Source of the DNA: a virus | IMG/VR virus record: IMGVR_UViG_3300030118_000975 | Span: 1-27,049 of that record | Strand: one strand, 5' to 3' | Length of the DNA: 27,049 bases | Shown here: positions 1-27,049 of the stretch, one piece after another | Layout of the letters: the number at the start of each line of letters is the position of its first letter | Position numbering within the stretch: the first letter of the stretch is position 1 | Position numbers and translations under genes: made by a program | The notes under the pieces: generated by a model | What the model saw: the letters and a program-made list of their open reading frames with translations, nothing else | Told to the model about the DNA's origin: nothing | The model's database searches: none

Positions 1-2343
1 GGTGAAGATGGCTACCCTAGTAATGGCAGAGTAGCGTGGGCTGCATGGGGTGGTGATGCAGGTAAAAGTTTTTCTGACGCAAAATCAGCTAGAATAAAAG
101 AATTAAGAAACAATGACGCTATGCCTAAAACAAAACGTACAGCTAAACGTGCAGAACCAGATGAATTATCTGTAGGTGATTATGTTAGATGGAACGCAAG
201 CGGTGGTGTTGCAAGAGGTCAGATAGATCGCATTGTGCGTGATGGCACTATCAATGTACCTGATTCTAGTTTTGAAATTACAGGCACAGAAGATGACCCT
301 GCTGCTTTAATAAGTGTTTTTAGAGAAGATGATGGAGAATATGAAAAGACAGATGTACAGGTAGGTCATAAATTCAGCACATTAACTAAGATAGATTCAT
401 TAAGAAGTGTTACAAAAGTATTAAAACGTAGTGGTGAAACATCTTTTTCTGCAAAAGAAGATAACACCTATGAGTTTAGTTTTAGTTCTGAATATCCTGT
501 AGAAAGATCATTTGGTACTGAAATACTAAGCCATGACGAGGGTTCTATAGATTTTGGAAGGTTAAATGGTGGGGTAGCACCTGTATTATGGAATCACAAT
601 ATGGATTCTGTTATAGGTATTGTTAGAAATGCATATTTAGATAAAGAAAAGAAAAAAGGTAGGGCAGTTGTTGAATTAAGCAGAAATGCTAAGGCACAAG
701 AGGTAAAAAGAGATATAGATGATGGCATTTTATCGTCAATTAGCGTGGGTTATCGCATTTTAGAAATGGAAGAACGTGAAATAGATGGAAGTAACGCATT
801 TTTAGCTACAAGATGGGAACCGCATGAAGTAAGTGTTGTTGCATCACCTGCAGCACCAGATGTAGGGATAAGTAGAGGTTTAATTGATGACAACACTATG
901 CCTAGTGTAGAAAAACAAGATATAGTAGACAGTAAGCGTGTATACGCAGCGTCAACTGACGCACAACAGCCCATTTCAAAAAAACAACTAACTATGGAAA
1001 AAGAGCAACTTGATCTAGAAGTTGTGCGTAGTGAAGCTACTAAAAAAGCAGCATCAGCAGAACGCACAAGAATTAGAGAGATCAACGCAATGTGTTCTAA
1101 GCGTGGTTTTGATGACCTAGCAGAACAGTTAATTAACAATGGTTCTTCTGTAGATTCATGCAGAGCAGCTATCTTAGAAAGAATAGATGCAAAGCCTGTA
1201 GAAACAGCAAAGCCTATTGAAGAGCAGCTTTCACCAAAAGAAAGAGAGCAGTATGCAAGAGACTACAAAATTACTTCTGGTATCAGAGGTCTTTTAACAA
1301 ATGATTGGTCAGACAAGGCATCTGGTTTTGCTAGAGAAATTTCACAGCAGATAGCAAAAGATTCACAGAGATCTAATAGCTCATCTTCTTTGTTTATTCC
1401 TTATAGCTCACTAGCAAAAAGAGCTACATACGTTACAACTTCAGCTAATACAGGAGGTAACATTGTTGCAACAGATTTACTTGCTGATGACTTTATTGAG
1501 GCACTAAGAAACAGCACAGTAATGGTTGGTTTAGGTGTACAAACACTTTCTGGTTTAGTTGGTGATGTTGCTATACCTAGAAGATCAGGTGTTGCATCTA
1601 CTGGCTATCTTGCTAATGAAACTACTGCACTATCTCAGGCAGAAAGTACGTTCGATCAAATCTCAATGACACCTAAGACTTTAGGCACATTATCTAAGTT
1701 TTCTAGAAATATGCTTATACAGTCAACACCAGGAATTGAGGATCTAGTAAGAACTGATATTCTTGATGGTATTAATGTTGGTCTAGATTTAGGTATCTTA
1801 AATGGTTCTGGTTCATCAGGTCAGCCTACAGGTATCATGCAGACATCTGGTATTGGTTCTGTTGCAATCGGTACTAATGGTGGTGCTATCACAGTTGATA
1901 AGCTAATCGACCTAGAAACTGCAATCATGGAAGATAATGCAGGTGTTAACGCTGATTCTATTTCTTATGTAACCAACGCTAAAGTAATGGGTGCTATTAA
2001 GAAACTTAAGACATCTGGTGGTGAGTACTTAGTTAACAACAACCTACAGGCATTAGGTAGAGGTGCTACACCTGTTGCTGTTAATGGTTATCCTTTAGCA
2101 ATGACAAACCAAGTACCTAGCAACCTAACTAAGGGTTCTACATCTGGTTCATGTTCTGCTGTTGTTATGGGTGACTTTAGCCAAGCAATCTTAGGTCTAT
2201 ACGGATCTGGTATTGAAATTACAGCAGGTGAAGATAGTGATGATTTCGCCAAGAACTTGGTAAGTATCAAGGGTGTAGTTGCATTTGATGTTGCTGTTAG
2301 ACACGCACAGTCATTTGCTGCAATCTTAGACGTAACTACATAA
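1..2343 (+). CDS. Capsid polyprotein: TUDOR-like module + HK97-type prohead protease + major capsid protein (5' partial)
   Basis: This gene supplies the maturation protease and the shell subunit of the head. The frame is open from base 1. The ATG at 121 has no ribosome binding site, so it is probably an internal Met and the true start lies outside the window. Counting residues from that ATG: about 15-90 resemble the DUF2945/HVA-TUDOR fold (VGDYVRWNASGG, EDDPAALI, HKFSTLTKI). About 115-255 are an HK97-type (S78/U35) prohead protease, with candidate catalytic His159 in LWNHN and the Ser205-208 cluster in SSISVGY. About 285-345 are charged and helical, like a delta/scaffold domain. About 380-740 are an HK97-fold major capsid protein (STVMVGLG, PRRSG, LNGSGSSGQPTGI). 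Protease-capsid fusions are known in phages; the N-terminal extension is less usual. A hairpin terminator follows directly. Protease and capsid calls are strong; the TUDOR call is moderate. Confidence 0.9.
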   Translation, partial: GEDGYPSNGRVAWAAWGGDAGKSFSDAKSARIKELRNNDAMPKTKRTAKRAEPDELSVGDYVRWNASGGVARGQIDRIVRDGTINVPDSSFEITGTEDDPAALISVFREDDGEYEKTDVQVGHKFSTLTKIDSLRSVTKVLKRSGETSFSAKEDNTYEFSFSSEYPVERSFGTEILSHDEGSIDFGRLNGGVAPVLWNHNMDSVIGIVRNAYLDKEKKKGRAVVELSRNAKAQEVKRDIDDGILSSISVGYRILEMEEREIDGSNAFLATRWEPHEVSVVASPAAPDVGISRGLIDDNTMPSVEKQDIVDSKRVYAASTDAQQPISKKQLTMEKEQLDLEVVRSEATKKAASAERTRIREINAMCSKRGFDDLAEQLINNGSSVDSCRAAILERIDAKPVETAKPIEEQLSPKEREQYARDYKITSGIRGLLTNDWSDKASGFAREISQQIAKDSQRSNSSSSLFIPYSSLAKRATYVTTSANTGGNIVATDLLADDFIEALRNSTVMVGLGVQTLSGLVGDVAIPRRSGVASTGYLANETTALSQAESTFDQISMTPKTLGTLSKFSRNMLIQSTPGIEDLVRTDILDGINVGLDLGILNGSGSSGQPTGIMQTSGIGSVAIGTNGGAITVDKLIDLETAIMEDNAGVNADSISYVTNAKVMGAIKKLKTSGGEYLVNNNLQALGRGATPVAVNGYPLAMTNQVPSNLTKGSTSGSCSAVVMGDFSQAILGLYGSGIEITAGEDSDDFAKNLVSIKGVVAFDVAVRHAQSFAAILDVTT

Positions 2344-2357
2344 TTGGTTTACTATAT

Positions 2358-2383
2358 GGGGTAGTTATCTACCCCTTTTTTTT
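2358..2383 (+). terminator. Intrinsic terminator after the capsid gene
   Basis: A perfect 7-bp stem, GGGGTAG / CTACCCC (2358-2364 and 2369-2375), has a TTAT loop and is followed by eight T residues. This is a textbook rho-independent terminator 15 bases after the capsid stop codon. The T-tract runs straight into the ATG of the next gene, so it probably sets how much transcription passes from capsid to connector and tail genes. Confidence 0.85.
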
Positions 2384-2563
2384 ATGAAAATTAAGTGTTT
2401 AAAAGACGTTTGTGCAAGTGGTGTTGGTTTAGAGGCTGGCAAAACTTATGATTTATCTAGTGCAGATGCTTCTTTTCTTATCAGTATTGGTAAAGCGGAA
2501 GAATATAAAGAAACAGCAAAACCAAAAAAACCAGTAGCATCTAAAGGTAATGCAAATAAGTGA
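2384..2563 (+). CDS. Small head-region protein, function unknown
   Basis: This 59-residue protein begins MKIKCLKDVCASGVGLEAG and ends in a Lys/Ala/Pro-rich tail. The N-terminal half has the look of a small beta domain (Gly-rich, KTYDLSSADASFLISIGKA), and the tail is probably disordered. Its place between the major capsid protein and the gpFII-like joining protein suggests a head or connector accessory role; this is inferred from position only. No Shine-Dalgarno is possible in the usual place because the ATG touches the T-tract of the terminator hairpin. The 3' end overlaps the next start by 14 bases, suggesting translational coupling. Confidence 0.75.
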   Translation: MKIKCLKDVCASGVGLEAGKTYDLSSADASFLISIGKAEEYKETAKPKKPVASKGNANK

Positions 2564-2828
2564 AGATCAAACAGTATATTTAGCTGATTTTGGTGTTAGC
2601 TGTACATCTGGTGGAACTACTGCAAAGGCCATATTAGAACAACCTGATTTAGTTTTAGCTGGCAATCAGATTATCAGTACTGATTATCAACTTACAGCAA
2701 GAGTTAGTGACTTTGGTAGTTTAGTTGCAGGTGCATCTATTACTGTTGATTCTGTTGCATATACAGTTAGAGAAGTAAGAAAGTTAGATGACGGTGCATT
2801 TTGTGAAATTGCAATACAGAAAACATGA
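2550..2828 (+). CDS. Head-tail joining protein, lambda gpFII-like
   Basis: This 92-residue protein is predicted to be mainly beta (YLADFGVSC, ITVDSVAYTVREVRKLDDG, FCEIAIQKT). In length, pattern and position it fits the gpFII/head-tail attachment family, which binds under the connector and receives the tail. It starts inside the end of the preceding gene and overlaps the tail terminator gene by 4 bases (ATGA), so the three genes are probably translated together. The short beta-rich motif SVAYTVREVRKLDDGAF is the typical feature; no catalytic residues are expected. Family assignment is from pattern and synteny, not from alignment. Confidence 0.7.
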   Translation: MQISEDQTVYLADFGVSCTSGGTTAKAILEQPDLVLAGNQIISTDYQLTARVSDFGSLVAGASITVDSVAYTVREVRKLDDGAFCEIAIQKT

Positions 2829-3250
2829 CTACTAAACGTGAACAAATTATGGCAAGGTTACTTACAACCCTTGCTAATACAACAGGAGTCAGTACAAGAA
2901 TCTACAGAAGCAGGGTAGTACCATTAACAAGAGGAGAATCACCTGCATTAGTACTAGAACCTGTTAGTGATACTGTCGAACAGAACACATCATTACCTAC
3001 ACTTGACCATTTTCTAACAGTAAGAATAAGTGTAATAGTAAGGGGTGATGTACCTGATAATGTGGCAGATGCAACTGTAGAAAGTTTGCATAGTAAAGTA
3101 ATGGCAGATTTAACAGTTAATAATTTAGCTATTGATGTACAACCATCAGATACTTCTTTTGAATTATTAGACGCAGATCAGCCTGGTGGAGTTATAGGAG
3201 TTGAATATATAGTGCGATATAGAACAGAAATAGACGATTTAACGCAATAG
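2825..3250 (+). CDS. Tail terminator, lambda gpU-like minor tail protein
   Basis: This 141-residue protein begins with a helix (REQIMARLLTTLANTTG), followed by VSTRIYRSRVVPLTRGESPALVLEP, an alternating beta core (LTVRISVIVRG) and a closing strand (VEYIVRYRTEI). This is the usual order of gpU-type tail terminators, which cap the growing tail tube as a ring and dock it to the connector. The gene lies directly before the tail tube gene, as in lambda (U-V). In lambda a Z gene sits between FII and U; none is present here. The assignment rests on pattern and synteny. Confidence 0.75.
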   Translation: MTTKREQIMARLLTTLANTTGVSTRIYRSRVVPLTRGESPALVLEPVSDTVEQNTSLPTLDHFLTVRISVIVRGDVPDNVADATVESLHSKVMADLTVNNLAIDVQPSDTSFELLDADQPGGVIGVEYIVRYRTEIDDLTQ

Positions 3251-3254
3251 ATGG

Positions 3255-3298
3255 TGTTTCTTACTAAAAACATATATTATATAAACATACTGATTTAA
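3255..3298 (+). promoter_or_regulatory. Weak candidate promoter before the tail tube gene
   Basis: The short gap before the tail tube ATG is very AT-rich and holds TTTCTT, a 17-base spacer, then TATAAA. The -10 matches consensus at five of six positions; the -35 is poor. AT-rich spacers often give such matches by chance, so this is only a candidate for extra expression of the abundant tube protein. Confidence 0.25.
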
Positions 3299-3305
3299 TG
3301 TAACA

Positions 3306-4241
3306 ATGCCAAAGCTACACAGAAAAAGAAGCATATTAGCTAAAGCAGAATCTAGTTATGGTACAAACCCTAACCCTACAGGTAGTGCTAACTATGTACA
3401 GGTTATAGATTTAAATATAGAACCTATTGTAAGTGATGAAGTATCAAGAGATTTAATAAGGCCATATATGGGTAACTATGAAGTCATACCTGCGAATACA
3501 AGAGTTAATGTAACCTTTGATGTAGAAATGTCTGGTAGTGGATCTGCTGGTACTGCACCTAAGTATGGTGCGATATTAAAAGCGTGTGGTTTATCTGAAA
3601 CTGTTAGTGGTGGTAATACAGTTACTTATGCACCTGTTACAACACCATCAGACAGCGTTACATTATTTGTTAATTATGATGGCATTAGGCATATTGTTAA
3701 AGGTTGTAGAGGCACGTTTAGTATGACCTGTGAGGTAAATAACATTCCACGTATCTCTTTTTCTTTGACAGGATTATTTTCTGCACCTACTGATGATGCG
3801 TTACCTTCTGTAACAGTTAGTAACCAGGCATCACCGCTTATATTTAAAAATGGCAGTACATCCAACTTTTCAATATTTGGTTTTGCAGCAGCTTTACAAT
3901 CATGGAATTTAGATTTTAATAACGAAGTAATTTATAGAGAATTAGTAGGTGGTACTAAAGAAGTATTAATTACAGACCGCAGGCCATCAGGTACAGCAGT
4001 TATAGAATCACCAGCTTTATCAGCCCATAACTTTTTTACAGATTATACTGGCACATCAACTGGCACAAACACATGGCTACATGGAACTACAGCAGGTAAT
4101 AAGGTTACTGTCTCTTGTCCACAAACTGATTTAGGGCAGCCTACTTATTCAGAATCAGATGGTATAACAATGCTTAATTTACCTTTCATGGCAACACCTA
4201 CAGCATCAGCTAATAATGAATTTAGTTTGGTCTATACCTAA
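3306..4241 (+). CDS. Major tail tube protein
   Basis: This 311-residue protein of about tube-subunit size is beta-rich and Ser/Thr/Gly-rich. It starts MPKLHRKRSILAKAESSYG, an N-terminal pattern common in phage tail tube proteins (a basic start, then ILAKxE..YGT). It contains VNVTFDVEMSGSGSAGTAPKYGAILKA-type text (residues about 76-102), typical of tube subunits where a strand leads into APKYGxLLxACG. It sits between the terminator and the chaperone genes, the conserved location of gpV. The C-terminal region (about 190-311) has a second beta domain that may be surface-exposed. The start lies a few bases after another ATG in a different frame (ATGTAACAATG). Confidence 0.85.
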   Translation: MPKLHRKRSILAKAESSYGTNPNPTGSANYVQVIDLNIEPIVSDEVSRDLIRPYMGNYEVIPANTRVNVTFDVEMSGSGSAGTAPKYGAILKACGLSETVSGGNTVTYAPVTTPSDSVTLFVNYDGIRHIVKGCRGTFSMTCEVNNIPRISFSLTGLFSAPTDDALPSVTVSNQASPLIFKNGSTSNFSIFGFAAALQSWNLDFNNEVIYRELVGGTKEVLITDRRPSGTAVIESPALSAHNFFTDYTGTSTGTNTWLHGTTAGNKVTVSCPQTDLGQPTYSESDGITMLNLPFMATPTASANNEFSLVYT

Positions 4242-4249
4242 AGTTGCAT

Positions 4250-4290
4250 AGATTATAAAAAGGGTTTACCCTAGTTTGTAGATACTATTA
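4250..4290 (+). promoter_or_regulatory. Palindrome-containing candidate promoter before the tail chaperone gene
   Basis: AGGGTTTACCCT (4261-4272) is an inverted repeat with 5-bp arms, AGGGT/ACCCT. It resembles the GGGGTATACCCC elements in the early region and is followed by TAG, as at 20305. Possible -10 boxes (TAGATA at 4279, GATACT at 4281) lie downstream, but the -35 is weak. The similarity suggests the same regulator may act here; this is inference. Confidence 0.35.
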
Positions 4291-4295
4291 ATTAA

Positions 4296-4640
4296 ATGGC
4301 TTTTGTTTTAGATCAAAGCAATACCTACAAATGCAAAGTAGAAATAGAAGTACCTGTAGGTAAAAAAACAGAAACACAGGATTTTTATGCAGAATTTAAA
4401 AACATTTCACAATCCAGATTACAGGAAATGATGAAACAGGTTGCAAATCAAGAAATGTTAGATGTAGATGTAGCAAAAGAAATATTAGTAGGTTGGGAAG
4501 GTTTAGAAATGTCAGATGGTACGGAAGTTGAATTTAATAAAAAAAATAGAGATATTTTATTAGATGTAAGAGGTGTTGCAACTGCAATATCTTATGCATT
4601 TGTAGAATCTTGTCAAAATAAGAACATAAAAAACTTATAG
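4296..4640 (+). CDS. Tail assembly chaperone, lambda gpG-like
   Basis: This 114-residue protein reads MAFVLDQSNTYKCKVEIEVP, then FYAEFKNISQSRLQEMMKQV and a helical C-terminal half (LLDVRGVATAISYAFVES). This is the usual layout of gpG-type chaperones that coat the tape measure protein during tail assembly and leave before completion. It lies between the tail tube and tape measure genes, the conserved site for this chaperone pair. A slippery heptamer lies just before its stop codon and opens the T extension in the -1 frame. Identity is strongly supported by the frameshift arrangement. Confidence 0.88.
   Translation: MAFVLDQSNTYKCKVEIEVPVGKKTETQDFYAEFKNISQSRLQEMMKQVANQEMLDVDVAKEILVGWEGLEMSDGTEVEFNKKNRDILLDVRGVATAISYAFVESCQNKNIKNL
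4628..4634 (+). other. Programmed -1 ribosomal frameshift site A AAA AAC
   Basis: The codons ATA AAA AAC of the G frame contain the heptamer A AAA AAC in exactly the phase needed for tandem slippage, two codons before the TAG stop. After a -1 slip the frame continues as CTT ATA GGG and stays open for 107 codons to 4957. Tail assembly chaperones of long-tailed phages are known to use such a shift. I see no strong stimulatory hairpin downstream. Confidence 0.9.
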
Positions 4641-4957
4641 GGGCAGGTGAATATTGGGCTTCTGGTTCAACTGTCATTGATAAAACAGCAGAAGATGATG
4701 CAGTATTAGGTGTTACTGTAGAAAAAAAAGAAGTTGATAAAAATTTTTACGTTTATCAAGAAAACTGGGAAGCTGTAATGATGTTTGTAAAAGTACAAAC
4801 GCAATGGCGTGTAGGTATGGGTGGAATTATTGGTTTAGACTATACATCTGTGATAGAAATGATTAAACTGTATACAGATAAGCCTATAGACTTAATGGAA
4901 AGCATACAAGTTATAGAAGCTGCAATATTACAGACGCTTAGTAAGGAGAATAAATAA
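4634..4957 (+). CDS. T segment of the frameshifted G-T tail assembly chaperone
   Basis: This is the -1 frame extension of the upstream chaperone gene. It has no ATG of its own at the junction. The fusion is 113 residues of G followed by 107 residues beginning LIGAGEYWASGSTVIDKT, about 220 in total. The T part includes a short acidic stretch, NFYVYQENWEAVMMFVKVQTQWRVG and a helical end with LMESIQVIEAAILQTLSKENK-type text. In lambda the T domain recruits tail tube subunits while G binds the tape measure; the same role is inferred here. The stop is followed directly by the tape measure ATG, and AAGGAG at 4943-4948 serves as that gene's ribosome binding site. Confidence 0.85.
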   Translation, partial: LIGAGEYWASGSTVIDKTAEDDAVLGVTVEKKEVDKNFYVYQENWEAVMMFVKVQTQWRVGMGGIIGLDYTSVIEMIKLYTDKPIDLMESIQVIEAAILQTLSKENK

Positions 4958-6589
4958 ATGGCTGCAAAGTTTGATTTAGTAGTAGCAGCAAAAACTGTAG
5001 GTGCAGGATCTATAAAACGTCTTGGCAATTCCATGCAGGGCGTACAGGGCAGAGTTAAAAACCTACGCATGGCAATGTCTGGACTTAATAAGACATTTGC
5101 AACATTAGGATTAATATTATCTGCTGGTGCTTTTGTACGTATGGTGAAAGGCACTATAGATACAGCAGATGCTTTTGGTAAGTTAGAAATACAGACAGGA
5201 ATAGCAGCTAATACATTACAGTCATATGTAAACGCTGGAAAATTAGCTGGTGTTAGTCAGGAAACAATAGAAAAGGGTTTAAGAAGGTTAGCACAATCTA
5301 TGAGGGAGGCTGATCAGGGTGTTGCTACATATAAAGATGCTTTTGATGATTTAGGAATATCTGTTAGAGATACAGATGGTAATTTAAAAACTAATTCACA
5401 GGTATTAGGCGAAATATCAGATAAATTTACACAAATGGAAGATGGCGTAACTAAAACAGCCATTGCAATGGAAATATTCGGCAGGTCAGGGGCGCAAATG
5501 GTTAATCTTCTAAATGACGGTAAAAGATCACTAGAGGAATTTAATTTTGAGGTATCAGGAAGATTTGCGCAAAATGCAGAATATTTTAACGATCAGATGA
5601 CAGGTTTAGGTATTAAATTTGCAGGTTTTACTTCACAAATGGTAGACCATCTATTACCAACCCTAAATAATCTTGCAGAAATGTTCAGCAATATTACTAA
5701 AGATGGTGCTGATTTAACTTTTCTATTTAAAAGTATTAATTTTGTTATAAAAACATTAGCTGCTAGTTTATTTACTGTTGTAGCAGGTTTTAGGTTCTTA
5801 GGTAATACTATTGTCGCAGTATCAAAAGCAGCGTACCAAGCTGCAAAATTTAATTTTAAAGCAGCATATGAAGAATTACAAAATGGTTTGACTGTTACTA
5901 GAGAGCAATTTGAAAAAGATATGGCAATATTTAAAAAAATATATACAGGTACAGCAGAAGCAGGTGAAGATTACGGAAGAAGAACAGGAAATATGCTTAA
6001 TAGAACTTTTGGTGAAGCTATGATTGCAAAACTTGATGCATTTAAGAAGAGTATAAAAGGCATTGGTGATGCTATGGGTGATGTTGTTGTTAAGGGTATT
6101 AAAGGTATGGAGGATGCTTTAGTAGAGTTTGTTATGAAGGGAACTATAAGTTTTAGAAACTTAGCTAACAGTATTATTTCAGATATGGTACGTATTGCTA
6201 TACAGCAAACAATAACAGCACCTTTTACTAATTTTATAACTGATATATTTAAAAATGCAGATGGTAATGCTTTTGTTGATGGAAAGGTACAAAAATATGC
6301 TTATGGCGGTGTTGTTACTAAACCGACTATTTTTCCTATGGCTAATGGTATTGGTCTTATGGGTGAGGCAGGTGCAGAGGCAATATTACCTCTACGCAGA
6401 GGTAGTAATGGAAAACTAGGTGTACAATCAACAGGCGGTGGTATTGGTAATATTGTTGTTAATGTAGATGCTTCTGGTAGTTCTGTAGAAGGTAATGAAC
6501 AAGGTGGTAGAGAATTTGGAAGGGCTATTGCTGCTGCAATACAATCAGAATTAATTAAGCAAAAAAGACCAGGAGGATTATTAGCATAA
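4958..6589 (+). CDS. Tape measure protein, lambda gpH-like
   Basis: This 543-residue protein sets tail length and leaves with the DNA at ejection. The N-terminus (MAAKFDLVVAAKTVGAGSIK, then an amphipathic helix) and the hydrophobic stretches near residues 45-65 and 262-290 are typical. So is the ADAFGKLEIQTGIAANTLQSYVNAGKLAG-type helical repeat region (about 68-100). The C-terminus carries the conserved glycine-rich end NGIGLMGEAGAEAILPLRRG. At roughly 1.5 angstrom per residue this length implies a tail near 80 nm, short for a siphovirus. A clear AAGGAG precedes the ATG, and the stop overlaps the next start (TAATG). Confidence 0.92.
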   Translation: MAAKFDLVVAAKTVGAGSIKRLGNSMQGVQGRVKNLRMAMSGLNKTFATLGLILSAGAFVRMVKGTIDTADAFGKLEIQTGIAANTLQSYVNAGKLAGVSQETIEKGLRRLAQSMREADQGVATYKDAFDDLGISVRDTDGNLKTNSQVLGEISDKFTQMEDGVTKTAIAMEIFGRSGAQMVNLLNDGKRSLEEFNFEVSGRFAQNAEYFNDQMTGLGIKFAGFTSQMVDHLLPTLNNLAEMFSNITKDGADLTFLFKSINFVIKTLAASLFTVVAGFRFLGNTIVAVSKAAYQAAKFNFKAAYEELQNGLTVTREQFEKDMAIFKKIYTGTAEAGEDYGRRTGNMLNRTFGEAMIAKLDAFKKSIKGIGDAMGDVVVKGIKGMEDALVEFVMKGTISFRNLANSIISDMVRIAIQQTITAPFTNFITDIFKNADGNAFVDGKVQKYAYGGVVTKPTIFPMANGIGLMGEAGAEAILPLRRGSNGKLGVQSTGGGIGNIVVNVDASGSSVEGNEQGGREFGRAIAAAIQSELIKQKRPGGLLA

Positions 6590-6939
6590 TGGCAACATTT
6601 CCATCTATAGAAGCTAGTTATGGCGTTACAAAAAGATCAGCACCTAATACTAGGATTATAAGATTTGCTGACGGATATGAACACAGAATACAGCTAGGAC
6701 TAAGTGAACATCAAAATGGTAAGGTGTATAGTCTTGGATGGAATTATCTAAGTGAATCAGATAGTGATACTATAGAAACATTTTTAGATGACAGGGCAGC
6801 AGATAGGGCTAGTTTTGATTACACACCACCAGGTGAAAGCACATCTTATAAATTTGTTTGTGATTCATGGTCTAAAAAAATAGATTTACCTAACAGGGCT
6901 ACTATTACAGCTACTTTTAGAGAGGTGTACGAACCATGA
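6589..6939 (+). CDS. Minor tail protein M-like (distal tail)
   Basis: This 116-residue protein has the pattern of the gpM family: a short beta N-terminus (FPSIEASYGVTKRSAPNTR), then FADGYEHRIQLGLSEHQ, LGWNYLSESDSDTIETFL, FDYTPPGES and a closing [20 protein letters not shown]. Members sit at the tail tip between tape measure and L and belong to the distal-tail group of proteins. It overlaps both neighbours by 1-4 bases, consistent with one translational unit M-L-K-I-J. The order is exactly that of lambda. Confidence 0.85.
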   Translation: MATFPSIEASYGVTKRSAPNTRIIRFADGYEHRIQLGLSEHQNGKVYSLGWNYLSESDSDTIETFLDDRAADRASFDYTPPGESTSYKFVCDSWSKKIDLPNRATITATFREVYEP

Positions 6940-7922
6940 GTACAGCACCTATTATTACAGACTTACAAAGTCTTAATCCATCTGCTGTAATTGAATTATT
7001 TGAACTGACAACTGACGCTACATTACATGGTTCTACACAAACCTATAGATTTCATGCTGGAAGTAATTTAAATTTGAATGGTGAAGTAGTTTTTGCTGGT
7101 AATTCATATTTACGTTTTCCTGTAGAGGCAAGTGGTTTTGCATATCAACGTGGTCAGATACCTAGACCTACAATTAGTATTAGTAACGCATTAGGCACAA
7201 TCACAGCAATATTATTGAACGTAAATACAGTTACTACAGGTAATGATCTAACAGGTGCAACTGTGAAAAGAATAAGAACAACTGCTAAATATATTGATGC
7301 TGTTAATTTTCCAGTAACTACTACATCTTCTACCACTACAACAACAATAGCTGATCCAGCAGATGCAGAAAGCGTTACTTATACAGTAACAGTTGTACAG
7401 GATAGCGGTGGTAATAATGTTTTTGCAATAAATGGCGTACAAAAACCAGTAATTACAATGAAACGTGGTAGTACATATACATTTAATCAATCACACAGTA
7501 GTAATGTAGGACATCCATTAAGAATAAAATCTGATGCAGGTGGACAACAGACAACAACAAATACTGGAACATTAGGAACTGATGCTACTGTTGTTTACCA
7601 ACCTGCATATCCTTCTGCACCTAGTGACCTTAGATATTACTGCACAGTACATGGCAATGGCATGGGTAATACAATAACAATGAACAACCCTAATACAACT
7701 ACACAAACTACAACTACAACTTCTACACAGCAGGTAAATCCATTAGGTACACCAGATCCTTCTGCAAAAGAGGAAATAACATATACTATTGCAAGAAAAT
7801 CAGCAGAAAATAGAAACGTGGTTACATTTGAACTAGCTGCATCTTTTGATTTAGCAGGTGTAAGAATTGGTAGACAATGTACAAGGGCATTATTTCCTAG
7901 TATTGGTACATTTATTGGATGA
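6936..7922 (+). CDS. Minor tail protein L-like with inserted cupredoxin-like domain
   Basis: Residues 1-126 match the L-type tail-tip fold: [20 protein letters not shown], then [38 protein letters not shown] and [13 protein letters not shown]. Residues about 127-139 and 254-265 are Thr-rich linkers. Between them, 146-250 form a cupredoxin-like domain: [26 protein letters not shown], and [12 protein letters not shown]. His193, Cys236, His239 and Met243 are placed like type 1 copper ligands (C-x2-H-x3-M). After the insert the L fold resumes ([20 protein letters not shown]) and ends [18 protein letters not shown]. Only one Cys remains where L proteins usually hold the four-cysteine Fe-S domain. 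Position between M and K supports L identity. Confidence 0.8.
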
Positions 7923-8620
7923 CTTGGAAACAAGAGGCACTAGCCCATGCAAAAATAGAAGACCCTAAAGAAAGTTGTGGATTGTTAGTAAATATAAAAG
8001 GTAGAGAAAAATACTTTCCATGTAGAAATTTATCACTAACAGGTCATCAATGTTTTATTTTAGATCCAGAAGATTATGTAGCCTGTGATAATTTAGGCGT
8101 TATAACAGCAGTTGTTCATAGTCACCCTGTTACACCACCATCACCTAGTAATGCAGATAGGGTAGCGTGTGAACAAAGTAAATTAAAATGGCATATAGTT
8201 AACCCAAAAACAGAAACATGGGGTTACTGTGAACCAACAGGATATAAAGCACCTTTAATAGGTAGACAATGGGTATGGGGTGTTAATGATTGTTGGGCGT
8301 TAGTTAGAGATTGGTATAAAGAAAATAAAGGTATAGAACTTAGAGATTGGCAAAGACCTACAACACCAGAAGAATTTATAGAAGATCCAATGTTTGAAAG
8401 ATGTGCAGCAGATACAGGTTTTGTGGAATTAAAACCAGAAGAAAAATTACAAAATGGTGATTTATTATTTATGTCAATAATGGCTAATGGTTTAAATCAT
8501 GTAGCTCTTTTTATAGATGGTGATGTATTGCACCATTTAGCAGATAGACTAAGTACAAGAGAACCTTATAATCAATGGTTGTTAAAATGTACAGGAAAGA
8601 GGTACAGGTATGCTAACTAA
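7919..8620 (+). CDS. Tail tip peptidase K-like: JAMM + NlpC/P60 domains
   Basis: This 233-residue two-domain enzyme has the layout of lambda gpK. The N-terminal JAMM/MPN metallopeptidase shows Glu18 (ESCGLL), the HSHP motif with His67 and His69, then Ser75/77 and Asp80 (PPSPSNAD). The C-terminal NlpC/P60 domain shows the catalytic Cys125 in [12 protein letters not shown], His194 in LNHVALFI and a possible third residue His205/206. Such proteins are thought to process tail proteins and/or cut peptidoglycan during infection. All key residues of both domains appear intact. It overlaps L by 4 bases and I by 11, inside the tail-tip operon. Confidence 0.92.
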
Positions 8621-9233
8621 ACTTAAATTATATGGTGATTTAGCTGATTTTATAGGCCATAAACAGTTTGAAATAAAAGTACATTCTGTAGCACAGGCTG
8701 TTAGTTTTTTAATAAATAATTTTCCTGATGCAGAAGCATATATGGCTAACAGACAATATAAGGTACTTGTAAATGAATATGCGATAGATGAGACAGAAAT
8801 ACAGCATCCTATAGGTAAACAAGATATAAGTTTTGTACCTGTTATAACTGGTGCAGGTGGTGGTAATTTTGGCAGAATACTTACTGGTGCTGCATTAATT
8901 GGTGCATCATTTTTATTTCCTGGTGCAGGTGCGTTTGGTACTACAAGTGTTTTTGGTAAAGCTGCTGTTGCAGGTGGAATTTTAACAAAAGTAGGTACAG
9001 CAGTTAGTTTAATAGGTGCAGGTATGGTTTTAAGTGGTGTTAGTGATATGTTATTCCCTGTACCAAAGCCTAAAGAGGTCAGTAATTCATCTGATCCTAG
9101 AATATCCTTTGGTTTTAGTGGTATACAGCAATCAAGCAGGGCAGGTACAACACATCCTATAGTTTATGGTGAAATATTTACAGGTAGTGTTGTAATAAGT
9201 GCAGGTATTGATACTGAACAGGTGAGAGCATGA
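8610..9233 (+). CDS. Tail assembly protein I-like
   Basis: This 207-residue protein has an N-terminal beta-grasp-like domain (residues 1-75: [50 protein letters not shown]). It continues with a Gly/Ala-rich hydrophobic middle ([20 protein letters not shown] and the following [17 protein letters not shown]) and a C-terminal [18 protein letters not shown]-type end that is shared with many I proteins. In lambda, I acts with K, L and J in building the tail tip. The start overlaps K by 11 bases behind a purine-rich AGGAAAGAGG, and the stop overlaps the J start. Confidence 0.88.
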
Positions 9234-12200
9234 CAAAACCTAAAATCATAAAAGGTGCAGGTGGCAGCCCATCACCACCACAGCCACCACAGCCTACGAG
9301 AACACCTGATACTTTACACAGTAAACAGTTTGCATCTTTTCTTGATCTTGTATCAGAAGGTGAGATAGAAGGTTTCGCTACTGCATCAAAAGAAGGTCTT
9401 ACAAAAGGAACAACTGCATATAATAATGCTGGACTTAAAGATGTATTTTTAAATGATACTGCTGTTTTAAAATCTACTGCATCTTCTTCTAGTCCTAATA
9501 CAACTGATTTTAATTATCAAGATGTTGGCTTTACACCTCGTTTTGGTACAAACAATCAAACACATATACCTGGTATAGAAAGTTCAGAATCTACAACTGA
9601 TGTAGGTGTTGTAGTAACAAAAGCATCACCTGTTACAAGAAGTATTACTAATACAGATGTTGATGCTGTTAAAGTTGCAATTACATTTCCACAGTTACAA
9701 GAGGCTACAGCACAAGGAGATTTATTAGGTTCTAGTGTACAACTATCTATAGCCGTTCAATATAATAGTGGTGGCTTTACAACAGTTATTGAAGATACAA
9801 TTACAGGTAGAACTGCTGACGCATATCAGAAAGATTATAGGGTAAATATTACAGGTAATTTTCCTGTTGATATAAGGGTTAATAGGGTAACTGCTGACAG
9901 TACATCTACATCATTAATAGACGCTTTTCAATGGACAAGTTTCGCAGAAATAATAGACGATAAGCAAACTTATCCAGATAGTGCATATCTATCTTTACGT
10001 TTAGATTCTCAACAGTTTAGTTCGATACCAAGAAGAAAATATAGGATACGTGGAATAAAAGTAAGAATACCAGGTGCAGGTGCTAATGGGTCAGGTACAC
10101 CAACAGTTGATTTACAAACAGGTAGAATAATATACCCAACTGGCTATATATTTAATGGTGTTATGGGTGCTGCTGTTTGGACTTCATGCCCTGCAATGGT
10201 ATTACTAGACCTTTTAACAGATACTAGGTATGGCTTAGGCAATCATATTACAGATGCATCATTAGATTTATTCTCTTTTGTTACTGCATCAAAATTTGCA
10301 AATACTCTTGTAGATGATGGTTTAGGTGGTCAGGAGGCTAGATTTTCTTGCAATGTAAATATACAGAGTGCAGCAGAAGCATTTGACTTAATAAATGAGT
10401 TATCTGGTGTAATGCGTTGTATGCCGATATGGTCAGCAGGTTCAATGATAATTACACAGGATAAACCAACAGATGCAAGTTATTTATTTAACCTGTCAAA
10501 TGTATCAGAAGAAGGTTTTAGCTATACAGGTAGTGATTTAAAACAAAGACACAGCGTAGTAAGTGTTTCCTACTTTAATATGGATACACAGGAAATAGAT
10601 TTTGAAGTTGTAGAAGATACTACTGCTGTAAATAAATTAGGAGTTAACATAAAACAAGTATCTGCATTTGCGTGTACTTCAAGAGGTCAGGCTGCAAGAT
10701 TAGGTAGAGCAATTTTATTTGCAGAACAAAATGAAAGTGAAGTAATTACATTTACAACCTCTATAGATAGCGGTGTAATACTAAGACCTGGTGCAGTAAT
10801 AGAAATAAATGACCCTGTAAGGGCAGGTGTACGTAGAGGTGGAAGAGTTAATGCAGCTACAACAACAACCATAACTGTTGATGATACTGCTAATACTGAT
10901 TTACCTACTACAAACAGCCCAACAATTAGCGTAATAATGCCCGATGGCACAGTAGAAACTAAGAATGTAACAGGTATATCTGGTGCTGTAGTTAGTGTAG
11001 ATAGTGCATTTAGTACAACACCTAATGTTAATACAATCTGGTTAATACAAGATACAACAGTAGTTGCACAAAAATTTAGAGTTATATCAGTAGAAGAACA
11101 GGACTCAGTAAGCTATAACATTAGTGCTTTATCTTATATACCAGAAAAATACGCCTTTATAGAAGATGGTACTGCATTACCTACTAGAACAGTATCTATA
11201 TTAAACCAGCCTGTAGATCCACCTAATAACTTATTAGTAGATGAAAAAATTGTAGTCATAAACAATCAGGCAGTAGCAAAATTAATTATTAGCTGGCAAC
11301 CAATAGTAGGTGTTACACAATATCAGGTAAACTACAGGTTTAATAATGGTAACTACACATCACAGACAGTAAGCAGACCTGACTACGAAATATTTAATAC
11401 AGAAAAAGGTGTATATGAGATACAGGTATTTGCATATAATGCAGCGTTAGAAATAAGTGCAACATCTACTGATTTAACATTCAATGCTGTTGGTAAAACT
11501 GCTATACCTGCAAATGTACAGAATCTAACAGCAGAACCTTTAACAGATAAGGTAATTAGATTAAGATGGGATTTATCAACAGATGTTGATGTTATACATG
11601 GTGGAAGAGTATATGTAAGACATTCTACAAAGACAGATGGTAGCGGTACATTTTCTAATTCAGTAGACCTTATAGAAGCATTAGCAGGTAATACAACAGA
11701 AGCTATTGTACCTAGATTAGAAGGTGAATACTTACTTAGGTTTGCTGATGATTCTGGTAATTTAAGTGGTAGTTCTACTTCTATAATTTTAGATTTACCT
11801 GATACTCAGGGTTCTTTATTAGCACAGACAAGAAGAGAAGATACAGATAGTCCTAAGTTTCAAGGTGCAAAAACTAACGTAGCATTTGATGCAACTACAA
11901 ATAGTCTTAATCTTGTAGGTGGTGGTAATTTTGATGATATTACAGATTTTGATGCAGTATCTTCATTAGATGATTTTGGTGGAATTGTACCATTAGGTAC
12001 ATATGATTTTGCTACAACACTAGATTTAGGTGGTGTATTTTCTGTAGACCTGCAAAGACATTTTCTAACAGAAGGTTTTTTACCAAGTAATTTATTAGAT
12101 GCAAGAGGTTTAATAGATGACTATACAGATTTTGATGGTACAGAAGCTACTAAAGTTAATGCAGAACTACTTGTAAGGACAACACTAACAGATCCATCTG

Positions 12201-12622
12201 GTTCACCTACCTATAGTGCTTATCAAACTTTTGCTAACGGTACATATAAGGCAAGAGGTCTACAATTTAGAGCTAAATTAACAAGTACAGATACAGCACA
12301 GGATATAAAAGTTACGCAGTTAGGTTATACTGCTACATTTCAAAGAAGAACAGAACAAAGTGCAACAGCCATATCATCAGGTAGCGGTAGTAAGGCAATA
12401 GTATTTGATAAGCCTTTTTTCACAGGTACTTCTGCATTAAATGGTGTAAACAGTAGCCTACCTTCTATTGGTATAACTGCACAGAATATGGCTAGTGGTG
12501 ATTATTTTGAAGTAACAAGCGTATCTGGAACTGGTTTTACTGTGCATTTCAAAAACTCATCAAATGCAAGTATTAGTAGAAATTTTAACTATTCTGCGGT
12601 AGGATTTGGTAAAGGTGCTTAA
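9230..12622 (+). CDS. Tip attachment protein J-like (central tail fibre)
   Basis: This 1130-residue protein is the largest in the window. The N-terminus is a Pro-rich lead (SPSPPQPPQPTRTPDTLHSKQ) followed by FLDLVSEGEIEGF and AYNNAGLKDVFLNDTAV, classic for J. The core holds RIRGIKVRIP, TGYIFNGVMG, LLDLLTDTRYGLGNHI and the C-terminal hub domain with LRPGAVIEINDP. Two fibronectin type III-like domains lie at about 660-755 and 761-860. The last 270 residues are probably the receptor-facing part and the least conserved. J forms the tail tip and usually binds the host receptor; the extra fibre genes downstream may add specificity. Confidence 0.93.
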   Translation: MTKPKIIKGAGGSPSPPQPPQPTRTPDTLHSKQFASFLDLVSEGEIEGFATASKEGLTKGTTAYNNAGLKDVFLNDTAVLKSTASSSSPNTTDFNYQDVGFTPRFGTNNQTHIPGIESSESTTDVGVVVTKASPVTRSITNTDVDAVKVAITFPQLQEATAQGDLLGSSVQLSIAVQYNSGGFTTVIEDTITGRTADAYQKDYRVNITGNFPVDIRVNRVTADSTSTSLIDAFQWTSFAEIIDDKQTYPDSAYLSLRLDSQQFSSIPRRKYRIRGIKVRIPGAGANGSGTPTVDLQTGRIIYPTGYIFNGVMGAAVWTSCPAMVLLDLLTDTRYGLGNHITDASLDLFSFVTASKFANTLVDDGLGGQEARFSCNVNIQSAAEAFDLINELSGVMRCMPIWSAGSMIITQDKPTDASYLFNLSNVSEEGFSYTGSDLKQRHSVVSVSYFNMDTQEIDFEVVEDTTAVNKLGVNIKQVSAFACTSRGQAARLGRAILFAEQNESEVITFTTSIDSGVILRPGAVIEINDPVRAGVRRGGRVNAATTTTITVDDTANTDLPTTNSPTISVIMPDGTVETKNVTGISGAVVSVDSAFSTTPNVNTIWLIQDTTVVAQKFRVISVEEQDSVSYNISALSYIPEKYAFIEDGTALPTRTVSILNQPVDPPNNLLVDEKIVVINNQAVAKLIISWQPIVGVTQYQVNYRFNNGNYTSQTVSRPDYEIFNTEKGVYEIQVFAYNAALEISATSTDLTFNAVGKTAIPANVQNLTAEPLTDKVIRLRWDLSTDVDVIHGGRVYVRHSTKTDGSGTFSNSVDLIEALAGNTTEAIVPRLEGEYLLRFADDSGNLSGSSTSIILDLPDTQGSLLAQTRREDTDSPKFQGAKTNVAFDATTNSLNLVGGGNFDDITDFDAVSSLDDFGGIVPLGTYDFATTLDLGGVFSVDLQRHFLTEGFLPSNLLDARGLIDDYTDFDGTEATKVNAELLVRTTLTDPSGSPTYSAYQTFANGTYKARGLQFRAKLTSTDTAQDIKVTQLGYTATFQRRTEQSATAISSGSGSKAIVFDKPFFTGTSALNGVNSSLPSIGITAQNMASGDYFEVTSVSGTGFTVHFKNSSNASISRNFNYSAVGFGKGA

Positions 12623-12645
12623 AATTAAAGTAAAGTAATTTAGTT

Positions 12646-13233
12646 ATGTCACAGGTAACAGACTATACGATAGCTAATGATACAGGTGCAAATGTAAGAA
12701 GTGATATTAATGCTGTTTTAGGTGCAATACAAACCTTAAATAGTGGGAGTAGTGACCCTAGTGCAAATGTAGCTTTTCAATTATCTGTTAATACAACATC
12801 TAACCTTTTAAAAATTAGAAATGCAGCAAACAATGGATATATCGAGATTGGTAATGTAACCCAGGCAAATTTAGGTCTAGCTCCAGTTGCAGGAGCAACA
12901 TTTACTGGAGATGTTATACATAATTATACAACAGCTTTACAAATACCTGTTGGAACTACAGCACAAAGACCTGGTTCACCTTCTACAGGAGACTTCAGAT
13001 TCAACAGTACGACCACTTCTGCTGAAATATATAACGGAACTGAGTTTACTGCTGTGGGAGGCGGTGCTGGAGCTACGGGAGGAGGTAATGATGAGGTATT
13101 TTTTGAATCAGACACTAACGTAACAACAAATTATACGATAACATCAGGAAAAAATGCACACACAGTAAGTCCTGTTATAAATAGTGGTGTCACTGTGACC
13201 GTGCCATCTGGCAGTTTACTTGTTATTCTTTAA
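12646..13233 (+). CDS. Tail fibre / host-recognition protein, first of the fibre module
   Basis: This 195-residue protein starts MSQVTDYTIANDTGANVRSD with a helical N-terminus (INAVLGAIQTLNSG), then a repeat-like fibre region. GATFTGDVIHNYTTALQIPVGTTAQRPGSPSTGDFRFNSTTTSAEIYNG-type text spans residues about 87-136; it is common to many phage fibres. A Gly-rich spacer (GGGAGATGGG) and a beta C-terminus (ITSGKNAHTVSPVINSG, VTVPSGSLLVIL) follow. It probably attaches to the J tip or baseplate through the N-terminal helix. A smaller open frame on the same strand inside it has no supporting features and was ignored. Confidence 0.8.
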   Translation: MSQVTDYTIANDTGANVRSDINAVLGAIQTLNSGSSDPSANVAFQLSVNTTSNLLKIRNAANNGYIEIGNVTQANLGLAPVAGATFTGDVIHNYTTALQIPVGTTAQRPGSPSTGDFRFNSTTTSAEIYNGTEFTAVGGGAGATGGGNDEVFFESDTNVTTNYTITSGKNAHTVSPVINSGVTVTVPSGSLLVIL

Positions 13234-13235
13234 TT

Positions 13236-14132
13236 ATGGCTTTAAACATTAACGGTACAACTGGTATTTCTGGAGTTGATGGATCAGCTTCCGCACCAGC
13301 AATAACAGGAACAGATAGTAATACAGGAATAAATTTTGGATCAGACATTTTAGCTTTTAATGTCGGTGGAAGTGAAAAAGCAAGATTTCATAGTAATGGA
13401 AATTTTGGTGTAAACAGCACAAATCCACAAACAAAATTTGTTGTACAAGACAGTGATGGTGGTACTGGAATTGAATTTTCAATGGGTGCTTCAGAAAGTT
13501 ACATTCAATGTTATAGTCGCTCGGCTAGTGATTATAAGGATTTATCATTAGCTGCTGAACAGATTAAATTTAGAACAAATGATAATACAGAACGTATGCG
13601 TATTGATACTTCTGGTAGAATATTACTAGGTACAAATTCTGCTTACGCACAAAGTGCTTTGGTTTTAGCAAAAAGTAGTGCAGCAAGTATCGCAGTTTAC
13701 AATTCTTGGAATATTGGAGATTCTGGAACTAGATATCATTTTGAATTTAGAGATAGTAGTAGTGGAAGTAGCCGAGGCAACATTACAACGAATGGAGGTT
13801 CCACATCTTATAACACCTCTTCTGATTACAGACTAAAAGAAAATGTTACTGTTATTTCTGATGGAATTACAAGGTTAAAAACTCTTAAACCATCAAGATT
13901 TAATTTTAAAGATAATAAAGAAACAACAGTAGATGGATTTTTGGCACATGAAGTTACAGCAGTTCCAGAGGCTATATCAGGAACTAAAGATGAAGTTGAT
14001 TCTGAAAATAATCCTATTTATCAAGGAATAGATCAAAGTAAACTTGTACCTTTACTTACTGCTGCATTACAGGAAGCTGTTGCTAAAATTGAAGTATTGG
14101 AAACAAAAGTAGCTGCCCTGGAGGCTGGATAA
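13236..14132 (+). CDS. Tail fibre with C-terminal S74 self-cleaving chaperone
   Basis: This 298-residue protein has a Gly-rich fibre N-terminus (ALNINGTTGISGVDGSASAP), NTERMRIDTSGRILLGTNSA and a C-terminal peptidase S74 intramolecular chaperone from about 195. The S74 domain shows SSDYRLKENV with candidate catalytic Ser196 and Lys201. The five-residue spacing matches the Ser-Lys dyad known from endosialidase-type fibres. It also shows LKPSRFNFK, DGFLAHEV, and ends in a trimeric coiled coil (LTAALQEAVAKIEVLETKV). The domain folds the trimer and then cleaves itself off. It starts 3 bases after the preceding stop. Confidence 0.92.
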   Translation: MALNINGTTGISGVDGSASAPAITGTDSNTGINFGSDILAFNVGGSEKARFHSNGNFGVNSTNPQTKFVVQDSDGGTGIEFSMGASESYIQCYSRSASDYKDLSLAAEQIKFRTNDNTERMRIDTSGRILLGTNSAYAQSALVLAKSSAASIAVYNSWNIGDSGTRYHFEFRDSSSGSSRGNITTNGGSTSYNTSSDYRLKENVTVISDGITRLKTLKPSRFNFKDNKETTVDGFLAHEVTAVPEAISGTKDEVDSENNPIYQGIDQSKLVPLLTAALQEAVAKIEVLETKVAALEAG

Positions 14133-14795
14133 ATGACAGCAAAGATTAAACTAAACGCAGCATCAGGTGGTGGGTCTTTCAGCTTACAAGCACCTTCATC
14201 TTCTAGTAACAACCGAGTTATAACTCTTCCTGACGTTGCAGATGGAACCCTTTTAACTAGCACTAATGAAACGGCTGATTTTGTTAAATTATCAAATGTC
14301 AATGATACGACTAACGTAGCTTCTATTGATTTTCAAAGTTTAGATATAACAACATATAAAGCTTTTAAATTGGTATTTGCAGGGATACCTGCTACAGATG
14401 GACAGGAAGTAAGATTTCAATTTATGAGTGGTTCTAATGTCATATCATCAAGCTATTATGCATGGGCAATAATTGGTGTATCAGGCAGTTCAGCTCATTT
14501 TGAAGAAATGGCTCTCAATGATTCTACTGCAAGGATACATAATGGTGCGGGAAATGCCAGTTTAGAAGGTTGGAGATTTGTAATGGATATAGTTATGCAA
14601 ACATCAAACGATTATGCAGGGGCTAACAATTATGCTTGTTGGGCTGGTAATAGACTGGATAGTAGCGGTAATTATAGATTAGAAAGTGGGACTTTATATT
14701 ATGAAAATGATACTGATACTGATGGATTTAAATTAGTAACAAGTTCGGGAGACTTTGATAAGTACTGCTACACACTTTATGGAGTTAAAAGATAA
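14133..14795 (+). CDS. Tail fibre protein, receptor-binding candidate
   Basis: This 220-residue protein begins MTAKIKLNAASGGGSFSLQA and RVITLPDVADGTLL, the short adaptor text often seen at the head of phage fibre proteins. A beta-sandwich-like body follows (FQSLDITTYKAFKLVFAGIP, VRFQFMSGSNV), ending DKYCYTLYGVKR. The body could be a carbohydrate- or receptor-binding domain; no catalytic signature was seen. It abuts the S74 fibre gene (TAAATG) and overlaps the next start (TAATG), so the fibre genes are translated in series. Confidence 0.75.
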   Translation: MTAKIKLNAASGGGSFSLQAPSSSSNNRVITLPDVADGTLLTSTNETADFVKLSNVNDTTNVASIDFQSLDITTYKAFKLVFAGIPATDGQEVRFQFMSGSNVISSSYYAWAIIGVSGSSAHFEEMALNDSTARIHNGAGNASLEGWRFVMDIVMQTSNDYAGANNYACWAGNRLDSSGNYRLESGTLYYENDTDTDGFKLVTSSGDFDKYCYTLYGVKR

Positions 14796-15052
14796 TGGCA
14801 AGATTTAAATTAGTTAACGGAGAACGAATTGCTTTTACCGCAGAGGAAGAAACTGCTAGAGATGCTGAAGAAGCTGCTGCTAAAGCGTACAAAGATGCTA
14901 ATGGTTACAAGGACGATAGAAAAGTTCTTTACCCACCTTTAACTGACTTTGCAGACGCTATGTATTGGAATAGTAAGGGAGATTCGACTAAACTAGAAGC
15001 GTATTATGCAGCTTGTGAAAAAGTTAAAACCGACAACCCAAAACCTAGTTAA
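14795..15052 (+). CDS. Small tail-fibre-associated protein
   Basis: This 85-residue acidic, helical protein reads MARFKLVNGERIAFTAEEET, then AEEAAAKAYKDANGYKDDRK and YPPLTDFADAMYWNSKGDST. The YPPLTDFADAMYW text recalls short proteins that accompany phage fibres (YPxIxDQLDALY type). Their role, assembly or attachment, is not well defined. It lies between two fibre genes and starts on the overlapping TAATG of the upstream gene. The family link is from memory and moderate. Confidence 0.7.
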   Translation: MARFKLVNGERIAFTAEEETARDAEEAAAKAYKDANGYKDDRKVLYPPLTDFADAMYWNSKGDSTKLEAYYAACEKVKTDNPKPS

Positions 15053-15054
15053 TT

Positions 15055-16248
15055 ATGTCAGAGATCAAAGTAAATTCGATAAAAGGGGTAGGAGCTAGTA
15101 GTGCTGCTATTACTGTCAACAATACTGATGGAACGTGTACTGCCAATATTACTAATAACCTAAGTAATCGTAATTTAATAATTAACGGAGCTATGCAAGT
15201 GGCTCAACGTGGTACAACATCTACAGCTAATGACTATCTAATTGATAGATTTAGATTTTCTTATGGTGGTACAGATGAAGCACCTACACAAGCACAGGTT
15301 GATGTTGCAAGTGGAACAACACCATATACTTTAGGATTTAAAAAAGCATTAAAAATAACAAACGGAAACCAAACAAGTGGTGCTGGTGCTGCTGATTTTT
15401 TGGAATTTTATCAATATTTAGAAGATCAAGACATTTCCAATAGCGGTTGGAATTTTAAATCTTCTTCAAGTTATATAACAATTTCTTATTGGGTTAAGTC
15501 AAGTGTTGCTCAAAAATTTACAGGTTTTTTCTATACCAATCAAGCTGGTGCTGGTGATTCATATATGTATTCTTATCAGATTGATAATGGTAGTGGAGGT
15601 AATTTAACTGCTGATACATGGACAAAGATTACACATTCGATACCTGGAAATAGTAATTTAATTTTTAATAATGATAATACAAGGGGATTAGCAATAGGGT
15701 TTTATATGTTTGAGGGAACTGATTACTCAACTTCTTCTCATACTGAAAATACTTGGGCAGCATGGAATAGTTCTAATAAAATAAAGGACATGACAAGCAC
15801 ATGGTACACAACAAATGATGCAACATTTGAAATTACAGGAGTTCAATTAGAAGTAGGCAGCGTGGCAACAGATTTTGAGCATTTGAGCTTTGCAGATGAA
15901 TTAAGGAGGTGTCAAAGATACTACTATGTTTATGCTGATGCTAGAGATAGTGGTAGTACGGCTCAATTAGCAACTGGTTTTGCTTATCATAATGGTCAGG
16001 CTGAAGTCACCATCCATTACCCCGTTATGAGAGCTTCTCCCTCCTTAGTTCAAGGAAGTGGTACTGATTATTTTAAAGTGATAAATAGTAATAATAATGA
16101 CACTTTTGACAGCTTCAGTATATATCAGGCTAGTCCTAGAGTTGCACTTCTATTTAATCAGTCTTTATCTGGGCTTACAGCAGGTCAGGCTTATAGATTA
16201 CACTTTAATGAAAATGCTGCTTATATACATTTATCCGCAGAACTTTAA
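15055..16248 (+). CDS. Tail fibre / receptor-binding protein with jelly-roll-like body
   Basis: This 397-residue protein has an N-terminal fibre adaptor (MSEIKVNSIKGVGASSAAIT) and then NRNLIINGAMQVAQRGTTST, DYLIDRFRFSYGG. This motif pair opens many phage structural proteins with carbohydrate-binding-like beta-sandwiches. The central region (about 130-270) has alternating strands and ends FEITGVQLEVGSVATDFEH. A second domain (about 285-397, YYYVYADARDSGS to the C-terminus) is shared with many fibre tips. It is the largest gene of the fibre module and the best candidate for a side-fibre receptor-binding protein. Confidence 0.83.
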   Translation: MSEIKVNSIKGVGASSAAITVNNTDGTCTANITNNLSNRNLIINGAMQVAQRGTTSTANDYLIDRFRFSYGGTDEAPTQAQVDVASGTTPYTLGFKKALKITNGNQTSGAGAADFLEFYQYLEDQDISNSGWNFKSSSSYITISYWVKSSVAQKFTGFFYTNQAGAGDSYMYSYQIDNGSGGNLTADTWTKITHSIPGNSNLIFNNDNTRGLAIGFYMFEGTDYSTSSHTENTWAAWNSSNKIKDMTSTWYTTNDATFEITGVQLEVGSVATDFEHLSFADELRRCQRYYYVYADARDSGSTAQLATGFAYHNGQAEVTIHYPVMRASPSLVQGSGTDYFKVINSNNNDTFDSFSIYQASPRVALLFNQSLSGLTAGQAYRLHFNENAAYIHLSAEL

Positions 16249-16250
16249 CT

Positions 16251-16442
16251 ATGGCTTATCCAACAAATCCAATTTATAAATTAATTAAAAATCCTGATGG
16301 TGTTGTTGATTCCGTCAAAATACAAGAGGGTAATTCAGAACCTTACAAACTTACAGTTATACCTTTTAACGAAGCAAACACCGACTACCAAGATTACCTT
16401 GCTTGGGTAGCAGAGGGAAATACAGCCGAAGCTGCTGATTAA
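16251..16442 (+). CDS. Small fibre-module protein
   Basis: This 63-residue protein has the text MAYPTNPIYKLIKNPDGVVD, SVKIQEGNSEPYKLTVIPFN and YQDYLAWVAEGNTAEAAD. Short proteins with a similar body (expression of a residue name, then IPxxxxNxDYQxYLxWxxxGN) are common next to phage fibre genes. They probably help fibre assembly or attach to the fibre; the exact role is unknown. It starts 2 bases after the preceding stop and closes the fibre module. No terminator hairpin was seen after it. Confidence 0.72.
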   Translation: MAYPTNPIYKLIKNPDGVVDSVKIQEGNSEPYKLTVIPFNEANTDYQDYLAWVAEGNTAEAAD

Positions 16443-16568
16443 TTAACCTTTTCTATTTGTCTAGTCATATAAGACGTTATTAGATATAAAGGTGCAATAG
16501 TTGGTATTATTAAAAGCATAGATATAATTAATGTATGGCTTATTGCCTTAATAATTGCATCTTTTACC
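16443..16568. other. Gap between fibre module and early-type small genes
   Basis: This 126-base AT-rich gap has no clear hairpin terminator and no strong promoter; TTGTCT, an 18-base spacer and TAGATA is the best but weak match. The frame of the next gene stays open leftwards to a stop at about 16470, but without an ATG, GTG or TTG. Confidence 0.4.
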
Positions 16569-16790
16569 ATGTTTCAAAAAATTGCTAACATTTTAAGTAT
16601 AGCTTCATTCATTTTAATCACTAGCACTTTAGGGGCATCATATTTTGGCTACAAATATCTTACGTCACCACAATTTCAGAACAAAATGATGAATAAAGTT
16701 CTAAAAAATGTGCAGGGGCTTATGCCATCTATATTAGATAACAATATACCTGATACAACTGGTAAATCTATACCATTACCATTTAAATAA
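16569..16790 (+). CDS. Small single-span membrane protein, cyanophage-type
   Basis: This 73-residue protein has one hydrophobic segment (IANILSIASFILITSTLGAS, about residues 5-24), then YFGYKYLTSPQFQNKMMNKV and a polar tail ending GKSIPLPFK. This suggests an anchored protein with its soluble part on one face of the membrane. It resembles small proteins I recall from marine cyanophages, always next to a protein like the following gene; function unknown. It starts at the only ATG in a suitable place, though the frame upstream is open and hydrophobic (VWLIALIIASFT), so a longer form from a non-standard start is possible. Confidence 0.65.
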   Translation: MFQKIANILSIASFILITSTLGASYFGYKYLTSPQFQNKMMNKVLKNVQGLMPSILDNNIPDTTGKSIPLPFK

Positions 16791-17420
16791 TTGGAAATAC
16801 CAGAAATAGTAGTACCTGAAATTAAAGTTTTTACATATATACCTGCAACAAATGAAAGCCTAAACATACCCTTACCTGATGTTGGTATGCCTGGTTGTGT
16901 AAAGACGCATAGAGATATATCTATAAAAAATACACAGATAGTAAATGATGATCCTAATGGTGCGTTCTATACTTGTCCTGATGGCAGTTCTATTCCTTCT
17001 TATATACCAATAGACTACAACCCTAGAAAATTAGAAATAGTAGAAGAAGCTAAACCATCTAATATAAATACAACTGATACACCACAAACTAATACACCAG
17101 AAATACCTAAGAATGAAACAAAAGAAGAAATAGTTATACCACCATGTCCAGATCCTAAATCTGCATTAAGAGTAGGTTCATTTGCTAATGACAAAAAATT
17201 AGAAAGAGTGAAGGCGTTTGAACGTGGCGAAAATGGCATTGATTGTAATATCATCTGGGAATTAGTCCCTTTTCAGTCATCTTATATACCAGAAATAAGC
17301 ACCATAATCTCAACAGGAGCAATAGCACTTGTAGCAGCTACATCACCCTTAATTCTTAATATAATTAAACCCCTGATTAAAAATTTAATAAAGAAAGTAA
17401 CAACTAGAAAAAAAAGCTAG
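16791..17420 (+). CDS. Unknown protein with PGCVKTHRD motif and C-terminal membrane anchor
   Basis: This 209-residue protein starts at a TTG directly after the preceding stop codon. It has a Pro/Val/Ile-rich N-terminus (EIPEIVVPEIKVFTYIPATN), then LPDVGMPGCVKTHRDISIKN, FYTCPDGSSIPSYIPIDYNP, a Thr/Pro/Glu linker, and a Cys-containing region near 127. A hydrophobic segment at about 168-195 (STIISTGAIALVAATSPLIL) precedes a Lys-rich end. The layout suggests a tail-anchored or virion/envelope-associated protein. I recall similar proteins in marine cyanophages, of unknown role. Four cysteines could form disulfides outside the cell. Confidence 0.68.
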   Translation: MEIPEIVVPEIKVFTYIPATNESLNIPLPDVGMPGCVKTHRDISIKNTQIVNDDPNGAFYTCPDGSSIPSYIPIDYNPRKLEIVEEAKPSNINTTDTPQTNTPEIPKNETKEEIVIPPCPDPKSALRVGSFANDKKLERVKAFERGENGIDCNIIWELVPFQSSYIPEISTIISTGAIALVAATSPLILNIIKPLIKNLIKKVTTRKKS

Positions 17421-17429
17421 TATTAATAT

Positions 17430-17470
17430 ATGGCTTGCATAATGTAGGGGTATACCCCATACTTAGAAAA
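17430..17470 (+). promoter_or_regulatory. Perfect GGGGTATACCCC palindrome, candidate operator/promoter
   Basis: GGGGTATACCCC at 17447-17458 is a perfect 12-bp palindrome, 39 bases before the ATG at 17497. TTGCAT (17435-17440), a 17-base spacer and CATACT (17458-17463) could form a promoter, but its boxes are weaker than at the sister sites at 19327 and 20288. TAGAAA at 17464 is an alternative -10. Confidence 0.5.
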
Positions 17471-17496
17471 GCTGTTATTGTTTACTATCTAAGGCT

Positions 17497-17655
17497 ATGA
17501 GTTTTGAAGAAGAACTAGAAGCAATAGAAAGGGAAGAATGGCTGTCTAAGTTTGATGATCAACATGTTATGAACGCTGCAAGAATGTTTCTTGAATGGCT
17601 ATATCATTTACCTGATGATTACAAACCAACTACTTATTCTGAATTTAGTTTTTAA
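17497..17655 (+). CDS. Small acidic protein, unknown
   Basis: This is a 52-residue acidic, probably helical protein, MSFEEELEAIEREEWLSKFD followed by MNAARMFLEWLYHLPDDYK. It is the first gene after the palindromic promoter and is followed 3 bases later by the next gene, so it heads an operon of small genes running to 19322. No family was recognised. TAAGG upstream of the ATG is a weak ribosome binding site. Confidence 0.65.
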   Translation: MSFEEELEAIEREEWLSKFDDQHVMNAARMFLEWLYHLPDDYKPTTYSEFSF

Positions 17656-17658
17656 CCT

Positions 17659-17973
17659 ATGAAGCCACAACCAGAACAACTGTTAAAACAGTTAAAAGAT
17701 TGGCAAAATAAAAAGAAAGTATGTCAGGAACAGATAGACGCTAGAAAAACAATATTAGAGGGCTATTTTGAAGAAGGTCTTATTATGTCAACATTTTCTA
17801 TAGAAGGTGTTAAGGCAGAAAGAAGGCGTAAACCTGAGAAATGGTCTTATAGTGATGAACTAGAACAATTTAAGCAAGACATGACAAATGCTATAGAATC
17901 TAAGGAGCAACATGAAAGAGAAGAAGGCATTGCAAAGAAAAAAGAAACACAATATACATGGGCTATAAGATGA
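17659..17973 (+). CDS. Helical protein, siphovirus Gp157-like tail motif
   Basis: This 104-residue charged protein begins with a long coiled-coil helix (PEQLLKQLKDWQNKKKVCQE, ARKTILEGYFEEGLIMSTF). It then has a basic strand (GVKAERRRKPEKWSYSD) and a short end ETQYTWAIR. The layout, a helical pair followed by RRRxxxW...WxxR, is common in small cyanobacterial-phage proteins and loosely recalls the Gp157 group; no function can be assigned. It overlaps the next gene at ATGA. Confidence in coding is high, in family low. Confidence 0.7.
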   Translation: MKPQPEQLLKQLKDWQNKKKVCQEQIDARKTILEGYFEEGLIMSTFSIEGVKAERRRKPEKWSYSDELEQFKQDMTNAIESKEQHEREEGIAKKKETQYTWAIR

Positions 17974-18239
17974 AAACATCAGAACGTGTAATAAATGCAC
18001 TACAACGTGTAAAAGAGCTTTTAGGATTGGTAGCTGATTGGACTAAACAGCCTAAACAAGAAGATCCTTTAACAAAAGAATTTAGAGAAAAGAAATTACA
18101 GTTAATAGAGGATCTATATAAACAGTTAGGTGAACTTAATGATAGGTTTATGTTTACCCATGAATCAGAATTTAAAACAAAGGAATATGTAGTGCAATAT
18201 GATGCGTTAAAGAAAAAAATACATGATTTAGAAAAATGA
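17970..18239 (+). CDS. Coiled-coil protein, unknown
   Basis: This 89-residue protein, MKTSERVINALQRVKELLGL, is mostly charged helix (KEFREKKLQLIEDLYKQLGE, VQYDALKKKIHDLEK). I chose the ATG at 17970 because it overlaps the upstream stop as ATGA, as at most junctions here; an in-frame ATG at 17958 would add four residues. It overlaps the nuclease gene downstream by 4 bases. No enzymatic motif is visible. A small DNA- or protein-binding accessory role is possible but unsupported. Confidence 0.65.
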   Translation: MKTSERVINALQRVKELLGLVADWTKQPKQEDPLTKEFREKKLQLIEDLYKQLGELNDRFMFTHESEFKTKEYVVQYDALKKKIHDLEK

Positions 18240-18577
18240 ACGCACAAAAGAATAAGGGAGACAGGGCTGAAAGAGAAGCCTGTATATATTTAACAGCAGC
18301 TACAGGGCATATTGTAGAAAGGCGTTTTGGTGCAGGTCAGGATAAAGATAAAGGTGATTTAACTGGTATACCTAATACTGTTGTACAGGTATGTGATATG
18401 AAAAATAAGAGTGAAGCGGTATTAAGAAAGCCTAGAGAAGCAGAACAACAGCGACTAAATGCAAATGTAGAACATGCTATTACTATGGTCAGGTTTAATA
18501 AAAGACCAGGATGCAAAGAAGGAGATAACTGGCGTGTTGTTATGACTATTGAACAGTATGCAAGATTAATAAAATGA
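18236..18577 (+). CDS. Holliday-junction-resolvase-like PD-(D/E)XK nuclease
   Basis: This 113-residue protein has an N-terminal helix with KGDRAEREACIYLTAATGH, then ERRFGAGQDKDKGDLTGIPN and VVQVCDMKNKSEA. This is the arrangement of small phage Hjc-like resolvases: Glu in the first helix, GD(L/I)xGxP with the metal-binding Asp, then D/E-x-K. Here the last motif is D-M-K instead of the usual E-x-K. Such enzymes cut branched DNA and resolve replication or packaging intermediates. It fits with the ERF, SSB and RecB-type nuclease on the right of the window. It lies in the small-gene operon with 4-base overlaps on both sides. Confidence 0.78.
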   Translation: MNAQKNKGDRAEREACIYLTAATGHIVERRFGAGQDKDKGDLTGIPNTVVQVCDMKNKSEAVLRKPREAEQQRLNANVEHAITMVRFNKRPGCKEGDNWRVVMTIEQYARLIK

Positions 18578-18714
18578 ATTGTCTTTACTGTAAAAAAGAA
18601 TTAATTATCAGCGATACGCAAGAATATGAATTAGATGATACTTATGATTTTATAACGTATTTACATTGTGCAGAGTGTAAAACAGATGTAGAGGTATATA
18701 AAAAAAATAAATGA
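18574..18714 (+). CDS. Zinc-ribbon-like micro-protein
   Basis: This 46-residue protein begins MNCLYCKKELIISDTQEYEL and contains LHCAECKTDVEVYKKNK. The two C-x2-C pairs about 30 residues apart fit a zinc ribbon, which typically binds nucleic acid or protein. It overlaps the nuclease upstream and the methyltransferase-like gene downstream by 4 bases each (ATGA), which supports it as a real gene. Function is unknown; a DNA-associated helper of either neighbour is possible. Confidence 0.72.
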   Translation: MNCLYCKKELIISDTQEYELDDTYDFITYLHCAECKTDVEVYKKNK

Positions 18715-19322
18715 GAGTATTAGTTGCCTGTGAATATAGTGGTAAAACAAGAGACAGTTTTATTAGAAATGGACATGATGCTATAAGTTGTGATTTTTTA
18801 CCTACAGAAAGACCAGGCAAACATTATCAAGGTGATGTAAGAGATATTATTGATGATGGTTTTGATATAATGGTTGCTCATCCTAGCTGTCAACATTTGG
18901 CTTGTAGTGGTGCTAAACACTTTTATAGAAAAAAGAAAGAACAGAAAGAAGCATTGGATTTTGTACGTTTACTTATGAACTGCAACATACCTAGATGGTG
19001 TATAGAAAATCCTATTAGTGTTATTAGTAGTGCTATAAGGCCACCAGACCAGATAATACAACCTTATGAATTTGGTGACCCTTTTCAGAAATCTACCTGT
19101 TTATGGTTAAAAAATTTACCATTACTAAGACCTACAAAAATAGTAGATAAGGGTGAGTTTTATATATCTCCTAGTGGTAAAAAATTACCTGCCTGGTATG
19201 CAAAAGATAATAATGCAAAGAACAGAAGCATGACATTTGATGGAATTGCAAATGCATTTGGAGATCAATGGGGTGATGAAAACAGATTACCTATACCTGT
19301 AGAACAACTAAGTTTATTCTAA
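18711..19322 (+). CDS. DNA cytosine methyltransferase-like protein
   Basis: This 203-residue protein matches the compact phage family related to C5 cytosine methyltransferases. It has MRVLVACEYSGKTRDSFIRN (motif I-like, cofactor binding), GHDAISCDFLPTE, HYQGDVRDI, then AHPSCQHLACSG with Cys60 in place of the catalytic PPC/HPPC loop. RWCIENP (Glu99-Asn-Pro) is the motif VI match. The Pro before the Cys is replaced by Ser. It lacks a recognisable target recognition domain, as is usual for this short family, so true methylation activity is uncertain. It may modify phage DNA against host restriction. It is the last gene before a new promoter. Confidence 0.75.
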   Translation: MRVLVACEYSGKTRDSFIRNGHDAISCDFLPTERPGKHYQGDVRDIIDDGFDIMVAHPSCQHLACSGAKHFYRKKKEQKEALDFVRLLMNCNIPRWCIENPISVISSAIRPPDQIIQPYEFGDPFQKSTCLWLKNLPLLRPTKIVDKGEFYISPSGKKLPAWYAKDNNAKNRSMTFDGIANAFGDQWGDENRLPIPVEQLSLF

Positions 19323-19326
19323 TTAC

Positions 19327-19355
19327 TTGACAGGGGTATACCCCTAATGTATATT
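19327..19355 (+). promoter_or_regulatory. Strong sigma70-like promoter with GGGGTATACCCC in its spacer
   Basis: A perfect -35 TTGACA (19327-19332), a 17-base spacer and -10 TATATT (19350-19355) are present. The spacer begins with the palindrome GGGGTATACCCC (19333-19344). A regulator bound there would sit between the -35 and -10 boxes. The predicted start is about 19362, just at the repeated leader. Confidence 0.82.
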
Positions 19356-19362
19356 TAAGGAG

Positions 19363-19392
19363 TACACAACACCGAGAGGTTTTCCAAATGAC
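19363..19392 (+). repeat. Leader repeat copy 1
   Basis: TACACAACACCGAGAGG followed by TTTTCCAAATGAC. It recurs at 20324-20351 with one substitution and a 2-base gap. It covers nearly the whole predicted 5' UTR plus the ATG; GAGAGG is the likely ribosome binding site, 8 bases before the start codon. Confidence 0.85.
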
Positions 19393-19591
19393 TAGAAACT
19401 TTTACAAAACTGCTGATAGTGACTTAGGCATTATCTATTCTGATGCAGAAAATTTTAGAATGAGTCCTTTAGGCATAATAGCTGACTACACTATTGTAGA
19501 TGCACCAAAAGAATTTAAAAGTGAAATAGGTAAATATAATACGTTTCCTAAAAAACACATGGTAAGAATTACAAACTACAAGGGTAACTAA
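19388..19591 (+). CDS. Small protein behind the first repeated leader, unknown
   Basis: This 67-residue protein, MTRNFYKTADSDLGIIYSDA, has no recognised family. It shows a beta-like pattern with RMSPLGIIADYTIVDAPKEF and a basic end (FPKKHMVRITNYKGN). It is the first gene behind the strong promoter at 19327 and uses the conserved leader, so high early expression is likely. The other gene with the same leader, at 20347, encodes an unrelated 55-residue protein. Both look like small host-interaction or takeover proteins; this is inference only. Confidence 0.7.
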   Translation: MTRNFYKTADSDLGIIYSDAENFRMSPLGIIADYTIVDAPKEFKSEIGKYNTFPKKHMVRITNYKGN

Positions 19592-19593
19592 TT

Positions 19594-19725
19594 ATGCAAA
19601 ACTTTCTAATGATGTTAGCAGCGTCAGGGTTGTTTTATACAGCCCTCTCATCTTCTCTATATGACATGACAGTTACAGATTGTAATGCAGGTATAGAACT
19701 AGCCTGTAAGGAGGTAAACAAGTGA
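19594..19725 (+). CDS. Small exported or membrane peptide
   Basis: This 43-residue peptide, MQNFLMMLAASGLFYTALSS, has a hydrophobic N-terminal half like a signal peptide or single membrane span. A short polar end with two Cys (VTDCNAGIELACKEVNK) follows. The Cys pair could form a disulfide outside the membrane. It lies 2 bases after the upstream stop and overlaps the next gene by GTGA. AAGGAGG close to its end is the ribosome binding site of the next gene. Confidence 0.6.
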   Translation: MQNFLMMLAASGLFYTALSSSLYDMTVTDCNAGIELACKEVNK

Positions 19726-19925
19726 CTACATTTGTACCTATTACACGTTATTCCAGATGTAAACGCTATGCAGGGGCTAAAATACAATGCCCTAACTGCA
19801 AAAACATAGGCAGAGTTTATCATCTTTCATGGTCAGCTTTACAATGTCAAAACTGTAAAAATATGATTGATAAGTTTGATTGGTTAATAGAAAAAGGTCA
19901 GTATTCTAAGGAGATAAACAAATGA
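19722..19925 (+). CDS. Zinc-ribbon protein, GTG start
   Basis: This 67-residue protein starts at GTG within GTGA, behind a strong AAGGAGG. It is basic (TRYSRCKRYAGAKIQCPNCK) and has two C-x2-C pairs, CPNC and CQNC, about 20 residues apart, the spacing of a zinc ribbon. The end (MIDKFDWLIEKGQYSKE) is helical. It probably binds nucleic acid or a host protein; the exact role is unknown. It lies between two small unknown genes in an operon with tight overlaps. An antisense open frame over it has no features. Confidence 0.72.
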   Translation: MTTFVPITRYSRCKRYAGAKIQCPNCKNIGRVYHLSWSALQCQNCKNMIDKFDWLIEKGQYSKEINK

Positions 19926-20125
19926 ATAAAAAGAAATTAGAAAAAGAACATTATGCACAGATTTATAAAATGTGTATGCAAAGATTAAAAAAATACTATA
20001 TTGATGCTTTTTATAAAGATGACGCAATAAATGACATTATAAATATTTGTTTATCTCATATGAAATACAAGCATATAGTTAAATTTTATAATGTTTTAGA
20101 AAAAAATGGATTTAATAAATATTAA
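19922..20125 (+). CDS. Small basic helical protein, unknown
   Basis: This 67-residue protein, MNKKKLEKEHYAQIYKMCMQ, is strongly basic and helical throughout (RLKKYYIDAFYKDDAINDII, CLSHMKYKHIVKFYNVLEKN). It could bind nucleic acid or a host factor, but no family is recognised. It overlaps the upstream gene by 4 bases (ATGA) behind AAGGAG. It ends one or two bases before another AAGGAGG at 20124, which has no ATG at a usual distance. Confidence 0.65.
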   Translation: MNKKKLEKEHYAQIYKMCMQRLKKYYIDAFYKDDAINDIINICLSHMKYKHIVKFYNVLEKNGFNKY

Positions 20126-20130
20126 GGAGG
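20124..20130 (+). promoter_or_regulatory. Stranded Shine-Dalgarno AAGGAGG without an ATG
   Basis: A full anti-16S match lies at the end of the preceding gene, but no ATG, GTG or TTG follows at 5-10 bases. The nearest possible start is ATA at 20138, giving nine codons (KIVGKPDS). It may serve a non-standard start, or the downstream RNA structure may control it. Confidence 0.45.
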
Positions 20131-20144
20131 TAAGAAAATAAAAA

Positions 20145-20262
20145 TAGTCGGGAAGCCTGATAGTTAGGTTTGTGAGATACCCTAACTTGAAAGTTATAAA
20201 AAACCTATTGCAATTCATAGGAAAGACAGGGCAAGTGTTGGACTTGATCGATCTCCTGACTA
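20145..20262 (+). ncRNA. Candidate structured RNA, multi-helix, closed by a 9-bp stem
   Basis: TAGTCGGGA (20145-20153) pairs with TCCTGACTA (20254-20262) with one G-U pair. Inside are AGTTAGG/CCTAACT (20162-20168 with 20181-20187, 7 bp), CCTAT/ATAGG (20204-20208 with 20217-20221) and CAAGT/ACTTG (20232-20236 with 20242-20246). CCTG/CAGG (20156-20159 with 20227-20230) can enclose the first two hairpins. It follows a stranded ribosome binding site and lies just upstream of the promoter at 20288. No known riboswitch, ribozyme or tRNA consensus was recognised. An ORF without ATG also spans it, so coding is an alternative. Confidence 0.45.
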
Positions 20263-20285
20263 ATTATTACAAGTTCGTAACATAA
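20172..20285 (+). CDS. Possible small protein with GTG start, overlapping the structured RNA
   Basis: The frame is open from 20148 to the TAA at 20283-20285. From the GTG at 20172 it gives 37 residues, RYPNLKVIKNLLQFIGKTGQ then VLDLIDLLTNYYKFVT, an amphipathic helical sequence. A CTG at 20157 would add five. There is no ribosome binding site at a normal distance from the GTG. Codons with C or G in the third position (ATC, CTC, CTG, AAG) are more common than in the neighbours, unlike typical coding here. It could instead be a by-product of the RNA structure. The two hypotheses exclude each other only in part. Confidence 0.3.
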   Translation: MRYPNLKVIKNLLQFIGKTGQVLDLIDLLTNYYKFVT

Positions 20286-20287
20286 CC

Positions 20288-20316
20288 TTTATAGGGGTAT
20301 ACCCTAGTTATATACT
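20288..20316 (+). promoter_or_regulatory. Sigma70-like promoter with GGGGTATACCC in its spacer
   Basis: TTTATA (20288-20293), a 17-base spacer starting with GGGGTATACCCT, and TATACT (20311-20316). The geometry is identical to the promoter at 19327: the palindrome starts at the first spacer base and the -10 has the same distance. The predicted start near 20323 coincides with the second leader repeat. Confidence 0.75.
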
Positions 20317-20323
20317 ATATATA

Positions 20324-20351
20324 TACACAACCGAGAGGCTTTCCAAATGAC
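20324..20351 (+). repeat. Leader repeat copy 2
   Basis: TACACAACCGAGAGG followed by CTTTCCAAATGAC, near-identical to 19363-19392 apart from a 2-base deletion and one T-to-C change. It spans the predicted 5' UTR and start codon, with GAGAGG as the likely ribosome binding site. Confidence 0.85.
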
Positions 20352-20514
20352 AAACACAATCACAATCAGAAACAGACAATACGTAGTTCTAAAAGCAGAA
20401 AACTATACACACAAAGGTAACGACAGAACACAATTTACAGTAAGAAAGCCAAGAGGTACAAAAACATTTTTAGTTGTTAAGTATGAAAATGGTTTATACA
20501 GTTCATTTGCATAA
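20347..20514 (+). CDS. Small basic protein behind the second repeated leader, unknown
   Basis: This 55-residue protein is basic and beta-like: MTNTITIRNRQYVVLKAENY, then RTQFTVRKPRGTKTFLVVKY and ENGLYSSFA. It resembles a small SH3/OB-type strand pattern, but no family can be named. It stands alone between its own promoter (20288) and a strong terminator (20539), so it is a single-gene transcript, probably abundant and early. It shares leader and promoter design with the gene at 19388 but not protein sequence. Confidence 0.75.
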   Translation: MTNTITIRNRQYVVLKAENYTHKGNDRTQFTVRKPRGTKTFLVVKYENGLYSSFA

Positions 20515-20538
20515 ACAAAACATACAACACATACACAG

Positions 20539-20558
20539 CCCCTACTAAGGGGTTTTTT
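20539..20558 (+). terminator. Intrinsic terminator after the 55-residue gene
   Basis: CCCCT (20539-20543), ACTA loop, AGGGG (20548-20552), then six T residues. It closes the plus-strand transcript from 20288 and separates it from the convergent minus-strand genes. In the minus direction there is no T-tract after the stem, so it acts mainly on the plus strand. Confidence 0.85.
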
Positions 20559-20563
20559 ATTGT

Positions 20564-20752
20564 CTAATTTAATTTAGGAAACAACTGCTGTTCTAACATA
20601 TCAACAGCCTTATCATCCAATGTATTTGTAGTCTGTTTACAAACTACACGTAATAGATCAATAATTAACCTTTTGCATCCTGTCGTAGAAAGAAAGCGTA
20701 GCAGTATAGGCTTTAAAATTTTGTACATAGCTTTGTTTTGCTTTACAAACAT
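20564..20752 (-). CDS. Small protein of the minus-strand pair, unknown
   Basis: This 62-residue protein reads MFVKQNKAMYKILKPILLRF, then STTGCKRLIIDLLRVVCKQT and LDDKAVDMLEQQLFPKLN. It is amphipathic helical and basic at the N-terminus, without a clear membrane span. An internal Met at residue 9 could be the start (MYKILKPILL). Proteins of this type lie near holin-like genes in cyanophages as I recall them; function unknown. It is the second gene of a two-gene minus-strand unit, with a 74-base gap to the first. Confidence 0.6.
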   Translation of the reverse strand: MFVKQNKAMYKILKPILLRFLSTTGCKRLIIDLLRVVCKQTTNTLDDKAVDMLEQQLFPKLN

Positions 20753-20826
20753 ATTCTAAGCGTTAAATTTAATATGGTCATCTATAAGGCTGTCTAATCC
20801 CCATTGCAAAGCTAGATAGCCTTTTA
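20753..20826 (-). other. Gap between the minus-strand genes
   Basis: A short open frame (stop at 20756-20758) reads LALQWGLDSLIDDHIKFNA on the minus strand and looks protein-like, but it has only a TTG at 20807-20809 or non-standard starts further up. It is too short to call as a gene. Confidence 0.3.
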
Positions 20827-21057
20827 TTACCTTCTAGGCTTTATTTCTGCTACAGCTAGTTCTACTTCTTTTAGTCTATGAAATACCTCTTTCATGTCAT
20901 CATGCATATCATCTATTTTTGTTGTTAATAATTCTATTGCTGTTGTATTTCTTACTAAATCATCCCTTGATTGCCTACCTCTATAAGACACAGAACCGAC
21001 TGATATGAAACACGCAGTAAGCAATGCACCAGATGTAGCGGCTATAACTTCTATCAC
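20827..21057 (-). CDS. Holin-like or membrane-anchored coiled-coil protein
   Basis: This 76-residue protein starts at GTG behind AAGGA. It has an N-terminal hydrophobic segment (VIAATSGALLTACFISVGSV, residues 4-23), then a charged helical tail (LLTTKIDDMHDDMKEVFHRL, KEVELAVAEIKPRR). One span followed by a cytoplasmic coiled coil fits small phage lysis-associated or membrane proteins. Whether it is a true holin cannot be decided. It is the first gene of a minus-strand unit, facing away from the two-span membrane protein at 21100, with a shared divergent promoter region. Confidence 0.65.
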   Translation of the reverse strand: MIEVIAATSGALLTACFISVGSVSYRGRQSRDDLVRNTTAIELLTTKIDDMHDDMKEVFHRLKEVELAVAEIKPRR

Positions 21058-21081
21058 TTTTCCTTACCTTGATCTACAGTT

Positions 21082-21111
21082 ATTATAGATTAAAAACCCA
21101 TGTCAGAGCAA
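21082..21111 (-). promoter_or_regulatory. Candidate minus-strand promoter
   Basis: On the minus strand TTGCTC (21106-21111), an 18-base spacer and a perfect TATAAT (21082-21087). On the plus strand the overlapping TATTAT (21081-21086) with TTTTCC 17 bases upstream is a weaker partner, so the two divergent genes may share this -10 region. Confidence 0.45.
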
Positions 21112-21483
21112 AAATCTAAAAATCCTCTACAAAAAATAAAAGAAAAATTTGAAGATAAAGAAGAACAACTAGAAATATTAGGCACGTTCATTAGGTTAGG
21201 TGTAATGGTCTGGGCTGGTTTTATTATCAGCCTTAATTACATAACAATACCTGGTCTTACAGAAGATAGAGAAGTTAAAGATATAACATTTATAGCTTCA
21301 GTATTTACAGGGTGTTTAGCAACTTTTAATATCACACCAGGCGGTAAAAAAAAGAAAGATGAAAAGATAGAAGAGGGTAAAGGTGTTGCAAACTCTAATG
21401 AAAACGTGCAAACTATAAGAATAATACAAGAACCCATTAAAATTATTGGTGTAAAAGAAGTAGACCCCAAAACAAAAACATGA
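21100..21483 (+). CDS. Two-span small membrane protein, candidate holin
   Basis: This 127-residue protein begins with charged helix (NPLQKIKEKFEDKEEQLEIL). It has two hydrophobic segments, about residues 31-50 (LGVMVWAGFIISLNYITIPG) and 61-78 (ITFIASVFTGCLATFNITPG), then a Lys/Glu-rich cytoplasmic tail. Two spans with a charged tail fit class II holins, but no endolysin is in the window to support it. It overlaps the next gene by 4 bases (ATGA), which encodes an exported protein. Confidence 0.65.
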   Translation: MSEQKSKNPLQKIKEKFEDKEEQLEILGTFIRLGVMVWAGFIISLNYITIPGLTEDREVKDITFIASVFTGCLATFNITPGGKKKKDEKIEEGKGVANSNENVQTIRIIQEPIKIIGVKEVDPKTKT

Positions 21484-21965
21484 AAAAACTACTACCTTTT
21501 ATTTTTTTATTTTCTTCACCAGCTTATTGTGACGTAACCAGTAAGTTAACGACATCTGTGTCAATACAGGTAAATGCAGCAGGTACGCAGGTAGAAAGGC
21601 TAGGTGGTTCTTATAGTGCATCTGGAACTAATGTTGGTACATCTAACTCAGGAGATCAGTTAGGCGGTTTTAGCGTTAACTCAACTACTAATGCAGTAAC
21701 TTTTGATGCAGGGCAATATTCTATTAATTCTAATGCTACAAACTGGTCTTTAACAGAATCATTATTACAACCTGATACCATGCAATCAGGTACTTTAGAT
21801 GTTGGTGATGTAAATAATTTTGGTAATGTGACCTCTACAGATGCAGGTGTAGGTACAGGATTTGATGTAACTATTGGTTCAGATCATACAATTACAGACT
21901 TAGATCCAGGTGGGGCAGGTTCTATAACTACAGGACAATTTGTAACTGAGGTAACTACAAAATAA
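21480..21965 (+). CDS. Exported protein 1 of a cyanophage-type trio
   Basis: This 161-residue protein has a signal peptide (MKKLLPFIFLFSSPAYC, cut probably after Ala or Cys near 16-18). The mature protein is Ser/Thr/Gly/Asn-rich, like a secreted beta fold: VSIQVNAAGTQVERLGGSYS, ASGTNVGTSNSG, and SLTESLLQPDTMQSGTLDVG. I recall similar proteins in marine cyanophages, next to homologues of the two following genes. The role is unknown: virion decoration, cell-surface or lysis-related are possible. A lipoprotein-like Cys18 is possible, but the lipobox is poor. Confidence 0.68.
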   Translation: MKKLLPFIFLFSSPAYCDVTSKLTTSVSIQVNAAGTQVERLGGSYSASGTNVGTSNSGDQLGGFSVNSTTNAVTFDAGQYSINSNATNWSLTESLLQPDTMQSGTLDVGDVNNFGNVTSTDAGVGTGFDVTIGSDHTITDLDPGGAGSITTGQFVTEVTTK

Positions 21966-21968
21966 TGA

Positions 21969-22394
21969 ATGCAAAAATTTATAATGCTACTGTTTCTATA
22001 TGCCATACCTGTTAAATCACAGCCAATTACACCTGCCTTTACTACAGGAACGACTAGCAGCACCACAAACAGTACAACATCTATTACAGAAACAATTACA
22101 TCAACAGATTTTTCTACAGGATATGAATATACAGTTACAGGGGTTGGTGTATCTATGGGTGATAGCAATAGCATTTCACCTGATGCCACATCAATTAATG
22201 AAACTGTAAATGGACAGGTATATACATGGACAGGACTAAATCTAAACAACAAACCAAACTGGACAGTATCAGAAGGAAATGCATTTCAGTTTACAGAAAC
22301 ATACAAAGCACCTGGCCTTCAAAATGTAACAGTAATAAACAGGTCAATAGAATCAGAAAGCGTTGTTACTACTACTTCTGTATTCTCACAATAG
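21969..22394 (+). CDS. Exported protein 2 of the trio, Thr/Ser-rich
   Basis: This 141-residue protein has a signal peptide (MQKFIMLLFLYAIPVKSQ) and a mature chain of beta/Thr-rich text: PITPAFTTGTTSSTTNSTTS, then TGYEYTVTGVGVSMGDSNSI, GLNLNNKPNWTVSEGNAFQF and ENRSIESESVV-like strands, ending VTTTSVFSQ. It looks like a paralogous partner of the first protein. The gene follows it by 3 bases. The frame of the third protein begins inside it in another phase, overlapping by 169 bases. Confidence 0.68.
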   Translation: MQKFIMLLFLYAIPVKSQPITPAFTTGTTSSTTNSTTSITETITSTDFSTGYEYTVTGVGVSMGDSNSISPDATSINETVNGQVYTWTGLNLNNKPNWTVSEGNAFQFTETYKAPGLQNVTVINRSIESESVVTTTSVFSQ

Positions 22395-22987
22395 GAATAA
22401 TACCTGTAGAAGCATTTGCTAATGCTGTTTCACAATCAAATAATGGTTCCGTTACGAATATGGCTATACAATCAATAAATGGCAATATGACCACTCAGCA
22501 GTTTGGAAATAATATTGTATGTCAGGGTGCAACTTTATCATTTAGCCCATTTGTTACCTTTGGTGCTAACTATAGAAAACCTTATAGAGACTACTATGAA
22601 ACACCATTTTATGATCCTACAGACGCAAATGATGATGGTGTACCTGATAATCCTGGTGATATTCTTTTTTATCAACAGAACTATAGCGGTACAAATAAAG
22701 ATAGTTATGCGTTAAATAGTGGTTTTAGTCTTAATTTTACTATTCCCTTAGATCGCACATTACAATCTACCTGTGAAAAGGCTGCTACAACACAGGTAAA
22801 ATTACAACAACAGATATTAGAAAATAAGCGTTTAGATTGGCAGATAGCAAGAATACGTGAATGTGGATCTTTACTTGCTAATGGTATACGTGTAACAGAA
22901 GACAGCCCCTTTTATAATGTATGTGCAGATGTATATTTAGAACCTAAACCAAACCAAGTTATTCCGCATACACATAAAATTAAGTAG
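22226..22987 (+). CDS. Exported protein 3 of the trio; N-terminus overlaps protein 2
   Basis: This 253-residue frame starts at the only usable ATG, 169 bases inside protein 2. The first 55 residues are Lys/Arg/Cys-rich and out of frame with protein 2, so they look non-native. A real signal-like segment, FCILTIGIIPVEAFA, follows, then SQSNNGSVTNMAIQSINGNM, GATLSFSPFVTFGANYRKPY and a C-terminal helical region with Cys (STCEKAATTQVKLQQQI). The true start may therefore be a non-standard codon (ATT at about 22380), or protein 2 may be fused to it by a frameshift. The acidic stretch DPTDANDDGVPDNPGD recalls calcium-binding repeats. The 3' end overlaps the convergent nuclease gene by 8 bases. Confidence 0.62.
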   Translation: MDRTKSKQQTKLDSIRRKCISVYRNIQSTWPSKCNSNKQVNRIRKRCYYYFCILTIGIIPVEAFANAVSQSNNGSVTNMAIQSINGNMTTQQFGNNIVCQGATLSFSPFVTFGANYRKPYRDYYETPFYDPTDANDDGVPDNPGDILFYQQNYSGTNKDSYALNSGFSLNFTIPLDRTLQSTCEKAATTQVKLQQQILENKRLDWQIARIRECGSLLANGIRVTEDSPFYNVCADVYLEPKPNQVIPHTHKIK

Positions 22988-23618
22988 CTTTTTTAAAATA
23001 TAAACTTCTTGCCTGTTCATAATCAAACATACATTCAGCAGGGTTATATTCTTGGGTTTTTATTCCATCTGGTGTTATATAAATAACTCTACAAGTAAAC
23101 AAAGTAACAGATGGATAGTTTTGATTTAATAGTGATACATAACCACCTATCTGTAACCTATGGTTTTTCTTTCTGTATTTAACTTGGGTTTTAAAATCAG
23201 CAAGGCATAAAACACCTGTTTCCTTATGTTGTAATACTGCATCTAAACTACCTGCTATATCTCTTTTTCTATCCACCATACGTAACTCATTAGCAACACA
23301 ATCCCATGTATCCCACATACGATAATTAATTAAATGTTCTACCCATTGTCTATATTCCTTTGCATACGCTAATGCTAATGTCTTATCTTTTGTTTCACAC
23401 CATATCTGTGCAGCTTCATGTATTGCAGTACCACGTATAGCAGCCTGTTCCATATTTTTACTAACAAAATCACTTGTTTTTACTACATCACTAACAGATC
23501 TTGCTACATAGCATTTACGTTTTAAATCGTAATACTTATGTGGTTCTGGATAAAATTTTACAAAAGGATCTTGTACAAGAATATCTTTAATTTTCTTTTT
23601 CATATTCCACAGGATCAA
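22980..23618 (-). CDS. RecB/Cas4-type PD-(D/E)XK exonuclease
   Basis: This protein of about 207 residues probably starts at the ATG at 23603 (MKKKIKDILVQDPF), because the longer frame overlaps its upstream gene by 32 bases. It shows ARSVSDVVKTSDF, AIRGTAIHEAAQIW (the GTxxHE helix), ELRMVDRKRDIAGSLDAVLQ with the metal-binding Asp, CLADFKTQVKYRKK with D-F-K (D/E-x-K), and RLQIGGYVSLLN (QxxxY motif). All the catalytic signatures are intact. It probably makes the single strands that the ERF annealing protein and SSB at 25104-26267 use. It is the last gene of a minus-strand unit. Confidence 0.85.
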   Translation of the reverse strand: MILWNMKKKIKDILVQDPFVKFYPEPHKYYDLKRKCYVARSVSDVVKTSDFVSKNMEQAAIRGTAIHEAAQIWCETKDKTLALAYAKEYRQWVEHLINYRMWDTWDCVANELRMVDRKRDIAGSLDAVLQHKETGVLCLADFKTQVKYRKKNHRLQIGGYVSLLNQNYPSVTLFTCRVIYITPDGIKTQEYNPAECMFDYEQARSLYFKKAT

Positions 23619-23859
23619 AAGTTATTTTACCTGTAAGACTATTTCTATACTTTGGCAGTTTATGTACAGGTAATGACGGCCTGGAACCACATTCTGTACG
23701 CAAAATACGTTTCCACTTGCCTGTTTTATTTTCTCTGTCATAACCCATAGCAATAAACCAACCATCAGGCGGTGTATCTAGATCTTCTACTGTAATAAGA
23801 CCTTTTTTTACCATCATGCGTAGTGTTTTTTTTGCACCACCACCGAATAAGCTATCCAT
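23587..23859 (-). CDS. Small protein in the minus-strand recombination unit, unknown
   Basis: This 90-residue protein, MDSLFGGGAKKTLRMMVKKG, has LITVEDLDTPPDGWFIAMGY, a Lys/Arg-rich stretch (NKTGKWKRILRTECGSRPSL) and NSLTGKITFDPVEYEKEN. The N-terminal half could be a small helical DNA-binding domain. It starts on the overlapping base with the upstream gene's end and overlaps the nuclease gene at the 3' side, so the three minus-strand genes form one translational unit. A function tied to DNA replication or recombination is inferred from position only. Confidence 0.65.
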   Translation of the reverse strand: MDSLFGGGAKKTLRMMVKKGLITVEDLDTPPDGWFIAMGYDRENKTGKWKRILRTECGSRPSLPVHKLPKYRNSLTGKITFDPVEYEKEN

Positions 23860-24473
23860 CAGATTAAATTCCCCATTTCATCAAACTGTACAACCCTTTG
23901 AGCAGGGTGTATAACTTCTTTTTCTGGTTCTTTATCAAACCTTTTTAGACGTTTCATCTGTTCTTCATAATGACTCATTTTTAGACCCTTCCATGTACCT
24001 GCAAGAATACCTGCTTCTAGTTGATCTCTTAATACCTGTTCACCATATTTATCTATGAACTTTCTATATTCTGTTATCTGTAATTTCCATGCCTGTATTG
24101 ACTTACTACCTTTCTTAACTTTCCAAAAGTCATCTATAAGAGTTTTCAAGTGTTTTAAATCATCTGGTATATTCTTTTCTTGTTTTTCTTTTTTATTAAT
24201 TTTTTCTTTTTGTTCTTTTCTTTCTAATTCTTTATCTAAGCTATTATTGTCTAATTTCTTACTTTCAAACTTATTATCTTTATGTATATATAGTGCCATA
24301 TTTTTTTCATTTTTGCATCTTGCATTGTACGCATCTTCTAAAAGCAGATTTAAAAATGCAGTTGTTGTAATGTATTTTGGCTTTATTTCTAGGATCTTAG
24401 TAATTAAGTCCCTGTCCAAAGATGGCCGTAAAGTGTTCATAAATTGGTCAATAATTAAACAATATTTGTACAT
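23859..24473 (-). CDS. Replication-associated protein, putative
   Basis: This protein of up to 204 residues starts at 24473 or, more likely, at the internal Met at 24440 (MNTLRPSLDRDLITKILEIK). The N-terminus (ITTTAFLNLLLEDAYNARC) looks like a ribbon-helix-helix-type element. A long Lys/Glu-rich coiled region follows (about 65-105), then a helical domain with LIDDFWKVKKGSKSIQAWKL, ITEYRKFIDKYG and LEAGILAGTWKGL. This C-terminal pattern resembles replication accessory or helicase-loader-type phage proteins, but it is not a firm match. It is the first gene of the minus-strand unit, next to the divergent operator region. Confidence 0.55.
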   Translation of the reverse strand: MYKYCLIIDQFMNTLRPSLDRDLITKILEIKPKYITTTAFLNLLLEDAYNARCKNEKNMALYIHKDNKFESKKLDNNSLDKELERKEQKEKINKKEKQEKNIPDDLKHLKTLIDDFWKVKKGSKSIQAWKLQITEYRKFIDKYGEQVLRDQLEAGILAGTWKGLKMSHYEEQMKRLKRFDKEPEKEVIHPAQRVVQFDEMGNLI

Positions 24474-24519
24474 TAATAGACCATCTAAAAACTAAGAGAT
24501 CAACGTAACGCTATATGGA

Positions 24520-24538
24520 TTGTATTAAATCTTTACAA
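24520..24538. promoter_or_regulatory. Divergent operator candidate TTGTA-N9-TACAA
   Basis: An inverted repeat TTGTA (24520-24524), nine bases, TACAA (24534-24538) lies between divergent genes. The minus promoter (TTGTAA, 17 bases, TATAGC reading leftwards) and the plus promoter (TTTACA at 24532, 16 bases, TATCGT with a TG extension) both overlap it. A repressor here could switch both directions. Confidence 0.5.
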
Positions 24539-24578
24539 ACACCATATATATGTTATCGTTAACTCATAAGTCTAACTA

Positions 24579-24620
24579 ATGCAATGTCCTGTACATTGTC
24601 AAAAAGAAATAGACGTATAA
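24579..24620 (+). CDS. Tiny CPVHC ORF, possible leader peptide
   Basis: Thirteen codons, MQCPVHCQKEIDV, end two bases before the ATG of the next gene. The C-x3-C pair is unusual in so short a frame. It could be a leader peptide for the small gene that follows, or chance. No ribosome binding site is obvious. Confidence 0.3.
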   Translation: MQCPVHCQKEIDV

Positions 24621-24622
24621 AA

Positions 24623-24745
24623 ATGCTAAGAACAGAGTTAGCAGGGATAAATGACCCCTATGAACTACTGGCAGAAGTAATAGCTGATAATGAACGATTA
24701 AGACAAATTATTAACACCCATGATTGCCATAAGGGTAAACCTTAG
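24623..24745 (+). CDS. Small acidic helical protein, unknown
   Basis: This 40-residue protein, MLRTELAGINDPYELLAEVI then ADNERLRQIINTHDCHKGKP, is helical and acidic with a Cys/His-containing end. It is the first gene of the plus-strand unit behind the divergent region, and its end overlaps the promoter at 24724-24752. No family is recognised. An interaction role, for example with the upstream regulator, is possible. Confidence 0.55.
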   Translation: MLRTELAGINDPYELLAEVIADNERLRQIINTHDCHKGKP

Positions 24746-24752
24746 CTATATT
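24724..24752 (+). promoter_or_regulatory. Sigma70-like promoter with a degenerate GGGTAAACC palindrome
   Basis: TTGCCA (24724-24729, 5/6 match), a 17-base spacer containing AAGGGTAAACCTT, and TATATT (24747-24752). The spacer length, -10 and palindrome-like content match the early promoters at 19327 and 20288. It probably drives the ERF-SSB unit. The predicted leader is only about 14 bases and has no clear ribosome binding site. Confidence 0.7.
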
Positions 24753-24772
24753 AAGGCAAATATATTTAGTAA

Positions 24773-24961
24773 ATGACAGAAAACAATTTACCTTCTGTAT
24801 GGAATAAACCAAAAACAAAAAATATACCAGAAGGTGCGTTATGGTTTAATCCAAATGAACCAGAAAAGTTAAGAAATAGAGTTAATGGAAAGTGGGAAGA
24901 GTTAGACCCTTTTGTAGATTTAGAAGAAAGAAAAGTAAAAAAGACAGAGAAAGAACAATGA
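24773..24961 (+). CDS. Small protein before the ERF gene, unknown
   Basis: This 62-residue protein, MTENNLPSVWNKPKTKNIPE, has GALWFNPNEPEKLRNRVNGK and an acidic/basic helical end (WEELDPFVDLEERKVKKTEK). The GALWFNxNxPxxLR(N)xVNGxWE text resembles small phage proteins with a short beta hairpin, often near virion genes, but no function is known. It is the first gene behind the promoter at 24724. The ATG overlaps nothing upstream; the stop overlaps the next gene at ATGA. Confidence 0.62.
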   Translation: MTENNLPSVWNKPKTKNIPEGALWFNPNEPEKLRNRVNGKWEELDPFVDLEERKVKKTEKEQ

Positions 24962-25104
24962 AATCATATTTGTTTAATGATAAGGAAATTGATTTAGTAA
25001 AAAGGTCTATTAGTAAATTCTGGACTTATGCATTACAAAAAAAAGACGAAGATTTATGTGACCAATTAGAAAATCTACAAAACAAAATTTATAAAAAAAA
25101 CTAA
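24958..25104 (+). CDS. Small basic helical protein, unknown
   Basis: This 48-residue protein, MKSYLFNDKEIDLVKRSISK, then FWTYALQKKDEDLCDQLENL, is helical and basic at the end (QNKIYKKN). I chose the ATG at 24958 because it overlaps the upstream stop (ATGA); a longer frame from 24892 has an out-of-phase, basic N-terminus with no support. It ends on the overlapping TAATG of the ERF gene, so it is translationally linked to it. Confidence 0.6.
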   Translation: MKSYLFNDKEIDLVKRSISKFWTYALQKKDEDLCDQLENLQNKIYKKN

Positions 25105-25742
25105 TGACAAAAGAAATAACAGCAGCCTTATGTAAGTTCATACAAGAAGTAGGCACAATTAAAGAAGAAGCCAATGCACAGTATGGTAAGTTTGCTGATC
25201 TATCTGGTGTACTTTCTGTTGTAAATCCTGTACTGGCAAAAAATGGTTTAATAATTACGAACACAACAAAAATAGAAGAAGATAAAAATATTCTTTCTGT
25301 ACAACTTCTGCATATATCTGGTGAGTCATTACCGCCTAGTGAAATACTCTTACCAAAAGGTATTGCTAAAAATGAATTATATAGTACAGGTCAGGCATTA
25401 ACTTACTTTAAACGCTATCTATTACTTGGATTGTTAAACCTTACAGCAGGTATTCCAGACCATGACGGACAGGTATATAACCCTGACATACAAGAAAACA
25501 AAGTAACACCTATAAACAAAAACAAGGCAGTTGGCATGCCTACATTATTAGATGATGAAACTAAACAATACTACTTACAGATAGTAGGTAAGCTACTTGT
25601 TAAAGATAAAAAACTCTACAACACACTTGCAGATGCCTTATATATAGAGTTTGATTTTGATAGAAACAAAAAGTTATCAGATAACATAACAAAACCTAAA
25701 CACGTTACCTTTATAGAAGAATGGCTTGCTGTTAACACATGA
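25104..25742 (+). CDS. erf: ERF-family single-strand annealing protein
   Basis: This 212-residue protein matches the ERF group of phage recombinases, which bind single strands and anneal complementary DNA. The N-terminal half shows QYGKFADLSGVLSVVNPVLA followed by KNGLIITNTTKI, and a conserved GQALTYFKRYLLLGLLNL motif near residues 95-112, then AGIPDHDGQ. The C-terminal part (about 130-212) is variable and helical, as usual. It acts with SSB downstream and probably with the RecB-type nuclease across the divergent region. It overlaps both neighbours by 1-4 bases. Confidence 0.88.
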   Translation: MTKEITAALCKFIQEVGTIKEEANAQYGKFADLSGVLSVVNPVLAKNGLIITNTTKIEEDKNILSVQLLHISGESLPPSEILLPKGIAKNELYSTGQALTYFKRYLLLGLLNLTAGIPDHDGQVYNPDIQENKVTPINKNKAVGMPTLLDDETKQYYLQIVGKLLVKDKKLYNTLADALYIEFDFDRNKKLSDNITKPKHVTFIEEWLAVNT

Positions 25743-25933
25743 TTGATGAACCTCTTGAAACTAGACCTGTTGATGTTGCTGCTTCTAACTGGAAAAACCG
25801 CTTTCTGGTATCTTCAAAACTTACGCACATTAATCACAAAAAATTTAGAGATTGGTGCAAAGCTAACAACTATTCCTACTCATCAGGTATTAACTACCTG
25901 ATCTCAAACTATCTACCTGATAACAATGTTTAA
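25739..25933 (+). CDS. Small protein between ERF and SSB, unknown
   Basis: This 64-residue protein, MIDEPLETRPVDVAASNWKN, then SSKLTHINHKKFRDWCKANN and YSSGINYLISNYLPDNNV, looks helical at the C-terminal end in a way that could fit a ribbon-helix-helix-like DNA-binding domain. No firm family. It overlaps the ERF gene (ATGA) and the SSB start by 8 bases, so it is translated with them and may help load or regulate the recombination proteins. Confidence 0.6.
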   Translation: MIDEPLETRPVDVAASNWKNRFLVSSKLTHINHKKFRDWCKANNYSYSSGINYLISNYLPDNNV

Positions 25934-26267
25934 TGTATCAATCGCAGGGCGTTTAACTAAAGACGCTGAATATAAAAAAGCAGGTGCTTATGATCTAGCA
26001 TCTTTCACAATAGCTGTATCACATGGCAGAGACAGAACATCTTTTATTGATTGCCAAGTATGGGGCAAAAGATGGGAACTAATTGTAGATGCCTACAAAA
26101 AAGGTAGCCTTGTGGCAGTATCAGGTGACGGTGAATATACAACTTATGAAACAGATGATGGACAAAAAAGAAAACAGTTAAGAGTAAATGTCAATAATTT
26201 TGTATTACCTGAGAAGCGTGAACAAACAGAAGAAGGTAAACTAGAAACAGCTACAATTCCTTTCTGA
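25926..26267 (+). CDS. ssb: Single-stranded DNA-binding protein
   Basis: This 113-residue SSB has an OB fold: MFNVSIAGRLTKDAEYKKAG, ASFTIAVSHGRDRTSFIDCQ, VWGKRWELIVDAYKKGSLVA and VSGDGEYTTYETDDGQ. The end TATIPF is a shortened form of the acidic SSB tail that ends in IPF and docks partner enzymes; the acidic part is reduced. It protects single strands during replication and recombination and partners ERF. It is shorter than bacterial SSB (about 170), with no long linker. The stop overlaps the next ATG. Confidence 0.9.
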   Translation: MFNVSIAGRLTKDAEYKKAGAYDLASFTIAVSHGRDRTSFIDCQVWGKRWELIVDAYKKGSLVAVSGDGEYTTYETDDGQKRKQLRVNVNNFVLPEKREQTEEGKLETATIPF

Positions 26268-26995
26268 TGGCTATAAGGTTAGACATTAAATCAGAACTAC
26301 CAACTGCTATAAAGTGGACTAACCAACATACAAAACAATTACCATTCTCTATAGCACAGGCTATCAATGCTTCTGTACAAGGCTCTAAGTTTATAGCAGG
26401 TAGTAAACAAAAGTCTGCACTTAATACACTTGCAGGTTCATCAAGACGTTACCTGGACAGACCAAAACCATCTACACAGAAAGGATTTAGAGCAACAGTA
26501 GCTAAGAAGTCTACATTAACATCTGTAATAAAAACTAAGGACAGACCATACAATCAGGACAGGTATTTAGGCGGTAGTATCTTTGGTGGTGACAGTAAAC
26601 AAAAGTATGATGCGTTATTTGTTAGACACAGCACAGCCAAGAACATACCACCTAATTCTAGACTTGTACCAACAACAGCAGTTAAGCGTGATAGGTATGG
26701 CAACATAACTAAGACAACTATCAACAAGATATATAAATCTATTGGTACAGGAAATAATACTGGTAATAATATCTTTATTGGTAAACCTATTGGTGGTAAT
26801 AGACCAGCAGGTGTATATAGAAGGGAAAGGAACTTTAAACTAAGGGCATTGTTTATTGCACAGCAGACAGTTAACTACAATCCAATTTTCCCTGCTAAAA
26901 AAGAAGCAGAAGGTGCTATTACAAAAACCTTTGGCCTATACTTACGTAGACAATTACAGGTTAATGTCCGTAATAATATGGCACGTAAGGCGTAA
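26267..26995 (+). CDS. Basic virion protein, possibly gpZ-like, downstream of SSB
   Basis: This 242-residue, strongly basic protein has LPFSIAQAINASVQGSKFIA, SALNTLAGSSRRYLDRPKPS, TQKGFRATVAKKSTLTSV, KDRPYNQDRYLGGSIFGG, GVYRRERNFKLRALFIAQQT and a C-terminal helix FGLYLRRQLQVNVRNNMARK. The overall order, an alanine-rich N-terminal helix with AIN, basic middle and terminal helix, recalls phage neck/tail completion proteins of the lambda Z type. The expected Z position between FII and U is empty here. Whether it is truly Z-like is uncertain; a role in the virion is more likely than in replication despite its place behind SSB. Its stop is followed by a 7-bp hairpin without T-tract. Confidence 0.5.
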   Translation: MAIRLDIKSELPTAIKWTNQHTKQLPFSIAQAINASVQGSKFIAGSKQKSALNTLAGSSRRYLDRPKPSTQKGFRATVAKKSTLTSVIKTKDRPYNQDRYLGGSIFGGDSKQKYDALFVRHSTAKNIPPNSRLVPTTAVKRDRYGNITKTTINKIYKSIGTGNNTGNNIFIGKPIGGNRPAGVYRRERNFKLRALFIAQQTVNYNPIFPAKKEAEGAITKTFGLYLRRQLQVNVRNNMARKA

Positions 26996-27049
26996 TGCCT
27001 TGCTATTACTAGGTTCTTTCTACCAGTATTATCGTGGGTCATCCGAAGG
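26996..27049. other. Right edge, no supported gene
   Basis: The final 54 bases contain two open short frames but no start with a ribosome binding site. An ATG at 26995 gives MPCYY and stops. A gene beginning just outside the window, such as terminase, is possible but cannot be seen. Confidence 0.4.

Follow-up and report, generated by a model that had tools for sequence, protein, structure and literature searches.

Prochlorococcus and Synechococcus dominate photosynthesis in the ocean and possess few regulatory proteins, and control by RNA therefore carries weight in these organisms. Their Yfr2 RNAs form a multi-copy family. Folded elements behind genes are also known, namely (i) integron attC sites, which vary in loop length and lie directly behind each of many unrelated genes; and (ii) REP/BIME repeats, multi-copy structured extragenic elements that follow genes and go together with RAYT transposases. 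Yfr2 (Cyano-1) has been presented as a conserved sRNA family of Prochlorococcus and Synechococcus (PMC6778093). The L17 downstream element, an example of an orphan 3'-UTR motif, is a structured bacterial RNA found by comparative genomics and lies in a potential 3' UTR, and manA, wcaG and PhotoRC-II are structured RNAs of marine cyanophages, of which the manA RNAs were described in potential 5' UTRs (Weinberg et al., 2010, PMC2864571).

The element considered here was originally predicted, from a single viral sequence, to be an undescribed structured RNA. Homologues with covarying stems and the lack of any Rfam 15 match support this, and we regard it as almost certain that the element represents a real, undescribed RNA family.

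The window and its element

The window, by which we mean the whole 27-kb stretch of DNA analysed, is an IMG/VR virus record with head, tail, exonuclease and Erf genes, as recognised by PHROG matches. Since tblastn places its capsid protein nearest to that of Roseobacter phage CRP-811, with Synechococcus siphoviruses (e.g. S-LBS1) coming next, and its tail fibre J nearest to those of the Prochlorococcus siphoviruses MED4-117 and P-HS2, we infer that the virus is a cyanosiphovirus. Relatives of the capsid protein were also found in 31 of 400 sampled Cyanobiaceae genomes (about 40-47% identity in the better matches) and possibly represent prophages or phage contigs.

The predicted element comprises 118 bases on the plus strand (20145-20262), and its postulated 9-bp pairing of TAGTCGGGA with TCCTGACTA is indeed present in the sequence. 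The same is true for the 7-bp hairpin AGTTAGG/CCTAACT (20162-20168 with 20181-20187), for the two 5-bp hairpins CCTAT/ATAGG and CAAGT/ACTTG, and for the proposed inner helix, which takes the form of a short CCT/RGG. While all nine closing pairs exist in the window, the outer two are poorly conserved and the closing helix of the family comprises 7 bp (GUCGGGN/NCCYGAC). The individual parts of the window copy and its neighbours are as follows.

19922..20125, plus strand: upstream co-oriented ORF of 67 aa, no Pfam family; stop 21 nt 5' of GTCGGG, with a further TAA at 20139-20141, 5 nt 5'
20124..20130, plus strand: AAGGAGG, Shine-Dalgarno-like in sequence, with no start codon ahead of the RNA
20145..20262, plus strand: whole RNA element (P1, P1a and hairpins P2, P3 and P4); full-length match to covariance models R1 (137.5 bits, E 7.7e-29, the window sequence having belonged to the R1 training set) and R2 (105 bits)
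20145..20153, plus strand: 5' strand of P1, pairing with 20254-20262; conserved core GUCGGGA at 20147-20153
20156..20158, plus strand: 5' strand of P1a, CCU, between conserved AG and GAU; pairs with 20229-20231
20162..20187, plus strand: hairpin P2, AGTTAGG ... CCTAACT, loop variable; two-sided changes at 7 of 7 pairs across the family
20188..20203, plus strand: J2/3, near-invariant UGAAAGNNAUANAANA, kept in phage and chromosomal copies
20204..20221, plus strand: hairpin P3, CCTA(T) ... (A)TAGG, loop variable; fourth pair changes between A-U, G-C and U-A
20222..20228, plus strand: J3/1a, AAAGACA (family core AARRCA), conserved in the alignment
20229..20231, plus strand: 3' strand of P1a, RGG, from the 82-sequence alignment
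20232..20246, plus strand: hairpin P4, C-AAGT ... ACTT-G, length variable; two-sided changes at 4 of 4 pairs; apparently deleted in one relative (L154)
20247..20253, plus strand: J4/1, AUCNAUC, conserved in the alignment
20254..20262, plus strand: 3' strand of P1, from pairing and covariation; conserved core UCCYGAC at 20254-20260
20288..20316, plus strand: palindromic promoter-like site TTTATA-GGGGTATACCC-TATACT, 3' of the RNA, from a consensus scan; same box at 19327-19355
20347..20514, plus strand: 55-aa ORF 3' of the RNA (ORF list), no Pfam family
20537..20554, plus strand: intrinsic terminator-like hairpin AGCCCC-TACT-AAGGGGTT with T run, from a scan; many relatives have a similar terminator about 5 nt 3' of the RNA

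As predicted, the element is flanked by AAGGAGG (20124-20130) and the palindromic promoter box GGGGTATACCC (20294-20304). The stranded appearance of the AAGGAGG is in keeping with an element just behind a gene end and an operon gene order in flux. The family is far more widespread than the small-gene region to which the element was originally assigned, and it is also present in host chromosomes. Palindromes of the GGGGTATACCCC type recur at promoter-like sites of the window (17445-17458, 19333-19346 and 20294-20304), and a 30-nt leader, ACACAACMCCGAGAGG...TTTCCAAATGAC, is common to 19363-19392 and 20322-20351. Together, the recurring palindrome and the common leader suggest that one repressor might act on several small operons.

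Comparative evidence for a conserved RNA fold

A comparison of folding energy with shuffled sequences, which had been proposed as a check, turned out to be borderline and uninformative. The window element folds at -29.6 kcal/mol (z -1.81), with 10 of 200 dinucleotide shuffles folding as well; its reverse strand behaves alike (z -1.70), and the mean z-scores over 77 homologues are -1.51 for the plus and -1.48 for the minus strand. Folding energy alone is hence insufficient to claim a structured RNA, and weak z-scores on both strands are what one could also expect if the pairings were chance small stems in an AT-rich spacer. The question was therefore decided by the comparison of homologues.

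In viral contigs, 38 stretches were found by a 24-base exact scan and 89 by a looser one, and within this close group the loops vary in sequence and length while stems and junction are constant. A contig fetched via a neighbouring small protein (L010) holds a diverged copy in which P2 is fully changed and P1 altered. A pattern that excludes the close group yielded 98 further stretches with a GC content of up to 64%, nearly all of which are recognised by the model built from the first group (E 1e-5 to 1e-16). In total, 156 distinct elements in 172 distinct contexts (one of them chromosomal) were collected, and since a general pattern lists at least 119 stretches, the family is larger than this count. 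Two copies deviate in their 3' part: in L154 (6000-6103), P4 is apparently deleted while P1-P3 and the junction are kept, and in L168 (6275-6380), the 5' half and P2/P3 are intact and the 3' half is degenerate and lacks P4, so that the latter copy is probably a decayed element. In genome contigs, a strict pattern gave no match and a less strict one three loci, of which the one in Prochlorococcus MIT0701 (L283) is real; a Clostridium locus (L282) without model match and a Flavipsychrobacter locus (L284) with a weak partial match of 12.5 bits were taken as chance.

The covariation among homologues that had been asked for as a further check was found in the phage-type as well as in the chromosomal set. 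In an alignment of 82 sequences, the covariation score is 0.512 compared to 0.170 +/- 0.007 after shuffling, 94.5% of the cells pair, and 438 two-sided changes are observed where 138.7 are expected after shuffling; sliding the partner by 1-3 columns reduces the score to below 0.08. For 105 mostly chromosomal sequences, onto which the structure was transferred from the phages, the score is 0.292 compared to 0.131 +/- 0.005. Within P1 of the 82 sequences, the inner pair changes between A-U, G-C and U-A and a pair near the outside between U-A and C-G, and the U.G pair of P1a is U.G in 64 and U-A in 18 of them.

Both alignments were fitted to the model, which biases them towards the structure. For this reason it is relevant that a tree-aware test of the R-scape type, written for this analysis (G statistic with APC, 20 replicates, with the parsimony number of changes dropped on a FastTree tree as null), returned significant pairs exclusively inside the structure, namely 6 of 6 in the phage-type and 3 of 3 in the chromosomal alignment. 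Given this result and the wholesale change of P2, model-fitting bias is an unlikely cause of the covariation. The notion of chance stems is refuted by the 82- and 105-sequence sets together with the tree-aware test, and since covariation appears in independent phage and chromosomal sets and GC-rich homologues keep the fold with different bases, we consider it hardly conceivable.

Within the helices, G.U combinations on the plus strand exceed A.C combinations by 5-7 to 1 (154 vs 22 and 283 vs 54), which points to RNA of the plus strand as the working molecule. Conservation merely at the protein level, a further possibility raised at the outset, is ruled out: no conserved coding frame was found, as the three plus-strand frames stay open in 37, 1 (frame 1) and 48 of 191 sequences, and 85 of the 191 is the upper bound for any frame.

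The resulting consensus reads GUCGGGN-AG-CCU-GAU-[P2]-UGAAAGNNAUANAANA-[P3, CCU...AGG]-AARRCA-RGG-[P4]-AUCNAUC-NCCYGAC, and the window copy displays the family features GUCGGGN/NCCYGAC, CCUGAU-P2-UGAAAG, P3, RGG and P4 together with compensatory changes. An alternative hairpin in J2/3 (UAACU-UGAA-AGUUA) can be drawn for the window, but it is lost in GC-rich homologues that keep P2 (L010), and P2 is therefore the conserved pairing. Likewise, a sequestration of the AAGGAGG by the CUCCU of the element was dismissed, as it is absent from GC-rich members.

At curated cut-offs, Rfam 15 gave no match anywhere in the window, in any of 11 phage loci, or to the element in 13 chromosomal loci (where the only matches, at other positions, were tRNAs), and the best sub-threshold matches reached 11-15 bits. 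By eye, parts of the element resemble motifs of the hammerhead (CUGAUGA), the k-turn and RNase P, for which the Rfam scans returned nothing. No description of the RNA was found in the openly accessible cyanobacterial or cyanophage literature; one that is unpublished or subscription-only may exist.

Position behind stop codons in viruses and hosts

Of the 172 contexts, 167 have a co-oriented ORF, 25 aa or longer, whose end lies no more than 60 nt upstream of the RNA, and these upstream ORFs fall into 42 clusters. An ORF of 40 aa or more is present in 160 phage contexts, and in 149 of them its stop codon lies within 15 nt (median 6 nt). Random positions chosen in these loci are as close to a stop codon in 38 of 757 cases (5%), a control that leaves the compactness of phage genomes in, so that the tight spacing may partly reflect packed genes. 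The element thus has a fixed position behind a co-oriented stop codon, as for a 3'-UTR element. Of the originally proposed regulatory RNA or cis element, it is this constant position that is observed, whereas we infer regulation itself.

The downstream surroundings vary: the RNA may be followed by a terminator at a distance of about 5 nt, by a convergent gene reaching it with its 3' end, by a new promoter, or by another gene. A terminator-like hairpin occurs downstream in 30 of 171 phage contexts, compared to 4 of 158 control windows, and within 120 nt downstream in 61 of 108 chromosomal copies. As a co-oriented ORF starts within 45 nt 3' of the RNA in some GC-rich phages (17 of 171 contexts), the RNA is not always located at the end of a transcript.

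Of 23 phage records searched, 21 (about 20-39 kb in size) contain exactly one copy and the other two gave no match. Among cultured viruses, a model search of five isolated cyanosiphophages detected the RNA in MED4-117 (E 5e-10) and P-HS2 (E 3e-10), and not in S-CBS1, S-CBS3 and S-LBS1; MED4-184 was added by blastn; its element is identical to that of P-HS2, and the two records are equal in length. A blastn search of cultured phages with the window element and two divergent copies found no homologue. P-HS2 has Prochlorococcus MED4 as host (PMC7852597). In P-HS2 and MED4-117, J2/3 is altered 3' of UGAAAG, and a small ORF ends in a TAG stop codon that takes in the first base of the conserved helix. 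These abutting ORFs (L391:13647-13800 in P-HS2; L390:16464-16616, minus strand, in MED4-117) resemble by eye the upstream ORF of about 38 uncultured phage contexts; the ORF is annotated in MED4-117 (CPWG_00029) and without annotation in the P-HS2 record.

In this context, one could imagine that the RNA is a trans-acting sRNA, cut from or transcribed at operon 3' ends, that acts on other RNAs or sequesters a protein. The single copy per phage fits this notion at least as well as a cis-acting role, and the frequent intrinsic terminator at the end corresponds to the usual anatomy of 3'-derived bacterial sRNAs. The RNA is also carried by phages of Prochlorococcus MED4, whose small-genome host group appears to be mostly without match. 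However, the hairpin loops are hypervariable in sequence and length, so that none of them offers a conserved seed for antisense pairing, the single strands that are conserved sit in the junction, no promoter is shown directly 5' of the RNA, and many host copies are kept in a unit with a 5' leader and a gene. In our opinion, a trans-acting sRNA is thus possible but rather doubtful.

Beyond viruses, 60 of the 400 Cyanobiaceae genomes sampled gave covariance-model matches, with a maximum of 9 copies in one genome. A sample of 291 genomes drawn from the entire class gave matches in 11, each of which was already among the Cyanobiaceae matches. The first host to be found, Prochlorococcus MIT0701, has four copies. 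Of the 108 chromosomal copies, 94 have the end of an ORF of 40 aa or more within 80 nt upstream; the remaining 14 lack such an ORF, and some of their genes may be very short. The upstream host proteins mostly belong to no Pfam family, although 7 of 75 contain RTX calcium-binding repeats and one is a subtilase. A crude rule predicts signal peptides for 23 of the 63 upstream proteins that have 90 aa or more, compared to 54 of 316 ORFs elsewhere in these loci, and RTX-like proteins account for 6 of the 63, compared to none of the 316.

A second conserved element was noticed before the start codon of many of the host genes that have the RNA behind them, among them RTX and signal-peptide genes, namely a 5' leader that combines GGMGATGGTG with a variable hairpin, in many cases one that contains a GGAGGG-like stretch (e.g. 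L328:2658-2764; L334:1695-1801, minus strand; L285:543-649), for which Rfam gave no detection. Its exact motif occurs in 48 of 108 chromosomal loci, compared to 3 on the opposite strand, and was not found upstream of phage copies (0 of 171 contexts). Among genomes with the RNA, 8 of 11 have a longer leader pattern, compared to 0 of 9 without a listed match. Since convincing folding of the leader was seen for just one of the four sequences tested, a promoter or DNA element is a possible alternative. In many host copies, leader, gene and RNA are kept together as a unit.

The RNA further occurs in same-orientation arrays, often 1-2 kb apart (G254, 2379-2398 kb; G227, 1550-1579 kb; G088, 1590-1609 kb; G269, 850-858 kb), which suggests islands of exchangeable small exported-protein genes. 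Near two of the MIT0701 copies, genes or remnants of Y1 (IS200-like) transposases were observed (L283:2501-3357; L285, about 2420-2873). Such arrays, e.g. the one at about 2.379-2.398 Mb in G254, the Y1 transposase or remnant near the two MIT0701 copies, and the presence of one element behind each of many unrelated genes could be explained by a DNA-level recombination site comparable to integron attC, or by a REP-like mobile repeat hopping behind genes. This is contradicted by the excess of G.U over A.C and the conserved U.G pair, which point to RNA, and by conservation in the junction in addition to the ends. The ends themselves, GUCGGG and CCYGAC, differ from the integron R''/R' cores: the attC core RYYYAAC / GTTRRRY was not found at the outer ends, where the aligned copies have GTCGGG and CCYGAC. 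Moreover, five genomes with 5-9 RNA copies (G254, G088, G239, G227 and G294) have no Y1_Tnp match, whereas G147 and G072 encode two Y1 transposases each and have no listed RNA match. This co-occurrence across genomes rules out RAYT mobility, and a DNA site or mobile repeat of any kind is disfavoured and appears very unlikely to us.

Possible function and comparison with known systems

From our point of view, the constant fold, the invariant junction and the stop-codon position favour a cis-acting 3'-UTR module that governs the upstream mRNA, a tentative reading of the sequences to which we would give slightly less than an even chance. The plus strand would be transcribed together with the preceding gene, whose mRNA it would terminate as a tail, or would be part of an operon message with a gene on either side, and the RNA would fold into four arms around the conserved junction. 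Either a bound protein or the tertiary fold of the RNA and its resistance to decay could then set the lifetime or the end of the upstream message. By established ribosome geometry, a ribosome halted at the stop codon would cover the first bases of P1. As the distance between the stop codon and P1 is usually no more than about 15 nt, which places the start of P1 inside the ribosome footprint, the helix would close only after the terminating ribosome has left, and the element would thereby be coupled to upstream translation. In hosts, the element might tag a dispersed set of often exported proteins with a common 5' leader, whereas each phage has one copy, behind a locally chosen small gene.

The multi-copy arrangement of leader, gene and RNA in hosts fits a cis-acting 3'-UTR element, and so does its modular character, since a genome may contain as many as 9 copies, each following a different gene. 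Among the observations that count against it are that in the window a promoter and another gene precede the terminator, that the window ORF of annotated size ends 21 nt before the helix, and that none of the 171 phage contexts has the 5' leader.

Alternatively, the invariant junction could bind a small molecule or cut the transcript, i.e. the RNA could be a 3'-UTR aptamer or a self-cleaving ribozyme. With about 100 nt, four helices and many near-invariant joining nucleotides, it is built like known aptamers and nucleolytic ribozymes. Yet no Rfam riboswitch or ribozyme matches, the upstream genes in phages have no evident common theme, and a place behind the gene is unusual for riboswitches, which is why we consider this option unlikely.

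One could also go a step further than a cis-acting 3'-UTR element and speculate about a new class, a translation-coupled 3'-UTR junction RNA whose closing helix forms only after the ribosome has left, and which would represent, together with the 5' leader, a two-ended tag on a picocyanobacterial exported-protein regulon that siphoviruses have adopted as a single copy behind exchangeable small genes. As a whole, we regard this scenario as improbable.

Overall, an RNA family that is absent from Rfam, common to the chromosomes and viruses of picocyanobacteria, located behind stop codons and linked in hosts to often exported proteins provides a concrete lead on gene control in both. Since the isolated phages MED4-117 and MED4-184/P-HS2 carry the RNA and grow on strain MED4, its function is directly testable.

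Compared to the systems described so far, the element shares with integron attC sites the arrangement of one folded element per gene behind many unrelated genes; it lacks, however, the R''/R' cores, and its strand asymmetry and conserved junction indicate a working RNA. It differs from REP/BIME repeats by the missing co-occurrence with Y1 transposases and by a four-arm junction in place of simple palindromes. Like the L17 downstream element, it is a structured RNA downstream of a gene, but the former follows one gene family whereas the present element follows dozens of unrelated genes and is common to phages and hosts. With manA, wcaG and PhotoRC-II it has in common that they are structured RNAs of marine cyanophages, although none of them matches it in Rfam and the manA RNAs were described in potential 5' UTRs. 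Yfr2 is likewise an RNA family of picocyanobacteria, from which the present element is set apart by its lack of an Rfam match and its position directly behind stop codons. Judged by these sequence comparisons, the element represents a new RNA family with a putative function; newness here refers to the family, which has no match in Rfam 15, and the mode of action may well prove to be of a known kind.
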